Shown here: piece after piece, positions 1 through 35,031 of the stretch
How the letters are laid out: the number at the start of each line of letters is the position of its first letter
How positions within the stretch are numbered: position 1 is the first letter of the stretch
Origin: Actinomycetota bacterium
GTDB lineage: Bacteria; Actinomycetota; CADDZG01; JAHWKV01
Direction of reading: 5' to 3'
DNA length: 35,031 nucleotides
Assembly (NCBI GenBank): GCA_035759705.1
Contig: DASTUJ010000004.1
Span: forward strand, 1 to 35,031
Notes under the pieces: model-generated
The model's database searches: none
What the model was told of the DNA's origin: nothing
The model's input: only the letters and a program-made list of their open reading frames with translations
Made by a program: the position numbers and the translations under genes

Positions 1-1
1 G

Positions 2-490
2 CTGTCGGGCGGGGACATTGCCAAGGCGATCGTCGGCGGGATTCAGTCGCTGATGCTCGTCCTGCCTATCGGAGGCATGGGCGTGACCGCCTGGAACGTC
101 ATCAAGCGGTCAGTAAAGGGCATTCGCAACCTTCACCAGAGCCGTCCGGCCGCCGGGCTGGCGGTGGGGATTGCCTGCGTTGCCGGTCTGGTGTTTGCCG
201 TTTACACCCTGTGGCCCAACGGTGACTACCGACCGATCCAGAAGCAGGAGCGGTGGACCGCAGGAGAGGCGTTTGAGAAGACCAGGGACATCCCGAGCGG
301 CCGTCCCGGCCTGACCGAGGAGCGGGAGGAGGAGCTGGGCGGTGCTCCGGCGGTGGCGGAGGAATCGGTAACGGGTGAAGAGGAAACCGAGGGCTCTAAG
401 GTCGACCCGACCCCGGAGCCCAGCGCCGACTCGGGATCCGACGAGGACACCGGAGCAACTCCAAGACCTTCGGCTTCAGCTTCGCCCTAG
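2..490 (+). CDS. C-terminal end of a membrane protein (possibly M50-type peptide zinc metalloprotease-like), 5' truncated
   Basis: The reading frame is open from base 2 with no stop, so the gene begins upstream of the window; the first internal ATG (base 53) lies inside a hydrophobic stretch and is not a credible start. What remains is about 162 residues: a hydrophobic segment, a basic loop (KRSVKGIRNLHQSR), a second membrane span (GLAVGIACVAGLVFAVYTLW), then a short WPNGDYRPIQ stretch and a long Glu/Pro/Ser-rich tail to the stop at 488-490. The YRPIQ..ER stretch after the last span reminds me of the C-terminus of actinobacterial putative peptide zinc metalloproteases, but no catalytic HEXXH motif is in view, so the family call is weak. 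The tail has the low complexity typical of an exposed, disordered end. The next gene starts 30 bases downstream. Confidence 0.6.
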   Translation: MSGGDIAKAIVGGIQSLMLVLPIGGMGVTAWNVIKRSVKGIRNLHQSRPAAGLAVGIACVAGLVFAVYTLWPNGDYRPIQKQERWTAGEAFEKTRDIPSGRPGLTEEREEELGGAPAVAEESVTGEEETEGSKVDPTPEPSADSGSDEDTGATPRPSASASP

Positions 491-507
491 GAAAAGCCGT
501 CCACCGG

Positions 508-513
508 TAGGCT
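508..513 (+). promoter_or_regulatory. Putative -10 element (leaderless) for the O-methyltransferase
   Basis: TAGGCT fits the actinobacterial TANNNT -10 pattern and sits exactly six bases before the GTG start at 520. No Shine-Dalgarno precedes that GTG. No convincing -35 is visible. It is one of seven genes here with the same box-to-start spacing. Confidence 0.35.
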
Positions 514-519
514 TGAACG

Positions 520-1533
520 GTGAGCGCAAAGGAGCCCTCGGTGGCAGGTGACTCGGGCGCCCGGCGAGTCCAGGAAGTGGCCATGGGCTACTACAGCTCG
601 CAGGCGCTGTACGTCGCCGCCAAGCTCGGCATCGCCGACCTGCTGGACGGCGGTCCGCAGTCTGCAGACGGCCTGGCAGCCGCGATCGGAGCCGATGCGG
701 ACGCGCTCCACCGGACGCTGCGCCTGCTGGCGCAGGAGGGCATCTTCTCTCTCGACGCCGAAGGCCGGTTCTCCCTGAATGCCGCCGGCGCCGAGCTGAA
801 GACGGGGGAGTCCGGGTCGATGCGGGACCTGGTTCTCGTATTCGGGGAGGAGTTCTACCAGGCCTTCGGCGAGTTGCTGGTGGCGGTCAAGACCGGCCGT
901 GACGCATTCCGGATCACCTTCGGCCGAGGCCTGTTCGAGTACCTGGAGAAGTACCCGGACCGGGGCCGGGCGTTCGACCGGGCGATGGGCGCCGGAGCGG
1001 TCTTCTTCGCCTCGGTCCCCGCCGCCTACGACTTCGGTTCGATCGCCACGGTCGTGGACGTCGGGGGAGGGAACGGCACATTGCTCGGCTCGATTCTCGC
1101 CGCCCACCCGCACCTGAGAGGCATCCTCTACGATTCCGGCCCGGTGGTGGAGTCCGCGAGGTCGAACCTTCATGCCCTGGGTGTGTCGGACCGGGTCACG
1201 GCGGTGGCCGGCAACTTCTTCAACGAGATCGCCGCAGGCGGGGACGCCTACCTGTTCGCCCGAATCCTCCACGACTGGACCGACGACCAGTGCCTGACGA
1301 TCCTGTCCAACTGCCGCAGGGCGATCAACCCGTCAGGGCGGGTGCTGGTGGTCGAACGACTGCTTCCCGGGGCCTACGCCACCGCCACCGACGTCAACAT
1401 GCTGGCGGTGACCGGCGGGCGGGAGCGAAGCGAGGAGGAGTTCGGCCGCCTAATGTTCGAGACGGGGTTCCGGCTGGAGCGGGTGATGCCGCTACCCCTC
1501 GAGTACAACCTGATCGAGGGCGTCGCCGTTTAG
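520..1533 (+). CDS. SAM-dependent O-methyltransferase (COMT/hydroxyneurosporene-methyltransferase type)
   Basis: A 337-residue class I methyltransferase of the plant-COMT/polyketide O-methyltransferase type. The N-terminal half is the helical dimerisation and winged-helix region (LYVAAKLGIADLL near residue 30, then HRTLRLLAQEGIF). The SAM-binding motif I is VVDVGGGNGT at residues 178-187. The catalytic region HDWTDDQC begins at residue 251; in plant COMTs the His of this HDW motif is the general base. It ends YNLIEGVAV, the usual family C-terminus. Length is typical (330-350). The GTG start at 520 has no Shine-Dalgarno but has TAGGCT six bases before it; ATG 583 is an alternative but would remove part of the first helix. 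The substrate cannot be deduced, and there are no biosynthetic neighbours. The stop overlaps the stop of the convergent GH65 gene by four bases. Confidence 0.88.
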   Translation: MSAKEPSVAGDSGARRVQEVAMGYYSSQALYVAAKLGIADLLDGGPQSADGLAAAIGADADALHRTLRLLAQEGIFSLDAEGRFSLNAAGAELKTGESGSMRDLVLVFGEEFYQAFGELLVAVKTGRDAFRITFGRGLFEYLEKYPDRGRAFDRAMGAGAVFFASVPAAYDFGSIATVVDVGGGNGTLLGSILAAHPHLRGILYDSGPVVESARSNLHALGVSDRVTAVAGNFFNEIAAGGDAYLFARILHDWTDDQCLTILSNCRRAINPSGRVLVVERLLPGAYATATDVNMLAVTGGRERSEEEFGRLMFETGFRLERVMPLPLEYNLIEGVAV

Positions 1534-3893
1534 GCCCGGCGCAGGGGCCCTCGGCGGAGCGGCTCCCGGCCCGGCGGCTGGGTTGGGTGAGCCCGGGGTG
1601 CGGACTCGGGGATCCGGTGGGTCGCCAGGTGATGCTCGAGCAGCTCGAACTCCTTGCCGTGGTGGCTGATGGTCATCGGCTCTCCCGACTTGATCATGTA
1701 GGTGGCCTTCTCCTTCAGCACGACAACGGAGAGCTTGCGGTCCCGGTAGCAAAGGTTGAACGCCAGCCGGGTCAGTCCGTCGGGCAGGCGGGGCGAAAAA
1801 GCCAGGCAGGGACCTCCGACCCTCAAGCCGCCGAATCCGGCCACGAGCACGTTCCAGGTGCCGGCCATCGAAGCCAGGTGGATCCCGTCGCTGGTGTTGC
1901 CGTGAAGGTTGGCGACGTCCACGAGGGCGGTCTCGGCCAGGTAGTCGTAAGCCAGGTCCATGTACCCCAACTCAGCAGCGATCACCGCCTGGCACGCCGC
2001 CGAGAGCGACGAGTCGCGCACAGTGATCCGCTCGTAGTAGGCGAAGTCCCTCTCCTTTTGGTCCGGGTCGGGGAAGTAGTCGTGCCGGAGGACCATGGCC
2101 AGAACGAGGTCGGCCTGCTTGACCACCTGCTTGCGGTACAGGTCGAAGTACGGGTAGTTCAGCAGCAGCGGGTAGCGTGACGGCGCGGTGTTGGTGAAGT
2201 CCCACATCTGGTACAGCGTGTACCCCTCGGACTGAGGGTGCACCTTCAGGGTCTCGTCGTAAGGGACGTACATGGCCTCGGCGGCCGCCCGCCAGCCGGC
2301 CGGCTCGTCCTCCCCGAGCTTCAGGGATCGCGACAGGTCCATGTGCCGCTCCACGGCATCCGCCGCCGCCCGCAGATTGTGCTGCGCCATGAGGTTCGTG
2401 TAGACGTTGTTGTCGGCCAGGGCGGAATACTCGTCGGGCCCGGTGATACCGTCGATGCGGAACTTGCCCTCACGGTCGAAGTGCCCGAGCCCCACCCACA
2501 GGCGGGCGGTTTCGACCAGCAGCTCCACCCCGACGTCTCGTTCGAATCGTTCGTCCTGGGTGGCGTCGACGTACCGGGTGACGGCGTACGCGATGTCGGC
2601 GTTGATGTGGAAGGCCGCGGTCCCGGCCGGCCAGTAACCGGAGCACTCCTCGCCGGCAATGGTCCTCCAGGGAAATGCGGCCCCTTTCAGTCCCAGGTCC
2701 CTGGCCCGCCGGCGGGCGGCGTCCAGCGTGCCGTGCCGCCATCGCAGCACGTCGCCGGCGGCTTTGGGGACGGAGTGGGTCAGGAGCGGTAGGACGAAGA
2801 TGTCGGTGTCCCAGAAGGTGTGGCCTTCGTAGCCGACCCCGGTCAGCCCCTTGGCTCCGATCGGCCGCTTTTCCGCCCGGGCCCCCGCCTGCAGGACGTG
2901 GAAGAGCCCGAGGCGTGCCGCCTGCTGTACCTCGGGGTCGCCCTCGATCTCTATGTCGGCGCTCTCCCAGTACTCGTCCAGATAGCTCCGCTGCTCCTTC
3001 ACCAGGCCCTCCCAGCCGGCGTGTTTTGCTGCGGTGAGGGCGGCGGTTACCTGGTCGAACAGGGCCTGGCGGGAGCGGACCCCCGACCAGCCGTAGGCCA
3101 GGAACTTGACGATACGGATCTTGTGGCCCGGCTTCAGGGTGCTGGTGAAGGTAACCCGGGCGATGTCCTTGGAGACATCCACGTGGACCGCGGTGTCCTC
3201 CGGTCCCTCCCAGATGTGATCCATGGCCGCCGCCAGGCGCAGCTCGCTCCGATTGGTGTGGTGGACCAGCGCCGCCCCGGTGTCCCACTCGGAGAACTGT
3301 TCCGACTCGAGCGGAGAGTCGAGGATCTGCGACACCCGGGGGTCCTTGCGGGTTTGGGGGAGAGGCTCGTTGGCGACCAGCTCGGACTGGATGACCACCC
3401 GCGCCGGCCCGCCCACCGCTTCGACCTCGTAGAGGATCGCCGCTGCGGCTCGCTGGGTCAGCGACACCAGCCGGGTCGACGTGATCCGGGCCCGCTGCCC
3501 GGCGGGGGAGACCCAGTCGACCTCGCGATGGAGCGTCCCGCCCTGCAGGTCGAGCACCCGCTCGTGCTTCTCCAGCTCGCCGTAGCGCACGTCGAACGGC
3601 TCGTCGTCCACCAGCAGCCGGATGATCTTGCCGTTGGTGACGTTGATGATTGACTGTCCGGATTCTGGGTCCCCGTAGCCGGGCTCGGCGCTCGGAAGCG
3701 GGCGCTGCTCGTAGAACGAGTTCAGGTAGGTCCCCGGCAGGCCGAACGGCTCCCCCTCGTCCAGGTTGCCCCTGAGGCCCAGGTGGCCGTTGGCCAGGGC
3801 GAACAGCGACTCGGTCTCGGCCAGCGTGGCGAGGTCCAGGCACTCTTCCCGGACGTGCCACGGCTCCAGCTTGAAGCTGGGTTTTGCTTTCAA
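1530..3893 (-). CDS. Glycoside hydrolase family 65 disaccharide phosphorylase (maltose/trehalose/kojibiose type)
   Basis: A 787-residue GH65 enzyme. The family phosphorolyses an alpha-linked glucose disaccharide to beta-glucose 1-phosphate plus glucose in the cytoplasm. The N-terminal beta-sandwich begins ESLFALANGHLGLRGNLDEG. The (alpha/alpha)6 barrel contains TFWDTDIF, GYWPAGTAAFHINADIAYAV and the general-acid motif GITGPDEYSALADNN with Glu at about residue 488, where lactobacillal maltose phosphorylase has its catalytic Glu. KQADLVLAMVL, the DSSLS motif and HGNTSDGIHLASMAGTW match the phosphate-site region. The start is TTG, overlapping the TGA of the upstream beta-phosphoglucomutase (TTGA), with GGAGG four bases before it. 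Coupling to beta-PGM strongly favours phosphorylase over hydrolase activity, as in mycobacterial Rv3400/Rv3401. Which disaccharide it uses cannot be read from the sequence. Confidence 0.93.
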   Translation of the reverse strand: MKAKPSFKLEPWHVREECLDLATLAETESLFALANGHLGLRGNLDEGEPFGLPGTYLNSFYEQRPLPSAEPGYGDPESGQSIINVTNGKIIRLLVDDEPFDVRYGELEKHERVLDLQGGTLHREVDWVSPAGQRARITSTRLVSLTQRAAAAILYEVEAVGGPARVVIQSELVANEPLPQTRKDPRVSQILDSPLESEQFSEWDTGAALVHHTNRSELRLAAAMDHIWEGPEDTAVHVDVSKDIARVTFTSTLKPGHKIRIVKFLAYGWSGVRSRQALFDQVTAALTAAKHAGWEGLVKEQRSYLDEYWESADIEIEGDPEVQQAARLGLFHVLQAGARAEKRPIGAKGLTGVGYEGHTFWDTDIFVLPLLTHSVPKAAGDVLRWRHGTLDAARRRARDLGLKGAAFPWRTIAGEECSGYWPAGTAAFHINADIAYAVTRYVDATQDERFERDVGVELLVETARLWVGLGHFDREGKFRIDGITGPDEYSALADNNVYTNLMAQHNLRAAADAVERHMDLSRSLKLGEDEPAGWRAAAEAMYVPYDETLKVHPQSEGYTLYQMWDFTNTAPSRYPLLLNYPYFDLYRKQVVKQADLVLAMVLRHDYFPDPDQKERDFAYYERITVRDSSLSAACQAVIAAELGYMDLAYDYLAETALVDVANLHGNTSDGIHLASMAGTWNVLVAGFGGLRVGGPCLAFSPRLPDGLTRLAFNLCYRDRKLSVVVLKEKATYMIKSGEPMTISHHGKEFELLEHHLATHRIPESAPRAHPTQPPGREPLRRGPLRRA

Positions 3894-4669
3894 CTAACCT
3901 CCGGCTCCAACTCCAGCAGCTCGGCGAGATCCTGAACGACCAGGTCCGCTCCGGCCTCCCTAAGTGCGTCGGCCTGGCCGGCGCGGTTGACCCCCACAAC
4001 GTACCCGAATCCGCCGTCCCGGCCTGCTGCCACCCCGGCAAGCGCATCCTCGTAAACCGCTGCGGCTGCGGGCTCCACGCCGAGCATCTCGGCGGCGTGC
4101 AAAAACGTGTCCGGGAATGGCTTGCCCCGCAGACCCTGTGCGATGGCGACGTTGCCGTCCACCACGGTGTCGAAGCGACCGGCCAACCCTGCTGCCGCGA
4201 GAACCGACGGGGTGTTGGTGCTGGCCGACACGACGGCCCGCTTGAGACCCGCCTGCTCAACCGCATCGAGGTAGCGGCGGGAGCCCTCGAAGGCATCGAC
4301 CCCCTGCTCCTGCATGATCTCCAGGACGAGGTCGTTCTTGCGGTTCCCCAGACTCTGCAGGGTCAACGAGCCCGGGGCGTCGTCGGGCTCACCCTCCGGC
4401 AGGTCGATCGCGCGGGAGGCAAGGAAGGACTTCACGCCGTCCATCCGCGGCTTACCGTCCACGTATGCCAGGTAGTCGGACATCTCGAACAGCTCGGGGA
4501 CCTTGGTTTTGAGCTCGGCTTCGACTCGAAGGAACTCGTCGAACATCTGCTTCCAGGCCTGGAAGTGAAGAGACGCGGTTGAGGTGAGCACCCCGTCAAG
4601 GTCGAAAAGACACGCCGTGATGCCCTCGGGCAGCCCTATGCGGCTCCGCTTCGGTGAGTTTGCAGACAG
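3890..4669 (-). CDS. Beta-phosphoglucomutase family HAD hydrolase
   Basis: A HAD-superfamily protein of the beta-phosphoglucomutase family, which converts beta-glucose 1-phosphate to glucose 6-phosphate. It shows ACLFDLDGVLTSTASLHFQAW (nucleophile Asp and acid/base Asp of DLD, then the cap-domain His/Trp), VVSASTNT (motif II), a Lys in GKPFPDTF (motif III) and YEDALAGVAAG (motif IV, metal binding). It feeds on the product of the coupled GH65 gene. The start is unusual. The frame extends to an ATG at 4777, but that segment is an Arg-rich shadow of the preceding PBP gene, and there is no ATG, GTG or TTG between the PBP stop and the DLDG motif. CTG at 4669, with TAAGG eight bases upstream, is the best candidate, giving 259 residues. 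ATA at 4639 and CTG at 4633 are alternatives. Confidence 0.85.
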   Translation of the reverse strand: MSANSPKRSRIGLPEGITACLFDLDGVLTSTASLHFQAWKQMFDEFLRVEAELKTKVPELFEMSDYLAYVDGKPRMDGVKSFLASRAIDLPEGEPDDAPGSLTLQSLGNRKNDLVLEIMQEQGVDAFEGSRRYLDAVEQAGLKRAVVSASTNTPSVLAAAGLAGRFDTVVDGNVAIAQGLRGKPFPDTFLHAAEMLGVEPAAAAVYEDALAGVAAGRDGGFGYVVGVNRAGQADALREAGADLVVQDLAELLELEPEVS

Positions 4670-4679
4670 AAAGCCGGCC

Positions 4680-6878
4680 TTAATCGCAGAACGGGAAACA
4701 GGGTGAGGATATCTTTTCGGCCGCGTCCGCCTTCTTCGGAGCCGGATCACCACCGCCCGACGACGGCGGGGACCCACCCGACTGGCGGTTCGCCAGCACG
4801 TCGGCGGCGCTGTTGCCGGCGCCGGGAATGCCGTCCGGTGCCGACTCGGAGTCGTCGTCGTCGACCACCACGGGGTCGTCGGCGCTGGCCAGGGTTGCCG
4901 ACGGCACGTGCAACCTGGGAGTGACTATCTGGCCGCCGAACCTGGGGCGGTGAAAGTCGGTGCCCTTGGTGCCCTGAAGGGCCTGCGACATGAACTTCTT
5001 CCAGATGGTCGCCGGGAACGAGCCGCCGGTGACCTGCTTGCCGCGAACGTTCTGCATCTCCGGGATGTAGCCGTCCGGGTTGGGTGGGAAGCCCATCCAC
5101 ACGATGGCGGTCAGCTCGGGCGTGTAGCCGGCGAACCAGGCGTTCTGGAAGTTCTGGGTGGTGCCGGTCTTGCCGGCGGCCGGCCGCCCGATCTTGGCGC
5201 CGGTTCCGGTTCCGGACTGAACGTTGCGCTCCAGAACGTAGTTGACCGAGTCGGCGACGTTGGCGTCGAGGGCCCTCTCCCTCTTCGGGTGACGCTCGAC
5301 GAGCACCTCGCCGTTGGGGCGGGCGATCTTTGTGACCACCAGGGTGTCCGGCCGCTCCCCGCGCTGGGCGAAGGTGGTGTACGCCCGGGCCATCTCCATC
5401 GGGGTGACGTCGGTGGTGCCGAGCGCCAGGGCGCAGCCGGCGTCGAACGCTGGAATGTCGATTCCGGTCCTGCCGGCGATCTCGATGAACTTGTTGGGGG
5501 TCACCACGACATCCATCATCTGGGCGTAGATGGTGTTGACCGACGCGAGGGTTGCCTGCGTGATGTCCATCGCGCCGTAGCTTGCGTTGCCGAAGTTTCC
5601 GACCTCCCACGGCTTTCCGTCGGCGTTCTTGCACTGCGGGCTGTCCAGCTGGACGGGACCGGCGCCGGAGAAGGTCGAGGAGAGGGATTTGCCCTCATCC
5701 AGGAAAGCCGCCAGGGCGAACGGCTTGAAGGCCGACCCGGCCTGCCGACCGCCGCCGGTCGCGTTGACGTCGGCAGCGAAGTTGAAGCCGCGGGACCGAT
5801 CGATGTTGTCGACCTCACGACCGCCGACCATCGCCCGGATCCGGCCTTCGGGATCCATCGCAACCAGGGCCACCTCGGGGTCGTCCGGGCGGTCCAGGGT
5901 GGTGCGGACGGCGTGTTCGGCCGCATCCTGCGCCTTCAGGTCAAGAGTGGTGTGGATCTGCAGGCCTCCGGCCAGGATCTCCTCGTCGTTCAAACCGAAG
6001 TCCCGCTTGAGAATGCGCCTCACGTACTCAACGAAGTAGCCGGCACGGGGCGAGTCGACCTCGATGGTCATGCCCGGCTTGTACTGGGCGAGCAGGTCCT
6101 CGGCTTTGGCCGCCTCGGCCTCCTCCGCCTTGATATAGCCGCCGGTCTTCATGCCGTCGAGCACCCGGTTGCGGAGGTCAACCGAAGCCTCCAGGTTGCT
6201 TCCAATCTGGTACCGCTCCGGAGACCGGATTGCGCCGGCCAGGTAGGCGGCCTGCCCGGTGGTCAGCTCGTTGGCGCCGACCTTGAAGTAGGTGCGGGCC
6301 GCGGCCTCGGCGCCGTAGGCTCCCCGGCCGAAGTAGACGGTGTTGAGGTAGCGCTCCAGGATCTCCGTCTTGTTCATCTCGCGTTCCAGCTGCATCGCCC
6401 AGAAGACCTCTTTGAGCTTGCGCATGTAGGTGCGGTCCTTGCCGATCTCCGGCATGGTGTTGCGGACCAGCTGCTGGGTGATGGTGGAGCCGCCCTGCTG
6501 GATCTCGCCGCCCTCGAGGTTCGCGCGGGCGGCACGTACGATGGCCTTGACGCTCATGCCGTTGTGTTCGAAGTACTCCCGGTCTTCGGTGGAGACCACG
6601 GCCAGCTGCAGGGGCTTCGATATGTCGTGCAGCGGGACGAGAGTCCGGTTCTCCTCGCCGTGCAGCGTAGCGATAACCTGGCCGTCGGCCGCCAGCATCT
6701 TCGACGACTGCGCCGGCTTCGTCATCTCCGGGAGGGGCAGCGTTACCAGCCGAGTGAGGCCGTAAATCCCCGAAACTGCGAGCACTGCACCAACGGCCAT
6801 CCAGGGCCACTTGGCCAAAACGCGGGTGAGTGCTGAGTGAAGTCGCATGTTTACGAGGTTCAGTCCGTTCGTGGCCAT
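4680..6878 (-). CDS. Class A penicillin-binding protein (bifunctional transglycosylase/transpeptidase)
   Basis: A 732-residue bifunctional peptidoglycan synthase (PBP1 type) anchored by one span (residues 25-48, WPWMAVGAVLAVSGIYGL). The GT51 transglycosylase domain has STEDREYF with catalytic Glu98, then GGSTITQQLVRN (129-140) and ERYLNTVYFGRGAYGAEAA. The transpeptidase domain has the active-site SAFK at Ser382, SVN at Ser446 and KTGTT at Lys570. After the transpeptidase comes a disordered tail with an Asp run (DDDDSE), a Gly/Ser/Pro stretch and a terminal CFPFCD. The frame is open far upstream (to 8378), but that part lies antisense to the winged-helix and YqgE genes. I place the start at ATG 6878; ATG 6848 (MRLHS) is equally possible and neither has a clear Shine-Dalgarno. 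The beta-PGM/GH65 pair follows directly and may be cotranscribed. Confidence 0.93.
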   Translation of the reverse strand: MATNGLNLVNMRLHSALTRVLAKWPWMAVGAVLAVSGIYGLTRLVTLPLPEMTKPAQSSKMLAADGQVIATLHGEENRTLVPLHDISKPLQLAVVSTEDREYFEHNGMSVKAIVRAARANLEGGEIQQGGSTITQQLVRNTMPEIGKDRTYMRKLKEVFWAMQLEREMNKTEILERYLNTVYFGRGAYGAEAAARTYFKVGANELTTGQAAYLAGAIRSPERYQIGSNLEASVDLRNRVLDGMKTGGYIKAEEAEAAKAEDLLAQYKPGMTIEVDSPRAGYFVEYVRRILKRDFGLNDEEILAGGLQIHTTLDLKAQDAAEHAVRTTLDRPDDPEVALVAMDPEGRIRAMVGGREVDNIDRSRGFNFAADVNATGGGRQAGSAFKPFALAAFLDEGKSLSSTFSGAGPVQLDSPQCKNADGKPWEVGNFGNASYGAMDITQATLASVNTIYAQMMDVVVTPNKFIEIAGRTGIDIPAFDAGCALALGTTDVTPMEMARAYTTFAQRGERPDTLVVTKIARPNGEVLVERHPKRERALDANVADSVNYVLERNVQSGTGTGAKIGRPAAGKTGTTQNFQNAWFAGYTPELTAIVWMGFPPNPDGYIPEMQNVRGKQVTGGSFPATIWKKFMSQALQGTKGTDFHRPRFGGQIVTPRLHVPSATLASADDPVVVDDDDSESAPDGIPGAGNSAADVLANRQSGGSPPSSGGGDPAPKKADAAEKISSPCFPFCD

Positions 6879-6926
6879 CGTAGCCGGTTCGTACCCTGGC
6901 TCGGAATAGAGGAAACCAAGGAAAAT

Positions 6927-7994
6927 GTGAAGGTGAATCCGCCCGAGGTTATCGATGCCCAAAGAATGAATCGAGCGGTTCTGGCCCGGCAGCTTTTGAT
7001 CGATCGAGCAGCCGCCTCCACGCCCGAGATTCTCGAAAAAATGGCAGGCTTGCAGGCCCAGTATGCGCCCTCTTCCTACGTCGGTCTGTGGTCTCGCCGG
7101 CTGGGGATGGAGCGGTCCGATCTTGACGGTGCGCTGAACGACCGATCGGTGATCCAGGGCACCCTCATGCGGGTCACCATCCACCTCGCTTCCCGCGACG
7201 ACTACTGGCTGTTCGCGGCCGGGTTGCGGTCGGCCCGCCGGCAGATGTGGCTGCGGCTGATGAGGGGCCAGCGGACGGACGACCAGATGCAGGCCCTGGC
7301 CGATCGCACCCGTACGATTCTGTCCTCCGGTCCCATGAAGCGTGCCGAGTTGGTCAAACAACTCGGCGTCGACAGTGAGACGTGGGTGGGGATCGGCCTG
7401 TGGGTCGACCTCGTCCGGGTGCCGCCATCGGGGACCTGGGCCCGGCGCAGGGCCGATCTCTACGGCCTGGCGGAGGACTGGGTCGGCCCGTGCACGGTTG
7501 CTGAGGAGCATGGGGTCGACCATCTGATCCGGCGGTACCTCGACGGTTTCGGACCGGCGGGCATGGGCGACCTGGTCAGCTGGAGCGGCCTTCCGGCTTC
7601 GATGCTTGCGCCGAGGCTGGAGGCGATGGAAACCGTCTCGTTTCAGGATTCGTCCGGCAGGGAGCTTTTCGACCTGCCGGGCGGGCTGCTGCCGGACCCG
7701 GGGACGCCGGTGCCGGTCCGATTCCTGCCGACCTGGGACGCCTCGCTGCTGGTCCACTGCAGGCGCGCCGGGATCCTGCCCGAGCGCTACCGGGCCCGCG
7801 TGTTCCACGTCAAGAACCCCCAGTCGGTGAACACCCTCCTGGTCGACGGCGCAGTTGCCGGAACCTGGAGAAACGACAAGGGCCGGATTGTGGTGGAGCC
7901 GTTCGAACCGCTGGATCCGGCGACGCGGCGGGAGGTCGACCAGGAGGCGTCCCGCCTCGAGGCTTTCGTTAGCGGAGTTTCGGGGGATAGTTGA
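6927..7994 (+). CDS. Winged-helix DNA-binding domain protein (AlkZ/YcaQ-like, PF06224 type)
   Basis: A 355-residue protein of the winged helix DNA-binding domain family (HTH_42, PF06224), related to the AlkZ/YcaQ DNA glycosylases that open interstrand crosslinks or remove alkylated bases. The family landmarks are LARQLLIDRAAASTPEILEKMAGLQAQ near the N-terminus, SSYVGLWSRRLG, then VIQGTLMRVTIHLASRDDYW, and near the end a VFHVKNPQSVNTLLVDGAVAG-type core strand region. The glycosylase assignment is not proven: many actinobacterial members are uncharacterised and I cannot confirm catalytic residues. Start: GTG 6927 follows AAGGA by four bases and GTG 6933 by ten; ATG 6966 has no Shine-Dalgarno. 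The yqgE-like gene begins three bases after the stop, and the divergent PBP gene begins about 50 bases upstream. Confidence 0.82.
   Translation: MKVNPPEVIDAQRMNRAVLARQLLIDRAAASTPEILEKMAGLQAQYAPSSYVGLWSRRLGMERSDLDGALNDRSVIQGTLMRVTIHLASRDDYWLFAAGLRSARRQMWLRLMRGQRTDDQMQALADRTRTILSSGPMKRAELVKQLGVDSETWVGIGLWVDLVRVPPSGTWARRRADLYGLAEDWVGPCTVAEEHGVDHLIRRYLDGFGPAGMGDLVSWSGLPASMLAPRLEAMETVSFQDSSGRELFDLPGGLLPDPGTPVPVRFLPTWDASLLVHCRRAGILPERYRARVFHVKNPQSVNTLLVDGAVAGTWRNDKGRIVVEPFEPLDPATRREVDQEASRLEAFVSGVSGDS
7986..7991 (+). promoter_or_regulatory. Putative -10 element (leaderless) for the YqgE/AlgH gene
   Basis: GATAGT ends exactly six bases before ATG 7998 and lies in the last codons of the upstream gene. 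A G-run (7982-7986) ten bases before the ATG could instead serve as a weak ribosome site, so this is the less certain kind of case in the leaderless series. Confidence 0.3.
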
Positions 7995-7997
7995 GTT

Positions 7998-8540
7998 ATG
8001 GAAAACCTGATGGGCAGCCTCCTGATCGCCAGCGGATCGTTGATGGACCCGAACTTCCGGCGGACCGTCGTGGTCATCACCGAACACAGCGACCAGGGCG
8101 CCGTCGGCCTGGTTCTCAACCGCCCGGCGCCGGTGACGGTGGCCGAGGCGACCCCCGACCTGGCTTCGTTGGTGGAGCCAGGCTCGCCGATATTCGTGGG
8201 CGGCCCGGTGCAGCAGGAGGCGGCCATCGTGCTGGCAGACTTCGAGTCGTTCAACGACTACGGCCGGATCGTCGTGGGCTCCATCGGATTGCTGTCGACC
8301 TACAACGGCGAGGGCGACGACCCGGCCATCAAGCGGGCCAGGGTTTTCGCCGGCTACGCAGGGTGGGGCCCCGGTCAACTCGAATCGGAGGCCGAGGAGG
8401 ACGCCTGGATCATCGAGGACGCATTCCCGGAGGACATCTTCACCGACGAGCCGAACAAGCTGTGGAGCGCCGTGCTGTCCCGCAAGGGGGGCAGCTACCG
8501 CCTGCTGTCTTTGATGCCGGAGGATCCCTCCAACAATTGA
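7998..8540 (+). CDS. YqgE/AlgH family protein (DUF179)
   Basis: A 180-residue protein with the whole YqgE/AlgH (UPF0301, DUF179) signature: GSLLIASGSLMDPNFRRTVV, EHSDQGAVGLVLNRPAPV, IFVGGPVQQEAAIVL and a C-terminal GYAGWGPGQLESEAEEDAWI. The last matches the invariant GYAGWgpgQLe..i...aW block of the family. The structure is a compact alpha/beta fold. The biochemical role is unknown; the old alginate-regulator label from Pseudomonas does not carry over reliably. ATG 7998 follows the upstream stop by three bases. A perfect 14-base palindrome covers its stop codon and the gap to the next gene. Confidence 0.92.
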   Translation: MENLMGSLLIASGSLMDPNFRRTVVVITEHSDQGAVGLVLNRPAPVTVAEATPDLASLVEPGSPIFVGGPVQQEAAIVLADFESFNDYGRIVVGSIGLLSTYNGEGDDPAIKRARVFAGYAGWGPGQLESEAEEDAWIIEDAFPEDIFTDEPNKLWSAVLSRKGGSYRLLSLMPEDPSNN

Positions 8541-8547
8541 TCAATTG
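8534..8547. repeat. Perfect 14-base AT-rich palindrome between yqgE and the methyltransferase
   Basis: CAATTGATCAATTG is its own reverse complement. It includes the yqgE stop TGA (8538-8540) and touches ATG 8548. It is conspicuously AT-rich in a GC-rich region and replaces a Shine-Dalgarno for the next gene. It could be an operator or an mRNA hairpin over the junction. Confidence 0.6.
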
Positions 8548-9240
8548 ATGGGGTGGATTCCGGACGAGCTGGCTTATGCCGGCCGGGAGAACCGGGACCC
8601 GGTTCACGCCGCCCGGTACGACCAGAAGATGGACGCCGAGGCGAAGCGTGAGCTGGCCGAGCTACTGAGGCTCGGCATCGGCAAGGAGTCCACGGTGGTC
8701 GACCTCGGCGCCGGAACCGGCCAGTTCGCTCTTGAGGCCGCATCGGCGGTCAAGCGGGTGGTCGCAGTGGACGTTTCCGAGGTGATGCTCGGACGCCTTC
8801 GGGAGAAGCTGGAGGCCTCCAGGGTGACCAACGTCGAGTGCGTTTCGGCGGGCTTTTTGACCTACGAGCACGACGGACATCCGGCCGATCTCGTGTACAG
8901 CAGGTTTGCGCTGCACCACCTGCCGGACTTCTGGCAGGCGATTGCCGTCGACCGGATAGCCGGGATGCTCCGGCCGGGCGGGATCTTCCGGCTGTGGGAT
9001 GTGGTCTACAGCTTCGACCCGTCGGAGGCGGCCGAGGTACTGGAGGCGTGGATGTCGAGTTCCGGTGCGGACATCGAGGGGGAGTGGCTCCGGTCCGAGT
9101 TTGAGGATCACATTAGGGACGAGAACAGCACCTTCACCTGGCTGCTGGAGCCGATGCTGGAGAAAGCAGGGCTGAAGATCCAGAGGGCGGAGTACAGCGA
9201 CGATCAGATCTTTGCTCAGTACATCTGCGTGAAGGCTTAA
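8548..9240 (+). CDS. Class I SAM-dependent methyltransferase
   Basis: A 230-residue methyltransferase of the Methyltransf_11/25 kind. Motif I is VVDLGAGTGQFALEAA at about residue 51, followed by the acidic end of strand 2 (VVAVDVSEVMLGRLREKL). The motif IV region is DLVYSRFALHHLPDFWQA, and the post-motif strand is MLRPGGIFRLWDVVYSF. The C-terminal third carries an acidic lid (FEDHIRDENSTFTWLLEPML). The substrate is not deducible; small-molecule or quinone-type methylation would be usual for the fold. ATG 8548 is preferred; TTG 8545 adds one residue. There is no Shine-Dalgarno near either. The start codon sits immediately after the palindrome at 8534-8547, so translation may be coupled to yqgE or the transcript may start here. 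Confidence 0.86.
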   Translation: MGWIPDELAYAGRENRDPVHAARYDQKMDAEAKRELAELLRLGIGKESTVVDLGAGTGQFALEAASAVKRVVAVDVSEVMLGRLREKLEASRVTNVECVSAGFLTYEHDGHPADLVYSRFALHHLPDFWQAIAVDRIAGMLRPGGIFRLWDVVYSFDPSEAAEVLEAWMSSSGADIEGEWLRSEFEDHIRDENSTFTWLLEPMLEKAGLKIQRAEYSDDQIFAQYICVKA

Positions 9241-9282
9241 AGCTAAACCGAAACGGCTTTCGAAAACGGAGCCGCTATCGAT

Positions 9283-9288
9283 GAGAAT
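9283..9288 (+). promoter_or_regulatory. Putative -10 element (leaderless) for the UvrA-like gene
   Basis: GAGAAT ends six bases before ATG 9295. No good Shine-Dalgarno is present in the 54-base gap after the methyltransferase stop, and no -35 match is visible. The spacing matches the other members of the series in this window. Confidence 0.3.
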
Positions 9289-9294
9289 TGTGGA

Positions 9295-11562
9295 ATGAAC
9301 GACTTCATCAAAGTGGCGGGCGCCCGCGAGAACAACCTGAAGAACGTCACTCTCGAGATCCCCAAGCGGCAGATCACCGTGTTCACCGGGGTGTCCGGCT
9401 CAGGTAAGTCGTCTTTGGTTTTCGACACCATCGCATCGGAGGCCCAGCGGCAGCTGAACGAGACCTTCACCGCGTTCGTCCGGAACTTCCTGCCCAGCTA
9501 CAGCCAGCCCGACATCGACTCGATCGAGAACATCTCGACCGCCATCGTCATCGACCAGAAGCGGATCGGCGGCAACTCCCGCTCGACCGTCGGCACCATC
9601 ACCGACATCAACCCGCTGATGAGGCTGCTCTACTCCCGGGTCGCCAAGCCGTTCATCGGCTGGTCCAACGTCTTCAGCTTCAACGACCCCCAGGGCATGT
9701 GTCCGGAGTGCGACGGCATCGGCCGGACCACCCAGCTCAACCTCGACAAGTTTTTCGACAAAACCAGGTCTTTAAACGACGGCGCCATCCTGCATCCCGA
9801 CTACAAGGTGGGCGGTTGGTGGTGGCGTCTGTACGCCCAGAGCGGTTTCTACTCCGCCGACAAACCCCTGCAGGATTTCACCGAGGACGAGTGGCACAAG
9901 CTGCTCTACCACGAGGACAAGCTGCCCCTGGAGTTCGCCGGCTCGGAGTTCAACGCCACCTACGAAGGCATTGTCACGAAGTTCAAGCGGCTCTATGTAG
10001 CCAGGGACGTCAACGAGATGCCCGAGCGCACCCGGAAGGTGTTCCTCTCCTTCGTGGACTCCGCCACCTGCCCGGCTTGCAAGGGCCTCCGGCTGAACGA
10101 GGCCTCTCGCAGCGCCAAGATCGACGGCTACTCGATCACCGACCTGTGGGCGATGGAGACCAACGAGCTGATAAAGGTCATCCGCAGCTTCTCCGACCCC
10201 CTGGCGGCCCCGATCTGCAACAGCCTGGTCGAGCGCCTGGACCACCTGATCACCATAGGCCTCGGCTACCTCAGCCTGGACCGGCAGACCGCCACCCTGT
10301 CGGGCGGTGAGTCGCAGCGGATCAAGATGGTTCGGCATCTGAACTCCAGCCTCACCGAGATGATGTACGTCCTGGACGAGCCAAGCGTGGGCCTTCACGC
10401 CCGTGACACCCAGCAGCTGAACGAGCTCCTGTTCCGTTTGCGGGACAAGGGAAACACGGTGCTGGTGGTGGAGCACGACCGGGATGTCATAGAGATTGCC
10501 GATCACGTGGTGGACATGGGCCCCAAAGCGGGCGCTCAGGGCGGACATGTGGTGTACGAGGGGAGCGTCGATGACCTTTACGAGGCCGACACCCTCACCG
10601 GACGGTTCATGAAGCACAAACTTCCCCTGAAGGAGAACGCCCGGCCGCCTTCGGGCAAGCTCCGGGTTGAGAACGCGGCCGCGAACAACCTCAAGAACGT
10701 GACCGTCGACATCCCCACCGGGGTCTTCGTCGTGGTGACCGGGGTGGCCGGCTCGGGCAAGAGCTCATTGATCAACGACTCGTTCCTGCCTCTGTACCCG
10801 GAGGCGGTGGTCATAGACCAGGCGGCGGTCGGCGTCTCCCGCCGTTCCAACGCCGGAACCTACACCGGGATGATGGACGACATCCGAAAGCTGTTCGCCA
10901 AGGCCAACGACGTGAGCCCTTCGTTGTTCAGCTTCAACTCCAAAGGCGCCTGCCCCAACTGCCAGGGGCTTGGGGTGATCTACACCGACCTGGCGTTCAT
11001 GGAGGGCTACAAGTCGCCGTGCGACGTCTGCGAGGGCAAGCGCTTCACCGCCGACGTGCTGGAGCACAAGGTTCGGGGCCGATCGATCAGCGACATCCTG
11101 GAGATGACTTCGGCCGACGCTCTGGACTTCTTCACCGAGAAGAAGGTGGGGAAGGTCCTTGCGGCACTGGTCGACGTCGGACTGGGCTACCTCAAGATCG
11201 GCCAACCGCTGAACACCCTGTCCGGCGGTGAGTGCCAGCGGCTGAAGCTGGCGACCGAGTTGCACAAAAAGAGCAGTATCTACGTAATGGACGAGCCGAC
11301 CACCGGCCTGCACATGTCGGACGTCGGGCACCTGCTGGAGATCATCGAGCGGCTCGTGAGCCAGGGGAACACGGTGATTGTCATCGAGCACGACCTGGAT
11401 GTGATCAAGAACGCCGACTGGATCATCGACCTGGGTCCGGATGCCGGCAGCGCCGGGGGAGAGGTGGTCTTCGAGGGGACGCCGAGCGACCTGGTGAAGG
11501 CGGCGAATTCACTGACCGCCGACCACGTCCGGCGGGATCTGGAGATATTCGCTACCGTCTGA
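9295..11562 (+). CDS. UvrA-like excision/resistance ATPase lacking the UvrB-binding domain
   Basis: A 755-residue twin ABC ATPase of the UvrA family. Walker A motifs are GVSGSGKSS (residues 32-40) and GVAGSGKSS in the second half. Signatures are LSGGESQRIKM and LSGGECQRLKLATEL, with D-loops LDEPSVGLH and MDEPTTGLH. The zinc-module cysteines are present: CPECDGIG and CPACKGLR in the first half, CPNCQGLG and CDVCEGKRF in the second. Canonical UvrA is about 940-960 residues. Here the chain runs from SRSTVGTITDINPLMRLLYSR directly to FSFNDPQGMCPECDG, so the roughly 120-residue UvrB-binding domain is absent. This matches the short UvrA-like class that includes the daunorubicin-resistance protein DrrC rather than the housekeeping repair protein. 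It likely binds DNA and confers drug tolerance or handles bulky ligands; that is inference. A small membrane-protein gene follows after three bases. Confidence 0.92.
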   Translation: MNDFIKVAGARENNLKNVTLEIPKRQITVFTGVSGSGKSSLVFDTIASEAQRQLNETFTAFVRNFLPSYSQPDIDSIENISTAIVIDQKRIGGNSRSTVGTITDINPLMRLLYSRVAKPFIGWSNVFSFNDPQGMCPECDGIGRTTQLNLDKFFDKTRSLNDGAILHPDYKVGGWWWRLYAQSGFYSADKPLQDFTEDEWHKLLYHEDKLPLEFAGSEFNATYEGIVTKFKRLYVARDVNEMPERTRKVFLSFVDSATCPACKGLRLNEASRSAKIDGYSITDLWAMETNELIKVIRSFSDPLAAPICNSLVERLDHLITIGLGYLSLDRQTATLSGGESQRIKMVRHLNSSLTEMMYVLDEPSVGLHARDTQQLNELLFRLRDKGNTVLVVEHDRDVIEIADHVVDMGPKAGAQGGHVVYEGSVDDLYEADTLTGRFMKHKLPLKENARPPSGKLRVENAAANNLKNVTVDIPTGVFVVVTGVAGSGKSSLINDSFLPLYPEAVVIDQAAVGVSRRSNAGTYTGMMDDIRKLFAKANDVSPSLFSFNSKGACPNCQGLGVIYTDLAFMEGYKSPCDVCEGKRFTADVLEHKVRGRSISDILEMTSADALDFFTEKKVGKVLAALVDVGLGYLKIGQPLNTLSGGECQRLKLATELHKKSSIYVMDEPTTGLHMSDVGHLLEIIERLVSQGNTVIVIEHDLDVIKNADWIIDLGPDAGSAGGEVVFEGTPSDLVKAANSLTADHVRRDLEIFATV

Positions 11563-11565
11563 GGC

Positions 11566-11826
11566 GTGAGCGACGTTATTCAGATTGCCGGAGCCCTGGG
11601 CGTCCTCGTGCCGTTCGTGCTTTTGCAGGCTCGCCGGGTCGATTCTGCGTCGCTCCCTTACCTGGTACCGAACCTTTTGGGCTCGGGCCTCCTTGCTGTG
11701 ATCGCAGCCCTCGACCGCAACTGGGGTTTCCTGCTGCTCGAAGCGGTTTGGGGCGCGGTGGCGGCCAAGGGGATATTCACCAACCTCTTCGGCGCCGGGG
11801 GCCTTCCCGCCGACGATAGGGCGTGA
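11566..11826 (+). CDS. Small membrane protein, CBU_0592 family
   Basis: An 86-residue protein with two to three hydrophobic segments (IAGALGVLVPFVLLQ, then YLVPNLLGSGLLAVIAALDR, then WGFLLLEAVWGAVAAKGIF). The layout, with a short N-terminal span, a Y-x-x-x-N-L-x-G segment and a final E/N-x-x-W span, matches the CBU_0592 family of small integral membrane proteins, whose function is unknown. The GTG start lies three bases after the stop of the UvrA-like gene, and its stop overlaps the next start (GTGA at 11823-11826). It is therefore almost certainly cotranscribed on both sides, placing a membrane component between a UvrA-like ATPase and a DUF488-cupin gene. Confidence 0.8.
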   Translation: MSDVIQIAGALGVLVPFVLLQARRVDSASLPYLVPNLLGSGLLAVIAALDRNWGFLLLEAVWGAVAAKGIFTNLFGAGGLPADDRA

Positions 11827-12815
11827 CGGATCCGGGGAATCCCGTCTTCACCGTGGGCCACGGGGCCCGTTCCATCGATGAGTTCCTTGAGGTCCTGCTG
11901 GACGCGGGAATCGGGTTGCTGGTCGACGTGCGCCGCTACCCCGGTTCCAAGCGACACCCCCACTTCGGAAGGGGGGCCCTCGGCGACGCTCTTGCCCGGT
12001 CGGGGGTTGCCTACGAGTGGTGGGGAGAGAGCATGGGGGGCCGCAGAGAACCGGACGAGCAGTCCGAGGTACGGCACGGCACCTGGGAGATCGAAGCGTT
12101 TCGTGCCTACGCGTCCCACATGGACCGGCCCGAGTTCCGTGAGGCGCTCAAGCGGCTGATGCAGGTTTCGCAGGAACGCAAAGCAGCCGTCATGTGCTCG
12201 GAGACCTTGTGGTGGAGGTGCCACCGCCGACTGATCGCCGATGCCGTCGTGGCCGCCGGCGGAGGTGTCGTTCACCTGGGGATGGGCAGGCCGCAGCCAC
12301 ATCGACTGACGGGATTCGCCCGTGTAGACGAGAATGGGTTGCTGGCATACGACGGGAACATCTCGGCAGCCCCACTCCAACGAAAGGCGAGCGCCATGGC
12401 GACAAAGACTCCACCCGACGAGGGGCCGAACCCCTTCGTAATCAACATCGAGGAAGCGACCCTCGCCAACGACAACTACCGAAGCACCCTTTGGACGGGG
12501 AAGAACCTGCAGATGACCGTGATGAGTATCGAGCCGGACCACGACATCGGCCTGGAGGTCCACGAGGACGGCGACCAGTTCCTGCGAGTGGAAGCCGGCA
12601 AGGCCCGGGTTCAGATGGGACCTGCGAAGGACGACCTGCCGTTCGACCGTGAGGTAGAGGACGACTGGGCCATCCTGGTGCCGGCCGGCATGTGGCACAA
12701 CGTCACGAACATCGGCGCCGATGACATGAAGGTTTATGCGCTCTACGCCCCGCCGGAGCACCCTCACGGCACGGTGCACGCTACCAGGGCAGAGTCGGAC
12801 GCAGCCGAGCACTGA
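11823..12815 (+). CDS. DUF488 domain protein fused in frame to a cupin domain
   Basis: A single 330-residue reading frame with two domains. Residues 1 to about 175 are a DUF488 domain: FTVGHGARSIDEFLEVL, LVDVRRYPGSKRHPHF, then CSETLWWRCHRRLIAD, the conserved C-E...C-H-R motif. A normal domain end follows (QPHRLTGFARVDENGLLAYD). From residue 192 there is a complete cupin (ATLANDNYRSTLWTGKNLQM, then DIGLEVHEDGDQFLRVEAGKA and the second motif VPAGMWHNVTNIG). DUF488 proteins are uncharacterised; the cupin keeps metal-type His/Glu positions. No stop separates the two. The cupin's own natural start, ATG 12396, has AAAGG eight bases upstream, so a free 139-residue cupin may also be made. The GTG start overlaps the previous stop, and a terminator follows the stop directly. 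Confidence 0.85.
   Translation: MTDPGNPVFTVGHGARSIDEFLEVLLDAGIGLLVDVRRYPGSKRHPHFGRGALGDALARSGVAYEWWGESMGGRREPDEQSEVRHGTWEIEAFRAYASHMDRPEFREALKRLMQVSQERKAAVMCSETLWWRCHRRLIADAVVAAGGGVVHLGMGRPQPHRLTGFARVDENGLLAYDGNISAAPLQRKASAMATKTPPDEGPNPFVINIEEATLANDNYRSTLWTGKNLQMTVMSIEPDHDIGLEVHEDGDQFLRVEAGKARVQMGPAKDDLPFDREVEDDWAILVPAGMWHNVTNIGADDMKVYALYAPPEHPHGTVHATRAESDAAEH
12383..12398 (+). promoter_or_regulatory. Internal Shine-Dalgarno and ATG start of the cupin half
   Basis: AAAGG at 12383-12387 stands eight bases before ATG 12396, which is in frame with the upstream DUF488 reading frame. Free-standing cupins of this type start close to this position, so the site could produce a second, shorter product. 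Confidence 0.5.
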
Positions 12816-12835
12816 GTTGGGTAACCCAACTTTTT
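12815..12835 (+). terminator. Rho-independent terminator after the UvrA-like/DUF488-cupin operon
   Basis: AGTTGGG (12815-12821) pairs with CCCAACT (12825-12831) across a three-base TAA loop and is followed by a T run (TTTTTCTT). The stem begins on the last base of the cupin stop codon. Confidence 0.8.
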
Positions 12836-12915
12836 CTTCGTCAAATGTCGATTTCTCTCCGGCTGGTTCGACGCATGGGTGAAAGCCCAAAACGTCGTAC
12901 GAAAGGAGACTTGAG

Positions 12916-13551
12916 ATGACGAGGAAACTGGTTGTAGGAACGTTTGTCACGCTGGACGGAGTCATGCAGGGACCCGGCGGCCCGGACGAGGACCGCGAAG
13001 GCGGCTTCGAGCACGGCGGCTGGAGCGTCAACTACTGGGACCAGATGATGGGCGAGACGATGGACGCCCAGATGCCCAAAGCGGACACCCTTCTTCTCGG
13101 CCGGAAGACCTACGAGATCTTCGCCGCCCACTGGCCGCACATCAGCGACGACCCGGTGGCCGACCAGCTCAACCGCATGCGCAAGTACGTTGCCTCCCGC
13201 ACCCTGGACAACCTCGAGTGGAACAACTCCACCCTGCTCGAAGGGGAGGTGGCGGAAGCGGTCGCCAGGCTCAAGGAACAGTCCGGCGCCGAGATCCACG
13301 TGACTGGAAGCTGCGACCTCATCCAGACCCTGCTGCGTCACGACCTGGTCGACGAGTTCGTTCTCTGGACCTTCCCGGTCGTCCTTGGAACCGGAAAGCG
13401 GCTCTTCGGTGAGGGCACCGTGCCCGCAGGCCTCGCCTGTGTCGACACCAAGGTCTCCACCACCGGCGTCACGATCTCGACCTACCGCCGGGCCGGCGCC
13501 ATTGAGTACGGCTCTTTCGCCATCGAGGACCAGGAGTCGGTCTCTGCCTAG
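12916..13551 (+). CDS. Dihydrofolate reductase-like protein, RibD C-terminal family
   Basis: A 211-residue protein of the RibD C-terminal/DHFR-like fold (YwjB/YyaP type). Landmarks are the N-terminal strand LVVGTFVTLDGVMQGPGG, then ADTLLLGRKTYEIFAAHWP, which resembles the NADPH-binding GRKTYE motif, and KYVASRTL. Later come HVTGSCDLIQTLLRHDLVDEFVLWTFPVVLGTGKRLF and the closing strands. These proteins are usually predicted NADPH-dependent reductases, but no substrate is established for the stand-alone actinobacterial versions, and this is neither FolA nor the bifunctional riboflavin RibD (no deaminase domain). The ATG at 12916 has a strong GAAAGGAG eight bases upstream. Its stop shares the CTAG at 13548-13551 with the convergent DUF5519 gene. 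Confidence 0.9.
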   Translation: MTRKLVVGTFVTLDGVMQGPGGPDEDREGGFEHGGWSVNYWDQMMGETMDAQMPKADTLLLGRKTYEIFAAHWPHISDDPVADQLNRMRKYVASRTLDNLEWNNSTLLEGEVAEAVARLKEQSGAEIHVTGSCDLIQTLLRHDLVDEFVLWTFPVVLGTGKRLFGEGTVPAGLACVDTKVSTTGVTISTYRRAGAIEYGSFAIEDQESVSA

Positions 13552-13883
13552 ACCTTCTTGGCGTAGCGCTCGTAGTTCATTCGAAAAAGGGCGATCACGT
13601 CGTCCACGTCGTCGGGGCCGGAGATCCGCTTGCTGACCCACCCGCTGTCCGGCAGGACATGGTGGGGGAGCGCCCTTCCGGCCTCGATGATCTCGTTGCG
13701 GATCCTTTTCGGAAACGGCAGGTCCGCCAGGCGGTCCCCGTGGATGTGGCCTATCTCCACCTTGCCCATGCGGAACTCGGTCCCACCGAACCGGTGGTCG
13801 ACGCAAGCTACGCCCGCCCAACCTCCCACGGCGTTGCGGATCGTGTCGTGAATGCTCAGCTGTTCGGTCGTCTGCTCGGTCAT
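13548..13883 (-). CDS. DUF5519 / luciferase-domain family protein
   Basis: A 111-residue protein. The central segment RMGKVEIGHIHGDRLADLPFPKRIRNEI, followed by GRALPHHVLPDSGWVSKRI and a C-terminal LFRMNYERYAKK, matches the DUF5519 (luciferase domain, PF17648) pattern of conserved H-x-H, H-H and N-Y residues. The name comes from a domain annotation; no light emission or enzymatic function is implied. The ATG at 13883 has GGGAG five bases upstream. It is divergent from the DUF5655 gene, with a 78-base shared upstream region holding a palindrome, and convergent with the reductase gene, sharing four bases at the stops. Confidence 0.78.
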   Translation of the reverse strand: MTEQTTEQLSIHDTIRNAVGGWAGVACVDHRFGGTEFRMGKVEIGHIHGDRLADLPFPKRIRNEIIEAGRALPHHVLPDSGWVSKRISGPDDVDDVIALFRMNYERYAKKV

Positions 13884-13928
13884 CGGTTTCTCCCTTTGGC
13901 GTCTCCGTCAGCTTAAGAGTTGAAGTCG

Positions 13929-13942
13929 GCTTGAGGTCAAGC
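13929..13942. promoter_or_regulatory. Inverted repeat in the divergent DUF5519/DUF5655 promoter region
   Basis: GCTTGA and TCAAGC flank a two-base GG centre, giving a 14-base near-palindrome. It lies where the -35 region of the DUF5655 gene would be (-10 at 13950) and between two divergent starts. It contains TTGACC (reverse strand, 13935-13940), a possible -35 for the DUF5519 gene. Confidence 0.4.
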
Positions 13943-13949
13943 GGGGCCC

Positions 13950-13955
13950 GATAAT
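13950..13955 (+). promoter_or_regulatory. Putative -10 element (leaderless) for the DUF5655 gene
   Basis: GATAAT, five of six matches to TATAAT, ends six bases before ATG 13962. There is no Shine-Dalgarno; the only bases between box and start are GGGCCG. No -35 at 17 bases, though TTGAGG lies 13 bases upstream. Confidence 0.45.
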
Positions 13956-13961
13956 GGGCCG

Positions 13962-14378
13962 ATGGCCGGCTGGACGTGTCCCGACTGCAAACGACGGTTC
14001 CGGCGCGCCACCCAGGCCCACGAATGCGCGCCGGCGATGTCGCTGGAGGAGTACTTCTCGACCGGCCCGCGACACGAGAGGCCGGTGTGCGAGGCGGTCC
14101 TGGAGTACGTCGAATCCATGGGAGAGGTGCACGTCGAGCCGCTGTCGGTGGGCATCTTCCTCAAGAAGGCGCAGACCTTCGCCCAGCTGCGGCCGATGCA
14201 AAAGTGGGTTTCATTGACGTTCGCTCTTACGCGCCGGGTGGTCCACCCGACGATCACTCGAAAGGTGGTGCCCTACTCGGGCCGGTACTACCACGTGTTC
14301 AACCTGCGAACCCCGGACGACTTCGATGACCGGATCCGGGCCTGGCTGGCCGAGTCGTACCTGGACTCGCCGGACTAG
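13962..14378 (+). CDS. DUF5655 domain protein with N-terminal zinc-ribbon-like motif
   Basis: A 138-residue protein. It opens with GWTCPDCKRRFRRATQAHEC, a C-x2-C...H-x-C arrangement that looks like a small zinc-binding knuckle. The rest matches the DUF5655 domain: PVCEAVLEYVESMGEVHVEPLSVGIFLKKAQTFAQLRPMQKWVSLTFALTRR, ending with a Y-YHVFNLRTPDDFDDRIRAWLAESY block. The domain occurs alone and next to nuclease or DNA-binding modules, and its role is unknown; the positively charged centre would suit nucleic acid, which is only a guess. ATG 13962 is supported by the six-base spacing from GATAAT. The stop overlaps the ABC-F stop by CTAG at 14375-14378. Confidence 0.8.
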   Translation: MAGWTCPDCKRRFRRATQAHECAPAMSLEEYFSTGPRHERPVCEAVLEYVESMGEVHVEPLSVGIFLKKAQTFAQLRPMQKWVSLTFALTRRVVHPTITRKVVPYSGRYYHVFNLRTPDDFDDRIRAWLAESYLDSPD

Positions 14379-16156
14379 CTGGCGGCTTCGAGCTGCTCGG
14401 TCAGCTCCAGCCAGCGGGTCTCCAGCTCGGATTGCCGGTTCTGCAACGCCTTCAACGCATCGACGTGTTCCTGTAGGCCCAGGTAGTCGCTCTGGTCGTG
14501 GGTGGCGATGTTGTGGTTGGCTTCCTCGATCTGCGCCGGCATCTTGGCCAGCTTGCGCTCTATCGAAGCGATCTCCTTGCGGGCCTCCCGGGTGGCCTGG
14601 ACGTCGAGCTTGCGGGGCTGATCCTTGGAAGCAGCGGCGGCGGGCTTATCGGGGACGCCCCGGAGCTGCTCCAGGTACTGGTCGACCCCGCCCGGCATGT
14701 GCCTCAGACGCCCGTCGAGGATGGCGTACTGCTGGTCGGTCACCCGCTCCATGAGGTACCGGTCGTGCGACACCACCAGCAGCGTCCCCGGCCACGAGTC
14801 CAGCAGGTCCTCCATCGCAGCCAGCATCTCGGTGTCCAGGTCGTTGGACGGCTCGTCGAGCACCAGGACATTCGGCTCGTTCAGCAGGATCAGCAGCAGC
14901 TGCAGGCGGCGCTTCTGCCCGCCGGACAGCTTGCCGACCGGGTTGGAAAGCTGGGCGGTCTTGAAGCCCAGCCGCTCCAGCAGCTGAGCCGGGGTCATCT
15001 CCTTGCCGCCGGCGACGTAGGTGGTGCGCTCGCTTTTGATGATGTCGCTGACCCGCTCGTCCGCCATGTGGTCGAGCGCCGCAGGCTCCTGGGTCAGGGT
15101 CGCCACCTTGATGGTCTTGCCCCGCTTCACGTGGCCCGAGGTCGGCTTCAGCTCCCCGGTGATCAGCTTCAGGAGGGTGGATTTCCCGGCGCCGTTGACG
15201 CCCAGGATGCCGCTGCGCTCGCCGGGCTTGATCAGCCAGGTCACGTCACGTAGGACCTGCTGGTCGCCGTAGGAGACCGAGACGCCGACCAGGTCGACCA
15301 CCTCCTTGCCGAGACGGCTGGTGGCCATGCGCATCAGCTCGACCTTGTCCCGGACCGGCGGTTCGTCGGCGATCAATGCGTTGGCGGCGTCGACCCGGAA
15401 CTTGGCTTTGGTCGTCCGGGCGGGGGCGCCCCGGCGCAGCCACGCCAGCTCCTTCTTCATCAGGTTCTGGCGTTTGGCCTCGGAGACGGCGGCCATCCGG
15501 TCCCGCTCCACCCGCTGGAGGATGTAGGCGGCGTAGCCTCCCTCGAACGGTTCGACCATCCGGTCGTGGACCTCCCAGGTGGTGGTGCAGACGGCGTCCA
15601 GAAACCAGCGGTCGTGGGTGACGACCACAAAGCCGCCGCTGTTGGGGGCCCAGCGGCGCCGGAGGTGTTGGGCGAGCCAGGTGATTCCCTGGATGTCCAG
15701 GTGGTTGGTGGGTTCGTCCAGGAAGAGAACGTCGTGGTCGCCCACGAGGACGCCGGCCAGTGCCACCCGGCGCCGCTGCCCGCCGCTCAGGTCGCCGACC
15801 GTCGCGTCCCATGGGACGTTGGAGATGAGCCCGTCGATCACGTCACGGATAGCCGGGTCGCCGGCCCAGGTGTGGTCGGGGGTGTCGCCGACGACGGCGT
15901 GTGCCACGGTCTGGTTCGGGTCGAGGGTGTCGGACTGGTCGAGCATCCGCACCGTGGTGCCCCGCCGCATCGTCACGCGGCCGGAGTCGGGCACCAGGCG
16001 CCCGGAGAGCAGGGAGAGAAGGGTCGACTTGCCGTCGCCGTTGCGGCCGACGATGCCTATGCGGTCGCCCTCGTTTACGCCGAGCGTGACGGAGTCGAAG
16101 ACGACGCCGTGCTGGAATTCGTGATGGAGGGCTTCAGCCCCGAGAAGGTGCGCCAC
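14375..16156 (-). CDS. ABC-F family ATPase (Uup/EttA-like, translation factor type)
   Basis: A 593-residue soluble twin ABC ATPase without membrane domains. Cassette 1 has GRNGDGKST at residues 37-45, LSGGQRRRVALAGVL and LDEPTNHLD. The linker (RDRMAAVSEAKRQNLMKKELAWLRRG, then P-A-R-T-T-K-A-K) is the ABC-F interdomain arm that reaches the ribosomal peptidyl-transferase region. Cassette 2 has GVNGAGKST, LSGGQKRRLQLLLILL and LDEPSNDLD. A charged coiled coil occupies about residues 535-593, as in Uup. The family acts on ribosomes to rescue stalled complexes or protect from antibiotics; which applies here is open, and the Uup-like tail favours a housekeeping role. The GTG start at 16156 has TAGCAT six bases before it and no Shine-Dalgarno. 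Confidence 0.94.
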   Translation of the reverse strand: MAHLLGAEALHHEFQHGVVFDSVTLGVNEGDRIGIVGRNGDGKSTLLSLLSGRLVPDSGRVTMRRGTTVRMLDQSDTLDPNQTVAHAVVGDTPDHTWAGDPAIRDVIDGLISNVPWDATVGDLSGGQRRRVALAGVLVGDHDVLFLDEPTNHLDIQGITWLAQHLRRRWAPNSGGFVVVTHDRWFLDAVCTTTWEVHDRMVEPFEGGYAAYILQRVERDRMAAVSEAKRQNLMKKELAWLRRGAPARTTKAKFRVDAANALIADEPPVRDKVELMRMATSRLGKEVVDLVGVSVSYGDQQVLRDVTWLIKPGERSGILGVNGAGKSTLLKLITGELKPTSGHVKRGKTIKVATLTQEPAALDHMADERVSDIIKSERTTYVAGGKEMTPAQLLERLGFKTAQLSNPVGKLSGGQKRRLQLLLILLNEPNVLVLDEPSNDLDTEMLAAMEDLLDSWPGTLLVVSHDRYLMERVTDQQYAILDGRLRHMPGGVDQYLEQLRGVPDKPAAAASKDQPRKLDVQATREARKEIASIERKLAKMPAQIEEANHNIATHDQSDYLGLQEHVDALKALQNRQSELETRWLELTEQLEAAS

Positions 16157-16162
16157 GCTTCG

Positions 16163-16168
16163 ATGCTA
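16163..16168 (-). promoter_or_regulatory. Putative -10 element (leaderless) for the ABC-F gene
   Basis: On the minus strand TAGCAT (TANNNT) ends exactly six bases before GTG 16156. No ribosome site is visible for that GTG and no -35 match at 16-18 bases. Confidence 0.4.
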
Positions 16169-16221
16169 ACCGAGGGCCGTCCACGGGCCGGATGGGTCTT
16201 AACCACATCCGGCCGAGGAGA

Positions 16222-16452
16222 TTAGTCCTTGAAGCGGCTGGCGGGGTCGAGCTCGGTGTGGGGCTTGGGGGAGTAGTGGGTGATGCTGGGCTCTTCGTCC
16301 CGCTTGATGACCTTCGGGAACCTCTTCTCGGCAGCGGGAGCGGCGGGGGCCTCGGGTGCCGCTTCTTCGACGGCTGCTTCTTCGACGGCTACGTCGGCCT
16401 CGGTCTCGGGAGCTACTGCTTCAACTTCTGCAACCTGGGTGTCTTCGGTCAA
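16222..16452 (-). CDS. Small acidic Ala/Glu-rich protein of unknown function
   Basis: A 76-residue protein. Residues 1 to about 40 are low-complexity Ala/Glu/Val/Pro (VEEAAVEEAAPEAPAAPAAE) and strongly acidic. The last 35 residues are more informative: EKRFPKVIKRDEEPSITHY, then a Pro/His stretch ending DPASRFKD. The reading frame is credible because the TTG start at 16452 has a perfect AAGGAG seven bases upstream, stronger than most in the window. I do not recognise the family. The C-terminus looks like a conserved docking segment on a disordered tether, which is only an impression. It lies between the ABC-F gene and the unknown 408-residue gene on the same strand, behind a hairpin at 16486-16503. 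Confidence 0.65.
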   Translation of the reverse strand: MTEDTQVAEVEAVAPETEADVAVEEAAVEEAAPEAPAAPAAEKRFPKVIKRDEEPSITHYSPKPHTELDPASRFKD

Positions 16453-16485
16453 AAGTGTTCTCCTTGCGGGGCTTGCACGCGAAAG

Positions 16486-16503
16486 GACCCGCTGCTGCGG
16501 GTC
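16486..16503 (-). terminator. Hairpin downstream of the 408-residue gene
   Basis: GACCCGC (16486-16492) pairs with GCGGGTC (16497-16503) around a four-base loop. On the minus strand it is followed by CTTTC, a weak U-tract, and precedes the small acidic gene. It may be an attenuating rather than a full terminator. Confidence 0.4.
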
Positions 16504-16548
16504 TCCAACCAGTTTAACCGCTTACGACCCGCTACTTGGGTGCCTGCG

Positions 16549-17775
16549 TCAGTCCCAGGGAGCGGCGCCCGGGCCGGTCGCCCGGTGGCGCATTGCCTCC
16601 AGGGCGACGGCCTTTCCGACCGGGGTCAGCGCCATCCCCGTGGAGAAGTCCCCCGGGAGGAACAGCCCCATCTCGCCGACCGGCAGGACGGTGGGGTCGA
16701 GGGCCTTCATGAGGCTGATCTCGCTGGGAGGCTGCCCGGTTCCGGCCTCCCGGTAGTTGGCCTCGGTAGCGGCCTGGCGAATGGTCTCGATGACCGCTCC
16801 GAGGGTCGCCTCACCGTCGACGAGCATGGCGAACATGACCTCGGCGGCCAGCCGCTGGTACGGGTTGCCCCCGAGCAGGCTTTGCGGGAACAACCTCCAG
16901 CTGCCGAGCGGGTCCTCCAGCGTCTGCTCTCCCGCCTTCGTCAGCACCAGCTCACCCTTCAGCTTCCGGGTCAGGCCTAAGCCGGCGGCGATGTCCAGCA
17001 GGCGGGCCTGCTCCCGTCCGTGCTCGGCCCCCGGCGCGATGCTCCGCAGAACCTCGGTCAGGGGCGGGTAGGGGTCGGTGGTTCCCGGAGGAAGCTCGAT
17101 GGGGTGCAGCAGCCGGTTCGCCAGTCTGGAGACCAGGCGCTGCCGGGTCTCGCTCGGTTCGACCTTGATCCAGTTCTGGATCCGTTCGGTGTTCATGACG
17201 TCCAGCGGCGTCTGGCCGCCGAGCATGAAGTTCGGGTTGTTCAGGTAGGTCCGCACGAGCTTGCGCTGCTTGCGCTTCCAGTCCTTGGTCCCGGGCTCCA
17301 GCTCACCGGAGGCGACCGCCAGCTCCAGGAAGTCCTGCACGCCGCTCAGTATGTTCGCCTCCTCGACGCCCATGGCGGCGGCCCACTTGAACTCCGGCAG
17401 GTCGGGCGGGTAGATCCCGGACGCCAGATTGGCCTCCCGGAACGCCATCAGGCCGACCTGCGGGTTCTCGGTGTAGGCCTGGTGCACCTTCTGGGTGGTG
17501 TCGGACCGGCAGATCTCGGCGTAACGCGGCAGCTCGAGCAGGTCGAGGGCGGTCGCCAGGGCGGCCGTGATTGCGGCACGGGCCTCGTCGGTCGGTCTCA
17601 TCTTGATCGGCAGGTCGTACCAGACGAACCGCTGAACCCGCTCCTGGGTGATCCGGCCGGCGCCACCCCCGCCCGTGACCACGCCCAGGGCGGTCCCCGC
17701 CAGCTGGGCGGTTTCGGGGTCCTCGGCGGCGATCGTGCCGAGGGCTTGTGCTATCGCCGGGTCCATTTCGGGCAT
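16549..17775 (-). CDS. Conserved-looking hypothetical protein, 408 residues, mostly helical
   Basis: I do not recognise this protein. It has no signal peptide or membrane span. The N-terminal third is helical (DEARAAITAALATALDLLELPRY), the middle is rich in charged helices (GTKDWKRKQRKLVRTYLNNP), and the C-terminal third has what may be a small winged-helix unit (LTRKLKGELVLTKAGEQTLED, residues about 280-300) followed by more helices. Residues 181-206 (PNFMLGGQTPLDVMNTERI) resemble the loop-helix of MbcA/ParS/Xre-type antitoxin domains, where L-G-G-x-T-P-L is conserved. The match is too short to assign the family. The ATG at 17775 has AGGAG six bases upstream. It follows the M15 peptidase gene on the same strand after 43 bases. 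Confidence 0.7.
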   Translation of the reverse strand: MPEMDPAIAQALGTIAAEDPETAQLAGTALGVVTGGGGAGRITQERVQRFVWYDLPIKMRPTDEARAAITAALATALDLLELPRYAEICRSDTTQKVHQAYTENPQVGLMAFREANLASGIYPPDLPEFKWAAAMGVEEANILSGVQDFLELAVASGELEPGTKDWKRKQRKLVRTYLNNPNFMLGGQTPLDVMNTERIQNWIKVEPSETRQRLVSRLANRLLHPIELPPGTTDPYPPLTEVLRSIAPGAEHGREQARLLDIAAGLGLTRKLKGELVLTKAGEQTLEDPLGSWRLFPQSLLGGNPYQRLAAEVMFAMLVDGEATLGAVIETIRQAATEANYREAGTGQPPSEISLMKALDPTVLPVGEMGLFLPGDFSTGMALTPVGKAVALEAMRHRATGPGAAPWD

Positions 17776-17818
17776 GTGGTGCTCCTAGGGCAAAACGTAA
17801 CTTTGACTCAGGCTAACT

Positions 17819-18982
17819 CTAAGAGCCTGAGGGTTCTTTCAAATACTCGAAATGCATCCCATCGGGTTCGGTCCAGCGGCCCCCCCAGGTAAGGTCGTGG
17901 CTCTCTAGCACCTCCACCAGCCGCGGGTCCATCCTCGGCTCCGCTCCGTAGGGGTTCTGGGAGACGTTGAAGTCGAAGGCGATTCCCCAGGCGTGGTGGG
18001 AGATCCCCGAGTGGGGGTCGCTGTTCAGGAACCGAGGAGCGAAGCATCCGCCGAAGTCGTTCCGCCGCACCAGGCCGGTCAGCCCCTTCTCGGCGACGTC
18101 CTGCATGGCCTCCCGGACCACCGGAATCAGCTTGTTGTGGCACCGGGTCTCCCCGAGGAGCGGGAAGCTCACGTTGGAGGTGTTCTCTTCGATCCACGCG
18201 GGGTCGACCGTCAGGTTCCGGCCGGAGCCGGGTCTGCCGGCGAACTCCCCGAACTCCTTTTTGATCTCGACCTGGGGAAGGATCTTCCCGCCCGGGCGGA
18301 ACACCGCAGCGTCGGCGGGGCCCCTCAAATCGAGCCGGGCGCCGGCCGGCAGCTTGGCTCGAAGGGCATCCTCTGCTTCCGAGCGGTCGGTGCCCCGGTC
18401 CAGCTCGACCAGAACGTACTTCAGGTCCGAGATGCCGAGCGTCTTGCTGGTGTCGAGCGACATCACGACCTCGTGGCTCGAAACCAGCTCGTCGGGGACC
18501 ACCCCGGCAACCGGAATGGTGGTGTTACCGAAGGTCAGCGCGCCCTTTTCGTCGATGCCGCGCAGGGCCGCACCCGACACTCCGAGCAGCGCCCCGCCGT
18601 TCGCCAGAGCTTCGAACTGCTCCTTGTGGGAGCCGGGGACGAAGTAGGAGTAGTCCTCCGGTACCACCGCCAGAACCTCGATCGGAACCATGAACCCGGC
18701 CGGGGGCTCACCGGGGGTACCCCCATCGGCGGTCCAGGAGGTGAGCCAGCCGACACCGTTGCGGGCGGTCGCCACCGCGCCGATCCCGTCGACATCCCGG
18801 GCGGCCTCAGCCAGATCGGGGAGCAGTGAGTCGGTGGTCCAGGTGAGCAGGATGGGCGCTTTCGCCTCCCCTAGAACCGGGTCGGCCCGGCCCCAGAACA
18901 GGTTGGCGGCAAACCCGAGCACGGCAATAAGGAGCGCCAGAACGACAATGCGCCGGGCGCGAAAGCTACGGGTTCTGGTCAT
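17819..18982 (-). CDS. Membrane-anchored M15-family (D-Ala-D-Ala carboxypeptidase-like) metallopeptidase
   Basis: A 387-residue protein with an uncleaved N-terminal signal anchor (RRIVVLALLIAVLGFAANLFW). The C-terminal 140 residues are an M15/VanY-like zinc peptidase: SHHAWGIAFDFN supplies the S-x-H-x(6)-D metal motif and GMHFEY the last zinc His. Such enzymes trim peptidoglycan stem peptides outside the membrane. Between anchor and peptidase lie about 180 residues (from AVVPEDYSYFVPGSHKEQF to LDLRGPADAAVFRPG) that resemble the extracytoplasmic core of MacB/FtsX-type permeases; this resemblance is weak. The start is ATG 18982 (TTG 18985 adds one residue). It has no Shine-Dalgarno but has TACTAT six bases upstream inside an inverted repeat. 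The Clp-N/HTH gene lies 35 bases upstream. Confidence 0.84.
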   Translation of the reverse strand: MTRTRSFRARRIVVLALLIAVLGFAANLFWGRADPVLGEAKAPILLTWTTDSLLPDLAEAARDVDGIGAVATARNGVGWLTSWTADGGTPGEPPAGFMVPIEVLAVVPEDYSYFVPGSHKEQFEALANGGALLGVSGAALRGIDEKGALTFGNTTIPVAGVVPDELVSSHEVVMSLDTSKTLGISDLKYVLVELDRGTDRSEAEDALRAKLPAGARLDLRGPADAAVFRPGGKILPQVEIKKEFGEFAGRPGSGRNLTVDPAWIEENTSNVSFPLLGETRCHNKLIPVVREAMQDVAEKGLTGLVRRNDFGGCFAPRFLNSDPHSGISHHAWGIAFDFNVSQNPYGAEPRMDPRLVEVLESHDLTWGGRWTEPDGMHFEYLKEPSGS

Positions 18983-19004
18983 CAACCAATAGTAGAAGTG
19001 GTTG
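18983..19004 (-). promoter_or_regulatory. Putative leaderless promoter and operator of the M15 peptidase gene
   Basis: On the minus strand TACTAT (18994-18989) ends six bases before ATG 18982. It is enclosed by the inverted repeat CAACCA-N10-TGGTTG. A repressor bound to the repeat would cover the -10 and start point. No -35 match is evident. Confidence 0.4.
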
Positions 19005-19017
19005 GGGCAGAAGCCGG

Positions 19018-19836
19018 TTACAGGCGTTCGAGCAGCCGGGAGACTTCCTCGATCAGGTGGTCGACGTCCATGTCCAGATCCCGAAGCACGTCTCGCGCCA
19101 TGTTGTCCTCCTTCAGGACGCCCAGCAGGACGTGCTCGGTGCCGATGTAGTTGTGGCGCAGGTTGGCGGATTCGGTCATCGCGGCCTCCAGGGCAACCCG
19201 TGCGCCGGTGGCGAAAGGAAGGTGGCCGTCGGGCGCCTCGGCCAGCGGAGGGTTCATCTCGGCAACCCTGGCCCTGACCTGATCGAGGGTGATCCCCACC
19301 GAACGCAGCGTCGCAGCGGCAACCCCGCTCTCCTCCCGCAGCAGGCCGAGAAGCATGTGTTCGGAGCCGATGTAGTCGTGCCGGAGGTCTCGGGCCTCCT
19401 CCTGAGCCAGGATCACCACCTGCCGGGCGGCGGCGGTGAACCTCTGCGGCTTGAAGGCGCTCCTGACTTTCTGCAGCAGGCCGCCCGACGCCGACGGGCT
19501 TCGGGCCAGGAACTTCTCCTCCAGGCTGGCCCCCAGCTCCCGCAGCTGGTGGGGTAGGTCCTCGAGCTTCGACTGGCCCTCGAGCTTCGCCTGGCCGGCG
19601 TTGAACCGCTGCTGAGCCCCCTGTTTGGTGACCCCGAGCTGCTGGCCTATCTGCGACCAGGACATTCCCGACTCCCTGGCCTGCTGGACGAAGTAGTCGA
19701 GCAGCTGGTCGGTGAGGGAGTTGAGCTCCTGCGAGAGGGCCGACGCCTCGGTGAGGCGCGCCTGGCCGTTGCCGTTCTCGGCTCGATGGTTAACGAGCTC
19801 GATGAGATCGTCGAGAGTCAGCGGGCCTTTAAGCAT
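19018..19836 (-). CDS. Clp N-domain protein with N-terminal helix-turn-helix
   Basis: A 272-residue cytoplasmic protein. Residues 30-80 hold a sigma-like or MarR-like helix-turn-helix (MSWSQIGQQLGVTKQGAQQR at 58-77). After a linker, residues about 131-190 and 205-270 are the two repeats of a Clp amino-terminal domain (FTAAARQVVILAQEEARDL, DYIGSEHMLLGLL, then NYIGTEHVLLGVL). In ClpA/ClpC this domain binds adaptors and substrates, but there is no AAA+ ATPase here. It may be a transcription factor or adaptor that senses Clp substrates or partners; known actinobacterial proteins share the arrangement but I cannot name a characterised one. The ATG at 19836 is defined by a near-consensus promoter (TTGACC-N17-TACATT) whose -10 is six bases away. 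The M15 gene follows. Confidence 0.85.
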   Translation of the reverse strand: MLKGPLTLDDLIELVNHRAENGNGQARLTEASALSQELNSLTDQLLDYFVQQARESGMSWSQIGQQLGVTKQGAQQRFNAGQAKLEGQSKLEDLPHQLRELGASLEEKFLARSPSASGGLLQKVRSAFKPQRFTAAARQVVILAQEEARDLRHDYIGSEHMLLGLLREESGVAAATLRSVGITLDQVRARVAEMNPPLAEAPDGHLPFATGARVALEAAMTESANLRHNYIGTEHVLLGVLKEDNMARDVLRDLDMDVDHLIEEVSRLLERL

Positions 19837-19837
19837 G

Positions 19838-19871
19838 CGTCAAATGTAGGTTGACGGATCGCCCGGGTCAA
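19838..19871 (-). promoter_or_regulatory. Leaderless sigma-A-type promoter with overlapping inverted repeat (Clp-N/HTH gene)
   Basis: Minus strand: -35 TTGACC (19871-19866), 17-base spacer, -10 TACATT (19848-19843), then TGACGC and ATG 19836, so the expected start point is at the ATG. CGTCAA-N7-TTGACG (19838-19856) is an inverted repeat spanning the -10. It is the clearest promoter in the window. Confidence 0.65.
19843..19848 (-). promoter_or_regulatory. -10 box of the Clp-N/HTH gene
   Basis: TACATT on the minus strand ends six bases before ATG 19836 and has the only good -35 (TTGACC, 17-base spacer) in the leaderless series, so it anchors the whole pattern. Confidence 0.6.
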
Positions 19872-20076
19872 GGGTGTTTGTGTTCGAGTGCCGGCCTTCC
19901 GTTCTGTGCCGGCCACCGCTTTTCAGGCGTTGGCGTGGTTCCGCGGCCGACCAGGTCATTGATTAGCTCGTGGGTCGCATCACGCTGAGCGATGTTCCGA
20001 ACCTATTCCCCCCATGCCTCAAGGCCTGATGCTAGGATTCGGCGCGATACCACCGACCTAGTGGCGGGGCTGCCGA

Positions 20077-21159
20077 ATGATCAAAACGCATCGAGTGCAG
20101 GCGGGCGGCAGGGTTGTTTCGACCTTCCTGTTGGCGCTGTTGGTTGCATCCTTTGTCACGATCCTCGCCTCCCCGGCCATGGCCCTCGGGCTGAGCATCA
20201 ATCCGAGCTCGGGAACCGCCGGAACGCGGGTTACTGTGAGCCTGAACGGAGTTACAAGCCCGTGCACCGTGACCTTCGACGGAGCCGTGGTAGTACCACC
20301 CTCCTCCTGCCAGCCGGATGGCGGGGGCAATGTCTCGACTGCGTTCACCGTTCCCTCCGGGGCCGGAGCAGGACCGCATAACGTTGTAGCGACGATCACG
20401 TCGGTCGGGGGCTCAACCACCACATCGGTCACCTTCCGCATCGGCGCTCCTCCCGCACCTCCTCCGCCTCCACCGCCCCCGCCGGTGCCCCCGGCCCCGA
20501 AGCCTCCGGCGCCGCCACCTCCTGCACCGCGTCCCCCGGCTCCTGCGCCGAGGCCGCCTGCGCCCGCCCCCCGGCCCCCGGCCCCGGCTCCCGTGCCGCC
20601 GCCCCCGTCGGCCACCCGGACCCCGACACCCACCCCCTCTGCTGCTGAGACCCCAACGCCGGGTGCTTCGCCGACTCCAACCCAGTCGGTTTCACCTACT
20701 CCTTCGCCGACCTCAACCGATGTCTGTGACATCCAGGCATCGGCGGTCGAGAAGCTGACGGTCAGCCCGACCTCAGGCGGGTCCGGCAGTAACACCACGG
20801 TCACCATCGACTGGGCCCCCGATGCCGGTACCGGTTGTGCCGACGCCCGCGCACAGATCCGGGTCAACGGCGAACCGGCCAGCGACCCGATTCCGGTCGG
20901 GGGCGCCGAGGCCGAGGTCGACGTTGAGATTCCGGAGAGCGTGGGCGACGGCGAGATCAACGTTGCGCTGGTTTCCGTGGGAGCCAACGGACGCTCCCTT
21001 GCCAGCACCACCTTCACCGTTGAAGACGGGGACGGAGACGGCGACGACGAGGAGGTCTCCTCCTGGCTGCTGGTGTCGGCCGGAGTGATCGCTACGCTGG
21101 CCGCCATCGCTTCCCAGCAGCTGTACAGCCGCAGAAGGGCTCGTTACGGCCGCAGGTAA
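20077..21159 (+). CDS. Secreted, membrane-anchored Pro-rich surface protein with two Ig-like domains
   Basis: A 360-residue exported protein. It has a signal peptide (basic start, VVSTFLLALLVASFVTILASPAMA), an Ig/IPT-like domain (LSINPSSGTAGTRVTVSLNG, to about residue 125), a roughly 60-residue Pro/Ala linker, a Thr/Pro/Ser stretch, and a second beta domain (KLTVSPTSGGSGSNTTVTI, to about 315). It ends with an acidic Asp-Gly run, a membrane span (WLLVSAGVIATLAAIASQQL) and a basic stop-transfer tail. There is no LPXTG; the single span followed by RRRARYGRR anchors it. The Pro-rich segment is a wall-spanning tether in other actinobacterial surface proteins. The function is unknown, probably adhesion or wall association. 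The start ATG has GGCGGGG seven to thirteen bases upstream. Confidence 0.8.
   Translation: MIKTHRVQAGGRVVSTFLLALLVASFVTILASPAMALGLSINPSSGTAGTRVTVSLNGVTSPCTVTFDGAVVVPPSSCQPDGGGNVSTAFTVPSGAGAGPHNVVATITSVGGSTTTSVTFRIGAPPAPPPPPPPPPVPPAPKPPAPPPPAPRPPAPAPRPPAPAPRPPAPAPVPPPPSATRTPTPTPSAAETPTPGASPTPTQSVSPTPSPTSTDVCDIQASAVEKLTVSPTSGGSGSNTTVTIDWAPDAGTGCADARAQIRVNGEPASDPIPVGGAEAEVDVEIPESVGDGEINVALVSVGANGRSLASTTFTVEDGDGDGDDEEVSSWLLVSAGVIATLAAIASQQLYSRRRARYGRR
20563..20585 (-). other. Potential G-quadruplex sequence in the template strand
   Basis: Inside the Pro-rich coding region the plus strand reads as C-tracts of 3, 6, 5 and 4 separated by one or two bases. The minus strand therefore carries four G-tracts of at least three with one- or two-base loops, which meets the usual quadruplex rule. 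Confidence 0.6.
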
Positions 21160-21191
21160 TCCTGCCAAGTGGCTGTACAGTTTCAATTCGA

Positions 21192-21968
21192 ATGAAAGAC
21201 AAGCCCCGCTACGCCATCGTCCGCCCTCCTGCCGACTCTTTCTTCCGTGCGGTCTCCGACCATAAAGAAGCGGGGAAGATCGACCCGAAGAACGCTCGCC
21301 GGCAGCACGAGAACTTCCGCTACATCCTCGAGGACCTGGTCGGCGAGGTTGTCGAGCTGCCCAAGAACGAGCGGTTTCCCGACTCGTGCTTCACCCAGGA
21401 CACCGCGATCGTCCTGAAGAATCGTGCGCTGCTCATGCGAACCGCCACCCCCAGCCGCCGGGGCGAAGAGAAGTTGATTGCCAAGGCGCTGGCTCCGCGG
21501 GTCGACACGGTGGACTTCGTTCCGCCGCCGGGCACGGTCGAGTGCGGAGACATGATCCTTCTGGGCAACCAACTGCTGGTCGGTCGATCCCGGCGCACGA
21601 CGCCCCACGGGATCGACTTCGTCAAGAGCTGGGCCGGGGACCTGGGCTACAAGGTGGTACAGGTCGAGGTTCCGATGGGGGTCCTGCACCTGACGACCGC
21701 AATATCGGTCATCCACGACGGCCTGGTGATGGGCCTGCCCCACGTCCTGGAGCACCCGGTGTTCGACCGGGTCAACACACTGCCCGTGTACGACGACCCG
21801 ATAGACGCCTGCAACGTGCTGGTCATCGGGGACCGGGTGATCGCATCAGGCGAGTACAAGGTGCACGAGCTGCTGGAGAAGGAGGGCTTCACAGTGAGCA
21901 GGCCGGACCTCTCCGAGTTCATCCGGGCCAACGGCGGGCCGAGCTGCCTGGCGATCCTGATCGAGTAG
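21192..21968 (+). CDS. Dimethylarginine dimethylaminohydrolase (DDAH)-like amidinotransferase-fold hydrolase
   Basis: A 258-residue protein of the DDAH/arginine deiminase (pentein) superfamily. The conserved elements are FPDSCFTQDTAIV (substrate Asp and Phe/Asp loop), GTVECGDMILLGNQLLVG (E-x-G-D), LHLTTAISVIHDGLV with the catalytic His, and the C-terminal nucleophile Cys at residue 252 in GGPSCLAILIE. Family members hydrolyse N-omega-methylated arginines to citrulline or related guanidines. Actinobacterial relatives are often generically annotated and the exact substrate here is open. The catalytic triad appears complete. The start ATG 21192 is 33 bases after the surface-protein stop, without a good Shine-Dalgarno. 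The convergent MscS gene ends ten bases beyond this stop. Confidence 0.9.
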   Translation: MKDKPRYAIVRPPADSFFRAVSDHKEAGKIDPKNARRQHENFRYILEDLVGEVVELPKNERFPDSCFTQDTAIVLKNRALLMRTATPSRRGEEKLIAKALAPRVDTVDFVPPPGTVECGDMILLGNQLLVGRSRRTTPHGIDFVKSWAGDLGYKVVQVEVPMGVLHLTTAISVIHDGLVMGLPHVLEHPVFDRVNTLPVYDDPIDACNVLVIGDRVIASGEYKVHELLEKEGFTVSRPDLSEFIRANGGPSCLAILIE

Positions 21969-21978
21969 TTCAGGCGGG

Positions 21979-23064
21979 TTAGGTACCGGTCCAGGCCCGA
22001 ACGGTGTCCTCGCCGTCATCGTCCCGGTGCCCCGCTAGGACCGTTTGAATCGGGAACGGGATGACGATTCCTGCCTGGCGGTACCGTTGGTGGACCCGTT
22101 TCACGAATTCGTGCCGGACAAGGTACTGGTCGGTGTGCTCCTTCACCCGCAAAATCACGTTGAAGCCGATGCTCGAGTCGGCGAAGGTGTGGTACCTGAC
22201 GATCGGATCGAAGCCGACGACTCCGCCGCTCACCTCGTTCATCACCTCCCGGCCGACCTCGGTGGTTACCTGCTCCACCCTCTCGAGATCGCTGCCGTAG
22301 CTGACTCCGATCGGCACCAGCAGCGCCATCTCGGCGGCCGGCTGGTAGTAGTTCGTGAGAATCGCCGATGCGAGGCGGGAATTGGGAACGACGATCATGT
22401 TGTTCCGGAGATTGCGCAGGGAGGTGTTGCGCCAGTTGATGTCCTCGACGTAGCCCTCCTCGCCGGTGTCCAGTACCACGTAGTCGCCGGGAATGACCTT
22501 GCGGGAGCCGATCACATGAAGTCCGGCGAAAAGGTTGGCGAGCGTGTCCTGCAGTGCCAGGGCGACCGCAAGGCCCCCGACTCCGAGGGCGGTCAGAATC
22601 GGGCCGACCGAGACCCCAAGGGTCTGAAGAGACACCAGCAGACCGATGGAGATGACTGCGAAGCGAGCGATGTTGGCGAAGATTGAGGTGGCCCCGGGAA
22701 GGCGCTGATGCCGCGAGGCATAGCTGCCGACAAGTCTCCCGGTAGCTCGGGCGGCGGCAAAGGTGCCGGTGACAATGGCGCAGCCGAGTAGAAGTTTGGA
22801 GGCCGCCTGCTGGAAGGCCGGCCGGAGAGGTAGGGCGACTACCGCCCCGTATCCGCCAGCGATGACCGCCCACGCCAGCACCACCTGGGCAAGTCCGCTT
22901 TGGACTATGTGACGTGCGCGGTGCTCATCTTTGGCTTCGGCATCATCCGCCGGAACGACACGCCTTCGCAAAAGATGGCGCGCCAGCAGGCCGAGAAGGG
23001 CCGAACCAAGGACCAGGGCCAGGGCCAGGATGATCGTGGTTGAGTTCAGGTCGTCGGTGCTCAA
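21979..23064 (-). CDS. MscS-type mechanosensitive ion channel
   Basis: A 361-residue small-conductance mechanosensitive channel. N-terminal spans are TTIILALALVLGSALLGLLA, VVLAWAVIAGGYGAVVAL and KLLLGCAIVTGTFAAARA. A fourth hydrophobic stretch (FAVISIGLLVSLQTLGV) is followed by the pore-lining helix GVGGLAVALALQDTLANLFAGLHV with its Gly/Ala packing pattern. The MscS beta domain follows (IPGDYVVLDTGEEGYVEDINWRNTSLRNLRNNMIVVPNSRLA) and a mixed C-terminal cage domain (FNVILRVKEHTDQYLVRHEFVKRVHQRY). It releases solutes during osmotic downshock. The TTG at 23064 has GGGAG six bases upstream and gives MSTDDLNS; the longer frame to 23103 lacks a ribosome site. It is divergent from rel, about 236 bases apart. 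Confidence 0.93.
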   Translation of the reverse strand: MSTDDLNSTTIILALALVLGSALLGLLARHLLRRRVVPADDAEAKDEHRARHIVQSGLAQVVLAWAVIAGGYGAVVALPLRPAFQQAASKLLLGCAIVTGTFAAARATGRLVGSYASRHQRLPGATSIFANIARFAVISIGLLVSLQTLGVSVGPILTALGVGGLAVALALQDTLANLFAGLHVIGSRKVIPGDYVVLDTGEEGYVEDINWRNTSLRNLRNNMIVVPNSRLASAILTNYYQPAAEMALLVPIGVSYGSDLERVEQVTTEVGREVMNEVSGGVVGFDPIVRYHTFADSSIGFNVILRVKEHTDQYLVRHEFVKRVHQRYRQAGIVIPFPIQTVLAGHRDDDGEDTVRAWTGT

Positions 23065-23300
23065 TGGGAGCTCCCTCTTGATGCGTATTTGGTTCCGACG
23101 CAATCAACTCCGGCTTGAGTTGACGATCGTTCCGAGTGCGGCGTGGTGCCGCAAAGGGCCTGTCAGGAAAGACGGCCAAGTTCCACACTACAGCAGCCCC
23201 GGGAGAGGTCAACAACTAAGGCCGAGCCGATGGAGGGGACCGGGAATCTGTGCGTGCTTTAATTGGGTAAGTCCATAAAACCCGTGCTTGGGAGGTTCTT

Positions 23301-25787
23301 CTGGCCGAAAAAGGCAAAACTGCCGCACAGGCCCCCTCCGAAGGGCCGGCGGAGGGCAATGGGCAAAGTGCGCCTGCCGCCCGGGTGCGCGCCGCGGCCG
23401 ACCGGGCTCGGCCGACCACGGGTGCGAAGCCCCCGGTGGGAGCCAACGGGTCTACGCCCGCCAAGAACGTTCCCCCCAGGACCAAGGCCGCCACCAAGGC
23501 CGCTCCGGGGCCGGCCAAGCCCAACGCCGCAACCAAGATGATCCCCGACGAGGTCCTGGACCCCAAACCGCAGGGTGTCAAGGGCGTTTTCTTCCGGTTC
23601 CGGCCCCAGTCGTCGCCCCCGTCGATTCCCAAGCCCATCCTCGACATCGTCCGGATGGTCAAAGAGGCCCACCCCAAGACCGACACCCGGGGCCTGGTCC
23701 GCGCCTACGAGATCGCCCATCTGGTTCACGAGGGGCAGATGCGCAAGTCCGGTGAGCCGTTCATCGAGCACCCGATCGGGGTGGCCCGCATCCTCGCCGA
23801 GCAGGGGATGGACGCCACGACGATCATCGCCGCCTTCCTGCACGACTCGGTGGAGGACACCTCGCTCGAACTGCAGGAGCTGCGCACGATCTTCGGCGAC
23901 GAGGTGGCCGACATCATCGACGGCCTGACCAAGATCGACCGCATCAAGTTCCGGAGCAAGGAGCAGGAGCGGGCGGAGAACCTGCGCAAGATGATCGTGG
24001 CGATGGCCAAGGACATGCGCGTGCTGATCATCAAGCTGGCCGACCGGTTGCACAACATGCGGACCATCGCCCCGCTGGCCCCCGACCGCCGGGAGATCAT
24101 GGCCACCGAGACGCTTGAGATCTACTCGCCGCTCGCCAACCGCCTCGGGATGTCGCAGGTCAAGGCGGAGCTCGAGGACCTGGCGTTCCACACCCTTCAG
24201 CCGAAGGTGTACGAGGAGATCGAGAACCTGGTGACCAAGCGGGCCCCGGCCCGGGACGAGTACATCGAGGACGTGCTGACGCAGGTGAACGACAAGATGC
24301 GGGACGTCCGCATCAAGGCCGACATCACCGGCCGTCCGAAGACTTACTACTCCATCTACGACAAGATGACCCACCGCGGCCGGGAGTTCGACGAAATTTT
24401 CGACCTGGTCGGCATCAGGGTGCTGGTCGACGACCTGAAGGACTGCTACGGCGCCGTCGGGGCCATCCACTCGTTGTGGAAGCCGCTTCCCGGGCGGTTC
24501 AAGGACTACATCGCAATGCCGAAGTTCAACCTGTACCAGTCGCTCCACACCACCGTAATCGGCCCCCACGGCAAGCCGCTGGAGATACAGATTCGCACCC
24601 ACGCCATGCACCGGACCGCCGAGAAGGGCGTCGCAGCCCACTGGGCGTACAAGGAGGAGACGGGCGGGGCCAGCCGGAAGGCGGACAGCCAGGCGTCCTG
24701 GATGAAGCGGATGCTCGAGCTGCAGGACACCGAGGACGACGTCGAGTTCCTCGACACCCTGCGCCTGGACCTGTTCGCCGACGAGGTGTTCGTGTTCACC
24801 CCGAAGGGCGAGGTCATCGAGCTGCCGAAGGGGGCGACCTCCATCGACTTCGCCTACGCCATCCACACCGAGGTCGGCCACCACTGCACGGGCGCCCGGG
24901 TCGACGGGCGGCTGCAGCCTCTGTCGCACCAGCTGGCCTCGGGCGAGACGATCGAGGTGCTGACCTCCAAAACCGGCGGCCCGAGCCGGGACTGGCTGGA
25001 CATAGTCGCCACCCCGAGGGCCCGAACGAAGATCAAACAGTGGTTCACCGTCCAGCGCCGGGAGGAGGCCCTGGCGGAGGGCAAGGACTACCTGACGAAG
25101 TCGCTCCGCAAAGCGAGCCTGCCGGTCCAGAAGATGGTGGCGGACGGGACCCTGGAAGCGCTGGCGCTGGACATGAAGTACACGGGTGTCGACCAGCTGT
25201 ACGTGGCGGTCGGGGAGGGCCGGATATCGGCCAACACCGTGGTGCGACGGTATCTCAAGCTGCACCAGATCCAGCCCGAGCTGGAGATGGTCGCGCCGGC
25301 GCCGGTGAAGCTTCGGGCCAAGCCGACGTCTTCGGTTCTGGTCGAGGGGTCCGGGGACATCTGGACCAATCTGGCGAGGTGCTGCATGCCGGTGCCGCTG
25401 GACCCGATTGTGGGCTTCATCACCCGGGGCAGGGGAGTGTCGGTGCACCGGTCGGACTGCCCCAACGCCATCGGGCTCGGCGAAGCGAGCGGCCGGATGG
25501 TGCCCGTGAAGTGGAACCCCCGAGTATCGGGGTCGTTTGCCGTCGAGATTCAGATCGAGTCCCTGGACCGGCCGGGCCTGCTGCGTGACGTAACCGCCGC
25601 GGTGTCGGACACCGGGACGAACATCCTGAACGCAACGATGGCCGTGAGCGCCGGCCACGCTCTGATCAAGTTCACCTTCGAGATCACCGCCCCCTCCCAG
25701 CTGATCACCATCATCAACATGGTGAACCGGGTCGAGGGCGTCTACGAGGCCCGGAGGGTCACCCCGAGAGCAACGCCCGTCGGCTAG
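23301..25787 (+). CDS. rel: Bifunctional (p)ppGpp synthetase/hydrolase Rel
   Basis: An 828-residue long Rel protein (RelA/SpoT homologue) that makes and degrades (p)ppGpp in the stringent response. After a disordered Ala/Pro-rich head of about 100 residues comes the HD hydrolase domain (HDSVEDT at 181), then the synthetase domain with RFKDYIAMPK (RFKD at 399-402; the RXKD form marks bifunctional Rel rather than EXDD RelA) and NLYQSLHTTVIG. The C-terminal half has TGS (DEVFVFTPKGEVIELPKGAT), helical, zinc-finger-like (CCMPVPLDPIVG ... HRSDCPN) and ACT (ESLDRPGLLRDVTAAVSDTG) domains. Start: GTG 23385 has no ribosome site. CTG 23301 has GGGAGG five bases upstream and no earlier in-frame start exists, so I prefer CTG. 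dtd begins at the base after the stop. Confidence 0.93.
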   Translation: MAEKGKTAAQAPSEGPAEGNGQSAPAARVRAAADRARPTTGAKPPVGANGSTPAKNVPPRTKAATKAAPGPAKPNAATKMIPDEVLDPKPQGVKGVFFRFRPQSSPPSIPKPILDIVRMVKEAHPKTDTRGLVRAYEIAHLVHEGQMRKSGEPFIEHPIGVARILAEQGMDATTIIAAFLHDSVEDTSLELQELRTIFGDEVADIIDGLTKIDRIKFRSKEQERAENLRKMIVAMAKDMRVLIIKLADRLHNMRTIAPLAPDRREIMATETLEIYSPLANRLGMSQVKAELEDLAFHTLQPKVYEEIENLVTKRAPARDEYIEDVLTQVNDKMRDVRIKADITGRPKTYYSIYDKMTHRGREFDEIFDLVGIRVLVDDLKDCYGAVGAIHSLWKPLPGRFKDYIAMPKFNLYQSLHTTVIGPHGKPLEIQIRTHAMHRTAEKGVAAHWAYKEETGGASRKADSQASWMKRMLELQDTEDDVEFLDTLRLDLFADEVFVFTPKGEVIELPKGATSIDFAYAIHTEVGHHCTGARVDGRLQPLSHQLASGETIEVLTSKTGGPSRDWLDIVATPRARTKIKQWFTVQRREEALAEGKDYLTKSLRKASLPVQKMVADGTLEALALDMKYTGVDQLYVAVGEGRISANTVVRRYLKLHQIQPELEMVAPAPVKLRAKPTSSVLVEGSGDIWTNLARCCMPVPLDPIVGFITRGRGVSVHRSDCPNAIGLGEASGRMVPVKWNPRVSGSFAVEIQIESLDRPGLLRDVTAAVSDTGTNILNATMAVSAGHALIKFTFEITAPSQLITIINMVNRVEGVYEARRVTPRATPVG

Positions 25788-26225
25788 ATGCGCCTGGTTT
25801 TGCAGAGGGTTTCGTCTGCCTCAGTTTCGGTGGACGGGGAGGTGATCGGGAAGATCGGAGCGGGTTTGCTGGTGCTGGCGGCGGCTGGGCACGATGACTC
25901 CGTCGAAACCGCCGCCAAGGCGGCCAGGAAGATCGCCGAGCTGCGAATCTTCAGCGACTCCGAAGGCAAGATGAACCTGTCGGTTACCGAGGTGGGGGGC
26001 GAGGTGCTGGTGGTGTCGCAATTCACCCTGATGGGGGACACGAGCAAGGGCCGGAGGCCGTCGTTCGTGAAGTCGGCGCCGGGCCCGGTGGCGGAGCCGC
26101 TGGTCGACGAGCTTACTGCCCAGCTGGAGAGGTTGGGCCTGAGCGTAGCGAAGGGCCGGTTCGGGGCGAACATGCAGGTGAGCCTGGTGAACGACGGTCC
26201 TGTGACGCTTGTGGTGGACGTTTGA
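25788..26225 (+). CDS. dtd: D-aminoacyl-tRNA deacylase (D-Tyr-tRNA deacylase)
   Basis: A 145-residue protein that hydrolyses D-aminoacyl-tRNAs to keep D-amino acids out of translation, working as a homodimer. It begins MRLVLQRVSSASVSVDGEVIG, the family's opening, and carries both active-site signatures: SQFTLMGDTSKGRRPSF and NDGPVT near the end (cross-subunit N-x-G-P-x-T). Length is standard (145). ATG 25788 follows the rel stop with no gap, a common arrangement in bacteria where rel and dtd are adjacent. The next small gene starts with TTG overlapping this stop (TTGA at 26222-26225), so the three genes are likely translationally coupled. Confidence 0.95.
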   Translation: MRLVLQRVSSASVSVDGEVIGKIGAGLLVLAAAGHDDSVETAAKAARKIAELRIFSDSEGKMNLSVTEVGGEVLVVSQFTLMGDTSKGRRPSFVKSAPGPVAEPLVDELTAQLERLGLSVAKGRFGANMQVSLVNDGPVTLVVDV

Positions 26226-26587
26226 GCAACGACGACCCACTGGAGGGCGGCCGCTTTTCTGTGCTCCGGCACTGGGGCTTCGTTTGGGACTACAACGACG
26301 ACGAGATCGGCGGCTTCGCCTCCGGCGAGTTCCTGCTCAGGTCGGACGGCGTGCTGCTGAAGCGCATGGGCTACAGCATCGGCGCCGGCGACAACTTACG
26401 GTGGAAGTTCATGGGGTGGGAGGTCCGGGACGCAGGCGCGGGGACCGAGGTGGCGAAGGTGTCGGCCAAGCTGAAGGGGGAGGGCTACGGCCTCTTCAAA
26501 CCGAGCCCGGTTCCGATCACCGAGCGCACAGGGGGTCCGTTCCCGGGCGTACCGGACCGAGCAGAAGAGGCCGACGACCTCTCCTAG
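26222..26587 (+). CDS. Hypothetical protein downstream of dtd
   Basis: A 121-residue protein I do not recognise. It starts at TTG 26222, sharing three bases with the dtd stop, which is the reason to believe in it. The sequence is aromatic and beta-rich in the first half (FSVLRHWGFVWDYNDDEIG, then FLLRSDGVLLKRMGYSIG), then LRWKFMGWEV, and loses order after residue 95 (Pro/Glu-rich end). No signal peptide, membrane span or metal motif. The Trp/Gly pattern suggests a small globular beta domain. The convergent multicopper oxidase ends six bases beyond its stop, so no terminator fits between them. Confidence 0.68.
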   Translation: MSNDDPLEGGRFSVLRHWGFVWDYNDDEIGGFASGEFLLRSDGVLLKRMGYSIGAGDNLRWKFMGWEVRDAGAGTEVAKVSAKLKGEGYGLFKPSPVPITERTGGPFPGVPDRAEEADDLS

Positions 26588-26593
26588 GTCGAG

Positions 26594-27943
26594 CTACTTC
26601 ACAACCACCGCCGTGACCATCCCGAACATGCCGTCGTCCTTCTCGACGTGGGGCAGGATGTGGCAGTGCCAGACCCAGGTTCCCGGGGTGTCGAGGTTGA
26701 CCAGCACCGAGTACCGCTCTCCCGGGGCCACGTTCAGCGTGTCGACTGTGTAGGGGGAGTCCAACGGGAACCCGTCCTTTGCGATGACGATCTGGTCGAA
26801 CCGGTGCAGGTGCATCGGGTGGACCTGCGTGCCCTCGTTGAAGTAGTCGAAGACCACCCAGTCACCCAGCTTGCCTGAGATCGGGGCGGTTGCCGGGAAG
26901 CTCTTGCCGTTGAGGCTGTAGCCGATTACCCCGGAGTCGTTCAGCACCATCGGGAACCGCTGGGCGACGTCGATGCCGGCGGGCAACTGGCGCCCGGCGA
27001 CCGTCCGGCCGACCGGCAGCGGCATCTCCCCGACGTAGATGGTTCCGAACAGGCCGTTCGGCACGCCGATCTGGGACATGAAGTGCGAGTGATACATCGC
27101 CACCGCCGGCTCTTTCGCAGTGAACTCGTAGGTGAAGGTGTCGCCGGTCTCGATCAGCGGCTGGGTGAGCGGTGCGACGCCGTCGAATCTGTTCTCCATC
27201 TTTATGCCGTGCAGGTGCAGGTCGGTGCCTACCTCCAGCTTGTTGTGCAGGTTGATCTTGACCTTGTCGCCCACGTTGACCTTGATCATCGGGGCCGGGA
27301 CCATGCCGTTGTAGGACCAGGCGTCGACGGTCTTGCCGGCGGACACCTCCCACTTCGTAACCTCAGCGGTCAGCTCGTAGACCTTGAAGCCGCCTTCGAT
27401 CTTCGGCTCGAGAAGCTGGTTGCCGATGCCCTCGGTCTTTGCCGGGAACGCCGTCATCGAGTCGATCATCTTCTGCTGCATTTCGGCCGACGTGTGGTCG
27501 GCGGCAGCCGGCTTGGCGGCGACGCTGGGAGCGCCACTTGCTGCGATAGTCAGCGTCCCGGTCATGCCGCCTCCGGCATGTCCGGGCACCTCGCACAGAA
27601 CCTCGTAATTCCCGGGCTCCAAATCGCCGAGTTCCAGGTGCTCCGACTCCCCGCCGCTCAGGTCGGCGGTCTTGAGTGCAGTGCCCTGGATCGAGAAGTT
27701 GTGGGGAATGGCTCCGGAGTTGACGACGTGGAGAGACCCACCTTGGGCCACCGATATGGCGGCCGGTGTGATGGACAACTCTGAGAGGGTCACCTCAACC
27801 GTCGTGGAGGTTGTCGAGCCGCCCGGCTTGGAAGAGGAGTCCGCGGGCCGGTCGGCGGTGGAGGCGACGATGGTGCTGACTGCGACGAGCACTACCAGGA
27901 ATGTGGCGAAGATCGCGAACGAATCGAATCGTTTTTCTGACAC
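26594..27943 (-). CDS. Multicopper oxidase with N-terminal plastocyanin-like domain (three cupredoxin domains)
   Basis: A 449-residue exported, membrane-anchored oxidase: signal anchor at 9-29 (FAIFATFLVVLVAVSTIVAS), a Ser/Thr linker, then three cupredoxin domains. Domain 1 (about 50-133) keeps a full blue-copper set: H81, C117, H122, M127. Domains 2 and 3 form a two-domain multicopper oxidase with HLHG (H243, H245), HSHF (H285, H287), HPMHLH (H375, H378, H380) and HCHILPH (H426, C427, H428, H432). The Met after H432 is at 439, two residues later than the canonical H-x4-M, with Asp at the canonical place. Such enzymes oxidise phenols, metals or nitrite-like substrates; I cannot choose. The GTG start has AAGGAG five bases upstream. 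Confidence 0.9.
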   Translation of the reverse strand: MSEKRFDSFAIFATFLVVLVAVSTIVASTADRPADSSSKPGGSTTSTTVEVTLSELSITPAAISVAQGGSLHVVNSGAIPHNFSIQGTALKTADLSGGESEHLELGDLEPGNYEVLCEVPGHAGGGMTGTLTIAASGAPSVAAKPAAADHTSAEMQQKMIDSMTAFPAKTEGIGNQLLEPKIEGGFKVYELTAEVTKWEVSAGKTVDAWSYNGMVPAPMIKVNVGDKVKINLHNKLEVGTDLHLHGIKMENRFDGVAPLTQPLIETGDTFTYEFTAKEPAVAMYHSHFMSQIGVPNGLFGTIYVGEMPLPVGRTVAGRQLPAGIDVAQRFPMVLNDSGVIGYSLNGKSFPATAPISGKLGDWVVFDYFNEGTQVHPMHLHRFDQIVIAKDGFPLDSPYTVDTLNVAPGERYSVLVNLDTPGTWVWHCHILPHVEKDDGMFGMVTAVVVK

Positions 27944-28198
27944 TCGGGCTCCTTTTTAGCCGCCTTGTTGGGCCACCGTAGCCCCGGACCGTTGTTGGTT
28001 CACGCTAAGGGGTCGGGCTCTGCCGGCACAGGGTCCTTCGGACCGTCGTTACCGGGACTTTGGGCGAGAGGTCCCAGGTCCTCCGCCCTCCAGAAGTGTC
28101 CTCGCCCGGCCAATCCGCACCTGCCCGCGTCTACGAATACTCAGCAACCAAACCGGCCGGCCGGCCCCAGTTTCCGAAGAGGTCGAAAGGAAGAAATA

Positions 28199-28435
28199 AT
28201 GTCGCCGAAAGCAAGAGTCGCAGCCGTGACCGCCACCGTCGTCGCAACCATCGCATTGAGCATTACCCCCGCCTCGGCCCGGATTCTCACCTCCACCGGA
28301 TGCATCGAGTGGTCGAGCGCCGGCGGCTGCGCCGTCAGCCAGACCTGCAAGGTAGACACCGATGCCCGGTATTGGAGCTGCTACACGGTTCCGACGAACG
28401 GCAGCCAACCGGTCATCGAAGGTGGCCGCTACTAA
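28199..28435 (+). CDS. Small secreted Cys-containing protein
   Basis: A 78-residue exported protein. The ATG at 28199 has AAAGGAAG seven bases upstream; the longer frame starting at 27965 is not credible because that part has no ribosome site and no protein-like character. Residues 1-27 are a signal peptide (MSPKARVAAVTATVVATIAL, then SITPASA) with an AxA cleavage site. The mature part of about 51 residues (RILTSTGCIEWSSAGGCAVS, ...) has four Cys that could form two disulfides, plus several Trp/Tyr. No family recognised. It is followed by a strong hairpin (28445-28480) and faces the SSI-domain gene convergently. It could be a small wall or extracellular peptide. Confidence 0.72.
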   Translation: MSPKARVAAVTATVVATIALSITPASARILTSTGCIEWSSAGGCAVSQTCKVDTDARYWSCYTVPTNGSQPVIEGGRY

Positions 28436-28444
28436 GCCTTCTTG

Positions 28445-28480
28445 ACACAAAGGGGCCCGCCGCAGCGGGTCCCTTTGTGT
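28445..28480. terminator. Bidirectional hairpin terminator between convergent genes
   Basis: A 16-bp stem: 28445-28460 pairs with 28465-28480, with one G-U pair and a four-base CGCA loop. ACACAAAGGG pairs with CCCTTTGTGT at the stem base. It sits 9 bases after the small secreted-protein stop and 9 bases beyond the stop of the minus-strand SSI gene, so it can serve both. Confidence 0.75.
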
Positions 28481-28488
28481 GCGTGGGC

Positions 28489-29157
28489 TCAGCCTTCGAA
28501 GTCGAAGATGACCCCGCCGGTCGCCCCGATCCCGGTGCACAGGTTTCCGAACTCCTGCTTGAAGCTGCGTGCTTCGCCCTTCCAGGTGCCTTCGGCAACC
28601 AGGACCACCGGCTTGAACTCCTTCGTGCAGATCCGATCTTCGGCCGGGACCTTCCCGACTTCCCCGTCAGCCTCCGCCAGTTGGGCACACGCCTTCTCGG
28701 CGTGCGGGTGCGAGCCGCCTGCGGGACCGCATGTAAGCGTGCTGCTGGAAAGCACGTCACCGTCCGGGTTCAGGATCCGAAGCTCAAACCTGCCGGTGCC
28801 TGCATAGCTCCCGGGCACATCGATCTTTTCGCTCCTGTCGCTCCCGATGACCTCTATGCCCTTGGTTCCGAGCAGGTGCGTGATGTTGAGGGAGACCTCG
28901 TACGGAGCCAGAACAGCCGGGCTGATGCCTCGAAGCATGCCGACCACCTCGATGCCCCAGTACTCGGGACGCTGGACGTAGATGAGAGGAGTCAGCTCAA
29001 CCGACATGTTCAGCCACGGCTTTGTGCCCGAGACGGTCAGGAGGTACTGGGGAGGGTCGCTCTCGAGAGTTGCGACCTCCGCTTTGTCGAACGTGATGAG
29101 CCTATGGGACTGAGGCGGTGCCAGGTCGCTGAAGGTCCGCAGCGCCGTTGCGTCCAT
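28489..29157 (-). CDS. Subtilisin-inhibitor (SSI)-like domain fused to an unrecognised N-terminal domain
   Basis: A 222-residue protein. Residues about 120-222 match the Streptomyces subtilisin-inhibitor fold: four Cys at 143, 157, 177 and 207, LTCGPAGGSHPHAEKACAQL, GTWKG and a closing GVIFDF. The reactive loop reads RICTKEFKPV, so by alignment to SSI (C-P-M-V) the P1 residue is Lys179, which predicts trypsin-like rather than subtilisin specificity. Residues 1-118 (SHRLITFDKAEVATLESDPP, QYLLTVSG, IYVQRPEYWGIEVVGML) are beta-rich and unknown to me. No signal peptide is visible, unlike known SSIs, which is odd for a disulfide-stabilised inhibitor. ATG 29157 has AAAGGAG seven bases upstream; the longer frame to 29181 has none. 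It is convergent with the small secreted gene. Confidence 0.82.
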   Translation of the reverse strand: MDATALRTFSDLAPPQSHRLITFDKAEVATLESDPPQYLLTVSGTKPWLNMSVELTPLIYVQRPEYWGIEVVGMLRGISPAVLAPYEVSLNITHLLGTKGIEVIGSDRSEKIDVPGSYAGTGRFELRILNPDGDVLSSSTLTCGPAGGSHPHAEKACAQLAEADGEVGKVPAEDRICTKEFKPVVLVAEGTWKGEARSFKQEFGNLCTGIGATGGVIFDFEG

Positions 29158-29482
29158 GGGTTTGCTCCTTTCTGGAGGCACCGTGGCCGAGGACAGGAAG
29201 AGAAATTAGAGACATTGGTGCCCCCGCACACGACCAGTTTGCGCGCAAGCGGCAGTGAGTTCAAGCGGGGTTTTGCCTCAAACCAGGTGATGAAAGTACC
29301 CAAGGTGCAAGGAGTTCGCCCCCAGGTAGTGGGCTCATCGATCCGGTACGAAAAGGTCCCAGAAACGCAGGGCCATTCGGCACTGGCGGCTGAAGGGGTC
29401 CGGCCGCAGACTCAACTCAGGCGGAAGTGAAGCGTCTGCCCGCCGAACGCTCTGACTAACGCCGAGGACGATAGGGACCTTC
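29158..29482. other. Gene-free divergent region between SSI-domain and beta-sandwich protein genes
   Basis: About 325 bases hold no credible reading frame. It contains the Shine-Dalgarno of the SSI gene (AAAGGAG), a perfect ten-base palindrome TTGCGCGCAA at 29239-29248, and the AGGGA before ATG 29483. Promoters for both genes must lie here, but I cannot place -10/-35 elements with confidence. Confidence 0.5.
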
Positions 29483-30424
29483 ATGCCGGGCTTCTGGAAG
29501 TCGTTGCACAAGACCGCTCGGGTTCGGATCGTGCTCGCCGCGGGAACGGTCTTGATGGTTTTGACGACCGGTGCCGTCCTCGCATTGGCCTCGCTGCAGG
29601 ATCGGCCGGCGACTGAGCAGGAACCGGCCGGCCGCACTCTGCAATCGGTTGCCCACAATGCTCTGGGAGCTCTGGAGTTACCGGAGGCCGTTGCGGCTGC
29701 ACCGCCTGCCGTGCAGGCGCCGCCCCAAGCCGTGCCGCCGCGTAGCCCGGAGAACGAGGGGATGCCCAGGGACAAGCGCAAGCTGACCAGCCTCAACCTT
29801 GCCGACGCCCCACCGAACTACACGGTCGCCTGTCCGATGTCTGCCGACGCGCGATTCCAGCAGACCACCGAGGTGGCGTGCTCCGTGCAGTCGTTCGGCA
29901 GTTACACCGGCCCCGTGACGTTGACGTGCACGCCTGAGGGTGGCCTCGGTTGCCGAGTCGATCCATCGCCCCTGGAGTTGAGTCCGAACCAGACGGTCAC
30001 TGCGAAGATCGTGATCACCGTGCCCGGAACGGTGGCTGCGGGCGGGTACACCCTGACGATAGGCACCGACGGTCCGAACCCGGAGGTGACTGCGCACGGC
30101 TCCCGCTATGCCCTGAGGGTGACCGTTCCGCCCTACCCGTCGTTCACCATCGGGTGTCCCTCCAACCCGCCGCTGCCGGAACCTGTGACCTTCTGTATTG
30201 TCACGGCCGAGGCTGGGTTCTCAGGGAGCATCAATGCGTCGATCGAGCCACAGAGACCGGGTATATCGGTGAGTTCTTCGGCTGCCCCTCCCGGAGGCCC
30301 GATGGCGGGTCTGTTTCGAATTTCGCTCGACCCGGCCCAACTTGGGCCCGGAACGCATTCGTTTACGGTTACCGGAACGAGCGGGGAGATTTCAAGGAGC
30401 AGCCCGCTTCAGATCACGATTTAG
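29483..30424 (+). CDS. Membrane-anchored extracellular protein with two beta-sandwich domains
   Basis: A 313-residue protein. A basic start is followed by a span at about 15-36 (RIVLAAGTVLMVLTTGAVLALA), then an Ala/Pro-rich tether (EAVAAAPPAVQAPPQAVPPR) to about residue 105. Two beta-sandwich (Ig-like or CARDB-like) domains follow: residues about 112-218 (YTVACPMSADARFQQTTEVA, ending YALRVTVPPY) and about 220-313 (FTIGCPSNPPLPEPVTFCIV, ending SSPLQITI). Each has paired Cys and the periodic P-x-G/T strands typical of surface proteins. No catalytic motif and no sortase signal; anchoring is by the N-terminus. The function is unknown, perhaps wall-associated adhesion or scaffolding. ATG 29483 has AGGGA 6-10 bases upstream. 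Confidence 0.75.
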   Translation: MPGFWKSLHKTARVRIVLAAGTVLMVLTTGAVLALASLQDRPATEQEPAGRTLQSVAHNALGALELPEAVAAAPPAVQAPPQAVPPRSPENEGMPRDKRKLTSLNLADAPPNYTVACPMSADARFQQTTEVACSVQSFGSYTGPVTLTCTPEGGLGCRVDPSPLELSPNQTVTAKIVITVPGTVAAGGYTLTIGTDGPNPEVTAHGSRYALRVTVPPYPSFTIGCPSNPPLPEPVTFCIVTAEAGFSGSINASIEPQRPGISVSSSAAPPGGPMAGLFRISLDPAQLGPGTHSFTVTGTSGEISRSSPLQITI

Positions 30425-30480
30425 GCGATACAGAAGCCGGGCTCCGCAATGGAAGAGATTCAGGCGACCATGTCGAAGGA

Positions 30481-30630
30481 CTAGCCTTTTTCCGGGCCCT
30501 TCAACTTGCCGAACAGCTTCTTGACTCCACCTTCCGGCTTCTCGGGGGCAGGGGGCGCTGGGGCCGCTTGCTCCGCCTTCTTCTGCTTCTCCATCTCGCC
30601 GTACTTCTTGAAGTCCTCGTAGTTCGGCAT
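30481..30630 (-). CDS. 49-residue basic protein at the end of the MgtE-PhoU/TrkA_C operon
   Basis: A short gene. It begins MPNYEDFKKYGEMEKQKKAE, continues with an Ala/Pro stretch and ends with a Lys-rich KKLFGKLKGPEKG segment that could form a short amphipathic helix at the membrane or on a protein partner. The ATG at 30630 has AGGAG six bases upstream that overlaps the stop of the PhoU/TrkA_C gene, and the genes are only nine bases apart, so it is surely cotranscribed. I do not recognise a family. Its position suggests a small accessory subunit of the divalent-cation transporter, but this is inference. Confidence 0.68.
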   Translation of the reverse strand: MPNYEDFKKYGEMEKQKKAEQAAPAPPAPEKPEGGVKKLFGKLKGPEKG

Positions 30631-30639
30631 CGCTAGCTC

Positions 30640-31812
30640 CTAGGTCTCGCCTTCTTGGTCCCCGAACATCCACTCCAGGTGCTCCACCGTGTCCTGCGGG
30701 CCGATCAGGATCAGCCAGTCGCCGGCCTGCAGCATCGTCCTACCCCTCGGGCGGTAGATCCAGCGGCCCCGGCGGCTGAAGGCCAGCGGAGTCATGCCCC
30801 GCAGGTCCAGCTCGCCCAGGCTTTTGTCGTCGGCCGGAGACGATTCCATCACAGTCACCCGCATCACGACGTCCTCGGCGGCCCCCAGGGCCTCGGCGAT
30901 GACCGGGTGGAGCTCCTCGTCCCGCTCGATAAGCCACACCATCGCCTGGGCCGCGTCCCCGATGCCCTCCGACGCCACCGCCAGGTGCATCAAGCCCCTC
31001 AGCGCCGGGCGGTTGCGGGACTCCGCCGCGGCATCCAGCACCCAGGACTCGATGCTCTCCCTCATGTCGTCCAGCCGGTCCTCCAACCGGACCACCTCGG
31101 CGGCCAGGCCCCGGTCGTCCAGCAGGACCGCGGCGTACGCCAGGCCAACGGCGGCCTCGGCCAGGTCCTTCATGTCCACGACCTCGTCGACCGCCTTGTC
31201 CAGCTCCCAGAAGTTCTGCTCGTCGTCGACCGGCGCCGGCTTGGCGGGCATTCCCGCCAGGCGCCTCAACTGCGGCAGCCCCTCCGGGTGCGCCCTCACG
31301 ACCAGGATGTCATTGCCCTGCAACACGCCCTCGTCCGCCGGGTCGAACAGCCACCGGGTCCCCCGGCGGATGGCAATCAAGCGGACCTCCTCGACGGCGT
31401 TCTCCAGGTCGTCGACGCTGCGGCCCTGCAGCTCGCTGCCGTCCTGCACCTGGATGCGGTCGATGACCTCGTCGGCCTGTGTCAGGTCGGTCATCAACTC
31501 TTTGGGGATGCCGAGGTCGTCCAGCACGATCTTGGCGATGTCGACCGCGTTGTTGCCGATCATCTCGATCGAGCTCATCACCTGGAGCAGCGACGCCAGC
31601 CCGGCGGCGTCCTGCGGCGACCGGGATGCGATCAGGCAGACCTCGCGCATGCGGTGGACCAGGCGACTGAGCTCCTCCTCGAGCTCCAGCACCTCGCCGG
31701 AAAGCTCTCGGTCGGCGTAGAACAGTCCGGCGTAGGCAAGGTCGAGCATGAGCTCGGAGGTGTCCTTGGCCTCGGCGAGCATCGCCTTTAGGGTGCGCGG
31801 TCGCTCGTTCAA
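30640..31812 (-). CDS. PhoU/TrkA_C tandem-domain protein, partner of the MgtE transporter
   Basis: A 390-residue cytosolic protein with the order PhoU-TrkA_C-PhoU-TrkA_C. Helical PhoU parts are residues about 5-100 (SELMLDLAYAGLFYADRELSGEVLELEEELSRLVHRM) and about 215-300 (LAEAAVGLAYAAVLLDDRGLAAEVVRLEDRLDDM). TrkA_C modules are 120-190 (RIQVQDGSELQGRSVDDLE ... GNDILVVRAHPEG) and 310-380 (VMESSPADDKSLGELDLRG ... AGDWLILIGPQDTVEHLEWM). TrkA_C domains bind small ligands or nucleotides and gate channels. Such proteins pair with MgtE/SLC41-type transporters in archaea and some bacteria. The TTG start overlaps the transporter's TGA (TTGA), indicating translational coupling. The 49-residue gene follows. 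Confidence 0.86.
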   Translation of the reverse strand: MNERPRTLKAMLAEAKDTSELMLDLAYAGLFYADRELSGEVLELEEELSRLVHRMREVCLIASRSPQDAAGLASLLQVMSSIEMIGNNAVDIAKIVLDDLGIPKELMTDLTQADEVIDRIQVQDGSELQGRSVDDLENAVEEVRLIAIRRGTRWLFDPADEGVLQGNDILVVRAHPEGLPQLRRLAGMPAKPAPVDDEQNFWELDKAVDEVVDMKDLAEAAVGLAYAAVLLDDRGLAAEVVRLEDRLDDMRESIESWVLDAAAESRNRPALRGLMHLAVASEGIGDAAQAMVWLIERDEELHPVIAEALGAAEDVVMRVTVMESSPADDKSLGELDLRGMTPLAFSRRGRWIYRPRGRTMLQAGDWLILIGPQDTVEHLEWMFGDQEGET

Positions 31813-33065
31813 CCGGCGATCCCCAGCCAGACCATGGACAGGATGAGCGCAATCGCTCCGATGAGGTCCATGGAACTTGTCACCACCGGGATCCCGTAGT
31901 TGTCGGGGTCGAGCCCCTGGCGGAACGACAGCATGGCGGTGTAGTAGGCGACGAAGACGGCTCCGGTGGTGGCCATGGCCCCGGCGAGCAACGTCAAAGA
32001 GAGCATCGGCAGCAGTCCGGGGGTTTCAAGCCCGACCGCAGCAGAGACGAGGGTCCCGCTCAATCCAACAAAGACAAACACTGGTATCCCGAGGATATAG
32101 GTCAAAGCGATGTCTTCCCAACTTCTCAGGCTGGGAATCGCCTGGGGAGGAATCGTTCCCAGATGCAGCTTGGAGCTCAGGCGCGCACTCAGTATGCCCC
32201 CCAGCGCCCCTGCGTCCTCCAGGAACGGCGGGATCAGCACCAGCAGACCGGGGTAGGTGAGGAAGTGCTCCATCCGCCTTTCGATGGTCAAACCGGCGAC
32301 GACGTCGACCACGCCGGCGAGGATCAGGATCGTCAGGCTTCCGTGGACCACCCTCCGGAAGATCTGCAGCTCTTTGTGCCGCACGCGGTAGAACGTGACC
32401 GCGACCGCCGCGAGCAGGCTGAGCACCGAGACGATCTCCGGCAGGAGCCCCACCGGCAGCAGGAAGGTCACCAGCCACAGGGCGGGCAGGGTCACCAGGT
32501 CCCCGGCGGCCGTGACGATCGGGGCCGCCACGTTGTCCATGTCCCAGCCGCGCTTGACCGACATGGCGGCGACCCCGAGCGTAATTCCGAGGATCACCAG
32601 GCTGGAGAGGAGACCGCCGATCACCGAGACCGCTATGTAGTGGGTGAGCGGGATCGTCTCGACGCCGAACAGCCGGGCGATCTCTTTGGCGAGGAAAGCG
32701 AGGGCGATTGACACGTAAAGCGTGAGCGCCGCCGCGGCCATGACGTTCTGGCCGGCGAGGTTGCGTTTTTCTACTTTGCCTTCGAACTCACCGGTGTGGA
32801 TGGCGGTCCCCAGGCGGGAACCGAGGGCGCCGAAGATGTTGCCCCGCATGCCGATGGCCGCCGGCACCAGGACCAACAGGCCGGGAAGGCGCTCGAGCGT
32901 CCCGGTCATGAAGCCGAGCGCCAGCCCGGCTGCGAGGTCTCCCACCGACGACACCAGCAGGGCCGCCAGACCCTGTTTGAAGTTGGTCCGCTGCCTTCCT
33001 ATCAGGCCAAGGAATCGGCGCCTTATGAGGCGCCGGGTGCTCGCGGAGAAGCCGGGCATCTTCAT
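31809..33065 (-). CDS. MgtE/SLC41-type divalent cation transporter
   Basis: A 418-residue membrane protein made of two MgtE integral domains in tandem, like eukaryotic SLC41 and archaeal transporters, without the cytosolic N- and CBS domains of bacterial MgtE. Each half has the conserved first loop: VPAAIGMRGNIFGALGSRLGT in the first, IPPFLEDAGALGGILSARLS in the second. About ten spans alternate with these. It moves Mg2+ or another divalent ion; selectivity cannot be read off. Regulation presumably comes from the coupled PhoU/TrkA_C protein. ATG 33065 has AAGGG five bases upstream. A structured hairpin lies in its leader at 33111-33145, and the SGNH hydrolase gene is divergent. Confidence 0.9.
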   Translation of the reverse strand: MKMPGFSASTRRLIRRRFLGLIGRQRTNFKQGLAALLVSSVGDLAAGLALGFMTGTLERLPGLLVLVPAAIGMRGNIFGALGSRLGTAIHTGEFEGKVEKRNLAGQNVMAAAALTLYVSIALAFLAKEIARLFGVETIPLTHYIAVSVIGGLLSSLVILGITLGVAAMSVKRGWDMDNVAAPIVTAAGDLVTLPALWLVTFLLPVGLLPEIVSVLSLLAAVAVTFYRVRHKELQIFRRVVHGSLTILILAGVVDVVAGLTIERRMEHFLTYPGLLVLIPPFLEDAGALGGILSARLSSKLHLGTIPPQAIPSLRSWEDIALTYILGIPVFVFVGLSGTLVSAAVGLETPGLLPMLSLTLLAGAMATTGAVFVAYYTAMLSFRQGLDPDNYGIPVVTSSMDLIGAIALILSMVWLGIAG

Positions 33066-33110
33066 GGCAACCCTTTTCGTTCAGATGGAAGGCTCTGCAG
33101 CCGATCTTTG

Positions 33111-33145
33111 CACACGGACGGCGGGGGTTTCCGCCACGCCGTGTG
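33111..33145. promoter_or_regulatory. Stable hairpin in the leader region between mgtE-like and SGNH genes
   Basis: CACACGG (33111-33117) pairs with CCGTGTG (33139-33145), and GGCGG pairs with CCGCC around a small loop, with a short internal bulge. It lies 46 bases before the transporter ATG and could act in its leader RNA or as a barrier between the divergent genes. No known metal-riboswitch core is recognised. Confidence 0.45.
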
Positions 33146-33231
33146 AAATTAACTTTGCAATCGGCGGCTTCGGGGAAGATAGATGGCACCTGCTCGCCAA
33201 GGCCGCTGCCTTAACAAAGATTGGAGACCAG

Positions 33232-34122
33232 ATGCCCTGTCCGCATGCCGCCAAGCCCCGCGCCGTGCGGTGCGCCGTCCTGGCTCTGCTCATTGTTGCA
33301 GCCACCGCTCAGATGGCCGCTCCCGCATCGGCGGCCTCGTCTCTTTCCTACGTGGCGCTCGGGGATTCCTACACCGCCGGACCCCTGGTCCTGCCGCACG
33401 ACCCCAACGACTTCGGCTGCTACCGCTCGCAGCTGAACTACCCCCACCTGCTGCAGAGCCGCTACCAGTTCGCCGGCTTCAAAGACGTCAGCTGCTCGGG
33501 GGCCAAGACAGACGACATGTTCGCCCCCCAATCCATCACCGGCGGATCGAACCCGCCGCAGCTTGATGCGCTCGAGCCGACCACCCAGCTGGTGACGCTG
33601 CAGGTCGGCGGCAACGACATCGGGTTCTCCGAGATCGCCTTGAGCTGCCCCGCCCTGCTGCCGGTGGGCACACCGTGCGTCGACCGCTACGCCCCGCCGG
33701 GCGGGGTGGACGAGATCAGCCGCCGCATCAACGAGACCCGCCCGAAGCTCGATGCCGTCCTGGCCGCCATCAAGCTAAGGTCCCCGTCGGCCCGGATCTT
33801 CGTCATCGGCTACCCGTCGCTGTTTCCCGAGAACGGCCTAGGCTGCTGGCCGGTGATGCCCTACGCGCCGGGTGACGTGCCGTATCTGATCGCTAAGGAG
33901 AAGGAGCTGAACGCCACGGTGGCGGAACGGGCAGCAGCGAACGGCGCGACGTTCGTCGACACCTTCACCCCGAGCCTCGGCCACGACGCCTGCACGCTGC
34001 CCGGCATCCGCTGGATCGAGCCGGTGGTAGTGCCTCTCTTCGGCTTTTTCGTCCACCCGAACGCCATGGGGATGTCGGGAATGGAGTCGGCGATTGCGGG
34101 AGCGGTGGGTCCCTCGGTTTAA
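33232..34122 (+). CDS. Secreted SGNH/GDSL-family lipase-esterase
   Basis: A 296-residue secreted hydrolase. Signal peptide: basic head, AVLALLIVAATAQMAAPASA with an AxA cleavage site. Block I is VALGDSYTAGPL with the nucleophile Ser46 in GDS. Block III is QVGGNDIGF (Gly126, Asn128), and block V is VHPNAMG with His275. The Asp of the usual D-x-x-H is replaced by Phe272; several Streptomyces SGNH enzymes work with a Ser-His dyad, so activity is likely. Cysteines occur in pairs suited to disulfides. It probably acts on lipid or acetyl esters outside the cell. ATG 33232 has GGAG five bases upstream; the longer frame from 32722 lies antisense to the transporter. A terminator overlaps its stop. Confidence 0.92.
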   Translation: MPCPHAAKPRAVRCAVLALLIVAATAQMAAPASAASSLSYVALGDSYTAGPLVLPHDPNDFGCYRSQLNYPHLLQSRYQFAGFKDVSCSGAKTDDMFAPQSITGGSNPPQLDALEPTTQLVTLQVGGNDIGFSEIALSCPALLPVGTPCVDRYAPPGGVDEISRRINETRPKLDAVLAAIKLRSPSARIFVIGYPSLFPENGLGCWPVMPYAPGDVPYLIAKEKELNATVAERAAANGATFVDTFTPSLGHDACTLPGIRWIEPVVVPLFGFFVHPNAMGMSGMESAIAGAVGPSV

Positions 34123-34129
34123 GGGACCC
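34107..34129 (+). terminator. Hairpin terminator of the SGNH hydrolase gene
   Basis: GGGTCCCT (34107-34114) pairs with AGGGACCC (34122-34129) around a seven-base loop that contains most of the stop codon. GGGCACTTTT follows. Confidence 0.6.
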
Positions 34130-34159
34130 GGGCACTTTTCGCACGAGAAATGAGCACGT

Positions 34160-34189
34160 TTGCCCTGCCTGGGTAGGTCTAACTACACT
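34160..34189 (+). promoter_or_regulatory. Possible promoter for the BTRD1-repeat gene
   Basis: TTGCCC (34160-34165), 18 bases, TACACT (34184-34189) is a plausible -35/-10 pair, about 60 bases before the start at 34258. It is a match by eye only. Confidence 0.3.
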
Positions 34190-34257
34190 TCCGAGGCTCC
34201 TGGTTCGCGTCTAGATTCTACGGAACAGTGTGAAACAGCTGCGACAGGAGGAGTCGC

Positions 34258-35031
34258 GTGGACCTCACCCCCCAAAATGTCACTGCCTGGCACAATCACA
34301 CCCAATCGCAGCACAGCACCAAAAGGGACGAGTATTCGGCCAAGGGATTTCGAACCCTTTCCCTGAGCATCTACGGAAGTGTGCAAAACCCACTGTTTGC
34401 CGCCGTGATGGTCAAGCGGCCCATTCTGGTAGCCACCAAACAGTTCGGCCCAACCAACCAGTCCGGGATTCAGCAGAGTTTCGATGACATGGCGGCGCAA
34501 GGTTTCGGTCCCTACATCCTGAGCGCCACCGGACCGGCCAACTCGGCTGTCTTCGTCGGCGTGTTCACGCCGATGTCCAGCATTCCGCTGACCAGGCTAG
34601 ATCTCACCGGCGCAGAGTTTGCCGAGCTCAACGCTCAGCAGCAGGGGAAAGGCCGGATCCTGTTGTGGGCTGATGCATTCGGCACTGCCTCCGACACCCG
34701 TTACACGGCGATCTGGGGGCCGAATCCCTCCCGCCAAGCCTGGAGCTGCGACGGTATCGCGGAGACCGGTTCGGCCTACAAGGCCCGCTTCGACGCCCTG
34801 GTCAGCGTCTGGTGCCGGCAAACGCTCGTGTCAATAACGCCCGGAGGCCGTTACCTGGCCGTATTTGCCGACTCGACCATGGGTTCCTGGACCGCCAGGA
34901 AGGACCTAACTTCTTCCGAGTATCAGGACGAGTACAACAAGGCCACTGCCAAGGGGCTGATGCCGATATGCGTCTCCGGGTCGGGATCAGGGTCGTCGGT
35001 GAATTTGGCTGCGATTTTCGCCGACCGGGAT
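34258..35031 (+). CDS. BTRD1-type tandem-repeat protein (3' truncated by the window)
   Basis: An open frame of 258 codons runs off the window. It starts at GTG 34258 with a full AGGAGG six bases upstream, followed by WHNHTQSQHSTKRDEYSAKG. The sequence carries the pattern of the bacterial tandem repeat domain BTRD1 (PF17660), known from polyglycine hydrolases and related secreted or surface proteins. Units read GFRTLSLSIYG..., QNPLFAAVMV, then QQSFDDMAAQGFGPYILSAT and VFVGVFTP, LTGAEFAELNAQQQGKG, RYTAIWGPNPSRQAW. Repeats of about 45-50 residues contain F/Y-AAV/W and Q-G-F/Y motifs. No signal peptide is visible. If a beta-lactamase-like serine hydrolase domain follows downstream it would be a polyglycine-hydrolase-like enzyme. 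This cannot be seen here. Confidence 0.78.
   Translation, partial: MDLTPQNVTAWHNHTQSQHSTKRDEYSAKGFRTLSLSIYGSVQNPLFAAVMVKRPILVATKQFGPTNQSGIQQSFDDMAAQGFGPYILSATGPANSAVFVGVFTPMSSIPLTRLDLTGAEFAELNAQQQGKGRILLWADAFGTASDTRYTAIWGPNPSRQAWSCDGIAETGSAYKARFDALVSVWCRQTLVSITPGGRYLAVFADSTMGSWTARKDLTSSEYQDEYNKATAKGLMPICVSGSGSGSSVNLAAIFADRD

Follow-up and report, generated by a model that had tools for sequence, protein, structure and literature searches.

A two-domain protease inhibitor of the Streptomyces subtilisin inhibitor (SSI) type, without a signal peptide and with a second domain at its N-terminus (the N-domain), is confirmed as a real gene feature of the window, the whole 35,031-nucleotide stretch of actinomycetotal DNA analysed here. 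SSI inhibitors are, by textbook description, secreted single-domain proteins. What is new here is a signal-less, two-domain form of this known inhibitor family, together with an undescribed family to which the N-domain belongs. Most of the SSI-like proteins reported in the literature are extracellular and short (PMC5238444), and the signal-less N-domain/SSI layout was not found described in the literature searched, an absence that carries little weight. We consider the product, with a probability of about 0.6, to be a serine-protease inhibitor whose N-domain is a module for recognition or placement, and which is made without a Sec or Tat signal and acts slightly more probably outside the cytosol than within it. 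The features on which this reading rests are as follows.

28489..29157, minus strand: whole gene, two-domain SSI-type inhibitor without signal peptide, 222 aa (open reading frame, Pfam, PDB sequence match, hydropathy)
28810..29157, minus strand: N-domain, residues 1-116, uncatalogued all-beta domain (no family match; AlphaFold2 model)
28492..28797, minus strand: SSI domain, residues 121-222 (PF00720 and PDB SSI match)
28618..28629, minus strand: predicted reactive-site segment C177-T-K179-E180, P3 to P1', scissile bond K179-E180 (alignment to the SSI reactive site)
29158..29181, minus strand: ribosome-binding-like AGAAAGGAGC directly 5' of the inhibitor ATG

The reading frame extends from an ATG at 29155-29157 to a stop codon at 28489-28491, and its product begins with MDATALRTFSDL and ends in GGVIFDFEG. 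An alternative in-frame GTG at 29181 would add eight hydrophilic residues, and the sole in-frame extension upstream, of about 16 residues, is hydrophilic as well. Since the codon-position GC of the gene (0.62/0.47/0.80) resembles that of its neighbours and its two halves agree, no frameshift or join is visible. With either start codon, no hydrophobic N-terminal stretch suited to a Sec or Tat signal is present; the maximum 12-aa hydropathy is 0.87, compared with 1.58 in a classical SSI protein and 2.06 in a signal-bearing relative of the N-domain, in agreement with the initial annotation, which had reported no signal peptide. Its proviso that a signal might have been lost through a frameshift does not apply, as a protein from another actinobacterial lineage (L037, described below) has the same signal-less layout. 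Three further features lie nearby. A 69-aa protein encoded at 28226-28435 (plus strand), with a signal-like N-terminus followed by four cysteines and no Pfam match, converges with the SSI gene; between the two, at 28449-28478, lies a G+C-rich inverted repeat (GGGCCCGCCGCAGCGGGTCCC), a possible two-way terminator, which the terminator scan did not call. On the other side, 29483-30421 (plus strand), divergent from the SSI gene, encodes a predicted membrane-anchored or secreted protein with weak Ig-like Pfam matches only.

The SSI or subtilisin inhibitor-like family PF00720, which we take to be MEROPS I16, matches residues 136-205 (E 4.5e-22; 78.3 bits against a curated cut-off of 23.9) and is the sole Pfam family in the protein. 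In a PDB sequence search, Streptomyces subtilisin inhibitor chains were the nearest structures, with E-values down to 5.9e-13 over residues 139-220. All four SSI cysteines (C143, C157, C177, C207) align with those of the SSI chains, in which the disulfides are C35-C50 and C71-C101, so that the proposal of an SSI-type domain with its full cysteine set stands. K179 aligns with the position that follows Cys-Pro in SSI, namely P1 (SSI residue 73), and C-T-K-E of the inhibitor aligns with C-P-K-V of chain 3sic, the best PDB match, which bears out the predicted Lys at P1. That this Lys is a special feature is not supported by six classical SSI genes from plasmid records, whose P1 segments read CPM, CTK, CTR, CSN, CTR and CTK and thus carry Lys or Arg in 4/6; L003 and L004 have CTR and CPL, respectively. 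Because Lys or Arg at P1 is common in such ordinary relatives, the Lys of the inhibitor is unremarkable and, as judged from these sequences, a basic P1 is ordinary in the SSI family. Cross-inhibition between SSI and trypsin has long been known; PMC5238444 cites work on 'subtilisin-trypsin inhibitors from Streptomyces' that was published in 1994.

The border between the N-domain and the SSI domain falls at about residues 118-121, and the figure of roughly 118 residues given in the initial annotation was correct. Its description of the N-terminal part as beta-rich and unrecognised is likewise upheld. When the N-domain was compared with Pfam, NCBIfam, PHROGs, PADLOC and PDB sequences, none of these five libraries yielded a family, and a hit to PI3K_rbd (E 0.12-0.17), below the family cut-off, was taken as chance. 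AlphaFold2, run with a 13-sequence alignment, modelled the N-domain as all-beta with a mean pLDDT of 88.9, and residues 141-222 of the SSI half with block-mean pLDDT of 34-56, the low values being due to the absence of SSI relatives from the alignment. A fold search with the full-length model gave no information because of this poorly modelled half. Foldseek with the confident N-domain model found no significant match among solved and viral structures, none falling below E 0.27, and the fold class is therefore left without a name. A search for a phage or viral origin gave no match either. One hit, L009 (E 4e-4), was discarded, being antisense to a protein-kinase-like open reading frame.

Among the genomes sampled, N-domain carriers made up 10/251 of Streptosporangiaceae, 17/301 of Micromonosporaceae, 2/245 of the order Nostocales and 1/247 of the class Nitrospira, counts that include reference genomes; overall, the domain occurs in Actinomycetota, Cyanobacteriota, Nitrospirota and Pseudomonadota. 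The domain occurs with several partners and also by itself. Stand-alone proteins of about 110-145 residues, mostly without signals, are present in Nonomuraea, Actinoplanes, Nostocales (Nostoc) and one Methylococcales MAG; those of Nonomuraea, Nostoc and Actinoplanes share 44-53% identity with residues 1-116 of the inhibitor and have the same all-beta domain, but, unlike the window protein, they have no inhibitor domain. In five Micromonosporaceae and a Nitrospira MAG (L065-L068, L070 and L020), the N-domain is joined to an uncatalogued C-terminal domain of about 105 aa with PTPGY and PQGINP motifs, whose pattern recalls PrcB_C, yet Pfam gave no match. In L076 it is joined to a CnaB-like repeat, assigned by reading, and L074 is a member with a Sec-like signal. 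In addition, a signal-less gene with two PG_binding_1 domains adjoins the stand-alone N-domain gene in 8/17 Micromonosporaceae carriers (e.g. L049:10056-10544), either immediately upstream on the same strand or right beside it. When neighbours of N-domain genes were compared between genera, none was common to them. In Nonomuraea cavernae (L022:3660-5201), an insertion of about 1.2 kb interrupts a stand-alone N-domain gene; the minus strand of the insertion, by reading, resembles an IS605-type TnpB gene. The N-domain is an undescribed domain family that is widespread, patchy and of a mix-and-match nature; as an uncatalogued, confidently modelled beta-domain found in four phyla with several partners, it merits a family entry.

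The fusion itself is conserved beyond the window. The N-domain profile search recovered L037, a 229-aa protein from a 6.1-Mb Streptosporangiaceae genome (G424), which has the same N-domain and SSI layout, the same CTK-E site, 4/4 SSI cysteines and no signal, along with two additional N-domain cysteines that are absent from the window protein. Another genome of the window's genus (G002) holds a C-terminal piece of the orthologue, the last 54 matched residues, with the N-half lost at a contig end; this fragment has Lys at P1 (CPK-I) and is adjoined by dtd, which in the window lies about 2.3 kb off on the same side. These two genomes of the genus are the only ones among 24 of the window's class that carry an SSI domain. 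In the SSI-domain tree, in which the G002 row is a fragment, a single clade (98/97) unites the window protein with L037 and G002 and excludes the eight classical SSI proteins, which bear signals. This topology is compatible with a single origin of the fusion, a point on which the N-domain tree gave no resolution. A comparison of the genes beside the fusion in the window and at L037 showed that they differ, with no conserved partner or target gene. That a branch without signal and with two domains is conserved points either to a role of the SSI fold inside the cell or to another means of positioning it.

SSI domains block serine proteases as tight, slowly released substrate mimics. By analogy with SSI, the disulfide-braced loop C177-T178-K179-E180 would insert, in the manner of a substrate, into a trypsin- or subtilisin-type active site, Lys179 would sit in the S1 pocket, and the inhibitor would not be released. 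A Lys at P1 fits trypsin-like enzymes, and subtilisin tolerates it as well, as in the Cys-Pro-Lys of 3sic. The N-domain would tether the inhibitor to some site or binding partner and would not itself inhibit. Such a recognition or placement role, read from its distribution and not from any matched fold, is most likely given its shuffling between partners and its stand-alone use. As for the site of action, the evidence is divided: the absent signal points inside the cell, while the kept disulfide cysteines, the wall-binding neighbours and the Sec-signal relative point outside. The PG_binding_1 neighbour and the Sec-like signal of L074 hint at action outside the cytosol, and the strict retention of the disulfide cysteines makes action there, after lysis or via some other route, slightly more likely, although this preference is weak and cysteine conservation could instead reflect folding history.

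The chief alternative is that the protein remains in the cytosol as a regulator that keeps a trypsin- or subtilisin-type protease inside the cell in check; the N-domain would then bind either the client or that protease. This is a serious possibility, to which we nonetheless give somewhat lower odds than even. Both intact fusions lack a signal peptide, as do most stand-alone N-domain proteins, and intracellular protease inhibitors do exist, although PMC3901451 describes them as rare and would expect them to have no disulfides. Against this reading, four disulfide cysteines would here have been retained in a reducing compartment. Moreover, relatives of the N-domain include the Sec-signal protein and adjoin peptidoglycan-binding proteins, and no protease gene adjoins the inhibitor gene.

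A broader and rather speculative extension of the placement role, which we hold to be improbable, is that the N-domain represents a new family of modules for placement or export, which bacteria of at least four phyla transfer, by fusion or as a gene pair, to inhibitors, wall-binding proteins and other beta-domains whose exit from the cell needs neither Sec nor Tat. If true, the SSI fusion would deliver a protease inhibitor along a route not known before. One conceivable route, that the signal-less inhibitor is loaded through its N-domain as cargo of a contractile injection system and shot out, is very unlikely. The window genome does possess contractile-system clusters on contigs C84 and C208, and an N-domain gene lies 1 kb from a contractile cluster in one genome of Nostoc, the distance being about 13 kb in one genome of Micromonosporaceae; C84 carries tube, baseplate-like and PAAR-like genes and C208 sheath-like and tube genes (L099, L100). 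Given the clusters in the window genome and the Nostoc gene 1 kb away, tail-tube genes (PF06841) were counted in carriers and other genomes. In Nostocales, they were present in 3/3 carriers versus 1/8 sampled non-carriers (p 0.024, a small sample), but among the 301 Micromonosporaceae the figures were 14/17 carriers versus 182/284 others (one-sided p 0.098). A seemingly positive early comparison (14/17 versus 8/17, a small sample) was thus removed by the full base rate of 196/301. In Streptosporangiaceae, only 1/12 carriers had such genes, with none in the second SSI-fusion genome, and in the window genome the inhibitor gene and the contractile clusters are on different contigs. As a general route of exit, contractile injection finds no support in these counts. 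Finally, a chimeric assembly or a functionless fused fragment, conceivable in a draft genome of 225 contigs, is refuted by L037, an independent homologue that shares the two-domain layout, and is further opposed by the G002 orthologue fragment, normal codon use in both halves and the ribosome-binding-like site, leaving it a negligible chance.

Besides the stand-alone N-domain proteins, two known systems are closest to the placed inhibitor that we favour. One is IPI/BsuPI of Bacillus subtilis, which has been proposed to restrain Isp1 and is likewise a proposed signal-less protease inhibitor with a beta-rich domain, whose homologues occur in several domain layouts (PMC3901451); unlike the window protein, it has no SSI domain. 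The N-domain itself was rejected as a BsuPI/IPI domain, there being no Pfam match, best PDB fold matches of E >= 0.3, and no IPI among the 50 matches listed. The other is the SSI family (PF00720), with which the C-terminal domain agrees in its Pfam match, its four cysteines and its basic-P1 reactive site, and from which the window protein differs in the 116-aa N-domain in front, the lack of a signal peptide and its place in an SSI clade separate from the eight classical proteins.
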